Below, in pieces: positions 1-64,000 of a DNA stretch of 64,000 nucleotides. Position 1 is the first letter of the stretch. The number at the start of each line of letters is the position of its first letter. This stretch comes from Candidatus Melainabacteria bacterium (GTDB lineage: Bacteria > Cyanobacteriota > Vampirovibrionia > Obscuribacterales > Obscuribacteraceae). A program made the position numbers and the translations under genes. The notes below the pieces were generated by a model that searched no databases, had not been told where the DNA came from, and saw nothing but the letters and a program-made list of their open reading frames with translations. The stretch is from NCBI GenBank assembly GCA_013288645.1, contig JABDBL010000005.1, positions 1 to 64,000 of the forward strand. The letters are read 5' to 3'.

Positions 1-24
1 AATACTTAGGTACATGGAGCACTT

Positions 25-405
25 TTAGTAGTATCGATGTCCGTGATGGGAAGCTAACAAACCAACAGCAGCACCAATACCTGCACCAATACCTGCTCCA
101 ATCGCCACATTCCTAGCTGTATGACTGGGAGGATAATAGCCATATTCTCCATACGGAGCATATCCTCTGTATGCATAATTGTTGTAAACAGGATAAGCGG
201 CAGGATAGCCATATGGGTATGGATTAACGTAATATGCGCCGCCGTGGTATGGATGGTCGTAATGATAGGCGCGATATCCATCATGTCCACGATTTCCATG
301 ATTTCCATGATTGCCATGATCTCCATGGCCCGCAAACGCAGGAGTAATTACTGATACCATAATAATCAGGGCAAAAAGAACTCCACTAATTGTGTGGCTT
401 CGCAT
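25..405 (-). CDS. secreted His/Gly/Tyr-rich protein with C-terminal glycine-zipper segment
   Basis: Signal peptide-like N-terminus, HGDHGNHGNHGNRGHDG repeats, C-terminal AIGAGIGAGIGAAVGLLA. Confidence 0.7.
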   Translation of the reverse strand: MRSHTISGVLFALIIMVSVITPAFAGHGDHGNHGNHGNRGHDGYRAYHYDHPYHGGAYYVNPYPYGYPAAYPVYNNYAYRGYAPYGEYGYYPPSHTARNVAIGAGIGAGIGAAVGLLASHHGHRYY

Positions 406-589
406 GGTTCAACTCCTCTTTTAAACTTAGTCGTAAGTATGGAATGTTGACAATGAAAAAGGGGACCTGGGTATATAATCTTTTGACTATAATAACGCAA
501 TTAGTTGCCCGCGTGCAAATATGTTTTTGACGCAACAGATCCTGGGCGACCGTTTTCTCTAGCACAACAAGTGAAATATGTAACTGTTA

Positions 590-1024
590 TCAGGTTAAAC
601 TTCTCTCTACCACCTTCAGAACTTCCAGGTCATCAAAAGGCTTAACGATAAAATCGATAGCGCCCAGCTTCGTACATTCGGCTATAGTTTGATCTTGCCC
701 GATGGCGCTGATCATAATCACGGCTGCCTTGGGATTGATTGCCCTAATTTTTTTAAGCACCGTGAGCCCCACCTCGTCACCACCTGGCATAATAATATCC
801 AACAAGACGAGGTCCGGACTTTCTTTTTTAAATTGCACAAGGGCTTGTTCCTCTGAGTCAGCCTCGAAGAATTTATAGTTCTCTTCAATTTGTTTTTGCT
901 TTTGCTTTGGCTTTGCGTTTGCCTTTGCCTTTGCTTTTTGCTTTGGCTTTTGTTTTTGCTCTAGGATATAGCGAAGTACCATCCTCATAGAGGGTGAGTC
1001 ATCGACAATGAGGATCTTCTTCAC
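590..1024 (-). CDS. CheY-like single-domain response regulator with Lys/Gln low-complexity insertion
   Basis: ILIVDDSPSMRMVL, LVLLDIIMPGG, VIMISA, IVKPF receiver motifs; KQKPKQKAKAKANAKPKQKQKQ insert. Confidence 0.9.
   Translation of the reverse strand: MKKILIVDDSPSMRMVLRYILEQKQKPKQKAKAKANAKPKQKQKQIEENYKFFEADSEEQALVQFKKESPDLVLLDIIMPGGDEVGLTVLKKIRAINPKAAVIMISAIGQDQTIAECTKLGAIDFIVKPFDDLEVLKVVERSLT
891..960. repeat. degenerate hexanucleotide (TTTGCT/TTTGGC-like) repeat inside the response regulator gene
   Basis: tttgctttggctttgcgtttgcctttgcctttgctttttgctttggcttttgtttttgct; encodes the K/Q/A/P-rich insert. Confidence 0.85.
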
Positions 1025-1662
1025 TTGCGTTTAACCTTTTGTTTTTTAGGCGCATTTTGCTCTACCGGCTTGTCCGCCGGCTTAGCTTGCATGCCTGCTT
1101 TTTTGTAGCGGGTGATAGGGGGGCTGTCATTCTCAGGCTTTAATGACCGCGCCTTGGTATCGAACCGGCGGCTTCCTGAAATTTCGGTGTATCTTTCCAG
1201 ACCTTCTTCTGAAAGCACCTTGGCCAAATCCAAAAGAAGGATGAGACGATTGTCAATTGTGAGCACGCCTTTGACATAATCCTCGTGAATCTTGGTCACC
1301 AGCTCTGGTGCTTTTGTGATTGTATTCTCCTCTACTCGTAAAACTTCCGTCACCTCATCCACCAGAAGACCAAAGAGATTCTTGTCCTGCTCGGTGAGCA
1401 CGATATGTTTGCTCTCAATCTCTTTCTTCTTCCGCAGGCCAAAACGTTCTTTCAAGTTGATCACAACAGGGACCTCACCCCGGACGTTGATAACTCCCAC
1501 GATAAATTTAGGGGAATTGGGAATGGGTGTCACTGGTCCTGTGGCGATTATTTCTCTTACTTCGCTGATTGGGACACCAAATTCCTCATCTTCCAAGTGA
1601 AAGACGATGAGCTGTACAATCCGCTGTTCTTGCTCTTTGGGCATCCATTTAGTTTCAGGCAC
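1021..1662 (-). CDS. cheW: CheW-like chemotaxis adaptor
   Basis: LIVFHLEDEEFGVPISEVREII, VINVRGEVPVVINLKERFGL; overlaps the response regulator gene by 4 bp. Confidence 0.9.
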   Translation of the reverse strand: MPETKWMPKEQEQRIVQLIVFHLEDEEFGVPISEVREIIATGPVTPIPNSPKFIVGVINVRGEVPVVINLKERFGLRKKKEIESKHIVLTEQDKNLFGLLVDEVTEVLRVEENTITKAPELVTKIHEDYVKGVLTIDNRLILLLDLAKVLSEEGLERYTEISGSRRFDTKARSLKPENDSPPITRYKKAGMQAKPADKPVEQNAPKKQKVKRK

Positions 1663-1666
1663 TGTT

Positions 1667-4600
1667 TCATCCCCCTTCCTTTAAAGCGAAGACCGCCTGG
1701 GAGCTGGCAATTATTTTAAATTTCCGCAGGGCTGTTTGTAATTGTTCGGCCAGTGTTGATAAATTCTGGGACGAGTCGGCCATCTGCTCCATGGCAATTG
1801 TCTGTTGCTGAATCGATGTCGACATCTGTCCTGCACTTCCAGCCGCCTGCTCGGAAGTGGTAGCGATCTCCTCGATTGTCTTGGCGACCAGTTGCGCGCC
1901 GCCAGCCTGTTCGGTTGTGGCTCCCGATATTTCTTGGGCCTTACCGGTAATCTCCTGAGCAATCGTGCCGATTTGGTCCAAGATACCTAGCGCCTGATTG
2001 ACAATCTCAATCGACTCAGTCACCTGCTGAGTCCCAGTGGTCATCCCATCGACCACTCCTGCGGTTGATTCCACAATGGTGTTCACCATCCCTTCAATCT
2101 GTACCGCCGCTTTCTTAGTACCTTCAGCCAATTTCCTGATTTCATCTGCGACCACCGCAAAACCCCGTCCCGCTTCTCCGGCCCGAGCTGCTTCAATGGC
2201 AGCGTTCAGCGCCAGCAGGTTGGTTTGATCGGCGATCCCCTTCGTAGTACCGACGATGATACCAATTTCTTTGGCGCGCTTATCGAGTTCCTTAACGGTC
2301 TCGGTATTTCCCTTCACGATATCGTCGATAGACTTAAGACGGGTTGCTGCCTGCTTACCAGACTCCGTTCCCCGTTGAGCAAGTTTGGCAGCTTGGGATG
2401 TCACCTCTGCCGCTGCTTTGGCGTTGGTCGCACCTTGCTGAATCGACTTGGAGAGGTCTGCCACAACTTTTGTACTGCCCTCGAGTTTCTTGGACTGATC
2501 TTTGGCACCAACGGCGATGCCTTGCGTGGTTTTGGCTACCTGTCCTAGAGCAGAATTAACCTGGCCGGCTGAACTCGCCAACTGGTTAGAAGCTGAGGAG
2601 ACCTTGCCTGAACTTTCCAGTAGCAGGCGAATCAACGCGCCAATGTCGTCGAATGATTTGTTTAAGGCTTCTGCCAGCGTCTTAATATCCCCGCGTGTTT
2701 CAATGCTGACTCTCTGCGAGAGGTCTCCTTGAGAAAGCGCAATGGCAAGACGGATCACCTCTTGAACCGGTGTGACGATTGAGTCAATGAGAGCATTCAA
2801 TGTATCGACAATGCTCTTCCAACTGCCAGCCACCCCTTCCACTTTGGCCCGCTCTGTCAATTTACCTTCTTTACCCGCGACCTGCGCGACCCGAGAGACC
2901 TCACTGGCTAAACGATTAAGATCGTCCACCATTTTGTTTATGGTCTCTTTGAGTTGGAGGATTTCTCCGGCAACTTCGACAGTGATCTTCTGGGTTAAGT
3001 CACCGGCGCTAATGGCTGTTGCCACTTTGGCGATATTACGCACCTGACCGGTAAGGTTATTAGCCATTGTGTTGACGTTATCTGTCAAGTCTTTCCAAGT
3101 GCCGGCTATTCCTTCTACTTTGGCTTGACCACCTAGTTTTCCTTCCGTACCCACTTCTTTGGCGACACGGGAAACTTCGCCGGAGAATGTATTTAAGTTA
3201 TCTACCATCTTATTAATGGTGTTCTTCAAGGCTAAAACTTCTCCTTTGACATCCACGGTGATTTTTTGTTTTAGATCTCCGTTAGCCACGGCCGTGGTGA
3301 CCTGAGCAATGTCTCGCACTTGAGCAGTAAGGTTACTAGCCAAGGTATTGACGTTATCGGTCAAATCCTTCCAGACTCCGGCGACACCTTCTACTTTGGC
3401 TTGGCCTCCTAGTTTTCCTTCGGTACCGACTTCTTTGGCAACACGGGTAACTTCGCCGGAGAATGTATTAAGCTGATCCACCATCCTGTTAATTGTCTCT
3501 TTAAGTTGCAGCACCTCGCCCCGCACGTCGACTGTGATCTTCTGAGTAAGATCTCCTTTGGCAACAGCAGTGGATACCTGGGCAATATTACGCACCTGAC
3601 CGGTGAGGTTATTAGCTAGAGTATTGACGTTATCGGTCAAATCTTTCCAGACTCCGGCGACTCCTTCCACTTGAGCTTGACCACCGAGTTTTCCTTCGGT
3701 GCCGACTTCTTTAGCAACACGGGAGACTTCACCAGCGAAACTGCGCAACTGATCCACCATGACGTTTATGGTGTTCTTAAGTTCTAAGATTTCTCCTTTA
3801 ACATCGACGGTAATCTTTTTGGCAAGATCTCCGCTTGCTACAGCAGTAGTCACCTCAGCAATATTACGCACCTGACCGGTAAGGTTGTTAGCTAGAGTAT
3901 TAACGTTATCGGTTAGATCTTTCCAGACACCAGCAACTCCTTCCACTTTGGCTTGACCGCCCAGTTTTCCTTCGGTACCCACTTCTTTGGCGACACGGGA
4001 GACTTCACCGGCAAAACTGCGCAACTGATCCACCATTATATTAATAGTGTTCTTAAGTTCTAAGATTTCTCCTTTAACATCCACGGTGATTTTTTTGGCA
4101 AGATCTCCGCTTGCTACAGCAGTGGTCACCTCAGCAATATTACGCACCTGACCGGTAAGGTTGTTAGCTAGAGTATTAACGTTATCGGTTAGATCTTTCC
4201 AGACACCAGCAACTCCTTCCACTTTGGCTTGACCGCCCAGTTTTCCTTCGGTACCCACTTCTTTGGCGACACGAGAGACTTCACCAGAGAAGGTATTAAG
4301 CTGATCCACCATCTGGTTGATTGTCTCTTTAAGTTGCAAGACCTCGCCCCGTACGTCGACCGTGATCTTCTGGGTAAGATCACCTTTGGCAACAGCAGTG
4401 GATACCTGGGCAATATTACGCACCTGACCGGTGAGGTTATTAGCCAAGGTATTGACGTTATCGGTCAAATCTTTCCAGACTCCGGCTACTCCTTCCACTT
4501 TGGCTTGACCACCGAGTTTTCCTTCGGTGCCCACTTCTTTAGCAACCCGGGTGACTTCACCAGAGAATGTATTTAAGTTATCCACCATCTTGTTGATAGT

Positions 4601-5692
4601 TTCTTTCAGTTGCAGGATTTCCCCGGCAACTTCCACTGTGATCTTCTGAGTTAAGTCTCCGGCGCTGATGGCTGTTGCCACTTTGGCGATATTACGCACC
4701 TGACCGGTAAGGTTATTAGCCATGGCGTTGACGTTATCAGTCAAATCTTTCCAGACGCCAGCAACTCCTTCCACCCTGGCTTGACCACCGAGTTTTCCTT
4801 CCGTACCGACTTCTTTGGCAACGCGGGTGACTTCACCAGAGAAGGCTATAAGGTTGTCAACCATTTTATTAATGGTGTTCTTCAAGGCCAGAACTTCCCC
4901 TTTTACATCCACGGTGATTTTTTGTTTCAGATCTCCGTTAGCCACAGCCGTTGTCACCTGAGCAATGTCTCGCACTTGGCTGGTGAGATTATTGGCCATG
5001 GTGTTCACGCTGTCTGTCAAGTCTTTCCAAGTGCCGGCAACTCCTGGGACGGCCGCTTGTCCTCCCAGTCTTCCTTCAGTACCCACCTCGCGAGCAACAC
5101 GAGTAACCTCAGCCGTAAAGGTATTTAAGTTATCCACCATGCGGTTGATTGTTTCTTTAAGTTGCAGAACCTCACCCCGCACGTCGACTGTAATCTTCTG
5201 GGTAAGGTCACCTTTGGCTACAGCGGTAGATACCTGAGCGATATTGCGCACCTGAGTGGTGAGGTTATTGGCCATGGTATTGACATTGTCGGTGAGTTCT
5301 TTCCAGACTCCGCCCAGTCCTTCCACTTTGGCTTGACCACCGAGTTTTCCTTCAGTACCGACTTCTTTGGCGACACGGGTGACTTCGCCAGAGAAAGTAG
5401 TGAGACTTTCTGTCATTTCGTTATAAGAGTCTGCGATTTCGCCAAAGATATCTTCTTTGCCCTTTTTCAATCTCCTTGATAAATCGCCTCTCCTGACAGC
5501 CTCCATTGCTTCCAAAAGTTCGCGTAGCTGGCGCTCGATCTTAGTATCATCTCCGCCCCGGCCCATAGCATCATCTTCTCTTTCCAAGCTGCCTATTTCT
5601 TCTGCTTGTTTGCCAAATAAAGCTTTTCTCGGCTGACTCCTGGATGGTCTCTTCATGAAGTTAAGTTCTCCTATTTGGGCTGGAAAGACCAT
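1667..5692 (-). CDS. soluble methyl-accepting chemotaxis protein with long tandem HAMP array
   Basis: MCP hairpin [33 protein letters not shown]; repeated [23 protein letters not shown] and [29 protein letters not shown]; no evident transmembrane segment. True start may be downstream (MKRPSRS). Confidence 0.93.
2800..5420. repeat. 276-bp (92-codon) tandem repeat array encoding paired HAMP units, about 10 copies
   Basis: Phase of atctttccagac and related words recurs every 276 bp (about 3644, 3920, 4196, 4472, 4748); about 10 [11 protein letters not shown]-type units in the protein. Confidence 0.9.
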
Positions 5693-5766
5693 TCAAAGTC
5701 TGATTATTTGAGATAGTTTATAACTTCAATATGTTCATTGTCCACTGACTAATAAAAGGAGATTCT

Positions 5767-5802
5767 ATGCGAAAATTTAAATCTAAAAATAATGAGGAAT
5801 AA
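5767..5802 (+). CDS. putative 11-codon leader ORF MRKFKSKNNEE upstream of the ParA-like gene
   Basis: aaaaggagattctATGCGAAAATTTAAATCTAAAAATAATGAGGAATAA; near-copy upstream of cheA at 10688-10653. Confidence 0.4.
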   Translation: MRKFKSKNNEE

Positions 5803-5807
5803 TATAA

Positions 5808-6722
5808 ATGCCAGCGTGGCTTACGTTCCAACTACCCCATTCTTTACCTCTTGAAAAGGATGTTGATTTGACTGGAAACACTGGCCGATTTGAGCAGAAT
5901 ACCCACTCAGGCAGCGCTCAGCGCATCGCCTTCGTTCATCATAAAGGAGGAACCGGAAAAACGACCTCTTGTATCAATGTTGCTGGCTGGCTGGCCAAGA
6001 TGAATAAGAAAGTCCTGGTGGTGGATCTCGATCCGCAAGGGAATGCTGTTGCTGCCTTGGGTGTAGACAGGAAAAAGATAGAAGGGTCCCTCTATGATGT
6101 ACTGTTCAGCAACACGAGTATAAAGGAAGTAATTCTCGAAACGGATGCCGGTGTTTGGTTGGTGCCTTCCTCGCTTGATTTGCTTTCTGCAGAAAGGCAA
6201 ATGGTGGATCGGGCGAACCATACTAATCTTCTGCAAAAAGTGTTGAAAAGCATTGAGAAGCAATTCGATTATATTCTTATTGATGTCGGTCCGGGTTCGA
6301 CTTTGCTCATGATCAATGGCATTGTCGCTGCCGGAAATATTATCATTCCCTTGGATTCAGGAGTGTTTGCCTACGAGACACTGGAAACACTAAAGACACT
6401 TGTCCTTGATCTCGAAGAAGAACTGGGAATTGAAACAAATGTAATGATGATACTGCTCAGAGAATATTCGACATCGATATTTGACAGGATATTTGACGGA
6501 GAACCAACTCAAGTAATAAAGGATCTTGTAAGCGAGTTTCTAATGTCCAACCAAATGCCAGCTGTCAAGATTCATAGTATCCCTTATTCCAAAAAAGTGT
6601 ATGAGGCACAGATGCTAGGCATGCCCGTTTCACATGTGGCTCCGTTTTCTGACGTTGGAAGAGCCTACAAACGGATTGCACAAGATGTGCTAAATCATGT
6701 GAGTGCACAATATGCTCGTTAA
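5808..6722 (+). CDS. ParA/MinD-family ATPase (candidate chemoreceptor-cluster positioning protein)
   Basis: Walker A FVHHKGGTGKTTSCINVAGWLA, LVVDLDPQGNA, ILIDVGPG; lies inside the chemosensory cluster. Confidence 0.88.
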   Translation: MPAWLTFQLPHSLPLEKDVDLTGNTGRFEQNTHSGSAQRIAFVHHKGGTGKTTSCINVAGWLAKMNKKVLVVDLDPQGNAVAALGVDRKKIEGSLYDVLFSNTSIKEVILETDAGVWLVPSSLDLLSAERQMVDRANHTNLLQKVLKSIEKQFDYILIDVGPGSTLLMINGIVAAGNIIIPLDSGVFAYETLETLKTLVLDLEEELGIETNVMMILLREYSTSIFDRIFDGEPTQVIKDLVSEFLMSNQMPAVKIHSIPYSKKVYEAQMLGMPVSHVAPFSDVGRAYKRIAQDVLNHVSAQYAR

Positions 6723-6936
6723 GCGAGATGGTGCAACCAGGATTATCGGAATCTGCCTATTAGTCCGACAATGGAGCTAATCATTGCAATAATTAAAATA
6801 CCCAGATGAATTGGTTGTGGCCAGTTCCAGTTTGCGTCATGTGCTATCAGGTGAACGCAAACGAGCAACATACCTAAGAAAAGTAGAGGGCTTGTATTCT
6901 TATTCGTTGGTATTTGCCTTCTCCATAAACAACTAT

Positions 6937-8436
6937 TTACTTCTCATCCTGTGACTGTTCTTTCACAAAAGTAATGATAAACTCTGAGCCACCACCTTGT
7001 CGTGCCTGTACCCAAGCACGTCCACCATGACGAAAAGCTACTTCGCGCACTATGGCAAGGCCAGCACCTGTACCTTCAATTTCCCGTCCCACCAATCGCT
7101 GGAAGAGCTTGAAAATCTGGTCTTGATGCTCAGCTGCGATTCCTGGACCTCGATCACGAATTGTAATTCCCAAAGAGCCTCCTACGTTATAGGATGCTAT
7201 CTCTACCTCTGGCTTTTCACCTTCGCGAGTGTACTTGAGCGCATTTAAAATCAGGTTGTATATAGCTTGCTCAGCCCACATCTTATCTAAATAAAGAACG
7301 GGCAATGGACGCTTTATTTCAATTCTGGCTCCAGTGTCCGCGATCTTTGCCTCAAGTTTTTTAAGGGCTGAGCTGACGATAGTCTCACAATCTATCGGTG
7401 TAGTGGGCGCGTCCATTTGTTTAGCCCGGGCGTGCTCTAGAATGTCGTCTAAGAGTTGTCCCATCCTTTGCGATCCCTTTACTATGAACCCCAAGAATTC
7501 TTGACCTCTCTCGTCCAGGCGGTCGGCATATTGCTTGCTCAGCATTAGGGAAAAATTTGTTACTGCACGCAGCGGTTCCTTTAAGTCATGGGAGATAACA
7601 TGTAAAAGTGTTTCCAGCTCTTTGTTCTTGTTAGTGATCTCAAGCTCGGCTCTTTTGCGCTCGATGGAAAAGCGAAGAACCCGGAGCACTAACTCTGAGT
7701 CCAGCGGTCCCTTGCTCAGATAGTCCTGAGCGCCCATCTGAATGGCTAGTGGTCCTAAGGCTATATCGGATCCGGTCAACACTATGATCGCTGCCTCGGA
7801 TTTTTGCTCCCGCACTCGCTTCAAACTCTCAAGCCCATCGCTATCAGGCAAACCCAGATCCAAAACAATGATGTCAAAGTGCTCTTCGCTCATGAGTCTC
7901 AAGGCATCACTGAGCCGATTGACACAGACCGACTTATATTTAGGAGCATCTGCTTCCTCCAGAATGTTTTTCAAAAGGTTTTCATATGCCATGCTATCCT
8001 CAACAATCAAAACCTTGAAATTGCTGGGCTCCATGAGTTTCTTTTCCAAAGGATTCTTAGGAATTACTTCTTCAAGCCGCTTCATAAGCTCGGGAAATTC
8101 CTTGACTGCCCCGTTGCCTAAAAGTTGCTGGCAGGCGTCTATGCCTTGGGAAAGCCGGGCACAGAGTGCCTCGTCCATCGGGGTTGTACCATTTTTAACG
8201 TTTTTAAAAATATTTTCCAAGGCCTTGGCACATTGCCCACATTCAGGATGACCCATCATCGCAGTCAGACCGACAAGTGTGTGGGCTTTTCGGTAGGCTT
8301 CCTGCAATAGTTGCGGGTCTTGAGTCCCCAATTGTGGAGTCTTCTCGAGGACAAGGAGATCCTTTCTCAGTCCAAAGACAAGGCTTTTGGCCTCCTCAAG
8401 AAATACCTTCATACTTTTATTATCGGTTCTTGACAT
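6937..8436 (-). CDS. hybrid sensor kinase: N-terminal Hpt-like, REC, HisKA, HATPase_c
   Basis: AHTLVGLTAMMGHPECGQ (Hpt-like), VLIVEDSMAYENLL...DIIVLDLGLPDSDG (REC), HVISHDLKEPLRAV (HisKA), IRDRGPGIAAEHQDQIF..GTGAGLAIV. Confidence 0.9.
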   Translation of the reverse strand: MSRTDNKSMKVFLEEAKSLVFGLRKDLLVLEKTPQLGTQDPQLLQEAYRKAHTLVGLTAMMGHPECGQCAKALENIFKNVKNGTTPMDEALCARLSQGIDACQQLLGNGAVKEFPELMKRLEEVIPKNPLEKKLMEPSNFKVLIVEDSMAYENLLKNILEEADAPKYKSVCVNRLSDALRLMSEEHFDIIVLDLGLPDSDGLESLKRVREQKSEAAIIVLTGSDIALGPLAIQMGAQDYLSKGPLDSELVLRVLRFSIERKRAELEITNKNKELETLLHVISHDLKEPLRAVTNFSLMLSKQYADRLDERGQEFLGFIVKGSQRMGQLLDDILEHARAKQMDAPTTPIDCETIVSSALKKLEAKIADTGARIEIKRPLPVLYLDKMWAEQAIYNLILNALKYTREGEKPEVEIASYNVGGSLGITIRDRGPGIAAEHQDQIFKLFQRLVGREIEGTGAGLAIVREVAFRHGGRAWVQARQGGGSEFIITFVKEQSQDEK

Positions 8437-8438
8437 TT

Positions 8439-9017
8439 TTAAGCCGTAATTTTTAAATCTTCTTCGATATCAGCCAATTTTAAAATGACAAAAAACTTTC
8501 CTCTTAGCTTTGGTTGTTCTATAGAAAAACTTATATCGATTACAACCACGTTTTTAGACGCCGGTTTCATCAACTTTTTAAATTCACTTATGAGAGTATC
8601 GAATACTCCTGAAGTGAAAATCGGTGGATGGGTCAAGATTTTCTTACCCAGCATATTAGAAAGGATGGTGGTATATGACCCAGCGACGATGTTGCCGATT
8701 TCATTTAAGGCGCATATCTCCATTTCTGAGAGCTTTTTGTTGGTGCTGGGCTTCTTCCTTAGAAATAACCTACTCAAAATCAAGGCGTCTTCTAATTTCA
8801 ATACCAGCACTGAGGTCCCTTCCAAAGCTTGGGTGAAAGGTACCACTGTCGCCACTTTAATTTCTTTATCGTCCATAAACGGCTGAAACATCTTGATGCT
8901 TCCAATTGCTACCTTAAAGTAATTGATTGCGCTGGGGGAACCAGTAATCTTCGATAATGCGTTGGAGGCATTCTTGGTGGCAAATGTGTTTATTCTCTCT
9001 AAATCTTTAAAATTCAT
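8439..9017 (-). CDS. cheC: CheC-like CheY-P phosphatase family protein
   Basis: Second motif EICALNEIGNIVAGSYTTILSNMLG; first motif degenerate. Confidence 0.75.
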   Translation of the reverse strand: MNFKDLERINTFATKNASNALSKITGSPSAINYFKVAIGSIKMFQPFMDDKEIKVATVVPFTQALEGTSVLVLKLEDALILSRLFLRKKPSTNKKLSEMEICALNEIGNIVAGSYTTILSNMLGKKILTHPPIFTSGVFDTLISEFKKLMKPASKNVVVIDISFSIEQPKLRGKFFVILKLADIEEDLKITA

Positions 9018-9023
9018 ACCCTT

Positions 9024-10646
9024 TTATCTTCCTTTCGTTGATTGCCCTATCAGCTCTATTCGTTGTGTGCTAGTCATGCGATTTTTCGTGATTACCAAAT
9101 TTGCTATATCTAAAATGAGCACCACCTCTCCAGAACCTATAATACTCGAGCCGGCGAAATAATTGTTCTGCCGAATGAGCCGGTTCAAAGGTTTAATCAC
9201 GATTTCTTGTGTGCTAAGCAAGGCATCCACTATCAACCCGAACTTTTCGTCGCCGCGCTTGATTACGACAATGGGTTGGCTCTCCTCGAGCGCCTTGGGT
9301 ACATTAAGGAGGTCGCCTAGGCGGGTGAGCGGAATCTCTTCTCCTTCGAGCACAATTGCCTCGTACTCTAACATCCCTTTGATGTCCTGGCGGCTGACAG
9401 TCACCAATCGCTCGATCGCAGCAGCAGGAACTGCGTACTTTTGGCCCTCGACTTGCACAAAGAGAGTCCTGATGATGGCAAGAGTGAGCGGAATCTCGAG
9501 TGTGAAGGTTGTCCCTCGCTTGGGTTCGGAGCTTACTTTCACACTGCCCCCGAGAGACTCGATTTTCTTTTTAACAATATCAAGGCCAATTCCTCTGCCT
9601 GAGATTTTAGTCACCTTCTTAGTGGTGCTGACACCTGCAAAAATTAACTCCGCCACTTCTGCTTTCGTAGCGTCCAGGCGAATGACGCCGCGGGCGACAC
9701 CAGCCTTTTTGATCGCTTCTAAATCAAGACCAGCCCCATCATCTTTCACCTCGACGATTGCAAGCTCTTTGCTTCTTGAAGCCGTCAACCGAATCGTCCC
9801 GTAAGGGGGCTTACCCGATCGCTTCCTCTCTTCTGGTGTCTCGAGTCCGTGGTCCAGGGCATTGCGTATGAGATGGACAAGTGACTCACCAATCTCATCC
9901 ACCACGGTCCGGTCAAGCTCAATATCACTGCCTTCCATTTCTAAGTTGACCTGCTTTGCCTTTTGTTTGGACAGATCCCGCACCATCCGATTGAAAAGGT
10001 TAAAAACAGATCCGATTGGCACCATCCGAGACTGCATCACATTGAACTGAATTTCCGTAACCAGTCTGCCTAAGTTCTCGACTGTTGCGGTGAGTTCGGG
10101 ATTATCGAGAGTCTCCTTAATCTGATCTAGGCGCAAGCGCGTAGTCAGCAACTCCTCGGCTAAATTCATCAAGAGATCCAGTCGCTCAACTTTCACTGGT
10201 ACAATTTGCATTCTCTCAATGCCTTGAGTTGATTTAGGTTCAGCTGAAGAGAGTCTCTTAGCTTGTTTCCCGCCCGCTGTGAGGTTTTCCAAGCGCTCAA
10301 CCAATGCCTTGGTCACGAGCTCTTTATCACCCTTGCCAAGCACTTCCAGGCTCGCTGCCAACATATCAAAACCCTGAAACAAAATATCCACCGAGTCCTC
10401 AAGCACACACTTTTTGTTTTTGACTGCATCAAATACGTCTTCCAGTGCATGTGCCAAAGACTCCATCTCGTTCCAATTTGCCGTACCGGCAATCCCCTTT
10501 AAAGTGTGCAGACTCACGAGGCATTGGCTCAAGAATTCCGTGCGCGCCGGATTCTTTTCAAGTGCAAGAAGTGCCTGATTCATCAACTCCAGATGCTGCC
10601 TGGATTCAACGAGGAAAACTTCTAGATGTTTTTTGATAACTACCAT
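9024..10646 (-). CDS. cheA: CheA-like histidine kinase (Hpt, dimerisation, HATPase, CheW-like domains)
   Basis: LHTLKGIAGTA Hpt; HLIRNALDHGLETPEERKRSGKP; GRGIGLDIVKKKIESLGGSV; C-terminal CheW-like region. Confidence 0.93.
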   Translation of the reverse strand: MVVIKKHLEVFLVESRQHLELMNQALLALEKNPARTEFLSQCLVSLHTLKGIAGTANWNEMESLAHALEDVFDAVKNKKCVLEDSVDILFQGFDMLAASLEVLGKGDKELVTKALVERLENLTAGGKQAKRLSSAEPKSTQGIERMQIVPVKVERLDLLMNLAEELLTTRLRLDQIKETLDNPELTATVENLGRLVTEIQFNVMQSRMVPIGSVFNLFNRMVRDLSKQKAKQVNLEMEGSDIELDRTVVDEIGESLVHLIRNALDHGLETPEERKRSGKPPYGTIRLTASRSKELAIVEVKDDGAGLDLEAIKKAGVARGVIRLDATKAEVAELIFAGVSTTKKVTKISGRGIGLDIVKKKIESLGGSVKVSSEPKRGTTFTLEIPLTLAIIRTLFVQVEGQKYAVPAAAIERLVTVSRQDIKGMLEYEAIVLEGEEIPLTRLGDLLNVPKALEESQPIVVIKRGDEKFGLIVDALLSTQEIVIKPLNRLIRQNNYFAGSSIIGSGEVVLILDIANLVITKNRMTSTQRIELIGQSTKGR

Positions 10647-10652
10647 GAAACC

Positions 10653-10688
10653 TTATAAGTTTTGTTTTTCAGATTTAGATTTTCGCAT
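10653..10688 (-). CDS. putative 11-codon leader ORF MRKSKSEKQNL upstream of cheA
   Basis: Minus strand: aaagaagattctATGCGAAAATCTAAATCTGAAAAACAAAACTTATAA; near-copy upstream of parA at 5767-5802. Confidence 0.4.
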   Translation of the reverse strand: MRKSKSEKQNL

Positions 10689-10743
10689 AGAATCTTCTTT
10701 AAGAATTAGTTTATGAGCATTATGAATTAGGTTTCAAGGATAG

Positions 10744-10985
10744 CGTCTGCGGGCTGTGCTGGCCGTCAACACCCATTGTCCGCTGTTCTGGTTCCTAGGG
10801 CGTGGCAAGGTGAAATACAACCCGGCGCTGCAGGCGCTGGTGCGGGCCAACCAGCGAACCCTTCTCACGATTGCCGAACAACCTCAGCTGGCCGTCGACT
10901 ACATCGCTACGTTCCTCGGCCCGGCTGACCCGTGATCAACTTTAGCGATATTACGAGCGCTACATCGGACCATACTTCGGAGTGC
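10744..10985 (+). pseudogene. GC-rich gene relic of unknown family
   Basis: Open frame without ATG: RLRAVLAVNTHCPLFWFLGRGKVKYNPALQALVRANQRTLLTIAEQPQLAVDYIATFLGPADP*; a second frame then reads RYYERYIGPYFGVLDTIWHPRE; much higher GC than flanks. Confidence 0.45.
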
Positions 10986-10991
10986 TCGACA

Positions 10992-11984
10992 CTATTTGGC
11001 ATCCTCGCGAAAATTAATTATGCCTTTTGCAGGTAGTGAGGGCAACATATCAAAAACCTGGTTAATAGTATGAACAAATAATTCTGGAGTCCGGTAGCCT
11101 TCAAAATAAGCAAGTGCTCTGCCATTTGCATTGAATATTGCCATACTAGGGACTGCACATTGTTTTACCTTCTCCACCACAGGTTCAGTTGAATATAGAG
11201 TAACATCCAATCTGACACAAATAAATTTGTCATTTAATAACTGTACGACTTTCGGATCGCTAAATGTTTCACGATCAGATTGCTGGCAACGCCAGAATGT
11301 GGATAAAAAGAAATAAACAAACACTAGTTTGTGCTCACGAGCTGCCAGTTTTTCGGCGGTCAGCAGATTGGTATGCCAAGTAAGAAGCCCGGCTTGTGTG
11401 GGAGCATCAGGTGCTGCTGAGTCCGGTGCGGTCCCCGTTCTTTCCATTTTCTGCCATTCTTCTAGTGAAACAGTATCTGATGCGGCTTTCCTCATTCGCG
11501 GTTGTGGCCAGTTCTTACTTTCTGGTATTGGACATGGGCATTTAGACTCAACTGAGGCAAGCCGACTTTTTATTTCTGAATCGTTTCTGATTAGTAAAGC
11601 AGCCCTATATTCAACTATGGCTCCCTGAAAATCATTATCATCCAAGCACTTATCACCCAGAGCAACCCGATCCTTAAAGTTATGCGGATCTTTACCTATA
11701 GCTGTGACCGCTTTATCTAGATTGATTTTGCTTCTTTCGTCATCCGGACAGCAAAATGAAGCCAGGTGCAAAAATTTTAGTGCCACAATCGGTCGTTTGG
11801 GCAGTTGCTGCAAGGCTATTTTGTTGTAATTATCTGCCATCTTTTGGTGAAAGTCACCAATATTCGGAACATCCGGAGCATCCGACATGTCCGCCGCGCT
11901 GGCCGGGATGACTCCATAAACTATAAGATTAAAAATAACTGCAACACTGATTATCTTATGATTTATTCTTAGCATTGCCACCAT
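10992..11984 (-). CDS. exported TPR-like plus thioredoxin-fold protein
   Basis: Signal peptide; KLVFVYFFLSTFWRCQQSDRETFSDPKVVQLLNDKFICVRLDV resembles thioredoxin_7/DsbD-gamma-type sequences. Confidence 0.65.
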   Translation of the reverse strand: MVAMLRINHKIISVAVIFNLIVYGVIPASAADMSDAPDVPNIGDFHQKMADNYNKIALQQLPKRPIVALKFLHLASFCCPDDERSKINLDKAVTAIGKDPHNFKDRVALGDKCLDDNDFQGAIVEYRAALLIRNDSEIKSRLASVESKCPCPIPESKNWPQPRMRKAASDTVSLEEWQKMERTGTAPDSAAPDAPTQAGLLTWHTNLLTAEKLAAREHKLVFVYFFLSTFWRCQQSDRETFSDPKVVQLLNDKFICVRLDVTLYSTEPVVEKVKQCAVPSMAIFNANGRALAYFEGYRTPELFVHTINQVFDMLPSLPAKGIINFREDAK

Positions 11985-12337
11985 CTATAATGTCTTCAGA
12001 ACATTTTACCCTTGCCTGAGAATAGAACACTAAGCTACATTGTACCCTGCTGTCTACGGTTTAAAACCCAATTACTACTATAGGTAGTCGTATCCGATAA
12101 TCCTAGATCTGGCGTGAATAAACCCTCTCACGCTAAAAGTACCGATAATGGATTCTCTAAAAAAATAATTACAGCCAAACATACCAATGCTCAATCTAAA
12201 AAGTAGATTTGCGATAACGTATCAATATTTGTCTAAAGACAATGCAAAGTATCCACCAAATAGTTCGTCAAAGGCACTTGTCTTGATTTCAGCGATGAAC
12301 GATCCGGTATTAGTAAGACTTTCTGTCCACAAAATAA

Positions 12338-12359
12338 AAATGGTAGAGGCGGCGAGAAT
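12338..12359. repeat. direct repeat of the tmRNA 3' end (att-like), distal copy
   Basis: aaatggtagaggcggcgagaat vs aaatggtggaggcggcgagaat at 16401-16422 (21/22). Confidence 0.75.
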
Positions 12360-12379
12360 TTTGAGTATCCATTAGTATG

Positions 12380-13246
12380 TTATGCAGTTTTTAGTTGGGA
12401 TAATAAAGATTCGAAGAATTGTTTTGACCAGACGTTTGTTGCCATAGGATCTTTTAGGAATGGCTGTATATCTTTTTGGGCTGCAGCGATATTTAACTCG
12501 GCAAATTTTTTTTGCAACAGCTCATGTAAATCTTTGGCGTGCATAGGCTTTTTGGCTGTCCATCCTCCAGACTGTCTAAGTCTTTGCTCTAAATGATTTA
12601 GATGTACAGGTGTACTGCGTCCAATAAACCAAACAAAATCATAATAGTCGCGCCCTTTTACTCTATTTTTCCAGCTTCTTTGAAGTATGGCGTGGATTTT
12701 ACCCGCAAATAAATCTGTTTCCTTATAACTTTTTACTGCAAAAGGAATTGGCTGCAAAAGTGTTTTTGCTTCTGTTTCGAAACCGCTTGGCGGATCTATA
12801 TCTACTTCGAGTTTGATACTCATAACTTTATTATTCTGAATCAATCCTAGCTTACTGCTAGGCACAGAAATTTTTAAAAGATGTTCTTTTGTTCCTGCTT
12901 TAACAAAAGCAGATTCAATAGGAGTTTGGACATTTTTATTTTTTCCTTCTACGTTTACATTGAAACCCATTCCATTAAGTTCAGCTTCTATGGCTTTTAA
13001 ATAAGGACTTAAACTGAAGTTCTTCTGTCGTTCTAAGAGCGAGAAATCTAAGTCTTCGGAAAAGCGATCAAGTTGATAGAGAATGCGCAGAGATGTGCCA
13101 CCATAAAAGGCAGCATGTTCAAAAAATTTGGATCGCCACAGTCCAAGAAGAGCTACTTCTTGCATAATTTCTTTGAGTGCGTTTTCATAGTCTTGTGTGC
13201 TTACGCATTTATAACGGGCTAACATGGACTCTATTGCCGGATTCAC
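12380..13246 (-). CDS. abiEii: AbiEii-type nucleotidyltransferase toxin
   Basis: FYGGTSLRILYQLDRFSEDLDFSLLE motif; ATGA-overlapping AbiEi partner. Confidence 0.85.
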   Translation of the reverse strand: MNPAIESMLARYKCVSTQDYENALKEIMQEVALLGLWRSKFFEHAAFYGGTSLRILYQLDRFSEDLDFSLLERQKNFSLSPYLKAIEAELNGMGFNVNVEGKNKNVQTPIESAFVKAGTKEHLLKISVPSSKLGLIQNNKVMSIKLEVDIDPPSGFETEAKTLLQPIPFAVKSYKETDLFAGKIHAILQRSWKNRVKGRDYYDFVWFIGRSTPVHLNHLEQRLRQSGGWTAKKPMHAKDLHELLQKKFAELNIAAAQKDIQPFLKDPMATNVWSKQFFESLLSQLKTA

Positions 13247-13875
13247 AGGACCTCCAAAATGCGTTCAATATTCTTGTTGCGGTAATACTTATTTAGTCTC
13301 CGTAAAACATCAGGATTGAATTGCTTCCACTTCTGCCGATCGATGCGCAGATCTGATTCAAGAAATTCTTGAATATCTAAATTTTGATCGTTTCTTATTT
13401 TATTGAGTACAATATAGTCACAAATAGCTTTTTCAGGCGATGCTATTAAAATAGGATGATGTGGATCGACCCAGATTTGTTCAATCCCGTGAGGATATTT
13501 TTCTGCTCCTAAGTAACGGTAATTGAATTGTCCTAATGGTGTATCGAACTCTTTGTCTCTATTGGGAGTAACACTGGTAATTATTTCGACACGCTCAGGT
13601 ATTAGCCGATGATAGGACAAAGCATACTCGAGTGAAATGCATGATGGTCCGTAGATAAGATTAGCGAGAACTTCCTTGCATATAGGAGCTTGATTATATT
13701 CTGGACTAAAAGTGTAAAGCCCCTTTTTGACGCGAATTATAACGCCGGCCTTGATTAGTTCATTGATCTTTTGTCGCACACCAGAATAGGAAGACAATGC
13801 ATCTGTAAGAAGCGTATAGTCAAACTCTTCGGAGGGAATGGTTTTTCTCAATTGAAACGTGTCTAATTTTGACAT
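13243..13875 (-). CDS. abiEi: AbiEi-type antitoxin/transcriptional regulator
   Basis: N-terminal winged-helix-like region, KGLYTFSPEYNQ, YIVLNKI; directly upstream of abiEii. ATG at 13875 preferred over the TTG at 13890. Confidence 0.75.
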   Translation of the reverse strand: MSKLDTFQLRKTIPSEEFDYTLLTDALSSYSGVRQKINELIKAGVIIRVKKGLYTFSPEYNQAPICKEVLANLIYGPSCISLEYALSYHRLIPERVEIITSVTPNRDKEFDTPLGQFNYRYLGAEKYPHGIEQIWVDPHHPILIASPEKAICDYIVLNKIRNDQNLDIQEFLESDLRIDRQKWKQFNPDVLRRLNKYYRNKNIERILEVL

Positions 13876-13883
13876 ATAATATT

Positions 13884-13973
13884 TAACCAATAAGTTAGAT
13901 ATATTCTAACATACTGGTTAAATATTTAGTAAATTCTAGCCAATAAGTTAACTAAAATCTAACATACTGGCTA
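13884..13973. promoter_or_regulatory. two tandem 37-bp imperfect inverted repeats, candidate AbiEi operator
   Basis: TAACCAATAAGTTAGATATATTCTAACATACTGGTTA (13884-13920) and TAGCCAATAAGTTAACTAAAATCTAACATACTGGCTA (13937-13973); outer arms covary. Confidence 0.75.
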
Positions 13974-13987
13974 AGTATGGTAAGCCT

Positions 13988-14191
13988 TTAAAACGAAGAT
14001 CGGTCCATTGCATCAAAAGTTTTGATTATTCTAGGTCTCAATAACGAAATACCAGATTCGGGCTCATTAAGGGGACGAACTTTATTTCTACGCACAAAAT
14101 CAACAGCTGCAACCGGCAAGGATACTTCTGCTGGTAGCCTGAAAATTATTCTAATAATCGGCTCATTTGTAGCTAAGCTAACAAGGCTCAT
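13988..14191 (-). CDS. hypothetical protein, small
   Basis: 67-aa ORF overlapping the end of the upstream ORF. Confidence 0.4.
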   Translation of the reverse strand: MSLVSLATNEPIIRIIFRLPAEVSLPVAAVDFVRRNKVRPLNEPESGISLLRPRIIKTFDAMDRSSF

Positions 14192-14553
14192 TAAACTGTC
14201 TTAGATTGAACAAATCCGGCAAAAACTACTTTTTCTGGTAAGAAATCATTTGCATCATAGTCAGTATAATAATCTGGTTTGCCATCAATAGTAAATGACA
14301 TAATGTGCTGCCAACCGTCAACAATCCAAGTTAGATAAATATCCCCGTTCGGTGTTAACCGCATCTTCGGTTGATCAAGATTTAAATGACTTGCACATTT
14401 GGACAAAAATTCTTTTGTGTTTTTAACAGCCAAATCTGAAGGCAGCGATTCATCTTCTTCCAGGTTGTCCTTCGCTTGCGACAAAATCAAATCAAGACCT
14501 TTGTAAATCTTGTTAACCCAATCATCGGATATTCGTTCTTTAATTGTGCTCAT
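14191..14553 (-). CDS. hypothetical protein
   Basis: 120-aa acidic ORF, ISDDWVNKIYKGLDLIL...WIVDGWQHIMSFTIDGKPDYY. Confidence 0.6.
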   Translation of the reverse strand: MSTIKERISDDWVNKIYKGLDLILSQAKDNLEEDESLPSDLAVKNTKEFLSKCASHLNLDQPKMRLTPNGDIYLTWIVDGWQHIMSFTIDGKPDYYTDYDANDFLPEKVVFAGFVQSKTV

Positions 14554-14799
14554 AATTTAATTTTATATTACTGGACGGTATTATGACATTATTGTGCATG
14601 ACTACTGGATGGACAAATAATAATGGATTGGCCCATGCCAAATCAAACAAACTTGGACATCAATTAGCTTGATGCGCGCATGTACGGCAATTGCAAGCAG
14701 TACAAATCCTAAATGAAAACCATACATTAATGATTACTGCGATACCCAAAGAATATTGTCGGGAATAAATGAAATGTACCGACGACGAGAGAAGCAGAT

Positions 14800-15882
14800 A
14801 TGTTTGAACGCTTTACCAAAAGAGCAATAAAAGTGAAAATACTGGCACAAGAAGAGGCTAGACGACTAGGTTATAAAACAGTCGGGACTGAGCATTTGCT
14901 GCTTGGACTGATAAGAGAAGGTTCTGGCATCGCTGCTCATACCTTGAAGAACGAAGGCGTAAAGCTGGTTGTTTGCCGAAAAAAGATAGAGGCAATAACA
15001 GGCCGGGGTAGTGACTTCCCAAATGACCTGCCTGACACAGAAGATAAATTTAACTGGGCGATCCACCGGGCAAGGACAGGAAAAAGTGGTGACTTCCCCA
15101 GCCAGCTCCAGCATCAAGAAACATCTTACCCAGAACCCTCAAAAGTTGTGTATTATAACTTCAACGAAGAAGCTAACGCAGCGATGAAGCTGGCTTCTAT
15201 GTTTGCAGAAAAGGGTCCGGGAGGTATTATCGATACGGAAGATCTCCTGGTCGGCATTTTGGAAATGCGTGATAATTCTGCCATCAAAGCACTGTGGCAA
15301 TGTGACGTAGATCCAGTTAAAATCTGTACCGAATTGATAGCCAAGACACTGGAACTCAAGGTAACTAGTGGTGTGAATAAACAAGAACTGGAAAGCAAAA
15401 TGGCACAGTTTGTTCGTCAGATATGGGAGTACGGGCTGATATTTTTGCTACTGGTGACAATCGGTATATATTTACTTTTCCCACATTTGCCTGGTCTTGT
15501 ATTCAGTGGCACGCTAGTAGATGCTTTCAAATTGGCCTTGATCATTTACCTTTGCGAATGGGTGATAACGCCACTGCTTGGCGTGATAACTGCACTTGGA
15601 CTATTATCTCAGTTTCGTTTAAAGCTTGAAGAGTTTAACGTCAAGCTCCTGAAACAAGGAGGCAAAAAAGACCATCGCTCCTGGAAATTAAAATTAGCAG
15701 TGCGATTTAGTATCTGTTTCTTTATTTCATTAGCTGCTTTTACCATAATTAGTAAGTTAGACGTTAGTATGTTGCGGATCAATTCTTTGTATGCTTCACT
15801 ATATGCGGCGGCCATCGTTGCAATAATCGCACTAGTTGAAGATCTGTTTTTCTTGGGAAGATCACGTAACAAGAAAGCTTGA
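14800..15882 (+). CDS. Clp N-terminal (Clp_N) domain protein with C-terminal transmembrane region, no AAA+ module
   Basis: MFERFTKRAIKVKILAQEEARRLGYKTVGTEHLLLGLIREGSGIAAHTLKNEGV; second Clp repeat ANAAMKLASMFAEKGPGGIIDTEDLLVGIL; then several hydrophobic helices. Confidence 0.85.
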   Translation: MFERFTKRAIKVKILAQEEARRLGYKTVGTEHLLLGLIREGSGIAAHTLKNEGVKLVVCRKKIEAITGRGSDFPNDLPDTEDKFNWAIHRARTGKSGDFPSQLQHQETSYPEPSKVVYYNFNEEANAAMKLASMFAEKGPGGIIDTEDLLVGILEMRDNSAIKALWQCDVDPVKICTELIAKTLELKVTSGVNKQELESKMAQFVRQIWEYGLIFLLLVTIGIYLLFPHLPGLVFSGTLVDAFKLALIIYLCEWVITPLLGVITALGLLSQFRLKLEEFNVKLLKQGGKKDHRSWKLKLAVRFSICFFISLAAFTIISKLDVSMLRINSLYASLYAAAIVAIIALVEDLFFLGRSRNKKA

Positions 15883-15917
15883 GATTACAGTCTAGCTTAG
15901 TATAAAGGATAATTATT

Positions 15918-16364
15918 GTGAGCATTTCGAAATCGCACGATGATGAACCGGACAAGCAAGAACTGACCCCAGAATTGCAATTGGAACCAGCCCATGGCGG
16001 CCCTGGCGGGACGGGTAAAACAGCCATCGGTGCTGGAACAGGTGGTGATGAACATAAACCCAAGCCTAAACCATCATCTATTCCGCGTAGCCCAAGATGG
16101 TTTACTATGATATTTCCGTTGGCTCAACTATGTATGAAAGCTTATCTATCAAGGTTGGCACCAAGCCGAGCACGAGCGTTCTGCAATAAGGCTAAGCTAA
16201 CGGATGATCAGCTTACAGTACTCCATCTGCGGTGGCATGTGAATCTTAATTTGGAATGGGCACATAAGATTAACGGAGACACCATTAAACATATTGCTAA
16301 TACTGAATCGCAAGTTGAAGAAGAGGCAGTCTGGAGATTATGTCTTTGCTTATGTCGACACTAA
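15918..16364 (+). CDS. hypothetical protein
   Basis: 148-aa ORF with low-complexity N-terminus. Confidence 0.4.
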   Translation: MSISKSHDDEPDKQELTPELQLEPAHGGPGGTGKTAIGAGTGGDEHKPKPKPSSIPRSPRWFTMIFPLAQLCMKAYLSRLAPSRARAFCNKAKLTDDQLTVLHLRWHVNLNLEWAHKINGDTIKHIANTESQVEEEAVWRLCLCLCRH

Positions 16365-16400
16365 GGTATCCAGCATCAGGGCTTTAAGTGTCATAGATAT

Positions 16401-16422
16401 AAATGGTGGAGGCGGCGAGAAT
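16401..16422. repeat. tmRNA 3'-end copy of the direct repeat (proximal att-like site)
   Basis: aaatggtggaggcggcgagaat; matches 12338-12359 at 21/22. Confidence 0.75.
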
Positions 16423-16798
16423 CGCACTCGCGTCCAAAGTAACCGAGAGGCAAATCACTACAAGCTTAGTTCAGTATTTATCCAGTTGCCTTGCGGCCCG
16501 CTGGTTTAGGTCTGAACGACCATCCGGGATTGCAATTGTGTCTTAGGACAAGCTATGAACTGCTAATTTCGCTTGTCAGCAACCACCATTTTTTACCTAA
16601 TGAATGCGGGTAGTCAGGCTCTCATTAAGTTTCGCGGCCTAAGGTTAAAGTTAGGCAGCCACGCGCTCAGCGCGTGGTGCGAAAGTCAAAGTGTTATCTT
16701 TGGCATTTATTGTTTTTTGCCCAGTTTTTTAACGCGGTTCTAAGCAACCTCGGCTTGCAACTTACCAAACAACCACCCTGTCGAATCTAAACGCCCCC
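16404..16798 (-). ncRNA. ssrA: transfer-messenger RNA (tmRNA)
   Basis: 5' GGGGGCGTTTAGATTCGACAGGG; 3' ...CGATTCTCGCCGCCTCCACCA; 7-bp acceptor pairing; tag frame 16704-16651 encodes AKDNTLTFAPRAERVAA-stop. Confidence 0.93.
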
Positions 16799-16982
16799 AT
16801 GTGTTGTATGGAAAAGAAAGCTATTCAATTTTCAGTGTGCGATTTTCAGACTACTGTCTGGGCCAGACTTTTGATATGTAATGGCTACAATTCATCTAGC
16901 AGAGAACATTATAACAGATTATAGCTAGCCCTTGATAATTGGCGTAAAATCTTAAAGAATGGGCCCTAAAATATTTGTAGAA

Positions 16983-17768
16983 TTAGTAACTTTTTGTCAG
17001 CCAAAAGTCTTGATTGCGCTCAAAAAAATCTAGTATTGCTGGGCCGACTATTTGTGGGTGAGTGTATTGCACTTCGTGTCCAGCGTTGTTGATGATTAGC
17101 ATTTCGGATGAAGGGATGCTTTGGCGCATATCTATCATTTGTTGACGATTTGCCCAAAGGTCATTTTCACCCGATATTAACAAAGTAGGTACAGGTATTC
17201 TTTTTAGATCTTTAAGAGTGTAATTGGGATGCTTGGAAAGATTTTCTGATAATTGATCTATAAGCGTGCGCCAATAGTCCTTGCCTTTGCCGTGATCGTG
17301 CCAGTCAGATAATAGGTTAGCTAATTCTGGGGTTTCAAGTTCTATCAATTTTGTATCAATACATTGATTAGCAAGTTGTACTAAATCATCGTTGTAATAA
17401 TTTGCTCCCACACAAATGAGAGTATGTGCTAAATGTGGATTGGTCATGCCTATATGTAAGGCTATGATAGCACCGTCACTGAGACCACAAATGTGCACAG
17501 GTGAGATTTTCATTTTGTGAATAAATTGACAAATGTCATCGGCTACAAGCTCGTAGCTTATGTAGGGACGGGGATTATTTGTATGCCCGTGTCCTCTATG
17601 CTCGATTAGTATTACTCTGTATTTTTTATAAAATAATTCAGTAAGGTTGGTCCAGTGATTTTCTACATAGTCTATGGCGCCAGTAGCACCAGACAAAAAA
17701 ATAATAGGTTTGCCCGAACCGTATTCTTCATAATACAAGCGAATGTCATTTACTTCTAAATAAGGCAT
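16983..17768 (-). CDS. alpha/beta hydrolase
   Basis: PIIFLSGATG, HICGLSDGAIIALHIG nucleophile elbow, NNAGHEVQ. Confidence 0.88.
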   Translation of the reverse strand: MPYLEVNDIRLYYEEYGSGKPIIFLSGATGAIDYVENHWTNLTELFYKKYRVILIEHRGHGHTNNPRPYISYELVADDICQFIHKMKISPVHICGLSDGAIIALHIGMTNPHLAHTLICVGANYYNDDLVQLANQCIDTKLIELETPELANLLSDWHDHGKGKDYWRTLIDQLSENLSKHPNYTLKDLKRIPVPTLLISGENDLWANRQQMIDMRQSIPSSEMLIINNAGHEVQYTHPQIVGPAILDFFERNQDFWLTKSY

Positions 17769-17861
17769 TTTATCTCGTGGCTGGGCGTAGAATCATGCAG
17801 TCGTAAACATCTTAATTGTACAACCCAAGGACATTTTGTTCTCACAATGTTCTCACAAAAA

Positions 17862-18758
17862 CTAAGGTTTGGTTAATACTAATCCTACCCAACCTTTGTC
17901 CATTTTTTTGTCAATTAATTGAAATGGATAACGAGCAAGAGCGCTTTCTAGCAGATTTAATCTTTCTTCGATGATACCGGCAAGAATCAAATTTCCACCA
18001 CTGGCCAACATTTTGTTATAGTTAGGCAAAAAATCTATTATTACTTCAGCAGTCATATTCGAAAGGATGGTATGAAATTGTGTTTTGTTTGCTTTATCGA
18101 AAGCTTCCAAACTTTCTTGACGAAGTCTGATTTTGGTTTCAACCCCGTTAAGGGCAATATTATGCTCAGCATTTTCAAAAGCGTTTTCGTCAATGTCAAT
18201 TGCTATTATTTTTGCTTTTGGTAATAATAGTGCACTAGCTATAGATAAGATACCACTGCCGGTGCCTACGTCCAAAATATTAGGTCCTTGCAAGTATCTT
18301 TCGATTGCATGCAAACAAAATTTAGTTGTAGCATGCAGTCCAGTTCCAAAGGCCATACCCGGATCAATTATTATTTTTTTTTGCTCGGCACTTTCTTTTC
18401 TTTGTAACTTCTTAGTCGACCAGGGTGGACAAATTAAGAACGAGTCGCCTACGTGAAAGGGCGCAAAATGTTTTTTCCAATTACTTAACCAATCTTGATT
18501 GGCTAGGCTATCTATTTTAAGTGTATTCGCTACTCCTTCTAAACCGGACTGTTTAAAGTGGTAACGCAAATCATCAGCTTTTTCTTTAGACAAATCTTCT
18601 GGACGAAAGGAAGCTTTAATCAAAAGACTTTGTTGATCAATATTTGAAATTTCAAGTCCTAAGGTGCCATGCTCAAATAATATCCACGAACAAAGATCTT
18701 CTTCTGCCACATTTGACTGGCAAGATAGAATTGTCCAAATAGTTGTTTTCTCTTTCAT
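17862..18758 (-). CDS. prmA: ribosomal protein L11 methyltransferase
   Basis: IIDPGMAFGTGLHATTKFCLHAIE, ILDVGTGSGILSIAS, TILSNMTAEVI. Confidence 0.88.
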   Translation of the reverse strand: MKEKTTIWTILSCQSNVAEEDLCSWILFEHGTLGLEISNIDQQSLLIKASFRPEDLSKEKADDLRYHFKQSGLEGVANTLKIDSLANQDWLSNWKKHFAPFHVGDSFLICPPWSTKKLQRKESAEQKKIIIDPGMAFGTGLHATTKFCLHAIERYLQGPNILDVGTGSGILSIASALLLPKAKIIAIDIDENAFENAEHNIALNGVETKIRLRQESLEAFDKANKTQFHTILSNMTAEVIIDFLPNYNKMLASGGNLILAGIIEERLNLLESALARYPFQLIDKKMDKGWVGLVLTKP

Positions 18759-18991
18759 CTTTTTATTTTGGCTGCGCTCAAAAATTCATATATTCTACAT
18801 AAAAAGGGGTAATAGTGCTAATAGGTGAATCTATGGAGCTGTAAGCTGAAGTGTTAACGTTCGAGCGGAAGATTCTAGCTCGGTCAAATCAGCAAGCACG
18901 CGCACTAAGAAACGAGATGCGGTAGACATTATTAAATCTATGCATACAACCGATTGACTTATTGCAATTTTTGAAAAATGACTGGAAAGTA

Positions 18992-19048
18992 TGCCGAAGG
19001 TCGGACTTGAACCGACATGAGGGGTAAACCTCGGTTGATTTTGAGTCA
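18992..19048 (-). repeat. tRNA-Leu(CAA) 3'-half copy A (att-like)
   Basis: 57/57 identical to 21553-21609. Confidence 0.95.
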
Positions 19049-19174
19049 TCTATAGTGTACGGACATTATCTGCTATTGAGAATATAGTTGCTTCCAATGA
19101 TACCGTGCATTACATTTGTATGGTATAATAGATAGCCATTGGAAAACTCGATATGAACCGTTTGCAACGATTTC

Positions 19175-19203
19175 TTGACTTGGTACTCAATTTTGAGTAC
19201 TAT
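19175..19203 (+). promoter_or_regulatory. higBA promoter with operator palindrome
   Basis: TTGACT (19175-19180), 17-bp spacer, TACTAT (19198-19203); perfect GTACTCAA-TT-TTGAGTAC at 19183-19200. Confidence 0.6.
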
Positions 19204-19221
19204 CTAGAATAGGGGGTATGA

Positions 19222-19515
19222 ATGAAAGTGGTGGGTGAGGATAGTTTAAAAGACTATGCAAAATTACATCATAATGTCACTGCACCAATTGCTCGCTGGT
19301 TAAAGTTAACCAAGGCGGCAAGTTGGAAAAATCTCCATGATATAAAACATCATTTTCCAACAGTAGACTACATTCCTCAGAATCAATACTGTTTCAATAT
19401 TGGTGGCAACAATTATAGGTTAATCTCTGTTATCTCTTTTCAGTTAGGTGTAGTTACAGTTTTGGATATCATGACCCATGCTGAGTATACAAAAAAGAAG
19501 TTAAAATTTAGATGA
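19222..19515 (+). CDS. higB: HigB-type mRNA interferase toxin
   Basis: NIGGNNYRLISVISFQLGVVTVLDIMTHAEY; followed by HTH antitoxin. Confidence 0.85.
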   Translation: MKVVGEDSLKDYAKLHHNVTAPIARWLKLTKAASWKNLHDIKHHFPTVDYIPQNQYCFNIGGNNYRLISVISFQLGVVTVLDIMTHAEYTKKKLKFR

Positions 19516-19530
19516 GGTAAAGGCTGAGTA

Positions 19531-19950
19531 ATGAACGCAAAATATATGAAATTAGTAACACGTTGTCCGCTGCTACCAATTACTAGCAAAAGGATGCATG
19601 CCAGCGCCAAAAAAATGATGATTGAACTTACCAAAAAAGATGGGGAATTGTCAGTTGCAGAAATAGGATACGGAAAAGTTTTAACGCAACTGATAGAAAA
19701 TTATGAGCAACAATTAGTTGGTGATTTTTTTGAGGATGTAAGCGGCGAGGATGTGCTTGAATATTTTTGTAATGAGCACCAATTAAAGCAATCTGAAGTA
19801 GCAGCTATTGCCGGTATCTCAAAACAAAACTTAAATGATTATCTCAAGGGACGCAGAGGGCTTTCTAAAAAAGCATGCGTGCGGTTGGCAGCACATTTTA
19901 AATTAAACCCAGAAGTATTTTACTCAATGAAAGAGCTAGAAGTTGCCTAA
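19531..19950 (+). CDS. higA: HigA-type HTH antitoxin
   Basis: C-terminal HTH EYFCNEHQLKQSEVAAIAGISKQNLNDYLKGRRGLSKKACVRLAAHF. Confidence 0.85.
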   Translation: MNAKYMKLVTRCPLLPITSKRMHASAKKMMIELTKKDGELSVAEIGYGKVLTQLIENYEQQLVGDFFEDVSGEDVLEYFCNEHQLKQSEVAAIAGISKQNLNDYLKGRRGLSKKACVRLAAHFKLNPEVFYSMKELEVA

Positions 19951-19957
19951 TTTAATT

Positions 19958-20014
19958 TGCCGAAGGTCGGACTTGGACCGACATGAGGGGTAAACCTCGG
20001 ATGATTTTGAGTCA
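19958..20014 (-). repeat. tRNA-Leu(CAA) 3'-half copy B (att-like)
   Basis: 55/57 identical to 21553-21609. Confidence 0.95.
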
Positions 20015-20076
20015 TATATAGCGTGGGAGTGTTGTATGCTGCTGACAACTAGTTTTAGCATGAAGATAAATTCAGA

Positions 20077-20559
20077 TCACGAGACATTGCCATTCCTGCG
20101 TTTTATTTCAGCGTCAATTTCTTCGCGCGTGATTTTAAATCGTGACAGCAATTGCTGATCATCTTTTGTCCATGGCTTACCATCCAAGCTTCTCTCTCCG
20201 AAGTCAGCTAAACAAGCGGCTCGTCTATTCTCTTCACCCCTAGTAACTATTTGACTATAGGAATCTATCTCTTCGCGAGATAAATTAAAACGTTGAGCCA
20301 CTCGCAAGGCATCCTCTAGCCACGATTCTCCTTTGGCTAATTTGCTTTCCACAATATCGGCTAGCTTTCTGGCTGCCTTGGTTCCCTCTTTGCTAGAAAA
20401 CAAACAGCCCATTAAATACCGATGTCTTCCTTTCGACATTCCTCCATCGCCATAACCTAATTTCGTTTGGATTGGAGGGAAGGATCCGCCTGATGATTCG
20501 GTTTGAGTTTTAGGTTCTATATGTTCTTCGCCGTTAGGCTTCTCATTTTCAGCTGTCAT
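20077..20559 (-). CDS. hypothetical protein, sole ORF of the middle cassette
   Basis: 160-aa ORF with two similar halves (RFNLSREEIDSYSQ / RFKITREEIDAEIK). Confidence 0.6.
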   Translation of the reverse strand: MTAENEKPNGEEHIEPKTQTESSGGSFPPIQTKLGYGDGGMSKGRHRYLMGCLFSSKEGTKAARKLADIVESKLAKGESWLEDALRVAQRFNLSREEIDSYSQIVTRGEENRRAACLADFGERSLDGKPWTKDDQQLLSRFKITREEIDAEIKRRNGNVS

Positions 20560-20671
20560 AATAACCTATACTATGTGGTGGATGGCGCTATTGTATAATG
20601 CCCATTTTTCTGCGACATAAATCTGCAGACGTTCTGAGCATTATTTAAAGTGATGTAGGAAGAAAAAAACT

Positions 20672-20721
20672 GTCGAAGATCGGACTTGAACCCACATGCG
20701 GAGTAAATGATCTTGAGTCAT
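20672..20721 (-). repeat. tRNA-Leu 3'-half copy C, decayed
   Basis: tgtcgaagatcggacttgaacccacatgcggagtaaatgatcttgagtca aligns to 21553-21609 with several mismatches and about 7 bp deleted. Confidence 0.85.
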
Positions 20722-20777
20722 TGTGTAATGATATCAAAGACTTAGTCAAGAATACATTTCAAACAATACTTATTCTA

Positions 20778-21086
20778 TTAATTAGCCCGTTCGTAAAACA
20801 CGATGCCAACTCGTTTTATATGGTCGCGCAGGTCGGCATTTTCAAGTTCATCGAAAAGTGAAAGGTCAATGGTGTAGGGCAGAAGAAGATCATCGACTGC
20901 TTCCACTATATCTGTACGCAGTTCGGGAGTGAGTGCTGTGCCATATAGCGTCAAATCAATATCGGATCCAGCTTTATAATTACCTTTTGCTCGCGAACCG
21001 TACAAAATAGCCTTTTCAATTTCAGGAAAACGTGTAAAAACACTGCAGATCTTTTCAATGACTTTTTGGGTCAGTCCATACTTCAT
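20778..21086 (-). CDS. MNT-type nucleotidyltransferase (antitoxin of MNT/HEPN pair)
   Basis: ILYGSRAKGNYKAGSDIDLTLYG. Confidence 0.88.
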   Translation of the reverse strand: MKYGLTQKVIEKICSVFTRFPEIEKAILYGSRAKGNYKAGSDIDLTLYGTALTPELRTDIVEAVDDLLLPYTIDLSLFDELENADLRDHIKRVGIVFYERAN

Positions 21087-21508
21087 AACTTGCTGTCTTG
21101 CTGCTCGTAAAGTGCAGTAAACTTTTTTGCCATACTCATAAATGCTGGATAAAAGTTCTCCAAGATGTTGTGCACTATTTTATCGGCTACAGCAGTATTG
21201 TAGGTATGTGATGTCTGGTTACGAGCAGTTATCATATCCATCCACTGCTCGCCTTGCTCTAGCAGGCCATTTTTAAACGCCTCGCGGGTAGCATCTTTTG
21301 AGCCGATCAAACCGACAATGCCCTTATCTTCCAAATAATCCTTGAGGACATTCCAGGCTAATTCATGCGTGAACTCAAAACTTTGAATTAAGCCTTGTTG
21401 TTCCAACTTTGTCAGAGGGCGTTCTTCGGACAGTGCCTTCGCCTCACTTAAATTTTGCAGGGCTTTACTATAGTTGCTAAATCGCTGTTTCCAACGGACA
21501 TCGTGCAT
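21083..21508 (-). CDS. HEPN-fold nucleotidyltransferase substrate-binding protein, HI0074 family (candidate toxin)
   Basis: SFEFTHELAWNVLKDYLE, DMITARNQTSHTYN; ATGA overlap with the MNT gene. Confidence 0.85.
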   Translation of the reverse strand: MHDVRWKQRFSNYSKALQNLSEAKALSEERPLTKLEQQGLIQSFEFTHELAWNVLKDYLEDKGIVGLIGSKDATREAFKNGLLEQGEQWMDMITARNQTSHTYNTAVADKIVHNILENFYPAFMSMAKKFTALYEQQDSKL

Positions 21509-21552
21509 AGTCTAAACCACAGCTATAATAAAAGAGGTGTTAGGTAAAAATT

Positions 21553-21637
21553 TGCCGAAGGTCGGACTTGAACCGACATGAGGGGTAAACCTCGGTTGAT
21601 TTTGAGTCAACTGCGTCTGCCATTTCGCCACTTCGGC
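21553..21637 (-). tRNA. tRNA-Leu (anticodon CAA)
   Basis: GCCGAAG...CTTCGGC acceptor; anticodon arm GTTGA-CTCAAAA-TCAAC; long variable arm; GGTTCAAGTCC T-arm; CCA not encoded. Confidence 0.95.
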
Positions 21638-21657
21638 TAGTGTGATAAATTTCTAGC

Positions 21658-22398
21658 ATGAAAACAGATCGGTCGCAAGTAAAACAAGACTTTCGGTTAA
21701 ACATCAATAAATCAACTGGCTTATTGAATTGTTTAGTAACTGGCTATGATCCCTTTGAAGATCAGCCATTCAACCCTAGTGAAGAACTTGTCAATAACAT
21801 GCCGGACTCGTTTAGTCTTTCTAAAAACAATGTGAGGATAAATTTAAGCGGCCTTGTTCTGCCAACATGTGGAGAAATGGCTTGGCCGATTTTAGAACCG
21901 GTTTTAGACGAGATGACAACAAATAAAAAACCTTGCCTAATACTTATGCTTGGTCTTGCAGCTCTAAGGAAAAATATAACTTTGGAGCGTTTTGCTCTCA
22001 ATATTCTTGATGGAGAGAGAAAAGATAATTATGGGCATGTTTATAGCGGTCAGATAATCGAAGCTGGGGCACCGCAAGCTATAAAAACCAATGCACCGAT
22101 AGAAGAAGCATTGGCTTATTTGAGGAAAAAAGGATTACCGGCAGACATATCAAATTTTTGTGGTACTTATGTTTGTAATGAAATTTACTTTCAAGTGTTG
22201 CGTTATTTTGAGAAGACAAGAATAAAAAACTGTATAAGTTTTGTTCATCTGCCGCTACCAAAAGCTTATGGACAGGTTTTAGCGCAGAAGGGAACAAAGA
22301 AAACAATACAGTTGGCGCGTGGTAAGAAAAAGCAGCTTGAGGCTATGCAATTGATTTTAATCAACTTGCTGGAATTTTATGCTAAGACCCTTATCTAG
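21658..22398 (+). CDS. pyroglutamyl-peptidase I family (C15) protein
   Basis: LVTGYDPFEDQPFNPSE, LERFALNI, NFCGTYVCNEIYF, FVHLP. Confidence 0.8.
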   Translation: MKTDRSQVKQDFRLNINKSTGLLNCLVTGYDPFEDQPFNPSEELVNNMPDSFSLSKNNVRINLSGLVLPTCGEMAWPILEPVLDEMTTNKKPCLILMLGLAALRKNITLERFALNILDGERKDNYGHVYSGQIIEAGAPQAIKTNAPIEEALAYLRKKGLPADISNFCGTYVCNEIYFQVLRYFEKTRIKNCISFVHLPLPKAYGQVLAQKGTKKTIQLARGKKKQLEAMQLILINLLEFYAKTLI

Positions 22399-22434
22399 AA
22401 TCATACAATTTAGGACTGAGGTAATTAGTAAAAA

Positions 22435-23931
22435 GTGACATCGTATATTCTCAGTATTGATCAAGGTACTACTAGCTGCAGAGCAATAGTTTTTAATTTG
22501 GCAGGTAGTATTTTAGGTATTGGACAGAAAGAGTTTACACAGTACTTTCCTCATTCAGGCTGGGTGGAACATGATGCCAATGAAATTTTAGAAAAACAAA
22601 TTGAGTGTATTAAAGAAGCTATTAAAGCAGCCGATATCGATGCTTCCAAAATAACTTATGTGGGGCTAACTAATCAACGTGAGACAACTGTTGTTTGGGA
22701 TAAAACAAATGGTAAGCCAATATGTCCAGCTATAGTATGGCAATGTCGTCGCACAGCTGATATCGTTGAAAAATTGAGTAAGCGTAATACTAAATCAGGA
22801 GCAAATTTTGCAGACGTAATTAGAGAAAAAACTGGTCTAATTGCCGATGCTTATTTTTCGGGAACAAAAATTCAATGGATATTGGAGAATGTGTCTGGCG
22901 CACGTCAGTTGGCAGATGCTAACAAATTAGCTTTTGGCACCATAGACTCTTGGCTAATATATAAACTTACTGAGGAGGTAAGACATGTCACTGAAGCGAG
23001 TAATGCTTCACGAACAATGCTTTTTGATATTAATAAGCTTGATTGGGATGATGAATTATTAGGTGCTATGCATGTTCCCAGAGCAATGATGCCAGAGGTA
23101 CTTGACTCAGATAGTTTATTTGGACATACAAATAAAAAACTACTTGGTTTTAGGGCGCCACTGCTCGCGGTATTGGGCGATCAACAAGCAGCTTTATTTG
23201 GGCAGAGTTGTATCGAATCCGGGATGTTCAAATGTACTTATGGTACCGGCAGCTTTCTGTTAGGCAATATTGGTACCGATAAAAAAACTGTAAATGGACT
23301 CTTAACTACAATTGCTTGGAAACTGAAGGGTAAACAAGCCATTTATGCCCTTGAGGGAGCTAGTTTTATGGGCGGTGCTGTTATGCAGTGGCTCAGGGAT
23401 GGACTTGGGCTAATTGAGTCTAATGCTGAGTCAGAAGAATTAGCAAAATCGCTTACTTCGAATGGTGGTGTTTATCTGGTACCAGGACATGTTGGTTTAG
23501 GTTCCCCCTGGTGGAACCCGCATATACGCGGAACTATTTTTGGCTTATCGCGTGAAAGTAACAGAGCTAGTATAGTGCGGGCGGGTTTAGAATCAATTGC
23601 CTACCAGATTAAAGATATTGGTTATGAAATGGATTTGGCAAAAGTCAAAATGAATGAATTAAGAGTGGATGGCGGAGCTTCCACAAATGATTGGCTTATG
23701 CAATTTCAAGCGGATTTGCTAGGAGTATCGGTAAGGCGCAATGAACAAACTGAAGCTACAGCCTGGGGTGTGGGCTTACTAGCAGCTAAAAATGCTAATT
23801 TGCTTAGTGTTGCTGATCTTAAAAATGATTTGAAGAAGAGCGAATTGTTCTCGCCAGATAAAGATAGAAGAGCTGATTATGAACGCTGGCGGCAAGCGGT
23901 AAAAGCTGCGCTTACTTTTGCTGCTGGATAA
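22435..23931 (+). CDS. glpK: glycerol kinase (GTG start)
   Basis: ILSIDQGTTSCRAIVF, LTNQRETTVVWDK, VDGGASTNDWLMQFQADLL. Confidence 0.95.
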   Translation: MTSYILSIDQGTTSCRAIVFNLAGSILGIGQKEFTQYFPHSGWVEHDANEILEKQIECIKEAIKAADIDASKITYVGLTNQRETTVVWDKTNGKPICPAIVWQCRRTADIVEKLSKRNTKSGANFADVIREKTGLIADAYFSGTKIQWILENVSGARQLADANKLAFGTIDSWLIYKLTEEVRHVTEASNASRTMLFDINKLDWDDELLGAMHVPRAMMPEVLDSDSLFGHTNKKLLGFRAPLLAVLGDQQAALFGQSCIESGMFKCTYGTGSFLLGNIGTDKKTVNGLLTTIAWKLKGKQAIYALEGASFMGGAVMQWLRDGLGLIESNAESEELAKSLTSNGGVYLVPGHVGLGSPWWNPHIRGTIFGLSRESNRASIVRAGLESIAYQIKDIGYEMDLAKVKMNELRVDGGASTNDWLMQFQADLLGVSVRRNEQTEATAWGVGLLAAKNANLLSVADLKNDLKKSELFSPDKDRRADYERWRQAVKAALTFAAG

Positions 23932-23957
23932 ATCATAAGCGATAAAACGCTAAGAGA

Positions 23958-23991
23958 AACAGAAAGGCGATCGCAGGATCGTCTTTCTGTT
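23958..23991 (+). terminator. hairpin terminator after glpK
   Basis: AACAGAAAGGCGATC-GCAG-GATCGTCTTTCTGTT followed by TT. Confidence 0.7.
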
Positions 23992-24024
23992 TTAAGACTG
24001 TATTTTTATGCTATAAACTAGGTT

Positions 24025-25023
24025 TTAGTTAACTTTTAAACCTAGTCTAGAACGCTTTTCGTTGATAATAGCAACGTCTTGATTGAGTCTAGTATTGATA
24101 ATATCGAGTTTGGTTGATAATCTATGTTTGTTTGATTCGCTCAATACTCCATCTTTTTTATATTTTGTTTCTAAAGCAGCTACAGTGTTTAATTGTTCTT
24201 TTAATGTAGACACTTGTTGTGCAGATAATCTACCAGCTGTGTATTCATCATCGATTCTTTGCAGCATTTTTGCTTGACGATAGTCAATATCGTCCATTAC
24301 TACTAATTCTCCATTGGTAGTTAGTATACGTGCGGCGATCAATGGTGTGTCAGCGGTTGCGGGCATGAACGGTCTTAGCCGATCCTGGAGATCATTTAGA
24401 TCAACAGCTATTTGAAGAGCTTCTGAATAGGAAATGACACCGTCATTTTGCTTGGCTGTTATTTCACAAGTGGCTATTCTGTCTAATTCTTTTCGCAAAG
24501 CACCAGCTTCTGCGGGATCCACGGTGCCTCCGGCTTGGCAGTTAGTAATCATTGCTTCAATATTGGCACGCTTAGCATCTATTGATGCTACAAAAGGATC
24601 TAAAGCCGGTATTATCGTTAGTGCAATTGGTTTACCAGAAGGATCTATACCAGCTACGACACGACCGCTTTCCTTATTTATAACGACTAAACCAGGATGA
24701 ACTAAGCTTAGATCGGTAAAACCAGATATAGGATTGTAGCCTCCTATTGCGTTGCCAGTAATAGGATCAATTACAAAATATGTGCTGCTGCTAGGTAAAA
24801 CAAAAGCTGTCCCAGTAGGTGTTATAGCAGTTGTTTGAACAGTTGTAGTACTATCAGGATAAACTGATTTAGAAACTGTACGGGTTGTTGTTGTTTCGGA
24901 ACCGCCAGGAACTGGAGTAGTGGTAGTTTTTACTGTAGTTGTCTCTATATCTGCTAATACGGGTAATGAAATTATTCCACTGGCAAATAGCAGTGCCATG
25001 GTAATTTTCTTATTAAAATTCAT
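24025..25023 (-). CDS. secreted protein with Thr-rich N-terminal region
   Basis: Signal peptide, TTTVKTTTTPVPGGSETTTTRTV. Confidence 0.6.
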   Translation of the reverse strand: MNFNKKITMALLFASGIISLPVLADIETTTVKTTTTPVPGGSETTTTRTVSKSVYPDSTTTVQTTAITPTGTAFVLPSSSTYFVIDPITGNAIGGYNPISGFTDLSLVHPGLVVINKESGRVVAGIDPSGKPIALTIIPALDPFVASIDAKRANIEAMITNCQAGGTVDPAEAGALRKELDRIATCEITAKQNDGVISYSEALQIAVDLNDLQDRLRPFMPATADTPLIAARILTTNGELVVMDDIDYRQAKMLQRIDDEYTAGRLSAQQVSTLKEQLNTVAALETKYKKDGVLSESNKHRLSTKLDIINTRLNQDVAIINEKRSRLGLKVN

Positions 25024-25169
25024 GCCTTATTTTTCCTTTATTCAAAAATGCTTTAAGACCCGGGGTACAAACTCAACACTGTTTATTTGCATAAACCACA
25101 TAGCTCGGTTTTACAGCTTATTTATATATTCGTCAATTCCTTGCAACGGGTAAGCAAAAAACAGAAAGA

Positions 25170-26123
25170 TTATTCCAAATTGTCTGCTAAAGCACTGGCT
25201 AAGCCGTATTTCTGTACTTGATCAAAATTCACTGCTTTAACAATATCGAAGGCTGCTCCTGAAGTTACAAGTTTTTGAGTTAAGTCTTTAACAAACTTTT
25301 CTCCCTGTGAATCGTGTCCGCCGATAAGGAAGAAAACTATAGTGATTTCGTTTGGATTCTTTAGTGAGTGAGTTAGATCGATCAACAGTTTTTTTACGGC
25401 GTGGGGATCGTCTGGACAGCCGTCTGTTATGATGCCAACCAATAGTGGTTTGATTTTTACTTTTGAAAGTTTCTCTCTCTTAAAATAATCGTCAAAGACT
25501 TTCCTCAAGGGTAGCGTCAAGTTTGTGCTGCCACCGGGATTATTAGTGGCAAAAATATGGGCTAGGCTATTGGTGTTGACACGAGGAAACAAGTAACAAC
25601 CCGAATCAAAAAGCAGAACCGTAAACCCTGCCGGTAGTATTTGTTGAGTCAGTTCTGACATTTGAGCAATTTGTTGTCGACACCATTGCCAGCGAGTATT
25701 TTCTGAACTGCCTCCAATTATTAATGATGGCAGTATGCTTTTTAGTCCTGAATTGCCGTTTCTAGGACAATCTGGTGTGTCCATGGAACCGGACTTATCT
25801 ATTAAAAGGATTATGTCGTGAGCAGCTAATTTCTGCAATTGGACCTGGGTGAGGTTGCCGGGCTCACTTTCTTGATTGACCCCACCTTTTATTGCAGCGG
25901 GATTGTGTGAATTAGGTGTTGGTAAATTGATACGAAAAGCCGAGCTATTGTCGTTGCTGGAACTAGGGTCGTTGTTGTTCGATGAGCTACCAGGTGAATT
26001 GTTGGTCTCACTTTCTACAGGTCTAGACAATCGCAATCTATCTTGAGCGTGAATAGCTATAGAAAAAATTATAGAGAACGAGAGCAATACAAGAATACTG
26101 AGAAAATTTACTCTTCTATTCAT
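25170..26123 (-). CDS. exported von Willebrand factor A-domain protein
   Basis: DIILLIDKSGSMDT MIDAS motif; signal peptide. Confidence 0.85.
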   Translation of the reverse strand: MNRRVNFLSILVLLSFSIIFSIAIHAQDRLRLSRPVESETNNSPGSSSNNNDPSSSNDNSSAFRINLPTPNSHNPAAIKGGVNQESEPGNLTQVQLQKLAAHDIILLIDKSGSMDTPDCPRNGNSGLKSILPSLIIGGSSENTRWQWCRQQIAQMSELTQQILPAGFTVLLFDSGCYLFPRVNTNSLAHIFATNNPGGSTNLTLPLRKVFDDYFKREKLSKVKIKPLLVGIITDGCPDDPHAVKKLLIDLTHSLKNPNEITIVFFLIGGHDSQGEKFVKDLTQKLVTSGAAFDIVKAVNFDQVQKYGLASALADNLE

Positions 26124-26129
26124 TATTGC

Positions 26130-26549
26130 TTATTTTTCTTTAGCATCTTCAGCAAGAATATTGATACCGCTTATCAATAGAAATTGCATAGGCAAACGTG
26201 CCCATAAAAGCCATTTGGGTATAAAGCCGCAATCGATTTTGTTTATTGCCATGTTTAGATTAACAGGAAAAACTGCATAAAGCAGGGTTACTAATCCTTT
26301 GGCGGCAATGCGGCGACTAAAAGGAAACAATAAACCCAGTCCGCCCAGAATTTCAAAAGCACCACTAGCGTAAACTATTTCTTTACGCTTCGGTAAATAA
26401 CTTGGAGTAATTTCGATAAAAGTCCTGGGTCTAATAAAATGCATGAGACCGGCGCAAACAAAAAAGAGTGCGAGCAATTTCCTAGCTGGATCTTTGAAAG
26501 TATTTTCCATGTCCTTGCTCCGAGAAGCTATCATTATAAGTATATCCAC
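26130..26549 (-). CDS. DoxX-like membrane protein
   Basis: AGLMHFIRP, YASGAFEILGGLGLLFPFSRRIAAKGL. Confidence 0.7.
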   Translation of the reverse strand: MDILIMIASRSKDMENTFKDPARKLLALFFVCAGLMHFIRPRTFIEITPSYLPKRKEIVYASGAFEILGGLGLLFPFSRRIAAKGLVTLLYAVFPVNLNMAINKIDCGFIPKWLLWARLPMQFLLISGINILAEDAKEK

Positions 26550-26586
26550 TAATTGTATGAAGTTTCGCTAATATTGCAATTATTGA

Positions 26587-27810
26587 ATGTATAGATGTTG
26601 GCAAAGAGATTTCTTAAGAATGAGCGGTTCCAGTAACACTGTATGGCTAACCCGGAATGTGTTTGCCATTGCAATGTTGAGCTTGTTCTCCGATATGGGG
26701 CACGAATTAACTACAGCTGTATTGCCCCTTTTCCTAGCTACATTTGGTGGCGGTGCTGCTGTCTTGGGTTTAATAGAAGGTATATCTGACGCAGCCTCCG
26801 GTGTTGTCAAACTATGGATGTCCTATTATTCAGACCGTATTGGTAGACGCAAGCCTATTTTAGCTGTTGGTTATTTTGTTACAGCTATGATGGGATTGTT
26901 TGCCTTTGCCACTTCCTGGTGGCAGATGCTTGTAATTAGGACCGTTGCATGGATTGGGCGTGGTGCACGCGGTCCAGTGCGTGATGCATTGCTTTCAGAA
27001 AGTGTACCTGCTGAAGCGCATGGACGGGCGTTTGGATTTGAAGGTGCTATGGATACTCTAGGTGCAGTTATTGGTCCATTGATAGCATTGTCTTTGGTTG
27101 GAATATTGCCGCTTCGCCAGATTTTCTTGATTGCCTTCATCCCAGGGGCAATAACTATAGGTATTGTTTTATTTGTTCTGCGAGATGTTCCCAGACAGCC
27201 ACAACCGCATTTGCGTATGGTGGCATCATTAAGTAAATTACCAGGCAGGTTTTGGCAATATGTTTTAGCAATTGGTATTTTTGGTTTAGGCAATTTTGCC
27301 CATACTTTGCTGGTGTTAAGAGCAGTGACTATACTTACGCCTATCTATGGCATAGCGCAAGCTGGGCGTATGGGAATAGGATTGTATATTTTCCACAATG
27401 TTATATACGCGGCTGCCTCGTATCCGGTGGGCGCGCTTGGTGATAAATTGAATAAAACTATGCTTCTTGCCCTGGGCTATGCGCTATTTGTCGTGATGTG
27501 TATGGGTTTCCTTTTTGTGGATGGTAGTTTAAGCGCTCTGATAGTTCTATTTTTCTTGGCAGGAATTTATATAGCTATTGTAGATTCAATGGAGCGCGCA
27601 TTGGCTGCGGATCTATTGCCACTCGATCAACGCGGCACCGGATATGGTGCTTTGGCTACCGTTAATTCAATAGGTGATTTAATATCCAGTATTGTAGTAG
27701 GCTTTCTCTGGAGCAATGTTTCGATAGCCAGCGGCTTTTACTTCAGCGCAATTACTACTTTTCTCGGTGCAGCAGCTATGTTTCTTTTTTCAAGAAGGAA
27801 GTATATATGA
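26587..27810 (+). CDS. MFS transporter
   Basis: Twelve-helix hydrophobic pattern; SYYSDRIGRRKPI loop. Confidence 0.88.
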   Translation: MYRCWQRDFLRMSGSSNTVWLTRNVFAIAMLSLFSDMGHELTTAVLPLFLATFGGGAAVLGLIEGISDAASGVVKLWMSYYSDRIGRRKPILAVGYFVTAMMGLFAFATSWWQMLVIRTVAWIGRGARGPVRDALLSESVPAEAHGRAFGFEGAMDTLGAVIGPLIALSLVGILPLRQIFLIAFIPGAITIGIVLFVLRDVPRQPQPHLRMVASLSKLPGRFWQYVLAIGIFGLGNFAHTLLVLRAVTILTPIYGIAQAGRMGIGLYIFHNVIYAAASYPVGALGDKLNKTMLLALGYALFVVMCMGFLFVDGSLSALIVLFFLAGIYIAIVDSMERALAADLLPLDQRGTGYGALATVNSIGDLISSIVVGFLWSNVSIASGFYFSAITTFLGAAAMFLFSRRKYI

Positions 27811-27867
27811 GCCATTACAGATATATTCCACTAGAAATTTTGAAAGCTGGATGCATTACTGGGTTTA

Positions 27868-29043
27868 TTAGTCCCAGGAAAGTGCGCCGCCGACTTGATA
27901 ATCAATGACGCGGGTCTCAAAGAAGTTTTTCTCTTTTTTGAGATCAAGCATTTCGCTCATCCAAGGAAATGGATTTTGGACACCGGGATATTGTTCCGGT
28001 AGACCAATTTGTCTAAAGCGACGATTAGCTATGAATTTTAGATATTCAGAGAACATCGGTACATTTAGACCAAGCACGCCATTGGGCATAGTGTCTTCGG
28101 CGTAACGATATTCAAGATCCACACCTTGTTTAATGAGGCTAGTGATTTCTTCTTGGAATTCAGGTGTCCATAAATCTGGATTTTCAGCTTTGATTTGATT
28201 GATTAAATCAATACCAAAATTCAAGTGCATAGATTCATCCCGCAAAATATATTGGAATTCTTCTGATGATCCAGTCATTTTGTTTTGTCTACCAAAAGCT
28301 AACATTTGTACAAAACCAACGTAGAAGAAAATTCCTTCCATGATTACATAGAAGCCAATTAAATTACGCAAAAAGCGTCTATCAGTTTCAGGTGTGCCAG
28401 TGCTGAAATTAGGATCGCACAATTCTTGTGTGAACTGTAATTCAAAAGCAGCCTTATCGTGAATACTAGGTATTTCACGATACATATTGAATACTTCGCC
28501 TTCGTCTAAACCAAGGCTTTCTACAACATATTGATAAGCATGGGTATGCACAGCTTCTTCAAATGCTTGTCTAAGTAAATACTGACGGCATTCAGGATTA
28601 GTGATGTGGCGGTACATTGCCAAAACTAAATTGTTGGCTACAAGCGAATCAGCTGTAGAGAAAAAGCCAAGATTACGCTTGATGATTTTGCGTTCGTCTT
28701 CAGTTAGTCCATTGGGATCTTTCCAAAGAGCAATGTCACGACTCATGCTGATTTCTTGCGGCATCCAATGGTTTGCGCAGGCATCCAAGTATTTTTGCCA
28801 TGCCCATTCGTATTTAAAAGGTACTAACTGATTTAAATCAGCACGACAATTGATAATGCGTTTTTCATCTACCTTGATACGAGCAGCATTAAAGTTTATT
28901 TTTTCTAGACCGGTTACGCCGCTTGTAACAGTGGGTTCAGCAACTGCAGCTGCTGTTTTACCGGGTGCTGGTCCAGCGATTGCAGGAGCAACAGGCGATT
29001 TTTTTGTTGTTATATGAGTGTCGTCAAAACTAAGCATTTTCAT
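27868..29043 (-). CDS. nrdB: ribonucleoside-diphosphate reductase, beta subunit
   Basis: [37 protein letters not shown]. Confidence 0.93.
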
Positions 29044-29068
29044 TCTCCATGTCTATAAATGTTGGAAA

Positions 29069-31951
29069 TTACTGGCAAGCTTCACAATCAGGGTCTGTGA
29101 TTATGCACCCTTGGATGTTGTCGATTAATGTATCAAGCGATGGCTTGTTTTCATGATCTCCGTTGCCTTTTCCGTTGCCGTTAAACTCCTCTCTGGCAGT
29201 TTTTACTGCGTTTAGTACTGATGTTTGAACTGTGGACTTTTCAGCGGCGGTGGCACTTGTTGTCCGCAAGTAATAAGTTGTTTTCAAGCCTACTTGCCAA
29301 GCGAGTTTATACAATTCATCAAGTTTGCGTCCGCTTGGCTCAGCCATATATAGATTCAAACTCTGCGCTTGATCTATCCATTTTTGTCTTCTAGCAGCTG
29401 CTTGAATTATCCAGTAGGGCTCAATTTCAAAGGCAGTTGCATAGAGTTTTTTCATTTCATTTGGAATGCGTTCGATGGGCTGTACGGAACCGTCGAAATA
29501 TTTGAGGTCATGGACCATTACTTCATCCCAGATGCCTAAAGCTTTCAAATCAGCAACCAAGTAAGGGTTTAATACAGTAAATTCACCGGAGAGATTTGAT
29601 TTTACATATAAGTTTTGGAAAATAGGCTCAATTGATTGGCTGACACCAATAATATTAGATATGGTGGCAGTAGGAGCAATAGCCAAGCAGTTGCTGTTGC
29701 GCATACCCCATTGAGAAATATGTTCGCGTACATAATTCCAGTCAAGGCGTCCATCCATTTTTACGGGAATTTCTGAGCCCCTTGATTCAGCCAAAAGTCT
29801 CACACTATCTTGCGGCAATATGCCTTTATCCCAAAGCGAGCCCTTATAGCTTGAATATACACCACGTTCGCGAGCTAATTCGCTACTAGCTAGGATAGTA
29901 TGATAGCTAATCAATTCCTGACTATAATCGGCCATTTCGATTGCTTCTTCTGATGCATAAGGAACACGCATTTTGATAAGCATGTCTTGGAAACCCATTA
30001 AACCCAGACCAACAGGTCTATGTCTAGCATTAGAACGTTTCGCTTTATCAACACTGTAATAGTTGATGTCGATAACGTTGTCGAGCATTCTTATCGCTGT
30101 GCGGCAAGTACGCGATATTTTGTCATAGTCAAGCTGATTGTTTGTATCTAAGTGATTAACTAAGTTAATAGATCCAAGATTGCAAACTGCTATTTCTTGA
30201 TTGGATGTATTGAGCGTAATTTCAGTGCAAAGATTAGAACTATGTACAACGCCAATATGTTGTTGTGGGCTTCTTATATTGCAAACATCTTTGAAGGTCA
30301 TCCAGGGATGTCCTGTTTCAAAAAGCATTGAGAGCATTTTGCGCCATAGATCTTTGGCTGCTATGCGCTTGAAGAGTTTAAGTTCTCCACTGTATGTCAT
30401 GCCCTCATAGCGTTCATAGGCTTCTTTGAAAGCGCGGCCATATAAGTTGTGTAAATCTGGCACATCATCAGGACTGAATAATGTCCAGTTGCCATCTTGC
30501 ATTACTCTTTCCATAAAGAGGTCAGGGATCCAGTTGGCTGTATTCATATCGTGAGTGCGTCTGCGATCATCACCTGTGTTTTTCCGCAACTCAATAAATT
30601 CTTCTATATCTAAGTGCCAGGTTTCTAAATAGCAGCATACAGCACCTTTACGCTTGCCACCTTGATTAACAGCTACAGCTGTATCGTTGACCACTTTCAA
30701 GAAAGGTACAACCCCTTGGCTCTTGCCATTGGTGCCTTTTATGTGAGCGCCTAATGCTCGTACAGGTGTCCAGTCATTACCAAGACCGCCTGAGAATTTC
30801 GACAATAAAGCATTGTCTTTCATTACTTCATAGATATTGTTCAGGTCATCATCTACGGTGCTTAAGAAGCAAGATGATAATTGTGGACGATGAGTGCCGG
30901 AATTAAATAATGTTGGTGTGGAAGAAACATAATCAAAAGTAGAAAGCAGGTTGTAAAACTCAATTGCTCTATCTTCTTTGTTGCTTTCTTCAAGAGCCAA
31001 GCCCATGGCTACCCGCATCCAGAATGTTTGTGGCAATTCAATCTTTTTGCCTTGCACATGTACCAGATAACGATCGACCAATGTTTGTAATCCTAAATAT
31101 TGGAATTTAAGATCACGGTCGGCTTGTATGGCGTAGGCGAGTTTTTCTAGATCAAATTCTTTTAGTCTTGGATTCAGTAAGCCAGCCTCAACACCCTTTT
31201 GTACATATTCTTTAAAATGCCAAGGATAACGCTCAGCCATTTGTGATTGAGCAACCGGTTCACCCAATACTTCCCAACGTACTTGGTCTAAAAGTAGTCT
31301 GGCAGCAACGTAAGCATAATTTGGCTCGTTTTCAATTAGGGCACGGGTGCCAAAGACTGCTGATTGAAAAACTTCTGATTCTTTAACACCTTCATATAGA
31401 TTGGATAATGTGCCATCAATAATTTTTTGGGCTGCAACAAATTCAAGACCAGCACAAGCTTCTTCAACTACGGAGAAAAGCCGGCATTGATCTAATGGTA
31501 TTGTGTGCCCATAATGGGTAGTAATATTAATTTGTGGTATGCCAGGTATGAACGGAGCCTCAGCAGCACGTTGTTTGGCTCTTTCTTCTCTATAAAGTAT
31601 GTATCGACGAGCAACATCATGCTCACCGGCTCTCATTAAAACTAATTCGACTTGGTCTTGGATATGCTCTATATGTAAAAGTCCGCCATTAGGTAGACGG
31701 CCTTTAAGAGTATCAATTACCTGAATAGTTAACTTATGAACGAGATCCTTAATACGTGAGCTTTCCGGGGCGTCATGGCCTTCTGCTGCCAGGAAAGCCT
31801 TGGTCATGGCTACGGCTATTTTTTTAGGGTCGAAATCGACTACTGTATTATTGCGACGCAACACTTTGTACGGCTCTTGGTGAGCTTGAGGTGGTGTAAC
31901 GTCAATATATTCGAATCCCATAGTTTGTTGTGTTTGCGTAACCTGTGTCAT
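29069..31951 (-). CDS. nrdA: ribonucleoside-diphosphate reductase, alpha subunit, with ATP-cone
   Basis: STPTLFNSGTHRPQLSSCFLS, NLCTEITL, C-terminal CEACQ, N-terminal ATP-cone. Confidence 0.95.
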   Translation of the reverse strand: MTQVTQTQQTMGFEYIDVTPPQAHQEPYKVLRRNNTVVDFDPKKIAVAMTKAFLAAEGHDAPESSRIKDLVHKLTIQVIDTLKGRLPNGGLLHIEHIQDQVELVLMRAGEHDVARRYILYREERAKQRAAEAPFIPGIPQINITTHYGHTIPLDQCRLFSVVEEACAGLEFVAAQKIIDGTLSNLYEGVKESEVFQSAVFGTRALIENEPNYAYVAARLLLDQVRWEVLGEPVAQSQMAERYPWHFKEYVQKGVEAGLLNPRLKEFDLEKLAYAIQADRDLKFQYLGLQTLVDRYLVHVQGKKIELPQTFWMRVAMGLALEESNKEDRAIEFYNLLSTFDYVSSTPTLFNSGTHRPQLSSCFLSTVDDDLNNIYEVMKDNALLSKFSGGLGNDWTPVRALGAHIKGTNGKSQGVVPFLKVVNDTAVAVNQGGKRKGAVCCYLETWHLDIEEFIELRKNTGDDRRRTHDMNTANWIPDLFMERVMQDGNWTLFSPDDVPDLHNLYGRAFKEAYERYEGMTYSGELKLFKRIAAKDLWRKMLSMLFETGHPWMTFKDVCNIRSPQQHIGVVHSSNLCTEITLNTSNQEIAVCNLGSINLVNHLDTNNQLDYDKISRTCRTAIRMLDNVIDINYYSVDKAKRSNARHRPVGLGLMGFQDMLIKMRVPYASEEAIEMADYSQELISYHTILASSELARERGVYSSYKGSLWDKGILPQDSVRLLAESRGSEIPVKMDGRLDWNYVREHISQWGMRNSNCLAIAPTATISNIIGVSQSIEPIFQNLYVKSNLSGEFTVLNPYLVADLKALGIWDEVMVHDLKYFDGSVQPIERIPNEMKKLYATAFEIEPYWIIQAAARRQKWIDQAQSLNLYMAEPSGRKLDELYKLAWQVGLKTTYYLRTTSATAAEKSTVQTSVLNAVKTAREEFNGNGKGNGDHENKPSLDTLIDNIQGCIITDPDCEACQ

Positions 31952-32011
31952 CTTTTGCTCCTGTCTTCTTTTAATATTCTACTATATTACTAGCGTTTTA
32001 TTTTTAGTAAA

Positions 32012-32027
32012 GCACTATTAGTAGTGT
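32012..32027. promoter_or_regulatory. candidate NrdR box 1 upstream of nrdAB
   Basis: GCACTATTAGTAGTGT, palindromic and similar to the ACACTATATATAGTGT-type NrdR box. Confidence 0.4.
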
Positions 32028-32203
32028 TTTTAGATTAAAAATACACTTTTGGCTGAAAAGACAAAAAAGTTCAACAAATCTCTAAAAGTTAGATGATTTA
32101 TTGGCAAATTTATTTATTATTCCAGTCAAAAATGATTATTTGAGCAAGGTACCATTAGTCTAAAGCTTCTACAAGACCGGCGATTGTATGATTATTGAGG
32201 ATT

Positions 32204-32219
32204 GCACTGTATATAGTGC
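32204..32219. promoter_or_regulatory. candidate NrdR box 2
   Basis: GCACTGTATATAGTGC, near-perfect palindrome. Confidence 0.45.
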
Positions 32220-32478
32220 TGACGATTGCATATCCAAAGGAGAGCGGATGATCGGTCTTTTTTCTATTGTAATTTTTGCCGAATTTTTTTTATGGCACAA
32301 TCTCTAAGATCAATAATAGATTACAAGAATTGTATATATTGAAGGCGATATTCGTTTATCCTTATAAAATATAATTGTGCCATTAATTTCTTAATTAAAG
32401 GCTATTAGAAGAGCTATTTTAAAGGCTGCAGAATAAAATTTTTATTTGTACGCAATTTATCAGGCACAGGAGAAATGA

Positions 32479-32892
32479 TTGATGGCCAAAGTAGAAGTGA
32501 AGACATCCAAAGAAGGGCATTACCGGCAAGAGATCAATACTGGTAAATATCAGATAAATGCCGATGCTCCGGCAACTGCTGGTGGCGAAGCTACAGCTCC
32601 TGATCCTCATGAATTGCTTTTGGCCGCTCTAGGCGCTTGCTCATCCATAACAATGCAAATGTATGCCAAGCGTAAAGGTTATCCGTTAAAAACAGTAAAG
32701 GTGGAATTAAGCGAAAGTAAACAGGAAGAAGCTCCCGGGCAAACAACTGTTGTGATAAGTAAAAATATTAAGGTGAGTGGAGATTTAACTGACGAGCAAG
32801 TAAATGACTTGAAAGTTATAGCTGACAAATGTCCAGTGCATAAGCTAATTTCCGGTAACAAACAAATCAATACTACTATTAGTCATAATTAG
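32479..32892 (+). CDS. OsmC family protein
   Basis: DPHELLLAALGACSSITMQMYAKRKG; CPVHKL. Confidence 0.88.
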   Translation: MMAKVEVKTSKEGHYRQEINTGKYQINADAPATAGGEATAPDPHELLLAALGACSSITMQMYAKRKGYPLKTVKVELSESKQEEAPGQTTVVISKNIKVSGDLTDEQVNDLKVIADKCPVHKLISGNKQINTTISHN

Positions 32893-32902
32893 CAGTTTAA
32901 AT

Positions 32903-33286
32903 TTGTTCTACAGGATGGCACAAATGGTAAAGATCGACATTGCAGAAAAATTCAAGCTATTTAGTGAGTATTGGCGGCCTAAGGTTATTGGCTCGATAAA
33001 CGGCCAAGAACTTAGAATAGCTAAAGTGAAAGGTGAATTACCCTGGCATACACATGAAAAAGAAGACGAATTGTTTCTAGTATGGAAAGGGCAATTTCGA
33101 GTTGAATTTCGCGATCACATAGTGGAACTTGGTCCTGGACAGGCAGTTGTCGTGCCTCATGGAATTGAGCATAGAACAGCGGCTGACGAAGAAGCGGAAA
33201 TATTGATTTTTGAACCGGCAGACACCCGCAATACTGGGGACGTTCAAGATGACTATTACACAGCACCCAATGCAGTACACATCTAA
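32903..33286 (+). CDS. cupin-domain protein
   Basis: LPWHTHEKEDELFLVWKGQFRVEF...LGPGQAVVVPHGIEHR. Confidence 0.85.
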   Translation: MFYRMAQMVKIDIAEKFKLFSEYWRPKVIGSINGQELRIAKVKGELPWHTHEKEDELFLVWKGQFRVEFRDHIVELGPGQAVVVPHGIEHRTAADEEAEILIFEPADTRNTGDVQDDYYTAPNAVHI

Positions 33287-34172
33287 AGATACGATTAATC
33301 TTGATTTGGCTCAAATCGAAGCCGGTCTAAAGACAAATTGGTTAGGGCGCTCTAAGCAACCTAATGAATTTTGGCAAACGATAGATTCTACTAATAATAG
33401 GGCAATAGAATTAGCGCGTGCAGGTGCGGCTGCCGGAGTGATTGTAATTGCTGGTCATCAGAGCGCTGGTCGCGGACGCAGCGGCAATAGCTGGCTGTCA
33501 CCGGCAAACACCGGTCTTTATCTAAGTTTCATTGCCAGACCTAAATTTGCCGCCGAGCACATACCTGTGGTGACGCTTGTCATTGGAGTTGCCGTAGTGC
33601 GTGCCATTCAAAGTTGCTTGGGAATAAAAGTGGGTTTGAAGTGGGTGAATGATCTTATAATAGATGGAAAAAAAGTAGGCGGCATTTTAGCCGAATATGT
33701 TTCTAAAGCAGCTCTTAGTATTAAGGAAAGAACAAACGATTCGACAAGAGATATTTTAAATGATACAGCCCAAGCTGCTTTAGTAATAGGTATTGGCTTG
33801 AATCTGTCTAGCCCGAAACAAGAATTGCCTGTAGATTTAGAGCAAAAAATGGGTTTTTTAGAATCTTTTATGACTGGTTCTGTTGATCAGCAATTCATTG
33901 ATAGGAATGAACTAGTAGTTTGTTTGGCCAATGAATTAGAAATAGCATTGGAGCAAATGCAAATAGACTTACAATTGCTTCTAAATCAATGGCGGACTTA
34001 TTCAGTTACTATAGGTGCAGAAATTTTAGCTAAAGTAGGAAATGACAATATCATTGGACAAGCGCTTGATATTACCGATAGCGGCGAGCTAATCGTCAAA
34101 ACAATTCAGGGTAATATTACTCTTGCTGCTGGCGAGATAAGCATACGTAAGCCGGATGGATCTTATACTTGA
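33249..34172 (+). CDS. birA: biotin--[acetyl-CoA-carboxylase] ligase
   Basis: IDSTNNRAIELA, GHQSAGRGRSGNSWLSP, GLKWVNDLIIDGKKVGGILAE; start moved to the internal ATG because the ORF start overlaps the cupin gene. Confidence 0.85.
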   Translation: MTITQHPMQYTSKDTINLDLAQIEAGLKTNWLGRSKQPNEFWQTIDSTNNRAIELARAGAAAGVIVIAGHQSAGRGRSGNSWLSPANTGLYLSFIARPKFAAEHIPVVTLVIGVAVVRAIQSCLGIKVGLKWVNDLIIDGKKVGGILAEYVSKAALSIKERTNDSTRDILNDTAQAALVIGIGLNLSSPKQELPVDLEQKMGFLESFMTGSVDQQFIDRNELVVCLANELEIALEQMQIDLQLLLNQWRTYSVTIGAEILAKVGNDNIIGQALDITDSGELIVKTIQGNITLAAGEISIRKPDGSYT

Positions 34173-34242
34173 ATCTGATAATAATCGCTATTCAGTTTAA
34201 TATTATAAGGATCGACTAAAACACGGGGCGGCAATTTAAACC

Positions 34243-34458
34243 ATGAACTTTATAACTAATCTTTATAAACGCAAAGTACGAATGTCTAATTGGGAGCTTA
34301 CTATTTTTAAGCTTTCTGTTTTTTGTATTTCCATACCAATTGGTTGCTATTTTGCTGATTTTTTTAGACCATACCTTTGGCCGTTTATTATTATCGGAAT
34401 TACAACAGGTGTCTGGATAACAATTATTTGGCTGCACGCGATGAAAGAAGCTTCGTAG
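34243..34458 (+). CDS. small membrane protein
   Basis: 71 aa, two hydrophobic segments. Confidence 0.45.
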   Translation: MNFITNLYKRKVRMSNWELTIFKLSVFCISIPIGCYFADFFRPYLWPFIIIGITTGVWITIIWLHAMKEAS

Positions 34459-34470
34459 GGGACCTTTATC

Positions 34471-34698
34471 ATGATTAAGAATAAATCGGAGTACAAGCGT
34501 ACAAAAGATTTAGCTACTGAGTTGAATATATCGCTAATGCAACTTAAGTTTTATCAGGGATTTAAGGCATTGGCACCGTTGGCTCAGCGTGCGTATAGGG
34601 CGTCGCTGAAAAGACAATTTAGGCAACTTAATCAAGAATTACAAGATTATGAGAGATTAAAATCTGACATGGTTGATGTTAGTACTAATTCTGCCTAG
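34471..34698 (+). CDS. small coiled protein, paralogous to the N-terminal part of ORF 35221-35646
   Basis: MIKNKSEYKRTKDLA...QELQDYERLKSD vs MIKNEREYKNVRSDLA...RELKDYEDLKAG. Confidence 0.6.
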   Translation: MIKNKSEYKRTKDLATELNISLMQLKFYQGFKALAPLAQRAYRASLKRQFRQLNQELQDYERLKSDMVDVSTNSA

Positions 34699-34721
34699 CT
34701 GCAAATTTCCCATGCGCTATC

Positions 34722-34749
34722 TTGACAATTTAGGTGACATGCGTATATT
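34722..34749 (+). promoter_or_regulatory. sigma70-like promoter for the NTase-like/Xre pair
   Basis: TTGACA, 16 bp, TATATT. Confidence 0.5.
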
Positions 34750-34786
34750 ATTGCGTCATGAGTAGTCACGCTAAAAAAGTTGTATT

Positions 34787-35224
34787 ATGATACCTGATGA
34801 ACAATCTAATGGGAATTTGCCATCAGGTATACATGTGGCATCCTGGCAAGAGTTTACTAGGAGATTTGGATATAATGATCATAGAAAGATATTACTTAAA
34901 GGACTTAAGAGGGCGCTATCAAATTTGCGGAAAGCTGGTTGCTTAGATGTTTATATAAATGGCAGCTTTATTACGAACAAAGAGCTACCGGAAGATTTTG
35001 ATGGGTGTTGGAATTGGGATGGAGTTGATGAAGATAAAATTGACAATGTGTTGTTAGAGTTTGCAAATGAGCGAGCGGCTCAAAAGAAAAAATATGGTGG
35101 GGAATTATTTCCAAATTTTATAGAAGGGGCGAGCCAAATATCGTTCCTTGAGTATTTTCAAAAAGACAAGTCTACAAAAGAGCCTAAAGGTATTATTCAA
35201 ATTGATTTGAGAACAGTATTATGA
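34787..35224 (+). CDS. nucleotidyltransferase-like protein (DUF6932-like)
   Basis: DVYINGSFITNKELPEDFDGCWNWDGVD resembles the GS...DhD NTase motif. Confidence 0.6.
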   Translation: MIPDEQSNGNLPSGIHVASWQEFTRRFGYNDHRKILLKGLKRALSNLRKAGCLDVYINGSFITNKELPEDFDGCWNWDGVDEDKIDNVLLEFANERAAQKKKYGGELFPNFIEGASQISFLEYFQKDKSTKEPKGIIQIDLRTVL

Positions 35225-35646
35225 TTAAGAACGAACGCGAATATAAAAATGTTAGATCAGATCTTGCCGCATTTAGGAAAACCTTAGGATGTTTGACGAA
35301 TGCTCGTATTAAGGGTGAAATAAGTCCTAAGAAAATTAAGATTCAGCAAGAAGCGACAAAAAGCATGATTCACACACTTGAACGAGAGCTCAAAGATTAT
35401 GAGGACTTGAAAGCAGGTAAGCATAAAACTAATTTGGGTTTGATAAGCGTGTTGCCATTGCATTTGATTCGGGCGCGAATTACACTTAATTGGACACAGA
35501 AGGATTTGGCGAAAAGAGTTGGCACATCAGAACAACAAATTCAGCGATACGAAGCTACTGATTATGAGTCAGCTAGTCTCGGAACCATTAGACATATAAG
35601 TGAAGTAATGAAAGAAAAATTGGATCATTTAGGCAGATCATCATGA
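35221..35646 (+). CDS. Xre-family HTH protein
   Basis: IRARITLNWTQKDLAKRVGTSEQQIQRYEATDYESASLGTI; ATGA overlap with the upstream ORF. Confidence 0.8.
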   Translation: MIKNEREYKNVRSDLAAFRKTLGCLTNARIKGEISPKKIKIQQEATKSMIHTLERELKDYEDLKAGKHKTNLGLISVLPLHLIRARITLNWTQKDLAKRVGTSEQQIQRYEATDYESASLGTIRHISEVMKEKLDHLGRSS

Positions 35647-35874
35647 TCTCTCAAGAAGGGCACTCTATCTGCAAAAAAGTAGTTAATTCCCGAAAAATTA
35701 ATTTGGAAACAGTTTTAGTTTCAGGCAGAAAGCAGGTCTTCTGGTAAACAAATATAGTCAAAATACTGTCTGAGTTCTTTGAAGTTTTTTAATTTCATAA
35801 TTATCTATTCTTAGGAGCACAGAAATTATTCCCTCAACTCGGGCTTGGCGTGATGTTCTTGAATAGTGTTTCAT

Positions 35875-36801
35875 TCAACCACTGGAGTGAGTGAAGCGGA
35901 CAACATGATAAATAATTTCATTGATAGGAACTGCTACGCCGGCTTCTTTTGCTAGTTTACATAGTTTTCCGTGTAAAGACTCTATTTCGGTTTGGCGGTG
36001 ATTTTCGATATCGACTAGCATGGAAGACTTAGAGTTGGAGCCAATTGTTTTATATTTTTCACTTTTTTGTATTATGCTTTCGTACTCTTGTTTGCCAACG
36101 TTGATTTTAAGCGCTTTGGCGACAGAAAATGCTTCGTCTAAGCAGCTGGTATAAATTGACATTGTTTCTGGATTGCTCACTATAGGGCCAATAGGGGAGC
36201 GAAAAAGAGAAGTCATGCCAGCGAAGGTAATGATCCAAAGAAATTTTATCCACAGTTCTTTTTCGATTTCAGCAGAGTTACTTGCTTCGATGCCAGCATT
36301 GCGCATGATCTTTGCCACGTTATTTAATTCGTCTTGATATTTTTTATCGCGTCTGCCAAAAATAATGGTGCGTGGTCCAGCAGTTTGTTCGATTAATCCA
36401 GGAGCTTTTCTTTCGGAAATAATGTAAGCAATTCCTGGAACAACAATGCCTGCATTTAGGTGCTTCTGTATAATTTCATCATTATCAATGCCGTTTTGTA
36501 ACGATAATACTACTGTGTCTTGCTTGACGACAGATGCTAGATCTTTGCTTACTATTTGAGTGTCGTAGCTTTTAACGCAGAGCAAAATGAGATCAGGATC
36601 AACTGCTTCGCTAACTGATGAAATGACCCGAGCAGGCTTGACAGTAAAATCACCGACCACACTCTTTATATGCAAGCCCGATTCTTTAATTTCTTTGTAG
36701 TGATCACCGCGGGCTACGAATGTGACATCGTTTCCGCTTTTTGCCAAAAGCCCACCATAAAAGCCACCTACTCCACCCGTTCCCACGATTAGTGTTTTCA
36801 T
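35875..36801 (-). CDS. panE: 2-dehydropantoate 2-reductase
   Basis: TLIVGTGGVGGFYGGLLAKSGNDVTFVARG; LWIKFLWIITFAGMTSLFRSPIG. Confidence 0.88.
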   Translation of the reverse strand: MKTLIVGTGGVGGFYGGLLAKSGNDVTFVARGDHYKEIKESGLHIKSVVGDFTVKPARVISSVSEAVDPDLILLCVKSYDTQIVSKDLASVVKQDTVVLSLQNGIDNDEIIQKHLNAGIVVPGIAYIISERKAPGLIEQTAGPRTIIFGRRDKKYQDELNNVAKIMRNAGIEASNSAEIEKELWIKFLWIITFAGMTSLFRSPIGPIVSNPETMSIYTSCLDEAFSVAKALKINVGKQEYESIIQKSEKYKTIGSNSKSSMLVDIENHRQTEIESLHGKLCKLAKEAGVAVPINEIIYHVVRFTHSSG

Positions 36802-36874
36802 ATTTTATTCTAGCAATTGGTTCGGACTAACATAGGCTAGTCTTATCAATATTACGTGCCCTTCTCTTTCTTAT

Positions 36875-37417
36875 TCAGTAATTTACTAACGAGAAAAATT
36901 TGGTTCCATCGGGCAGAAGTAATTTTCCGCCCAAGCCTTCGAGATTGACTAGAAAGCCGGCAGCAACAACGTCGCCGCCAAGTTTTTCTAAAAGTTTGCA
37001 GGCCGCTGAGGCAGTACCACCGGTGGCTAGTAAATCGTCGATTAGAACTATTTTTTCATTTTGGGTTACGGCGTCTACATGGATTTCTAGACAATCTTCT
37101 CCGTATTCCAGTTTGTAATTGAGTCGCTCGATATCATGCGGTAATTTGCCTGGCTTGCGTATGGGCACAAAACCCAAACCCAGTTTAAAGGCTACAGCGG
37201 CGCCTACAATAAAACCTCGGGCTTCTATGCCCGCTATTTTATGTGGTTGATATTTTTTTGCTTCTTGACTAAGCAAGTCTATGACATAGGCAAAAGCCTC
37301 GCCATCTTTAAATAGCGTGGTTAAGTCTCTAAACACAATGCCGGGTTTTGGAAAATCAGGAATATCTCTGATTTTTTCTTTGAGCCACTTTGTTTTGCTT
37401 TCGTTAATAGTAAGCAT
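36875..37417 (-). CDS. apt: adenine phosphoribosyltransferase
   Basis: IRDIPDFPKPGIVFRDLTTLFKD; IVLIDDLLATGGTASAA. Confidence 0.95.
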   Translation of the reverse strand: MLTINESKTKWLKEKIRDIPDFPKPGIVFRDLTTLFKDGEAFAYVIDLLSQEAKKYQPHKIAGIEARGFIVGAAVAFKLGLGFVPIRKPGKLPHDIERLNYKLEYGEDCLEIHVDAVTQNEKIVLIDDLLATGGTASAACKLLEKLGGDVVAAGFLVNLEGLGGKLLLPDGTKFFSLVNY

Positions 37418-37464
37418 ATTCCTCCAGATATCGCAGATGATTTTCTATTTTGGCAGTTTATTAC

Positions 37465-40137
37465 TTACTGTGCCAGGCTGCCTTTTACTGTTGTAACATT
37501 ATCCACATATTGGCTGGTTTGCGATGTATTTATGACGCTGAAGTCTAATTCTGCTGTAGCAATATCATTGGGCTGAGTGGGTTCTTGGGGATTATTGAGT
37601 ATTCTCTTATTTAGATCATTTAAAGAAGCAGACGCACACCACAAACGGAATTGATTTATTTGTTTCAAGATTTCTTCCAGTTGATTGTATTCGCTTATCT
37701 GTTTTATGTCCTTTTCCATTGGATTATCCAGCAGATCAAAATAAATCATACCTTGATCGGAATACCAGTCTACTAATTCTAATTTTCTCAGTAAGGCCAG
37801 CGCCAAGGCGCAAGCCAGGTCGGTGGTAGCCAAGGCGGCGGCAATACGGCTTGCTTGCGCTTCGCCTGATTTTTTATTTACCACAAAGCGCACAAGTCCC
37901 ATAAGACGTTTTACTAAAGATGTACTGTCGATTGGCTGAGCACCACTGTCTCCTAATATGTAAATCTTGTTTGCACCAGATGTGGTGACAATTTGTTGCC
38001 AGACCGCTGGTGAAGGCGGAAATTGCTTAATTAGTAGATGCTGTCTTTTCGGTAAAGATAACCTATCAAAGGCTTTTATTGATAGACTGTTATCGATCTC
38101 TTCAGAAAATATTGAGAGTTTGTCACCAAGAGTTGTGATGGCGGTAGCAACTATTTTGTTGCTCTTTTCAAAATGACGCAAGTCTATCCAATTCTGCTTA
38201 GTGCTTGTAACCAAGCTTTCTACAGTTTCAGCAGGTTTTAGTAGAGGTAAGTCATTAACTGTTACAGCCGACGGTTTTACTGTTTCAGGGATAGTTAGTT
38301 TGATCAAGACTGGATCTGAGATTGTAGATTCAGCTGTTGTGGCAACGGTTTTAGGATTAGATAGTCGCCAATCTGCTAATACTAATTGCAGGCGCTCTTT
38401 GCCATTAAAGGTATTTATTTCGGGAGTAAAGATAATATCTATGACATCATCGGTTGTTGGAACAATATTATTTGTATTCCAAAAAACACAAGAAAAAGTT
38501 TGGTCATTTTGTTTATCGATTAAATCAAGTCTATGGTGCTTTCCTTCGCGGCCAAGGGGAGAAATTTTACTGCTAGATAATTTGCTGGCATAAAAAATGG
38601 GTTTTTTATTTTCCATACCAAAAGGGGCTAATTTAGTTAGAGTTTTAGCAAAGGCAAATAAATCTACTGTTGTATCTTCTAGCGTGACATCAACGTTTAT
38701 TATAGGAGCGCGGCTTTTATTAGCCATCATTTGATTGCAAGTAGATACAATGGCTGCAGAGAAAGCTTCTGCTTTATCGGCGGGTAAGGAAAAACCAGCG
38801 GCCATTTTATGGCCACCCCATTTAGTTAGTAAATGGGCATTGGCTTTTAGAATTTCACATAAATCGAGGCTGCCTATGCCTCGTGCTGATCCTTTTACTA
38901 TTCCTTCTTGTGCATCCAGTTCGGCAATAAAAACTGGACGGTGATATTTTTCCACCAGGCGCGAGGCAACTATGCCAACAACGCCATGATGCCAACCCTC
39001 TTTATAAATGCTGATGGCGTTCTGTTGAGCCAAATTTCCTAGAGCATTTATTGTTTGCTCGGCTTCGGAAAACACTTGTTCGCAAATCTGTTGCCGTTTA
39101 GTATTATCATTCTGTAATTGATGAGAAAGTTTATTTGCTAATTCACGATTATCTGTTGTAAGTAATTCAACAGCAACTTGAGCATCGGCCAATCTGCCGA
39201 CAGCATTGATGCGTGGTGCTAAACCAAAACCTACTATATCCGTATCACTTGATGGTTGTATTTGGGATAGTAAAGCTTGAATGCCGGGGCGCGGAGATTT
39301 TATAAGCTTGGGTAAACCAATTTGAACAAGATAGCGATTTTCGCGTATTAAGGGTACTAAGTCTGCAATCATACCGAGCGTGACAAAATCCAAAAATTCC
39401 TCTGTTTGAGATGCTAAATTATGTTCTGCTAGGAGAGCTTCTGCAACTTTGTAAGCAACTCCTACTCCCGGGAGATGAAAAAGAGGGTGAGATTCTGTGA
39501 GTAATTTAGGATGCACAATAGCTTTGGCAGGCGGCAATAGTTCAGGCAGGGCGTGGTGATCCAAAATAATTGTGTCTACGCCCAAAGATTTGGCAAAGTT
39601 TACTTCAGCAAAATTGGATACACCACAATCACAGCTAATGATCAATTTTGTTTTTTGTTTGCTAGCTAATATACTTACTGCTTTAAGATTGAGCCCATAG
39701 CCTTCGCTAGCGCGGTTTGGTATGTAATATCCTACCTTGGCTGATATTTTTTGTAAGGCAGTGAGCATTAAGGAGGTAGCGGTTATTCCATCTACGTCAT
39801 AGTCACCATATACGGTGATTTGTTCATTATTAGCTAAAGCCTGATTTATTCTTATTATGGCTTTGTCGATATCTGGCAATTCAAAGGGATTGGTCGGTGA
39901 ATAGTATTCAGAATAAAGAAAAGCCTCGGCATCTTTTGGTGAGTCAATACCGCGTCTAAGCAATATTTTTGCCAGCAGAGCTGACTGCTCAGCGGTTGCT
40001 AATAGTTCGGCTGATGGTTCTATGTCTGGAGGTAATTGCCAGATTTTTCCTTTTGCACTTAATGTATCAAGCATTGGAGAGTATATAGTTACTTGGGTTT
40101 GATAGTTGAATTGGATATAGAATGCAAATAGATGCAC
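37465..40137 (-). CDS. recJ: single-stranded-DNA-specific exonuclease RecJ
   Basis: ITVYGDYDVDGITATSLM; IILDHHALPELLPPAKAIVHPK; GGHKMAAGFSL; extended C-terminus. Confidence 0.93.
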   Translation of the reverse strand: MHLFAFYIQFNYQTQVTIYSPMLDTLSAKGKIWQLPPDIEPSAELLATAEQSALLAKILLRRGIDSPKDAEAFLYSEYYSPTNPFELPDIDKAIIRINQALANNEQITVYGDYDVDGITATSLMLTALQKISAKVGYYIPNRASEGYGLNLKAVSILASKQKTKLIISCDCGVSNFAEVNFAKSLGVDTIILDHHALPELLPPAKAIVHPKLLTESHPLFHLPGVGVAYKVAEALLAEHNLASQTEEFLDFVTLGMIADLVPLIRENRYLVQIGLPKLIKSPRPGIQALLSQIQPSSDTDIVGFGLAPRINAVGRLADAQVAVELLTTDNRELANKLSHQLQNDNTKRQQICEQVFSEAEQTINALGNLAQQNAISIYKEGWHHGVVGIVASRLVEKYHRPVFIAELDAQEGIVKGSARGIGSLDLCEILKANAHLLTKWGGHKMAAGFSLPADKAEAFSAAIVSTCNQMMANKSRAPIINVDVTLEDTTVDLFAFAKTLTKLAPFGMENKKPIFYASKLSSSKISPLGREGKHHRLDLIDKQNDQTFSCVFWNTNNIVPTTDDVIDIIFTPEINTFNGKERLQLVLADWRLSNPKTVATTAESTISDPVLIKLTIPETVKPSAVTVNDLPLLKPAETVESLVTSTKQNWIDLRHFEKSNKIVATAITTLGDKLSIFSEEIDNSLSIKAFDRLSLPKRQHLLIKQFPPSPAVWQQIVTTSGANKIYILGDSGAQPIDSTSLVKRLMGLVRFVVNKKSGEAQASRIAAALATTDLACALALALLRKLELVDWYSDQGMIYFDLLDNPMEKDIKQISEYNQLEEILKQINQFRLWCASASLNDLNKRILNNPQEPTQPNDIATAELDFSVINTSQTSQYVDNVTTVKGSLAQ

Positions 40138-40360
40138 GATTTAAAGTATATAGACCGCACCAGATATGATACTGATGAGTCCAAGATGTTTAGCATACTC
40201 CAAAAATGTCTAAAAATTCTATTGCGACTTGCTTTGATCAAATTAAACTTTTTAGTACCACTTCTGTTGCTGTCGTTATTGTAGAGCGGTTTATATGGTT
40301 CATTTATTGCTCGACGAATATACAGACGCAATAGAGGCGCAAAAAGTTCAAATATGGGGA

Positions 40361-40654
40361 TTAATTCGGTGGATTTAATTTTGGATCACGAAATTCAAGC
40401 ACATGTTTAGGCTTAAATTGTTTGGAATTATCGAGTTCATATTCGATGATAGTGGTGAAAATGGGTGGTTTTGGCCATGGTAAAATCCAGCCAATTAGCC
40501 AGAGTATGGGAAAAAGAGCAACTTGTAAGCTAATAGCCACAAGACATGCCTGAAAGAGAGACTGATAGTCTAATATCAGCTCCTGAGATTTGTGTTGACA
40601 ATAGTTGAAAAAATTGAACTGCATAATTATGTATATTTTCGGTCCCGCTTGCAC
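40361..40654 (-). CDS. hypothetical membrane protein
   Basis: 97 aa with hydrophobic central segment. Confidence 0.4.
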   Translation of the reverse strand: MQAGPKIYIIMQFNFFNYCQHKSQELILDYQSLFQACLVAISLQVALFPILWLIGWILPWPKPPIFTTIIEYELDNSKQFKPKHVLEFRDPKLNPPN

Positions 40655-40674
40655 TTGAATGTCTATAATATCGG

Positions 40675-41466
40675 GTGAATGGATTAGTTATTTGGACAGT
40701 AAACATGAATTGTTCTTGGTTGTCATATCAAAATAGATTAATACTTGCCGTTGTCTTTTTTATTCAGGTCTTATTGCTTTTGCCGTTATTAAAGGCCTAT
40801 GCAGCTGATGAAAATGCCCCAATCAATGAAAGCCAAACAATATACGGTCCTGAAAACTTAATGAAAACATTGCGCACTCCCTTTACAACGACTGTATTAA
40901 ATGAGAGTCACAAGTATTACTCAGCTGATGATGCAATAGGCTTAACGCCAATAGCTATCTCGTCTAAATCTGTCTCTTTGAATAGAAATAGTTTGGAGGA
41001 ACGCTTTCATGGTCCAAAGTTATTCTTGCCGTCACGTATGGTTTTGGGGGAATGTTCGGAATTCGTGGTTAAAGGCAGTCCTGGTTCTTATGCTGCAATT
41101 GCTATGTCGGAGAGCAATAAAGGTGCCAAGCCGTTATCGGGGCATAAATTGAGATTGGGAGCTGATCGCAAGCTTGTATCTTTAGGCATAATTCCAGAAA
41201 CAGGAATGTTGTCACTATTTGTAGAAACACCTATTCAAGGTGATCTAGTGGATAGTTCTTTATATTTTGAAGGTGTTATTTGGTCTAAGCCAGACTTTAG
41301 TGATTTGCAAATGACCTCGACAGTCTTGACTTGTCAGAATAGTTCTGATGAAAATGGTGTAGTTGTCGCCGGACAACAAGAAAAAAAACACAGAGCTATT
41401 ATTTTCGATGTTTCTAAGCCGATGTCAACCCGGGCTGTAGGTGGTTTAAGTAGTGGCCAACCATAA
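40675..41466 (+). CDS. exported hypothetical protein
   Basis: Signal peptide/TM followed by soluble domain; overlaps the downstream protease-like gene. Confidence 0.6.
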   Translation: MNGLVIWTVNMNCSWLSYQNRLILAVVFFIQVLLLLPLLKAYAADENAPINESQTIYGPENLMKTLRTPFTTTVLNESHKYYSADDAIGLTPIAISSKSVSLNRNSLEERFHGPKLFLPSRMVLGECSEFVVKGSPGSYAAIAMSESNKGAKPLSGHKLRLGADRKLVSLGIIPETGMLSLFVETPIQGDLVDSSLYFEGVIWSKPDFSDLQMTSTVLTCQNSSDENGVVVAGQQEKKHRAIIFDVSKPMSTRAVGGLSSGQP

Positions 41467-42589
41467 GCAGATCTATTCGAGCGCAATATTGTGCTTGTGT
41501 CTGATTTTGTTTTTTGCATCTGTTTGGTCAAACAAATGTTTTGCTAGTCAAAACTGGCAAGCGCTTGACCAAAAAATAAAGAGAAAAGTTTTGCAAATAA
41601 ATGTTGGTTTGAAAATCAAATTGCAAAATACCCTGTGGGTGCAGGTAGCCGATATTTCGTCCCAAAAAAAGTACTATGTTTTTACTACGACCGCTAAGGA
41701 CTTTGGCTATCAGGTTGTTGGACGCGGTTCGACTTTTCCTATATTTGTTGACGATCAGCAGAAAACTTTTTTTGTCACAAATAAGCATGTTTTAGATAAT
41801 GCTAGACAAATAAAAGAAGAGTGTGAAATGTTTTATACAGCGTCAATGTTTTATGCTAAAAGTTATATGGCCGGAGCTCAGAATTTTCAGCAATTACTAG
41901 ATGTGATCAATTTAGCAAATAAACGACAGCGCAGTCCCGCGGAGATCAAATTGTACAAGGATACCATAAACGCTATTTGGGATTGTTATGATAACAATTT
42001 GTCTGAGCACGCTGATCCTGGCAGGCTCTTATTTAATAAGTACAAAAAATTAGTTTCAATCGAAGCGCAACCCAGTTATTTTTTGCATGCAGAGGGTCCT
42101 ATCACCCAGCCGCCGATTGAAGCTAAGGTATATAAAGTAGGCAAAACTAAAGAGCCTGATTTGGCCATTCTTGTAGCTGTTGTTCCTAAGGAAATAAAAA
42201 ATCAATTGACAATGAATGGCCAGCTGCCATTGGATTTCAAAGCGATGAAAAATGAAGATATTCAAATTGTGGGTTATCCTGTGCGAAGCAGTTTCAATCA
42301 AATAAAAGAATATAAGCCAACTTTTAGTATTGGCAAAATAACTCAAGTAAAACAACATGTTTTTGAATTTATTGCAGAAGTGACCAAGGGTTATAGCGGT
42401 GGCCCAGTTATAAATGAGAGCGGCAAAGTAATTGGTATAGTAACTCAAAGGTTGCTCGTAGACGAAGGCATAGTCTCGTTGAATCATGGTGCAGCGATAA
42501 AAATTGAAGAACTAAAACATTTTGCGCCGGCACTATGGGAAAACAAGCATAAAAAAGAGACTGTAAATAATATTGTGAGAGTCAGATGA
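41453..42589 (+). CDS. trypsin-like serine protease, exported
   Basis: KTFFVTNKHVLDNA and GYSGGPVINESGKVIGIVTQ. Confidence 0.8.
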   Translation: MANHKQIYSSAILCLCLILFFASVWSNKCFASQNWQALDQKIKRKVLQINVGLKIKLQNTLWVQVADISSQKKYYVFTTTAKDFGYQVVGRGSTFPIFVDDQQKTFFVTNKHVLDNARQIKEECEMFYTASMFYAKSYMAGAQNFQQLLDVINLANKRQRSPAEIKLYKDTINAIWDCYDNNLSEHADPGRLLFNKYKKLVSIEAQPSYFLHAEGPITQPPIEAKVYKVGKTKEPDLAILVAVVPKEIKNQLTMNGQLPLDFKAMKNEDIQIVGYPVRSSFNQIKEYKPTFSIGKITQVKQHVFEFIAEVTKGYSGGPVINESGKVIGIVTQRLLVDEGIVSLNHGAAIKIEELKHFAPALWENKHKKETVNNIVRVR

Positions 42590-44595
42590 AAAGCGTATCT
42601 TGGGCTAATAAAGAAACTATTGAGCAAATTAGATCATTGCTTTTAGTTTTTGTTACCATTTTCATTGTATTGAATGCTTGCGCTTGTATCTCTATTGAGT
42701 CTGCTAGCGGGGAGATGCATACTGCCGTGCAAGAGCGGACATCGTCTGCAACAAAAGAACAGAAAAATCTTTTGGACAATATTTATAAAGCTCCGTACCC
42801 AGGAGATTATAAGCTTGTCACTATTGAGGAAGGAAAAAACTTAGAAGAAGTCTGGCAAGCACGTGGGGGCGTTGGGAAAGCTGGTGGTGTGCTAAATGTG
42901 TCAAGTTTTGGTAGTGGTCCTAAAACTTTTAACTGTTGGGCAGCAAGTGATGATCAAAGTGCCGGCATTGCTTCTTTGATGTATGAATCATTATTAGATG
43001 TTGATCCATGGACAGCTAAGTCTTATCCAAGATTGGCACGTAGTTTTAGTGTAAGCCATGATCATAAAGATTATACTTTTACTTTACGCAAAGGATTGTT
43101 ATGGTCTGATGGTTATCCCATCACGGCTGATGATGTAGTTTATACATTTGGTACTTTGATTGCTAAAGGATTTGGCAATTCCAGTGCTCGCGATATATTA
43201 ACTGTTTATGGTCATTATCCAACGGTGGAAAAAATTGATGACTTGACAGTGCGTTTTCATACCGAAATACCTTTTGCCCCGTTTTTAAGTAGTTTGCGTA
43301 TGGCTATAGCACCCAAGCATATTTTAGAGCCTATTACTAATAAATTAATAGCGCAAAACAAAATAGGTGAGTTTAATAATTTCTGGGATATAAATTGTAA
43401 TCCCGAAACTATTGTAGCAAGTGGACCATTCAAATTGCATCGCTATGTACCCGGTCAACGCATTGAATTAGTTCCCAACCCTCATTATTCAATGGTAGAT
43501 AAACTTGGGCATCGTCTGCCTTATTTAAGTAAATTTGTGAACTTGATTGTTCCAGATCAAAATACACAATTGCTTAAATTCTATGCTGGTGATGTTGATT
43601 TACTGGATGTGCGGACTGTGCGAGGATCAGATGCCGCCTTAGTTAAACAAAGAGAAGCTGCAGATCATTTCAAAATGTATAATTTAGGTCCAGCTGACGG
43701 CACTATATTTTTGATGTTCAATCTTTGCCGGCGCAAAAATCCGAAGACGGGCAAATTTTATGTTGATCCTATTAAACAGAAATGGTTTAACAATTCATAC
43801 TTCAGGCAAGCCGTTACGCACGCTGTGGATCGTAAACGTATGGTAGACAATATTTTGCGTGGCGTGGGTTATGAGTTATTTACTGCTGAGACGCAAGCAT
43901 CTGTTTATTTTAATAAGCAATTACAGCCATTTCCTCGCGATATTGAGTTTGCAAAAAAATTATTAGAGCAAGGAGGTTTTCATTTAAAGGATAATGTTTT
44001 ATATGATAGTGAAGGTAATAAAATTGAGTTTACGCTTTATACAAATGCTGGTAACTCCACCCGGGATGCAGTTTGTATAATTATTCAAAACGATTTAAAA
44101 GAGCTTGGCATAAAAGTTAATTATCAACCAGTAGATTTCAATATCTTGGTAGATAAAGCAAGTAATAGTCTAGACTGGGAAGGAATGGTAATGGGTCTGA
44201 CAGGTAGTCGCTTGGAGCCTTACGATGGCGCCAATGTCTGGAAGGCTAACGGCCGTTTACATATGTTTGATCAGCGCTTAGCTATAAATGGCGACAAAAT
44301 TGTGGTAAGTGATGCACGTGATTGGGAAAAAGAAATAGATAATTGTTTTGATAAAGGTGCTACTACATTTGATCTGGCAAAACGACACCAGTATTTTGAC
44401 CGCTTCCAGCAAATAGCTTATGATCAGCAATCATTTATTTATTTGTTTACTAATTTAGATCTAAGTGCCGTACGCAATCATATTGGTAATTATATGCCAA
44501 CCCCTTTGGGTATTGGGTCTTCGCCCCGCGGCAGTATGCATAATATAGAAGAAATATTTATCAATGATTCTGCTAGCGAGGCACTGAAAAAATAA
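42586..44595 (+). CDS. ABC transporter substrate-binding protein, family 5 (peptide type)
   Basis: DYTFTLRKGLLWSDGYPITADDVVYTF; YFRQAVTHAVDRKRMVDNILRG. Confidence 0.93.
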   Translation: MKSVSWANKETIEQIRSLLLVFVTIFIVLNACACISIESASGEMHTAVQERTSSATKEQKNLLDNIYKAPYPGDYKLVTIEEGKNLEEVWQARGGVGKAGGVLNVSSFGSGPKTFNCWAASDDQSAGIASLMYESLLDVDPWTAKSYPRLARSFSVSHDHKDYTFTLRKGLLWSDGYPITADDVVYTFGTLIAKGFGNSSARDILTVYGHYPTVEKIDDLTVRFHTEIPFAPFLSSLRMAIAPKHILEPITNKLIAQNKIGEFNNFWDINCNPETIVASGPFKLHRYVPGQRIELVPNPHYSMVDKLGHRLPYLSKFVNLIVPDQNTQLLKFYAGDVDLLDVRTVRGSDAALVKQREAADHFKMYNLGPADGTIFLMFNLCRRKNPKTGKFYVDPIKQKWFNNSYFRQAVTHAVDRKRMVDNILRGVGYELFTAETQASVYFNKQLQPFPRDIEFAKKLLEQGGFHLKDNVLYDSEGNKIEFTLYTNAGNSTRDAVCIIIQNDLKELGIKVNYQPVDFNILVDKASNSLDWEGMVMGLTGSRLEPYDGANVWKANGRLHMFDQRLAINGDKIVVSDARDWEKEIDNCFDKGATTFDLAKRHQYFDRFQQIAYDQQSFIYLFTNLDLSAVRNHIGNYMPTPLGIGSSPRGSMHNIEEIFINDSASEALKK

Positions 44596-45564
44596 ATGTC
44601 ATTGCCAGTTTATATTTTACGACGAGCATTACAAGCTTTACCTTTGCTTTTAGTCATTTCAATTATGGGCTTTATTATGATGCGGTTAGCACCAATTGAT
44701 CCTCTGGCATATTTAAAAGCTAATCCTGCTATTTCGCAAGAAACTATTAAAGCCGAAGAAGAAAGACTAGGATTGAACAAGCCACCTGTGGTGCAATACG
44801 TTCTTTGGTTGGGTAATCTATTGAAGGGCGATCTTGGGATTTCTACTTCCGGGGGCTCAGTATCTTCTTTGCTTTTACAAAGAGCAGGAAACACACTTCT
44901 ATTAAGTGTAAGCACGGTAATTTTCACTTGGCTGATTGCGATTCCGGCAGGCGTTTATGCTGCTGTTTATCGTAATACCATTATTGATCGGCTGCTTAGT
45001 ATTTTTACAGCTATTGGTATGTCTATGCCTACCTTTTTATTGGCATTACTCTTACTTATGTTGGCTACCAAGACACATATTCTGCCAATTGGTGGTTTGA
45101 CCAGTCAGGATTTCTTTGAGCGAAATTATATTGGCAAATGTTTTGATATCATTGCGCATCTGATAATTCCTGTCACAGTATTAACCTTAATAGGATTGGC
45201 TGCTATTCAAAGGCAAATGCGTGCTAGCTTACTTGATGTTTTGCAGGCGGATTATGTTCGTACTGCGCGGGCAAAGGGTTTAATGGAAAATAGTGTCATT
45301 TATATTCATGCTCTAAAAACAGCCATTAACCCACTAATAACTTTATTTGGCTTTGAATTTGCTGATTTATTGAGCGGTGCTGCTTTAACGGAAACTGTTC
45401 TAGCTTACCCGGGCTTAGGAAGGTTGACTTTGGAAGCAGTACAAAGTAAAGATATGAATTTAGTTATGGCATCGTTGATGCTAGGGGCGATAATGCTTAT
45501 TACCGGTAATTTACTTGCAGATATTCTTTTGCGATTTGCTGATCCACGGATCACTTTGGAGTAA
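44596..45564 (+). CDS. peptide ABC transporter permease (DppB-like)
   Basis: DYVRTARAKGLMENSVIYIHALKTAINPLITLFG. Confidence 0.93.
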   Translation: MSLPVYILRRALQALPLLLVISIMGFIMMRLAPIDPLAYLKANPAISQETIKAEEERLGLNKPPVVQYVLWLGNLLKGDLGISTSGGSVSSLLLQRAGNTLLLSVSTVIFTWLIAIPAGVYAAVYRNTIIDRLLSIFTAIGMSMPTFLLALLLLMLATKTHILPIGGLTSQDFFERNYIGKCFDIIAHLIIPVTVLTLIGLAAIQRQMRASLLDVLQADYVRTARAKGLMENSVIYIHALKTAINPLITLFGFEFADLLSGAALTETVLAYPGLGRLTLEAVQSKDMNLVMASLMLGAIMLITGNLLADILLRFADPRITLE

Positions 45565-45581
45565 TAAATTAGGAGAATGTT

Positions 45582-46703
45582 TTGGTAACAGCACTTCAAA
45601 CAATAGAGAAAGCAGAAGTTTTAAAAACAGGTGCTTTTGCATTAATAAGTAAAAAATTATGGCTTTCTAAACCAGCTTATATTAGCGCTATTGTGCTCAC
45701 GATTTTATACTTGTCTGCTGGTTTTGCGGATTTTCTTGCTCCCTATAGTATGAATTTTGCTGATCCAGATCTGGCTAATGCACCACCTAGCAAAATTCAT
45801 TTAATGATAGACAAGGGTTATATCTCAGGACCATTTGTTTATCGGATGGAACGTTTATTTGATGTAGATACTTACAAACAAGTTTATAGTGAGAAAAAAT
45901 ATGCTCGTTTACCGGTAAAACTGTTTACCAAAGGTGAAGTATATAGATTGTTTGGTTTCATACCTTCTGATTTACATTTATTTGGTGTCGATGTGCCTGG
46001 AAGGATTTTTCTTTTAGGGTCAGACATAAATGGTAGAGATAATTTTTCTCGGCTTTTATTCGGTGCGCAAAAAAGTTTGACAATTGGTTTCTTAGGCTTA
46101 TTAATTATGTTTCCGGTGGGCATCTTATATGGTGGCATTGCTGGTTTTTGTGGTGGTCTTGTTGATAATATTATGATGCGTGTAGCAGAGGCAATTATGT
46201 CTATACCGGGATTTTATTTGTTAATCGCGTTAGCGGCAATACTGCCTGCTGGTATGAATAGTACAGAAAGATTTGCCTTAATTACTGTTATTTTGTCCTT
46301 TATTGGTTGGGCAGGACTAGCCAGAGTTATTCGTGGCATGGTATTGACTATTAAACAGCAAGAATTCGTTGAAGCAGCAAGAGCCGTGGGTCAATCAGAA
46401 TGGAAAAATATGATCAGGCACGTATTGCCCCAAACAACCAGTTTTGTTATTGTAGCTGCGACATTGCAAGTGCCTAACTTTATTCTGTCTGAAAGTGGCC
46501 TTAGCTTTATTGGTTTAGGAATTCAGCAACCGGATGCTAGCTGGGGCAATATGCTTAAAGCTGCCCTCGATAATGCTAACGATCTCTATAATCAACCCTG
46601 GTTGTTGGCACCGGGCTTACTGATATTTTTGACGATTTTATGTTTCAATACTTTAGGTGACGTTTGTAGAGATATTTTAGATCCCAAATCCTCGACCGTT
46701 TAG
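45582..46703 (+). CDS. peptide ABC transporter permease (DppC-like)
   Basis: EFVEAARAVGQSEWKNMIRHVLPQTTSFVIV; LSFIGLGIQQPDASWGNMLKAA. Confidence 0.93.
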   Translation: MVTALQTIEKAEVLKTGAFALISKKLWLSKPAYISAIVLTILYLSAGFADFLAPYSMNFADPDLANAPPSKIHLMIDKGYISGPFVYRMERLFDVDTYKQVYSEKKYARLPVKLFTKGEVYRLFGFIPSDLHLFGVDVPGRIFLLGSDINGRDNFSRLLFGAQKSLTIGFLGLLIMFPVGILYGGIAGFCGGLVDNIMMRVAEAIMSIPGFYLLIALAAILPAGMNSTERFALITVILSFIGWAGLARVIRGMVLTIKQQEFVEAARAVGQSEWKNMIRHVLPQTTSFVIVAATLQVPNFILSESGLSFIGLGIQQPDASWGNMLKAALDNANDLYNQPWLLAPGLLIFLTILCFNTLGDVCRDILDPKSSTV

Positions 46704-46759
46704 TTAGCTAGTAATTTGGATTTTGCTCAGACTATGAACTTTGGAATAAGGCATTCTAA

Positions 46760-46990
46760 TTGGTAAGTGGAAGTTTTTTAGGTGAATCGATTTTGTTAGA
46801 TATTCAATGGTCAGTTTTTGCGATTGTGTTGCTTGTGGTGGTTGCTATTTCGATAGTGACATTAAAGTTCAGGCGCGGTAGAGAAGCATACCTGTGTGGT
46901 GATTGTCGTTTTAATAACGACCAGGATTGCCATAAGAAAGAACGGCCTCAAGCTTTGGTGTGTACTAGCTATCGAGAAAAATCGGTCTAA
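46760..46990 (+). CDS. small membrane-tethered Cys-rich protein
   Basis: One TM helix then YLCGDCRFNNDQDCHKKERPQALVCTSY. Confidence 0.5.
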   Translation: MVSGSFLGESILLDIQWSVFAIVLLVVVAISIVTLKFRRGREAYLCGDCRFNNDQDCHKKERPQALVCTSYREKSV

Positions 46991-47150
46991 AGACAGTGGG
47001 ACCCTATAAACGAAGAGATCAACTAAAAGGTTTTGGCTGTCTATCAAAGTTTAATTTATCAATTCTTTGTAGCCGTGTTATAATTCCACCCTCAAGCTGG
47101 TTCTGGCATCATCTTATGTATAATTAGTCTTTCAACATAGAGGATTGCTT

Positions 47151-48698
47151 ATGTCCAATATATTTATTGAAAATGCGGACTTTCAGAGAACTCGCAATTC
47201 CAGCTTGTCACCTTTACTATCGTTGTTTCCTGGATTGGGACAGCTATACAATGGGCAAGCGCGCAAGGGGCTTTTATTCATAGCTATTGCCATAAGCTAT
47301 CTTTTTGTATTTTTGATTATTGGTTTAAATCAGAGCATTATGGATGGGCTTTCTAGTTTTGGACAGTCAGTTCATATGAAACCTGACTCTCACTTGGTTT
47401 CGGCTTTGTATGAATTGCGCTTAGGGTCAGCATTATCTTTTATAGTTTTTGCGCTGTACATATCTTTTGTTATTTATGCGATGCGTGACGCTCAGCATCA
47501 AGCTACTTTGCTACAGCGCAAACTTATTTATGCTGATTGTGTTCTAGAGATGAATGAGGCAACAAGTGGTTCTTATTTATTGCATATTGTTTCGATTTCA
47601 CTTCTATTTGTTCTGGCCGTTTTCTTCTTTAAACACGCTCCTGCACCGATCCAAATTACAAATATTGAATTTGTGCAAAGTCAATTGCCAACTAAAAAAG
47701 TGATTGTATCGAAGTACAGGTCTACTACGAAGTCTGAGGCTTCTGGCATCCATAAGCCATTGCCTGTATTGGCGGCATCCAGTGCTAAAGGTGTTAAGAA
47801 TGTGCCTAAGGTATTACGAGAGTCTTCAAACAATAATTCTGCCTTGCCGCAATTTAAACCACATTTGACTCACAGCACTACTACATTGCCCAGTCTACCG
47901 CAGCAAAGAGCGATGATAAGTCCGGTTTTGCCGGTGCCGCATAATGTCGATAGGCATATTTCTACAGCACCACCAGCCATGCCGAAAGTGTCGAGTAGCC
48001 AAATTGATTTACCAAAACCTATTGGTGCTGATAGAAGTAAATTGGTCAATAGTTTTGTGCCGCCCGGTTTGAATAGTAATGTGGCGACGAATAGTAAGAA
48101 TCTAATTGCCGGCGTGCCAGGGCCGACTAGTGTTATTTCTGGTGATAAATTTGTGCCTGTTCCGTCCAGTACTTCCAGCGGTGAACCATCTGTACGGAGT
48201 TCTAATACCAGCGCCCCGATTGGACCTAGTAGAGCAAATACTATGGCAGGGATACCGGGAATAAGAGGACCTGTGGTTCGTCCCGTAATTCCGGGCTTTG
48301 GTGAGCCGAGTGCGACGACCGCGGAACATACAATTGGAAATCCTATTGATAAAGCAATTAACAAAGGTCCTATTTCAATTTCTTCATTACCGGTTGATTT
48401 TGCAGCTTATATGGGTGATCTGCAACGCCGTATTAAGCGTAGTTGGTTTCCTCCCAAAGATACAGAATCTAAAAGGATAGAAGTAGTTTTTAAAATTCAT
48501 AAAGGTGGAGAACTAACCGACTTGCGAATTCTTAAATCATGTGGTTTTGCTTCAGCTGATGAAGCCGCTCTAAGAGCAATACAGAATGCAGCACCTTTTC
48601 GTCAATTACCGCTGGGTGCACCTGAAAATATAGATATTCAATTTACTTTTGACTATAGTGTTTTTAGCGGTAGCAAAAATTTATTCAAACAATATTGA
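47151..48698 (+). CDS. TM2-like N-terminal domain fused through Pro/Ser-rich linker to TonB/TolA C-terminal domain
   Basis: LFPGLGQLYNGQARKGLLFIAIAISYLFVF; C-terminal YMGDLQRRIKRSWFPPKDTESKRIEVVFKIHKGGELTDLRILKSCGFASADEAALRAIQNAAPFRQLP. Confidence 0.8.
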   Translation: MSNIFIENADFQRTRNSSLSPLLSLFPGLGQLYNGQARKGLLFIAIAISYLFVFLIIGLNQSIMDGLSSFGQSVHMKPDSHLVSALYELRLGSALSFIVFALYISFVIYAMRDAQHQATLLQRKLIYADCVLEMNEATSGSYLLHIVSISLLFVLAVFFFKHAPAPIQITNIEFVQSQLPTKKVIVSKYRSTTKSEASGIHKPLPVLAASSAKGVKNVPKVLRESSNNNSALPQFKPHLTHSTTTLPSLPQQRAMISPVLPVPHNVDRHISTAPPAMPKVSSSQIDLPKPIGADRSKLVNSFVPPGLNSNVATNSKNLIAGVPGPTSVISGDKFVPVPSSTSSGEPSVRSSNTSAPIGPSRANTMAGIPGIRGPVVRPVIPGFGEPSATTAEHTIGNPIDKAINKGPISISSLPVDFAAYMGDLQRRIKRSWFPPKDTESKRIEVVFKIHKGGELTDLRILKSCGFASADEAALRAIQNAAPFRQLPLGAPENIDIQFTFDYSVFSGSKNLFKQY

Positions 48699-49192
48699 GC
48701 TGTTTTGATAATTCATTTGGGGTCTATAGGTCTAGTAAGGAGAGCTGTATGTTTGGACAGAAGCCAAAGGTCTTTTTGTTTCATTTACTAATAAGCTTTA
48801 TGTTTGTTTTTTCATTCTCTGGTTTTGGTATCCTTGCAAAAGCAGATGAGAAAAAAGATGGTCCAGTCTCTAGTGACGTTGATTTTGGTCCGTATATGGG
48901 GGAGTTGCAACGAAAAATTATGCGGAATTGGCATCCTGCCAAAAGTACTTTGTCTAAAAAAGCAGTAGTGAGCTTTGAGGTAAAATCTAACGGTTCTCTA
49001 GAACACGTCTTTCTTTTTAAATCGTCGGGTGTCGCATCTAGGGATCGAGCTGCTTTGTGCGCCATACAAAAACTGGATTCTGTGGACCCCCTTCCACCAG
49101 GTGCAATAGAGAAGATCAAAATTCACTACCAATTTGATTCTTGTGATTTTGACGGTCGACCAAGCGCTGTTATGATTGGTGGCAGTACTTAA
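48695..49192 (+). CDS. exported TonB C-terminal domain protein
   Basis: YMGELQRKIMRNWHPAKSTLSKKAVVSFEVKSNGSLEHVFLFKSSG; close paralog of the upstream C-terminal domain. Confidence 0.8.
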   Translation: MSCFDNSFGVYRSSKESCMFGQKPKVFLFHLLISFMFVFSFSGFGILAKADEKKDGPVSSDVDFGPYMGELQRKIMRNWHPAKSTLSKKAVVSFEVKSNGSLEHVFLFKSSGVASRDRAALCAIQKLDSVDPLPPGAIEKIKIHYQFDSCDFDGRPSAVMIGGST

Positions 49193-49723
49193 TCTATTTA
49201 TTGGCTACAGGAAATAGAATCTTGTGTTTAAGAAAGCCTTTGTTATAGTAAGCATTTTTTGTATGTTTACTTTAGCTATATTCGCTAAGCATTCACATAC
49301 CTGTAGCCATATTGCAGCTGGTTGAGAAAAACAGTGTGACCGGCACTCTATGTCGATCGGTAGGTATGTCCATTCATGTTAAGCGAAAAACGCAGGTTTT
49401 GAACTTTTTCTAAAGGCTTAAGCAGCAAAGCTTTGGTAGGATCAAAAAGTCTGGAAACCTTGATGTAATATAACTTCATGACAATTGCTGAATTTGGCAT
49501 CTCCATTTTTTTAAACAGAGGGGTCTCTATTAATAAAATTTCTTTCTGCCAATATAAACAAACAACACCAACTCAAAATTCGGCAGCAAATGGGCTTTGA
49601 AATAATTTTGGCTGAATAGTAATTATAGGTATGAAGCATTCAATAATACAGGATAAATTTTTAGTTTATAGAAATTCTCGAACGATTTCAGTTTAATGTG
49701 TCCGATTTTCTTTCGCTAATACA

Positions 49724-49763
49724 GCTTGAGCTTTGGTATCGTATACGATACCAAAGCTCAAGC
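49724..49763. repeat. perfect 40-bp palindrome
   Basis: GCTTGAGCTTTGGTATCGTA/TACGATACCAAAGCTCAAGC. Confidence 0.95.
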
Positions 49764-49802
49764 CCCCCTGCCGGTTCACTCACCGGGCCCAGAGGGGCTT
49801 GC
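49760..49802. repeat. second hairpin abutting and overlapping the palindrome
   Basis: AAGCCCCCCTGCCGG TTCACTCA CCGGGCCCAGAGGGGCTT. Confidence 0.75.
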
Positions 49803-50178
49803 TCCTGTACTTAAAACCTACTTACAATGATCACCAAAACTGCTGAAATACTTTTGCTGAAGCAATATAACTATATCGGGTAGTGAATATCCCGCTTAAA
49901 TTTAGCTTTGCATTCCCTGGCAGTTCTTGATTTCAATTATAACAAAATTGTTGATCACGGCAAGTACTTTAATCTTAAATTCCTAAAAATGTTTTGATTC
50001 TAATCTGAGAATCTTGAGTATATAAATTAAGCTCTGAGCAGAAACTAATAATGATAAATTGAGCTCAAGCTCATCCATTCATGGTCTCTGCTTATTGAAA
50101 TCGAGAATATTAATGTTCTAGACTTATGAAATTAACTGATAATTATACATGCTACTGTATATGGTGGCATGTATAAAA

Positions 50179-53100
50179 TTAGACCTGGGCCACACTAATT
50201 GGTTTATCGATTAGGGCAAGGAATATTTTTACTAATTCTGGATCATAATCTTTGCCCGACTTTTCTTGAATTAATTTTATTGCTTCCTCTTGTTTTATTG
50301 CTGGTCTATAGGGACGATTGCTAGTCATAGCAACAAAATCATCGACTAAAGAAATTATTCTTGATTCAAGTGGAATATCTTTTCCCCTTATTCCGTGAGG
50401 GTAACCTGTACCGTCCCAATTCTCTTGATAAGACCCGATTATTGGTGCTAAATGAGAAATAAGTTTAGCTGTTTCTAGAAGACGAGCACCAGCAGAAGGA
50501 TAACTTTTAACTATTTCCATTTCCTGAGGAGTTAATGGACCCTTTTTGCTCAATATTTCTTTGGGCAGCATTAATTTACCTAAATTGCTATAAACTGCGG
50601 CTAAGGCAATTACTTCAGTGCGATCTTCTGGTAATTCTAGGTTACGGGCCAATTGGCGGGTGTAATTGTAAACCCTTTGTGTCCGTACTGGTTCATAGGT
50701 GTCCAATTCTTCAATGGTCTTAATAATTAAGGATAATAATCCTAATAAACCACGTTGAGCAATTAAGCTTAAATCTAAGGCGCCATTATTTTGAGTGGGA
50801 CTTAGATCGGGGTTAGGCACTGGCATCGAACCGGGCAGCGATATCGAACCAGAAAGAGTCATCATTGTTGATATTGTTTGTGCAGGAATGTTTTGTTTGG
50901 ATTGTTGACGAATAGGTGTGGTGGGAATTAACGGCAATTCTTCTGCGCTTAGGCTGGGAATTAAGTCTTCCGAAACTGAACATACCTGATTTCGTCCTCT
51001 GTCTTTAGCTAAAAAGAGAGCATGGTCTGCCAATTCAAATAATTTATTGCTGTCCATAGCATCATTGGGGAAAGTAGCCAATCCCAGCGAGGCAGTTATT
51101 GTTCCTATATCTTTTACAGGATTTTCGGCAATAGCAAAGCAAATTCTATCGGCTACTAAGCGTGCTTGGCGCAATTCTGTTTCGGGTAGCAGAACAACGA
51201 ATTCTTCTCCACCGAAACGTCCAACTGTATCTACATCCCGAACACTATATTTCATGACATTGGCAATGTGCTTAATGGCCGCATCCCCACTGCTATGACC
51301 ATAATTGTCATTTATTTTCTTGAGGAAATCTAAGTCAGCAATGATAAATGAGAATGGGTGGCCGAAACGCTGATAACGGTCAATTTCTTTTGTTAATTGA
51401 TCTTGAAAATAGCGACGGTTGAATAGACCGGTCATAGGATCGGTTATGGCTTGACGTTCTACCTGACTGAATAATTCGGCATGGGCAATTACAGCTGCTA
51501 CTCGGTTTGCTAAGTCGTCTACCATGTGCATGTCATTTTTGGGCAAAGAATGGATTTGTGTGTGATGCAATAAACAAAGAGCAGCCTTGAATTCACCACC
51601 GTAAAAAAGCGGGACCAAAGTCGCTCCTTTTATGCCTTCTAAGTTTTGATCTTTAATAAGGTGATCTAAATTGTGTTGCTCAAGAAAGACAGTATTGCCT
51701 TTTTTGAGTGCTTCTAAATGAAAAATAAAAAGTTGTAGCTCAAGATACTCAGGGCTTAATTTTTCCAAGGTATTGTCTTGATTTGGCAAATTTAAAGTCG
51801 GATTTGATTTAAATTTCGTGAATTGGTTAGTTGTGTGATCATAAAGTGAAACCAGACAGCGACTTAAACCAAAATGCTCCTTAAGCGAAGTAACTAAAGT
51901 GGCCATAATTTGGTCTACTTCTTTTAAAGATTGACGAATTTCGCTAGAAACTCGATTGATCAAATCGGCGCGAGCCTGGTCAGCTTTAATTTGCATTACA
52001 GCTGTTTCAGCTCGAATAACATTTGAAAGGTGACCAGCAATAGTCAATCCTAATTCGCGGTCTTGGGCTTTGAACTGCGTTTGTTTACTCTGTCTTTGCC
52101 ACAAACCTATAACACCTAGACGCTCGCCTTCTGAAATTAAAGGAAGGATTAAAGCTGTGTCGTGCTTAAAATAAGGATCGGACTTACGAGATTCCTCCAT
52201 ATTGATAACTTTCCCCGGACCTGATTTGAAAACAGAAACGAATGGGTTGTCGTTATCCGAAAGAGGAACATTGAGATTCTCTCCATTACTGATCTGAGGA
52301 ATTAGTTCATTTGATTCCGCATTATACAAATATAATTGAGCGCGAACGAAATTCATATGTTCTGCGACTAAAAGCACTGATTTTACTAAAGACTGCTCAT
52401 TGCTCTGTCCTCGCGATGCTCGGAAAAGGCTGGCAATGTCATTGATGAGCTTCATTTCTTTGGCGTCAACTTCGATTTTTGTTTGGTCATAAGACTGTTG
52501 AACAACAACAGAAAGCATTTCTGCAACAGCTTGAATCATAATGGCTTCGTCATTACTCCAGCTGCGCGTGGCGTTTGCTTGTTGTAATTCGAGGAAACCG
52601 AAGAAAACTCCGCGTGAACGAAGTTGGACCATAAGTCTTGCTTTAACCCCGCCCAATTCGATTAAGGAAGAAAGGGTAGGCGATATTTTGTGCAAATTGA
52701 CATCTGAGACAGTGTCATTAATACTAATCACTCCTGCTGCTGATTCATCAGGGAAGTGATTTACAAACTCAAGTACAAGCGCATTAGACTCATCTTGCCG
52801 CAATCGGTTGCTTATAAATTCCAAGTGTCCATTGGCTGCATATTCGTGCGTGACCATTAACTGGTCACCAACTACCTGCCAGATTAATCCTCTATCTGCC
52901 TTTATGGCCTGTGTCAATTTTTCGATAGCAAATTGTAATATTGCATTCAAATTGTGAGAGTGTCGTAAGCGACCAATTATTTCTGTAATAATCGATGCAG
53001 CTGTAATTGCCTGTTGAGGTAACTGATGGATTATTGGTTTTTGGATAATAGTTTCATCTGTTGCGGTTTGATTTTTTATTGAATGCGCTGCCTCGCCAGT

Positions 53101-53859
53101 AACTACTTTGGTATGCTCGGCAGTAGACCTTAACGGACTAAAATCCTGAGTTGACGGACTTAATGTCTTTTGTTTTGCTGAAATAATTTGATTAGTTTGG
53201 CTGATAGTGGATATATGCTGAACTTTTGTTTGGTTAGCTGTTAGTTTGGGTGCTACAAGTTGCTTTGCTTGCAAGATTTGTGGCGGAATGAAAACGCTTT
53301 GCATTGTCGGCGCTTTGATAATTGGCCACTTAGATCTAAGGCGTTGCGTAAGGGCAACAGAACTATCACCGTAGGTAATTCCTGTCCTTGCTTCCTCTAA
53401 GCGGTTACTTTCACTTGGGTCATCGAGCTGAAATTTAGGCAAAAGTTGGTTGAAAGATTGTTTGACCAATTCTGTGTCCATGGAGCCAGCACATTGGTAT
53501 CTGTTTCCATCGATGGGCTCCGGCGTGGCTTGACCATGCAGAACCAAGCTCAATTTATTACTTTCAATGAAAATGCACCATTCATCTGGGGCTTCCTGAT
53601 TGCCGTCAGAAAATACTGAAACACATTGGCATTCAGTTGCTAATTGTTTTAGGCGCGGTCCTTCGGGTAATAAAAGAGAGGCATTATGTTTTGCCCAATA
53701 TACTATGATCGGCGACAGTTTTTCATCAAGACAAACCTGTTCAACCGTTCTTATGAATGAGAGGAAGCTGGTAGGCGGCAATATGCTTAGCGGCAGGGTG
53801 CCAAAGCCCCCTTGTCGGACAAGCATCATCTGTAATTGTGTCAGGCCAACTTCGGCCAT
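50179..53859 (-). CDS. multi-GAF, GGDEF and degenerate HD-GYP signalling protein
   Basis: DPMTGLFNRRYFQDQL, RDVDTVGRFGGEEFVVLLPET; C-terminal AAVYSNLGKLMLP...GSYQENWDGTGYPHGIRGKDIP. Confidence 0.92.
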   Translation of the reverse strand: MAEVGLTQLQMMLVRQGGFGTLPLSILPPTSFLSFIRTVEQVCLDEKLSPIIVYWAKHNASLLLPEGPRLKQLATECQCVSVFSDGNQEAPDEWCIFIESNKLSLVLHGQATPEPIDGNRYQCAGSMDTELVKQSFNQLLPKFQLDDPSESNRLEEARTGITYGDSSVALTQRLRSKWPIIKAPTMQSVFIPPQILQAKQLVAPKLTANQTKVQHISTISQTNQIISAKQKTLSPSTQDFSPLRSTAEHTKVVTGEAAHSIKNQTATDETIIQKPIIHQLPQQAITAASIITEIIGRLRHSHNLNAILQFAIEKLTQAIKADRGLIWQVVGDQLMVTHEYAANGHLEFISNRLRQDESNALVLEFVNHFPDESAAGVISINDTVSDVNLHKISPTLSSLIELGGVKARLMVQLRSRGVFFGFLELQQANATRSWSNDEAIMIQAVAEMLSVVVQQSYDQTKIEVDAKEMKLINDIASLFRASRGQSNEQSLVKSVLLVAEHMNFVRAQLYLYNAESNELIPQISNGENLNVPLSDNDNPFVSVFKSGPGKVINMEESRKSDPYFKHDTALILPLISEGERLGVIGLWQRQSKQTQFKAQDRELGLTIAGHLSNVIRAETAVMQIKADQARADLINRVSSEIRQSLKEVDQIMATLVTSLKEHFGLSRCLVSLYDHTTNQFTKFKSNPTLNLPNQDNTLEKLSPEYLELQLFIFHLEALKKGNTVFLEQHNLDHLIKDQNLEGIKGATLVPLFYGGEFKAALCLLHHTQIHSLPKNDMHMVDDLANRVAAVIAHAELFSQVERQAITDPMTGLFNRRYFQDQLTKEIDRYQRFGHPFSFIIADLDFLKKINDNYGHSSGDAAIKHIANVMKYSVRDVDTVGRFGGEEFVVLLPETELRQARLVADRICFAIAENPVKDIGTITASLGLATFPNDAMDSNKLFELADHALFLAKDRGRNQVCSVSEDLIPSLSAEELPLIPTTPIRQQSKQNIPAQTISTMMTLSGSISLPGSMPVPNPDLSPTQNNGALDLSLIAQRGLLGLLSLIIKTIEELDTYEPVRTQRVYNYTRQLARNLELPEDRTEVIALAAVYSNLGKLMLPKEILSKKGPLTPQEMEIVKSYPSAGARLLETAKLISHLAPIIGSYQENWDGTGYPHGIRGKDIPLESRIISLVDDFVAMTSNRPYRPAIKQEEAIKLIQEKSGKDYDPELVKIFLALIDKPISVAQV

Positions 53860-54286
53860 CTAGTTTGCTCCGTGAAAATGCACTCTGCAGACGCCTTTAA
53901 CCAATAAATACCCGCTTAGAAACGGGCTTAATCCTTAAGTTGTAAGCCCTGTTACTTGGCTTTAGTGTTTGAATGTTGTATATACTTTTGCAAGAATTTT
54001 ACTCTTGGCAACAAATGGAAAGCCGCGCTCGAAGCTTATTTTAAATAATCAATGAATTGATAGCAGAATTTGTTAGAGAGTCTTTTTCTGCTCGCTGGTC
54101 CAAATGATTAGTCGTTTTGCCTTTTTTCTAGATTAAATCTTCCATTTTTTATATCTTTTTGGCTTTTGCTAGTTGAACTTGCCAACATTTTGAGACAGAA
54201 TTAATCAACTTCTCTTTTAAAATTTAATATTCCCCCAAAGGTAGGCAGCCTCTGCCTTGCCTTCACTTCTAGAAAGAAATAATCAA

Positions 54287-54448
54287 ATGAACGAGCATAT
54301 TCAAGAATTTCAAAAGCGATTACTCAATCTTTTTGAGAGTAAAGCAGAAGAGTTTGCCAAGTATTCGCAAGAAGATGTCCATACAGGTCCAGTAGCTGCC
54401 CAGCTTGCTGGTTTATATACTGATCTTATTCAAGTTATGAAGAGCTAA
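54287..54448 (+). CDS. small conserved-looking protein
   Basis: MNEHIQEFQKRLLNLFESKAEEFAKYSQED...; followed by a terminator. Confidence 0.5.
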   Translation: MNEHIQEFQKRLLNLFESKAEEFAKYSQEDVHTGPVAAQLAGLYTDLIQVMKS

Positions 54449-54477
54449 TAACTCTCTTAAGACTCATAATATATAAG

Positions 54478-54509
54478 AAGGGAAATGCAATTGCGTGTTT
54501 CCCTTTTTT
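54478..54509 (+). terminator. intrinsic terminator
   Basis: AAGGGAAA-N12-TTTCCCTT followed by TTTT. Confidence 0.75.
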
Positions 54510-54609
54510 AATCGGAATATAGTGTATTGCCCATGGACAGTAGTGATAGGATATTCTATCCTTTTTATACTTATCCAGGTAAGTCCCTACCATACTCGGT
54601 TTTAACCAT

Positions 54610-54867
54610 ATGAGTATTATTATTAGCATTATTATCGGTTTAGCAGTTTTGCTTGTCATAGCCTTTCCCGACCACTTTTTGCCTGATATTGGTCAAAAGA
54701 AAAAGCGTATAGGAATTACGCACTGGGGTTTCTATACCGGTAGCGAAGACTGTAAACCTGAAGAAACCATGCTTGTCGACGCTGCTTTGCCTGGAAGAGA
54801 ACGCGTTGTTGCTGGAAGCTCCATGTACGCTAAAGGACAGGGAGTGAAGGCAAATGCTAGTAAATAA
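54610..54867 (+). CDS. small membrane-anchored protein
   Basis: N-terminal TM helix IIISIIIGLAVLLVIAF. Confidence 0.45.
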   Translation: MSIIISIIIGLAVLLVIAFPDHFLPDIGQKKKRIGITHWGFYTGSEDCKPEETMLVDAALPGRERVVAGSSMYAKGQGVKANASK

Positions 54868-54895
54868 TAGATAGACTTACTACTAGAGGTGAAAA

Positions 54896-55468
54896 ATGGC
54901 TTTAACTACTTCTACAATGTTGCCTTTGGGTACGCAAGCTCCGGTTTTTTCTTTGCCAGATGTAGTTACTGGCAAAACAATTAGTCTGGATGAGTTTAAA
55001 AATTCAAAGGGACTCTTGGTGATGTTTATTTGTCAACATTGTCCTTATGTGAAACATATACAAAATGAATTGGCTAAATTGGGGCGTGATTATTTAGATA
55101 AGTTAGATATTGTTGCTATTAGTGCCAATGATGCCGAAAATTATCCAGATGACGCGCCGCATAATTTAAAGCGTATGGCTCAGTCACTTAAATTTACTTT
55201 TCCGTTTTTATATGATGAGAATCAAAACGTAGCAAAAGGTTATCAAGCAGCTTGCACACCAGATTTTTTCCTTTTTGATGGAAAGCATAATTTAGTTTAT
55301 CGAGGTCAGCTTGATGATAGTAGACCAGGTAATAATCAGCCGGTTAATGGCAAAGATTTGCGAGCAGCTATAGAAGCGGTTTTAAATAATCAGTCAGTGA
55401 ACGAAAATCAAAAGACTAGTGCTGGTTGCAATATAAAATGGAAAGCTGGCAATGAACCTAAATATTGA
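54896..55468 (+). CDS. thioredoxin-family/redoxin protein
   Basis: LLVMFICQHCPYVKHIQNELAKL; TPDFFLFDGKHNLVYRGQLDDSRPGN. Confidence 0.85.
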   Translation: MALTTSTMLPLGTQAPVFSLPDVVTGKTISLDEFKNSKGLLVMFICQHCPYVKHIQNELAKLGRDYLDKLDIVAISANDAENYPDDAPHNLKRMAQSLKFTFPFLYDENQNVAKGYQAACTPDFFLFDGKHNLVYRGQLDDSRPGNNQPVNGKDLRAAIEAVLNNQSVNENQKTSAGCNIKWKAGNEPKY

Positions 55469-55551
55469 GTTGTAAAGAACGGCTTGAATACACAATTCCC
55501 CCACATCTGAGTGTTATATAAAAGAATACAAGGTTAGCGGAGGGTTTTAAA

Positions 55552-55701
55552 ATGAACGCTAAGAAAGCAATAGTCCTATTGGTACTTTTAGGGTTTCTCA
55601 GCAGCACAGCTGCGGAAGCTTATCCATTATTTGGTGGATCTAATTATGGAGGCTGGGGACGACACTGTCATCACCACCGCCATTGCCACCGCCGTTGGTA
55701 A
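55552..55701 (+). CDS. exported 49-aa His/Cys-rich miniprotein
   Basis: MNAKKAIVLLVLLGFLSSTAAEAYPLFGGSNYGGWGRHCHHHRHCHRRW; GGAGGG ribosome-binding-site-like sequence upstream; below the ORF-track size cutoff. Confidence 0.65.
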   Translation: MNAKKAIVLLVLLGFLSSTAAEAYPLFGGSNYGGWGRHCHHHRHCHRRW

Positions 55702-55722
55702 TTTTACACGCCCTGAGACATT

Positions 55723-56124
55723 ATGAAGCTAGGGCACATGGAGAAAATGATAAAATTCATTATCAGAATTTTGCTCAGTGCCTTGGCCATAATGTATGTA
55801 TTGCCTGTGCTCCGAGGGGTGCAATTTCATGGTGATTTCCTTATAGCTTGCGGGCTGGGAATATTTTTTTCAATATTGCTCGCTTTGGTAGAAGTAGTAG
55901 CTGCTTTCTTATCAACTATATGGACTCTATCTACATTTGGATTGGCATTGCTATTCCTTATTCCTATGCGTCTTTTTTGTTTTTGGGTATTGCCCACGGT
56001 ATCATTACTATTGATGGCTCATTTCTTACCCAAAGTTTTGAGTATTAGTAATTGGTTTTCTGCTGGCATAGCAGCTGTGATTTTATTGATAATTGGTTTG
56101 ATTACCCGTGATGGGAAGAATTGA
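55723..56124 (+). CDS. multi-helix membrane protein (phage-holin-family/4TM-like)
   Basis: Several hydrophobic helices; probable start at internal MEKMIKF. Confidence 0.55.
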   Translation: MKLGHMEKMIKFIIRILLSALAIMYVLPVLRGVQFHGDFLIACGLGIFFSILLALVEVVAAFLSTIWTLSTFGLALLFLIPMRLFCFWVLPTVSLLLMAHFLPKVLSISNWFSAGIAAVILLIIGLITRDGKN

Positions 56125-56968
56125 GGAGTGCTGCCTTTTTAAGACAATCAGTGTATCCTTCTTTGTAAGTAGGAAATTGCAATTCTATGTTCAGTTCATC
56201 AAGGATTTTTTTTGAATTGACACGGCGATTGGCAGTTAAACTTGTTGGTATATTGTCCGGTTCCGCTTGCTCGGGCAATGGACGGTTCATGTTATTGCAT
56301 AGCCACTGTACAATTTCTAGTTGAGTTGCTGGTTTTAAATCTCCGACTAAATAAGTTGAATTTGCAGGTAATGGTTTGGCAAAAGCAGCTAATATGATTC
56401 TAGCTAGGTCCTGCAAATGAATGCGTGAAATATAGTTGTCATTTTTTGGTGGCAAACGATAAGAGCCATTGCTTAAACGAAGATGAAGCCCCGACTTAGA
56501 ACCATAAAGTCCAGGTGCTCTAAGAACAATTGCTCCTTTGTCGAGCCAATGTTTCTCTGCTTCTAGACGCAACTTACTGCGTGTATTTTGCCAGTCAGCT
56601 TTGGTTGTTTCATCTACTATGCCATGATAATCACCATAGACGGAAGTTGATGAAATGTAAATGATCCTCTTGCTTTGTGAGCAGAGTGAAGAAAAAATTT
56701 TATCGCTATATTCATCAGGTGGAAAAGAAACAAGCACACAAGCGTTAGTTAGAATCTTAGCTAGCTCATTTTGCTGTTGGACAGTAAGTTTATTCTCGAT
56801 AAGAAATGATGTGATACCGTCTGTATGTAAAGATTGGACTTTGTTTTTGTTGCGTGTAGTACCGATTAAATCATATCCATCGGCCAAATAAGCTACATGC
56901 GAGGCTACTTGACCAACACCAAGCAATACAAGTTTGTTTTTCGCACTTTCACTTAGCGAAGATTTCAT
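56102..56968 (-). CDS. NAD-dependent epimerase/dehydratase-like protein
   Basis: LVLLGVGQVASHVAYLA; IIYISSTSVYGDYHG; LRAPGLYG; start set at MKSSLS. Confidence 0.75.
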   Translation of the reverse strand: MKSSLSESAKNKLVLLGVGQVASHVAYLADGYDLIGTTRNKNKVQSLHTDGITSFLIENKLTVQQQNELAKILTNACVLVSFPPDEYSDKIFSSLCSQSKRIIYISSTSVYGDYHGIVDETTKADWQNTRSKLRLEAEKHWLDKGAIVLRAPGLYGSKSGLHLRLSNGSYRLPPKNDNYISRIHLQDLARIILAAFAKPLPANSTYLVGDLKPATQLEIVQWLCNNMNRPLPEQAEPDNIPTSLTANRRVNSKKILDELNIELQFPTYKEGYTDCLKKAALLNSSHHG

Positions 56969-58452
56969 CGGTCGGTAAGAAAACCTAATTCTTTGATCGC
57001 GTCGCTTAAATTCATGCGAGTACGTGCGCAATAATTTAGAGCAATAATTACTTGTTCTAATTTTATTTTGTTTTGGCGCAGCATTGTGTCGCCTTCTATT
57101 GCAGCCAGATAAGTTTTTAAGTGAAGTTTGCCAGCAGAAACCAAGATTTGACCGGGTTGACCACCATGTTTTTTTTGCACAGCAAAAGCTGTTTCCTTGT
57201 CATGTACTGAGATAAGAGAACATCTCACTAAAAGCTCCATTACTCTTAACTCTTTTTCTAATTCGACTTTTGCACCAGTCTGTTTTTTAGGAGCCATTCT
57301 CGCTAATTCTTTGATTATGGCTTGACAGGCTTCATCTTTACTGATTGCGCCCGCTCGAACTATTTCTTGCATTTTTAGCACTGCTTCTAATAAAGAATGA
57401 TTTATAATTTGTGCTTTTACTAATAAGTCTCCTAGTAAAGTATAATTTTGTTTCGGCGCGTTTGCAGTATTACCCGAAGTAGGAGAGTCTTTAATTAACT
57501 GAGCCATATCTAAATTGCCGCCTTTATTATGAATTTTATTGATGGCTTCATAGGCTTGTTCTGCACTTATTACATTACCTACAATCATTTCTTGTAATTT
57601 AAGAGCTGTTCTTAAAGTTGGTTCTTTTATCAAACCAGAGTCAACCAGAAACTGTCCAATCATATAGTTCGTTTTTTTGCGTAATAATTCTGCATCCGGT
57701 GCTGGCAGGCGAGACGATGATGTATTAGGATCAACGACAGGCATTCCTTGTTGCAGAGGTACTGAATTAGCCATTGGTTGCTGCATAGGCATACCCGGAG
57801 GATATGGCATAGGTATAGGGTAGGGATAGCCAGGATAATAATAGACGTATGGCGATGGTGCTTGAACGTTTGGTGGTGGTAAGGCAGGAAACCCCCCTGT
57901 CATGCCTGGGTGAATATTGGGGTAAAAATTTTGAGCAGGCATTTGTACCTGGCTGTTGTTTGGATTAACATAATTAGAATTTTGCTGACCTAATTGCTGA
58001 TTAGAAGGAGGACTTTCTTGTTTGGATGCAGTATCTGCGAATATCTCTTTAGTTTCTGGAGGGGCAGGTTTTTCAGTCTGCTCTTTCTTCTGCGAAGCCA
58101 GCGAGGCTTCGACTGAGTTCTTATATAATATTGCGTCTTCGTCCACGCCAGTTATTTCTGCCAAAGAAAGGGAAATCACTTCGTTTAGTAAGGAAATATC
58201 GCTGAATGGAGCACTCCAGAGAACATGCGATTTATTGCCGTCGCCTGTATATAAAGTCCAAAACGCCTCGTCAGAGCCCATTTCCATACGCACAGCTAAA
58301 GCAAATGAGGCGTGTGCTTTCTCTAAATCCCAGGGTAATTCAATTGTGCAACCGCGCAATTTGCGTGCATGCTCTAACGTCTGTTGAAGATCGTTTATAC
58401 TAGGCGTTGATTTTAGTAAATCTAGCTTTAGGTGTTTTTTGGGGCGAAACAT
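56965..58452 (-). CDS. protein with Pro/Met/Tyr-rich linker and C-terminal MshEN-like repeats
   Basis: IGQFLVDSGLIKEPTLRTALKLQEMI and LLGDLLVKAQIINHSLLEAVLKMQEIV; paralogous to 60836-62290. Confidence 0.65.
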   Translation of the reverse strand: MFRPKKHLKLDLLKSTPSINDLQQTLEHARKLRGCTIELPWDLEKAHASFALAVRMEMGSDEAFWTLYTGDGNKSHVLWSAPFSDISLLNEVISLSLAEITGVDEDAILYKNSVEASLASQKKEQTEKPAPPETKEIFADTASKQESPPSNQQLGQQNSNYVNPNNSQVQMPAQNFYPNIHPGMTGGFPALPPPNVQAPSPYVYYYPGYPYPIPMPYPPGMPMQQPMANSVPLQQGMPVVDPNTSSSRLPAPDAELLRKKTNYMIGQFLVDSGLIKEPTLRTALKLQEMIVGNVISAEQAYEAINKIHNKGGNLDMAQLIKDSPTSGNTANAPKQNYTLLGDLLVKAQIINHSLLEAVLKMQEIVRAGAISKDEACQAIIKELARMAPKKQTGAKVELEKELRVMELLVRCSLISVHDKETAFAVQKKHGGQPGQILVSAGKLHLKTYLAAIEGDTMLRQNKIKLEQVIIALNYCARTRMNLSDAIKELGFLTDR

Positions 58453-58567
58453 GACTGCTTATCTTCATGATATCTAGTTGATCTAGTTATTCCATAAAGT
58501 TACCATAATCTAAGCTAAGATCCTTGCTATAAATTGAGCAAAACACGTGTTTATTATTTGAGGTTAA

Positions 58568-59401
58568 ATGCTTTCTGCAAAAAATATAGCTGTTTTAGGG
58601 GTTGGTACTTTAGGTACTGCAATTATCTCAGGTTTGCTTAAGTCCGGAACGATTAAGCCTAGCCAGATTAGGGGTACGGTCGGAAGTACCGAAGGAATTA
58701 AAAAAGCTGAGGCAAAATTAAACGCTAAAGCTGATTCAGTTGTTAAAATCGCAACTGATAACCTCGCTGCTGCTAAAGATGCTGATATTGTTATTTTGGC
58801 GGTCAAACCGCAAAATATGGCAAAGCTGCTCGAGACTATCTCGCCGGCCCTAAATAAGAATCAGCTAGTGATATCGGTTGCTGCAGCGGTGTCTCTTGCT
58901 TATTTAGAAAAATACTTATCTTCGCAAATACCCATAATTAGAGCAATGCCTAATACTTGTGTGTCAACAGGAGCTGGGATGACCGGTTTAGCGGCGGGTG
59001 CTTATGCCAGTGACAATCATAAGCAAGTCGCTCAGGAAATATTTAAAAGTGTTGGTGAAGTAGTGTTTTTGGACGAGAAACTTTTTAATGCTTTAACCGC
59101 TTTGTCTGCCAGTGGGCCGGCCTATCTCTATGTAGTCATTGAGTCTTTAGCCGAAGCAGGGGTCAAGCTAGGTATATCGCGTGAGACCGCAACACTTTTA
59201 GCCGCTCAGACTATGCTAGGTACAGCAAAAATGATTCTTGAAACAGGGGAACATCCGGCTTTATTGAAAGACTCGGTTACCACTCCTGCTGGCTGTACCA
59301 TAGATGGCTTGATGGAATTAGAAGAAGGCAAATTGAGAGTAACTTTGATTAAAGCGGTTGTAAAAGCAGCCCAGAGGGCACAAGAACTTTTGCCATTGTG
59401 A
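58568..59401 (+). CDS. proC: pyrroline-5-carboxylate reductase
   Basis: IAVLGVGTLGTAIISGLLKSG; TALSASGPAYLYVVIESLAEAGVKLGI; DSVTTPAGCTIDGL. Confidence 0.95.
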   Translation: MLSAKNIAVLGVGTLGTAIISGLLKSGTIKPSQIRGTVGSTEGIKKAEAKLNAKADSVVKIATDNLAAAKDADIVILAVKPQNMAKLLETISPALNKNQLVISVAAAVSLAYLEKYLSSQIPIIRAMPNTCVSTGAGMTGLAAGAYASDNHKQVAQEIFKSVGEVVFLDEKLFNALTALSASGPAYLYVVIESLAEAGVKLGISRETATLLAAQTMLGTAKMILETGEHPALLKDSVTTPAGCTIDGLMELEEGKLRVTLIKAVVKAAQRAQELLPL

Positions 59402-59421
59402 AAGGCATTGAGGAAACAAAA

Positions 59422-60729
59422 ATGACTAGCTTGCCCGCTGGGAAGACAAAAGATGAGTATATGAGCGGTTTCGGCAATCATTTTGTTAGTGAAACTGAGC
59501 CTGGTGTTTTGCCTAAAGATCAAAATAGTCCGCAGAAAGTCAAGCATGGTTTGTATGCTGAGCAGTTGAGCGGTACTTCCTTCATGACTGCCCGAGCCGA
59601 AAATAGGCATATTTGGCTTTACAAGATTCATCCTTCGATAGGGGATTATATATTTAGACCAAAAAGTCATGCCACTTTATTAGGGCGGCCCTTCGAAAAA
59701 ACTGCTAGCCCTAATCAACTTAGATGGTTGCCTTTAATAATGCCCTCATCAAAAACGGATTTTGTAGATGGGCTTTATACAATATGTGGCAATGGGAATG
59801 CTGATAGTGTGCGAGGTTCAGCATTACACATCTATAGAGCCAATACTTCCATGGTAGATACAATTTTTTCGGATAATGATGCCGAACTTGTGTTTGTACC
59901 AGAATTGGGTGCATTCAAGATATTCACTGAAATAGGGGAAATAGAACTAAAACCAGGAGAAATTTGTCTAATTCCTTCTGGTATTAAATTTAAAATTGAG
60001 TTGATTGATAAGGAAATCCGCGGTTATTTATTAGAAAACTTTGGCCGCTATTTACGTTTGCCGGAGCTTGGTCCAATTGGTTCTAATGGACTCGCTTATC
60101 CAGAGCATTTTCTCTGTCCTCGAGCAAAGTATGAAAATTATCAGGGGCAAATAGAATTAATTGTCAAATTTCAAGATCAATTGTGGACAACTTTGCTTGA
60201 TTACTCTCCTTTAGATATTGTTGCCTGGAAAGGTAATTATGTTCCTTATAAATATGATTTATCTTTATTTCAAGCAGTCAATACAGTCAACTTTGATCAT
60301 GTGGATCCCTCCATTTTTACAGTATTAACTTCACCGTCGGAAATTAGTGGTCTAACTAATGTCGATTTTGCTCTATTCCCGCCGCGTTGGTCTGTAGCCG
60401 AACACACTTTTAGGCCCCCTTATTTTCATCGTAATTGTATGAATGAATTGATGGGTCTTATTTTTGGCAAATATGAGTCCCGTCCAGAGGGGTTTTTACC
60501 AGGTGGACTGACTTTGCATAATAGCTTTGCCCCCCATGGTGCTGATCTAAAAACCTATGAAAAGTATATTAATGAAGAACTTAAGCCAGAAAAATTAGAG
60601 CAAACATTAGCTTTTATGTTTGAAAGTTCGCTTGTCTATCAACCGACCAAGCAAGCCTTGAATAACGATTCTCTTGACCAAAAATATGTATCAGTTTGGC
60701 AAGGGTATAGGCCACAATTCAAAAAATAA
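59422..60729 (+). CDS. hmgA: homogentisate 1,2-dioxygenase
   Basis: YMSGFGNHFVSE; YAEQLSGTSFMTAR; RPPYFHRNCMNELMGLIFG; LHNSFAPHGAD. Confidence 0.95.
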   Translation: MTSLPAGKTKDEYMSGFGNHFVSETEPGVLPKDQNSPQKVKHGLYAEQLSGTSFMTARAENRHIWLYKIHPSIGDYIFRPKSHATLLGRPFEKTASPNQLRWLPLIMPSSKTDFVDGLYTICGNGNADSVRGSALHIYRANTSMVDTIFSDNDAELVFVPELGAFKIFTEIGEIELKPGEICLIPSGIKFKIELIDKEIRGYLLENFGRYLRLPELGPIGSNGLAYPEHFLCPRAKYENYQGQIELIVKFQDQLWTTLLDYSPLDIVAWKGNYVPYKYDLSLFQAVNTVNFDHVDPSIFTVLTSPSEISGLTNVDFALFPPRWSVAEHTFRPPYFHRNCMNELMGLIFGKYESRPEGFLPGGLTLHNSFAPHGADLKTYEKYINEELKPEKLEQTLAFMFESSLVYQPTKQALNNDSLDQKYVSVWQGYRPQFKK

Positions 60730-60835
60730 AAATAAAGAGATTAATCGTTTGTAGGTACAATGTTTGGGTAAGTCATTAAAAGATGGCTTAATAACTTTAT
60801 GTCAGAGTTAGGAATTAGTTCTACTGTGGTCGGAA

Positions 60836-62290
60836 ATGCTTAGAAAACCTCCGGAAGAGCCTGTTGAACAGCAACAGCAAGGGAATAGGATAAAGCTTCC
60901 TGAAGAGTCAGGAATTCGTTCACTTGCCGGTTTTAAAGAATTATTGGCAATGGCTGAATCTTCTAAAGGCAGCCAAATTGAACTGTCTTGGAAGACAAAA
61001 GCACCTGGACAGCGTTTTGTGCTAGATATGCAATGGGATTCCAATCAGAAAGCACCCTTTTGGACACTTTATGACGAAAAAGATGGTAAGTCACAACGCT
61101 TATGGGAGGAACCGTTTACCCTGGCAAACGTTGATATGTGTTATGACGTACTCGTCATGACTTGTGGTGGGGTGGACCCAACTACAAAAAATTTGGCTGA
61201 GATTTTGAAAGCGCAACCTGAAAAGCTAGATTGGGGTAAACCCTCGCCTAAGCCAACAGCTCCTCAAGCTGTCCAAGAGAGCGAAGGGGCTGCAAAGGCT
61301 TCCGGTGCTGCACAAGCGAATGCTGTAGCTGAAATTGTGCAAGCAAATGTGGCAACAAATAATAGTTTCCCACCTAATATGAATCAAAATCCTGGTTTTC
61401 CTCCTGGTTATATGTTTCCGCCAGGTATGGGCATGCCGGGTAATCCAGGCATGCCTTTCCCCATGCCAGCCTATAATGCCCCCCCTAATACCTCCATGCC
61501 ATCTAATGCACCAGCTCCTGTGTATCCATCAAATGTTAACCCTGCCAATCCAGGGTTTCCTCCCCAACCAGGAATCCCGACTAATGCTTGGCAATATGTC
61601 CCTGCCGGAGCCAATTATTATGGTCAACCGAATGTGGCAAATCCAGCTATGCAAAATGCTTCCATGCAAAACATGCCTATGCAAAATATGGAGGTAACAA
61701 GCTTGCCTATTAACGGGGCTTTAGCCAGTCTACCTGTTGATAATGCCTTGTTTAATAAACAAAATGACATTTCATTGGTTGATTTACTAGTAAAAGCAGA
61801 ATTGATCGCAGAGTCATCCATGGCTGCTGCTTTAAAAATACAAGAATTAATACAAGCAGGAAAAATCAGTTGGGAAAAAGCAGCAGAAGTTTTGAAGCAT
61901 CAGCATAACAAAGGCCAAAATATACACAATTATATTAATACTTCTGTCCCTGCTGCTTCGGTTGTGAGTGAGAGCGCGCAAAGTGAAAACTCAGCTGTTT
62001 TTGACTTGCTCACACAAGCAGGACTAGTATCTAAAGAAGATATCCAGCTTGCAGAAGCTGTGATTAAAAAGCATGGTGGCGATATAATAGCAATTTTACA
62101 AGCAGCACAGAAATTGGATGCACAAACTTTTGCAGCAGCTAAAATTTGTTGCGCTCTGCACGATGATGGCTTAATGAAATTAGAGCAGTCTGTAATTCTT
62201 CTTAATTACTGCAGTCGCAGTAGAGTTAGTTTTGATGAGGCACTGAGCGAACTTAAATGGCCTAACCCGCGAAAACAAACTGCTCAATAG
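60836..62290 (+). CDS. protein with Pro/Asn/Met-rich linker and C-terminal MshEN-like repeats (paralog of 56965-58452)
   Basis: LVDLLVKAELIAESSMAAALKIQELIQAG; shared PFWTLYDEKDGKSQRLWEEPF-type N-terminal region; C-terminal LNYCSRSRVSFDEALSELKW. Confidence 0.65.
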   Translation: MLRKPPEEPVEQQQQGNRIKLPEESGIRSLAGFKELLAMAESSKGSQIELSWKTKAPGQRFVLDMQWDSNQKAPFWTLYDEKDGKSQRLWEEPFTLANVDMCYDVLVMTCGGVDPTTKNLAEILKAQPEKLDWGKPSPKPTAPQAVQESEGAAKASGAAQANAVAEIVQANVATNNSFPPNMNQNPGFPPGYMFPPGMGMPGNPGMPFPMPAYNAPPNTSMPSNAPAPVYPSNVNPANPGFPPQPGIPTNAWQYVPAGANYYGQPNVANPAMQNASMQNMPMQNMEVTSLPINGALASLPVDNALFNKQNDISLVDLLVKAELIAESSMAAALKIQELIQAGKISWEKAAEVLKHQHNKGQNIHNYINTSVPAASVVSESAQSENSAVFDLLTQAGLVSKEDIQLAEAVIKKHGGDIIAILQAAQKLDAQTFAAAKICCALHDDGLMKLEQSVILLNYCSRSRVSFDEALSELKWPNPRKQTAQ

Positions 62291-62300
62291 AGCAGGAGTC

Positions 62301-62810
62301 CTATTCAGTATTCTCTTGTTGTTTTTTGACTTTTTCCTTATATTGATCCAACAATTTTTGCTGTGCTTGATATTGTTGAGCGGTTTGTAATTGTTTTTGG
62401 TATTTGCCGCCCAGCATACAGGCTTTTGTATAGGCTTGTACTGCACCCTCAAAATCTTTGACATACATAAGGCCATTACCTAGACCAACTTGATATTCCG
62501 GGATGGTAGGTTTTAGTTTAGCAGCGAATTTAAATTGGGCTGTGGCTAGATCTGGTTTGTTATTGCGAGCAAGCACATTGCCAAAATCAAAGTGTGTGGC
62601 AGCATCATTTGGGATCAATTTCAGTAGTTCTTGATATTCTTTTATAGCCTCAGGATCTTGTCCTTGAGCAACATAGATTTTGGCTAAGCAAGTGTGGCAG
62701 AGTGCCTTTTTAGCTAAGACTTCCGGATCCACAGCTAATGCCTTATTTTCTAAAGACAAGCAAATTAGCATTAATACGAATAATTTGATTAATTTGTTTG
62801 AGAACACCAA
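62301..62810 (-). CDS. exported TPR protein
   Basis: LAKIYVAQGQDPEAIKEYQELLKLIPNDAATHFDFGNVLA. Confidence 0.75.
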   Translation of the reverse strand: MVFSNKLIKLFVLMLICLSLENKALAVDPEVLAKKALCHTCLAKIYVAQGQDPEAIKEYQELLKLIPNDAATHFDFGNVLARNNKPDLATAQFKFAAKLKPTIPEYQVGLGNGLMYVKDFEGAVQAYTKACMLGGKYQKQLQTAQQYQAQQKLLDQYKEKVKKQQENTE

Positions 62811-62834
62811 TGATTATCTCCGCTCTTATTACGA

Positions 62835-63833
62835 TTATCTATTAGCCGAATTTTCTAATAATGCATAAATCTCATTTAGATTTTCTTGTGTGGCAGGCTG
62901 TCTTCCATAAGAGCCTTCGTAAGTATCAAAAGCACCATCTCTCGGGACAGCATTGCGGATAAATAGAATCCAATTACTTCCTTTTTCTGGCATTTTATCT
63001 ATGCTGAATTTCCAACCGGGAGGCATACCGGCGCTAGATTGTCTGTCGTAGAACTCATAACGTATAGGCAGGTCTTTATTTAAAGGTGGGCCTTTTAAAA
63101 TTTTACTGATGTGATATCTAGCAATTGGCGGATTGAAAAATTGGATATCGGGATTGCGTTCATAATCAAGATATTCTGCTGTTAAGATGCACTCTGAATG
63201 GGAGGCATTTAGGAAGCTCAATTTAAAAGTGCCAGTATCTTTGGCCAAAAGAATGTCATGATGAGGTATTGGACCGGTGCTAGCTAGATTGCCTGAGTCT
63301 GAAGGGAGCATCTTATTGGGCACTAAACCAGCTGCACCACCAGTTCCGCTGGCCGGCTTATCCTCAACTGGTTCTGGCATCGGAGCCGGGACAACTAATG
63401 AGATTTTTGGTGCCGGTATATCCGCTTCTTTTAATGCCTGCTTTAGCACTGGGATGGCCCTGTCGTACTGATTTAAGTGAAACAAAGCCTCCCCGTATTG
63501 AGCTAATAAAGAACGCTTCTTGCTTTCATCGATTTCAAAGATTTTCTCTAAAGCAAAAACCACTTGGTCCCATTCGCCTGAGTGGACGCATACATCATAA
63601 AGCCCATAATAAAACTCGAGATTATCAGGGCTTAGTCCTATGGCTATGCGATATTCTTCTTTTGCTTTTTTATAGTCTCGAGCCGCGAAGGCCTTAGCTG
63701 CATTGTTTGCATGTCTGGTAATAGTTATTGAACCGGTAGAGCCGGTATTGTCGCCCACTGCTAAGGATGGCAAAGCAGTTGCTATAAATAGCAAAGATAA
63801 AAGCAAGTATTTAAATCGTCTATTTTTTATCAT
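62835..63833 (-). CDS. exported TPR-containing protein
   Basis: NNAAKAFAARDYKKAKEEYRIAIGLSPDNLEFYYGLYDVCVHSGEWDQV. Confidence 0.75.
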   Translation of the reverse strand: MIKNRRFKYLLLSLLFIATALPSLAVGDNTGSTGSITITRHANNAAKAFAARDYKKAKEEYRIAIGLSPDNLEFYYGLYDVCVHSGEWDQVVFALEKIFEIDESKKRSLLAQYGEALFHLNQYDRAIPVLKQALKEADIPAPKISLVVPAPMPEPVEDKPASGTGGAAGLVPNKMLPSDSGNLASTGPIPHHDILLAKDTGTFKLSFLNASHSECILTAEYLDYERNPDIQFFNPPIARYHISKILKGPPLNKDLPIRYEFYDRQSSAGMPPGWKFSIDKMPEKGSNWILFIRNAVPRDGAFDTYEGSYGRQPATQENLNEIYALLENSANR

Positions 63834-64000
63834 TTTTGGGGCAGTTTAAGTTATCTATCGTGACTGGCATTTGGATGCCTAAAATCATTCTATAACGTCT
63901 TGCCACATAAAAACATTTGCGCTTCTATTTTACAACTGAAGATTAATGGATTTAGTGAGGGTAAGTTATATTCTTGAGATAGAAAGTAATTAGGCAATAT

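Follow-up and report, generated by a model that had tools for sequence, protein, structure and literature searches.

What placed an AbiE toxin-antitoxin (TA) gene pair between the tmRNA gene, ssrA, and a second copy of that gene's 3' end, and how the enclosed DNA could have moved while encoding no integrase, are the questions raised by one segment in the DNA of a Candidatus Melainabacteria bacterium of the family Obscuribacteraceae. The whole stretch analyzed, 64 kb in length, is called the window here, and positions are counted from its first letter. The answer draws on the segment itself, on the ssrA neighborhoods of related genomes, and on the RNA genes beside which similar units and integrases are found.

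The segment between the two cores and its genes

A 22-nt core stands at each end of the segment, with 4,041 bp between the two copies (Table 1). The initial annotation had described the tmRNA 3' end as repeated at the far end of a roughly 4-kb island, and this proved correct, the far copy being a single extra one in the same orientation. Frequent occurrence of the match elsewhere, which had been named as counting against an island, was not found: the 64-kb window holds no further copy of the tmRNA terminal 22-mer at up to four mismatches, and the 2.78-Mb assembly, which is 72% complete and in 87 contigs, holds no further 19-mer core at up to one mismatch. At 39% GC, the segment does not stand out from the rest of the window. 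Degenerate cores at internal module boundaries were considered as module borders and dropped because their best matches scored no better than shuffled sequences.

Table 1. Features of the segment, its flank and the nearby tRNA-Leu units, in window coordinates
Feature	Position	Strand	Evidence or remark
Flank left of 12338, reads TTTTTATTTTGTGGACAG...; thioredoxin-like and CheA genes			
Second core copy, far island end	12338..12359	-	21/22 against 16401-16422, direct orientation
abiEii, type IV TA toxin, nucleotidyltransferase family, 288 aa	12380..13246	-	Pfam AbiEii 7e-30; PADLOC AbiEii 1.6e-110
abiEi, antitoxin, up to 215 aa	13243..13890	-	PADLOC AbiEi 4.2e-63
Putative AbiEi operator ahead of abiEi, two inverted repeats of type TTAACCAATAAGTTAG...CTAACATACTGGTTAA	13886..13985	.	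Direct sequence reading
67-aa ORF (p67)	13988..14191	-	
p120, 120-aa hypothetical protein	14191..14553	-	85% identical in G001
360-aa membrane protein, Clp_N domain	14800..15882	+	Pfam Clp_N 2.5e-15
148-aa hypothetical protein, adjoins ssrA	15918..16364	+	
attL-like core at ssrA 3' end, ATTCTCGCCGCCTCCACCA + TTT, first base in T-loop	16401..16422	-	
ssrA (tmRNA gene, intact)	16404..16798	-	ARAGORN; Rfam RF00023 139.5 bits, E 1.5e-54
tRNA-Leu unit: HigBA pair	19222-19950		
tRNA-Leu unit: 160-aa ORF	20077-20559		
tRNA-Leu unit: HepT/MNT-type pair	20778-21508		

The gene content first named for the segment was also confirmed, namely abiEi and abiEii, two small ORFs, a membrane protein with a Clp_N domain and a 148-aa ORF. 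Judged from family profiles, the identity of AbiEi and AbiEii as an AbiE pair is firm, and the layout is that of a type IV TA system, a nucleotidyltransferase, AbiEii, adjoining AbiEi. The antitoxin has further matches in NCBIfam (TAA_AbiEi, 2e-11, below the cut-off) and in the PDB (AbiEi-like 6y8q, E 0.0018), and an alternative start is possible at the ATG at 13875. AbiEi is likely an autorepressor; the inverted repeats before its gene look like autorepression sites, and a similar sequence lies in the corresponding region of G001, the only congener in our sample. AbiE is known as a type IV TA system that also acts in abortive infection (PMC7725324 for Serratia), with which the window shares the AbiEi plus AbiEii gene pair, although the pair described here is of predicted activity and lies inside an ssrA island of a Melainabacteria lineage. 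The pair may offer protection against phage, and we infer that it stabilizes the island. AbiEii relatives were found on 32 other GTDB contigs, 31 of which, from several phyla, carry the same abiEi-abiEii pair; the pair thus travels together, but without p120, p67 or ssrA, and on one contig it lies by a tRNA cluster.

The remaining genes are less readily classed. The frame homologous to p67 has 155 aa in G001, being either shortened in the window or extended in the congener, and p120 has no family match in Pfam, PADLOC, PHROGs or NCBIfam. Over its first 73 aa, the Clp_N protein shares 67% identity with the beginning of an 863-aa frame from another part of the genome; from its size, this frame is presumably the host's own Clp ATPase.

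Among the island ORFs, no integrase was found with Pfam or PHROGs, no remnant of one by tblastn, and no serine recombinase domain with Pfam. Because no integrase lies inside, the window island is classed as an island remnant or a non-autonomous island and not as a complete integrative element. The original claim of a missing integrase therefore holds for the island, but does not extend to the organism, since the assembly is incomplete and fragmented and its contig C35 carries a 57%-identical relative of ssrA integrases beside tRNA-His.

ssrA as an island hotspot in the family

In a survey of 50 genomes of Obscuribacteraceae, the window's included, the core was present in 38, with its 19 nt exact in 36 and one mismatch in two. 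An extra core lies downstream of ssrA in 12 of the 50 (again including the window), always in direct orientation and 2.7-11.8 kb away, and a reversed control pattern gave no matches. One genome, G027, has two extra cores, which brings the bracketed ssrA islands to 13; the downstream copy in G009 has two mismatches. The integration target is the 3' end of ssrA, as had been proposed from the window, and ssrA is a real island hotspot.

Most ssrA islands of the family contain a tyrosine integrase or its remains, oriented toward ssrA, and a small excisionase-like HTH gene beside it. This integrase is intact in the islands of G035, G021 and G071, interrupted by stops in G027, G013 and G069, reduced to a 95-aa fragment in G023 and to a remnant of 65-71 aa in G010, and missing from the islands of G009, G025, G015 and the window. 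Intact copies also adjoin ssrA near contig ends in G002 and in G034. Since the integrases of related islands are found intact, with stops, as fragments or not at all, the absence in the window looks like loss, and such loss fits better than an integrase-free strategy. Stranding fits as well, because no ssrA-type integrase of at least 80% identity is encoded elsewhere in the genomes whose islands lack one (the window genome being only 72% complete). For the family as a whole, the simplest reading is that integrases were lost after integration and that the islands were then stranded.

The inner 150-bp att arms are clearly related in 11 of the 13 islands, the exceptions being the window and G015. 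Compared with the family consensus, the window arms score 25 and 19, where the 95th percentiles of shuffled sequences are 34 and 31, and comparison with three other ssrA islands, with the tRNA-His and tRNA-Thr elements and with G015 gave nothing above shuffles. Because the arms match neither the consensus nor the other elements tried, they point to no cognate integrase for the window island. The G015 island resembles it further in having no integrase and in carrying a TA-like gene (Fic). TA-like cargo is also present in the islands of G009 (AbiE) and G010 (HigBA), and PIN-like proteins occur in those of G013 and G023 and, by similarity, of G027 and G069. The viral collection searched contained no exact attachment core, and its integrases were only 25-26% identical, so that no phage origin is indicated.

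Taken together, it is probable that the 4.04-kb segment is an ssrA genomic island whose integrase has since been lost and which, being stranded, has been kept by AbiE. Site-specific recombination within the T-loop portion of ssrA would have brought the island in, and this entry would have regenerated an intact tmRNA gene and left a copy of its last 22 nt at the far end. Loss of the integrase gene, presumably after rather than before integration, would then have stranded the island. The AbiEi/AbiEii pair would hold it in place, would probably also give abortive-infection defense, and may repress itself via the inverted repeats in front of abiEi.

A close precedent is known from Dehalococcoides, in which islands lie downstream of ssrA, often in tandem, between direct repeats of 20 bp that correspond to its 3' end, and are inserted at the T-loop; islands without an integration module have also been described there and discussed as possible cis-mobilizable elements (PMC3146451). 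The two cases share the ssrA 3'-end direct repeats, the T-loop insertion and the existence of module-less islands. They differ in that the recombinase of Dehalococcoides is a serine enzyme (DsiB, CcrB-like), whereas relatives of the window island encode a tyrosine integrase and the window island none, and in that reductive dehalogenases are the cargo there and AbiE here. In tRNA and tmRNA islands as far as they are characterized in the Islander description (PMC4383910), the target gene is likewise regenerated by island sequence and a displaced 3' fragment marks the other end, but integration is catalyzed by tyrosine integrases, none of which is encoded in the window island. The latter adds one more example to a class of elements already known and is ordinary in itself. 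Of wider relevance are the finding that ssrA is a hotspot for islands in a Melainabacteria family that has been little studied, and the gradation among related islands from those with an intact integrase to those with none.

Two further loci of the family were observed. The integrase-less ssrA island of G009 (L035:4756-6964) carries a different AbiEi/AbiEii pair, in which AbiEii is a fusion with a WYL domain and a zinc-ribbon-like tail. In G064 (L153:3258-10536), no tmRNA was detected around an island that encodes an integrase and is flanked by two core-like copies; this locus may be a secondary attachment site.

The congener and the age of the repeat

After ssrA, G001 has p120, the p67 homolog, AbiEi and AbiEii, ordered as they are in the window, and this 96%-complete genome has no second core anywhere. 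The same genes in the same place without the repeat had been named at the outset as evidence against an island, and exactly this is seen in G001, by which the case for 12338 as the bound of a simple recent insertion is weakened. The two loci are not identical: the Clp_N and 148-aa genes, situated between ssrA and p120, are specific to the window and absent from the G001 locus, and in G001 different genes separate the p67 homolog from AbiEi. G001 contains no ortholog of the thioredoxin-like and CheA flank left of 12338. The homologous stretch stops roughly 20 nt before the 12338 repeat, with ssrA as the bound on the other side, and the repeat therefore coincides with a boundary. No empty site was found for the window lineage, G001 being occupied and different in its downstream flank. 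Post-attR sequences in other genera were considered as empty sites and set aside as ambiguous, as they may be arms of tandem islands. Despite G001, the family-wide pattern favors an island.

It is conceivable, though unlikely, that the segment is instead an old resident, AbiE having been downstream of ssrA in the ancestor of the genus and later rearrangements having made the flanks differ. Such an origin would agree with the shared order and place of the four genes and with the four-fold site divergence between the window and G001, which is as large for AbiE (0.60) as for prmA, glpK and an abhydrolase gene (0.59-0.64). However, four-fold sites are near saturation at these values, so that the AbiE split is not datable from them, and p120 is less diverged (0.31 at 35 four-fold sites). 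Moreover, a neutral 22-nt repeat as old as the AbiE split would by our own arithmetic retain about 9 of 22 identities, against the 21 observed, unless conversion with ssrA maintains it. Either the window integration is younger than the AbiE split, the two genomes having separately acquired related islands, or such conversion has preserved the copy. At the protein level the AbiE pair is 81-83% identical between the two genomes, and AbiEii, at 83%, is under purifying selection, as its amino-acid conservation is high while its synonymous divergence is high as well.

Decidedly unlikely is movement of the segment as a non-autonomous, integrase-free unit, comparable to cis-mobilizable elements or cassettes, with the integrase of another element acting in trans on the core alone. 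An att pair much younger than the AbiE split, or maintained, would be in keeping with it, as would the two islands without arms and integrase but with TA-like genes (window and G015), the perfect cores kept by the islands of G025 and G023 despite a missing or broken integrase, and the tRNA-His-linked integrase relative in the window genome. Against it stand the lack of an ssrA-type integrase of at least 80% identity in the genomes concerned (that of the window only 72% complete), the window arms, which match neither resident relative, and the graded series of broken integrases, which shows that loss happens. A generalized form appears improbable, in which trans-acting integrases serve a cassette-like system and place small integrase-free units, alone or in tandem arrays, at ssrA and at tRNA genes, each unit holding scarcely anything beyond a TA module and a duplicate of the RNA gene's 3' end. 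That the repeat reflects chance or a duplication artefact unrelated to integration is very hard to believe: all that speaks for it is the failure to recover an empty site and the missing repeat in one congener, but a 22-mer with at most one mismatch is expected by chance only about 5e-7 times on both strands of 64 kb (own arithmetic), and the same geometry recurs in 11 other genomes of the family, with shared arms and integrases there. An island that lost its integrase thus remains the preferred reading.

Other RNA genes with 3'-end copies or related integrases

The initial annotation had placed two integrase-less TA islands at RNA genes within the window. The ssrA island stands, but the second site comprises three units and not one island. 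At 18992-21637, tRNA-Leu(CAA) is followed by three more direct copies of its last 55-57 nt (at 20671, 19958 and 18992), and the four copies bracket three units of 0.7-1.0 kb each, all without an integrase (Table 1), which looks like tandem insertion of single modules. The same tRNA-Leu in G001 (L031:2320-3324) has one extra 3'-end copy and encloses an integrase-less unit of 0.92 kb, whose HepT/MNT pair is 75-87% identical. In G025, which belongs to another genus, tRNA-Leu likewise has one extra 3'-end copy (L143:10597-11768); the unit of 1.09 kb has no integrase and encodes a nucleotidyltransferase-like protein and a 106-aa protein.

The repeat starts in the T-loop at ssrA (22 nt) and in the anticodon loop at tRNA-Leu (about 55 nt), and these different crossover positions favor two enzymes. 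For this reason, and because the ssrA islands of relatives encode their own tyrosine integrase, the idea of one mobilization strategy reused at different RNA genes was not sustained. A weaker form of reuse survives, concerning the integrase family and not an integrase-free strategy. Relatives of the ssrA integrases, at 45-60% identity, lie beside tRNA-His in the window genome (G000), G066, G018 and G002, beside tRNA-Thr in G015 and G066, and beside tRNA-Ser in G025. In the integrase tree, many forks of which are weakly supported, the ssrA-linked copies form two groups apart from the tRNA-linked ones. It is thereby supported that one integrase family has been retargeted from RNA gene to RNA gene, the elements involved carrying the integrase gene themselves. 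As this tyrosine-integrase family adjoins RNA genes of at least four kinds (ssrA, tRNA-His, tRNA-Thr and tRNA-Ser), change of integrase target becomes testable within one family.

Directly downstream of tRNA-His in the window genome (L072:4164-8885) is a full-length integrase related to those at ssrA, and two ORFs beside it look like a single split replication gene, possibly of the primase/helicase type.
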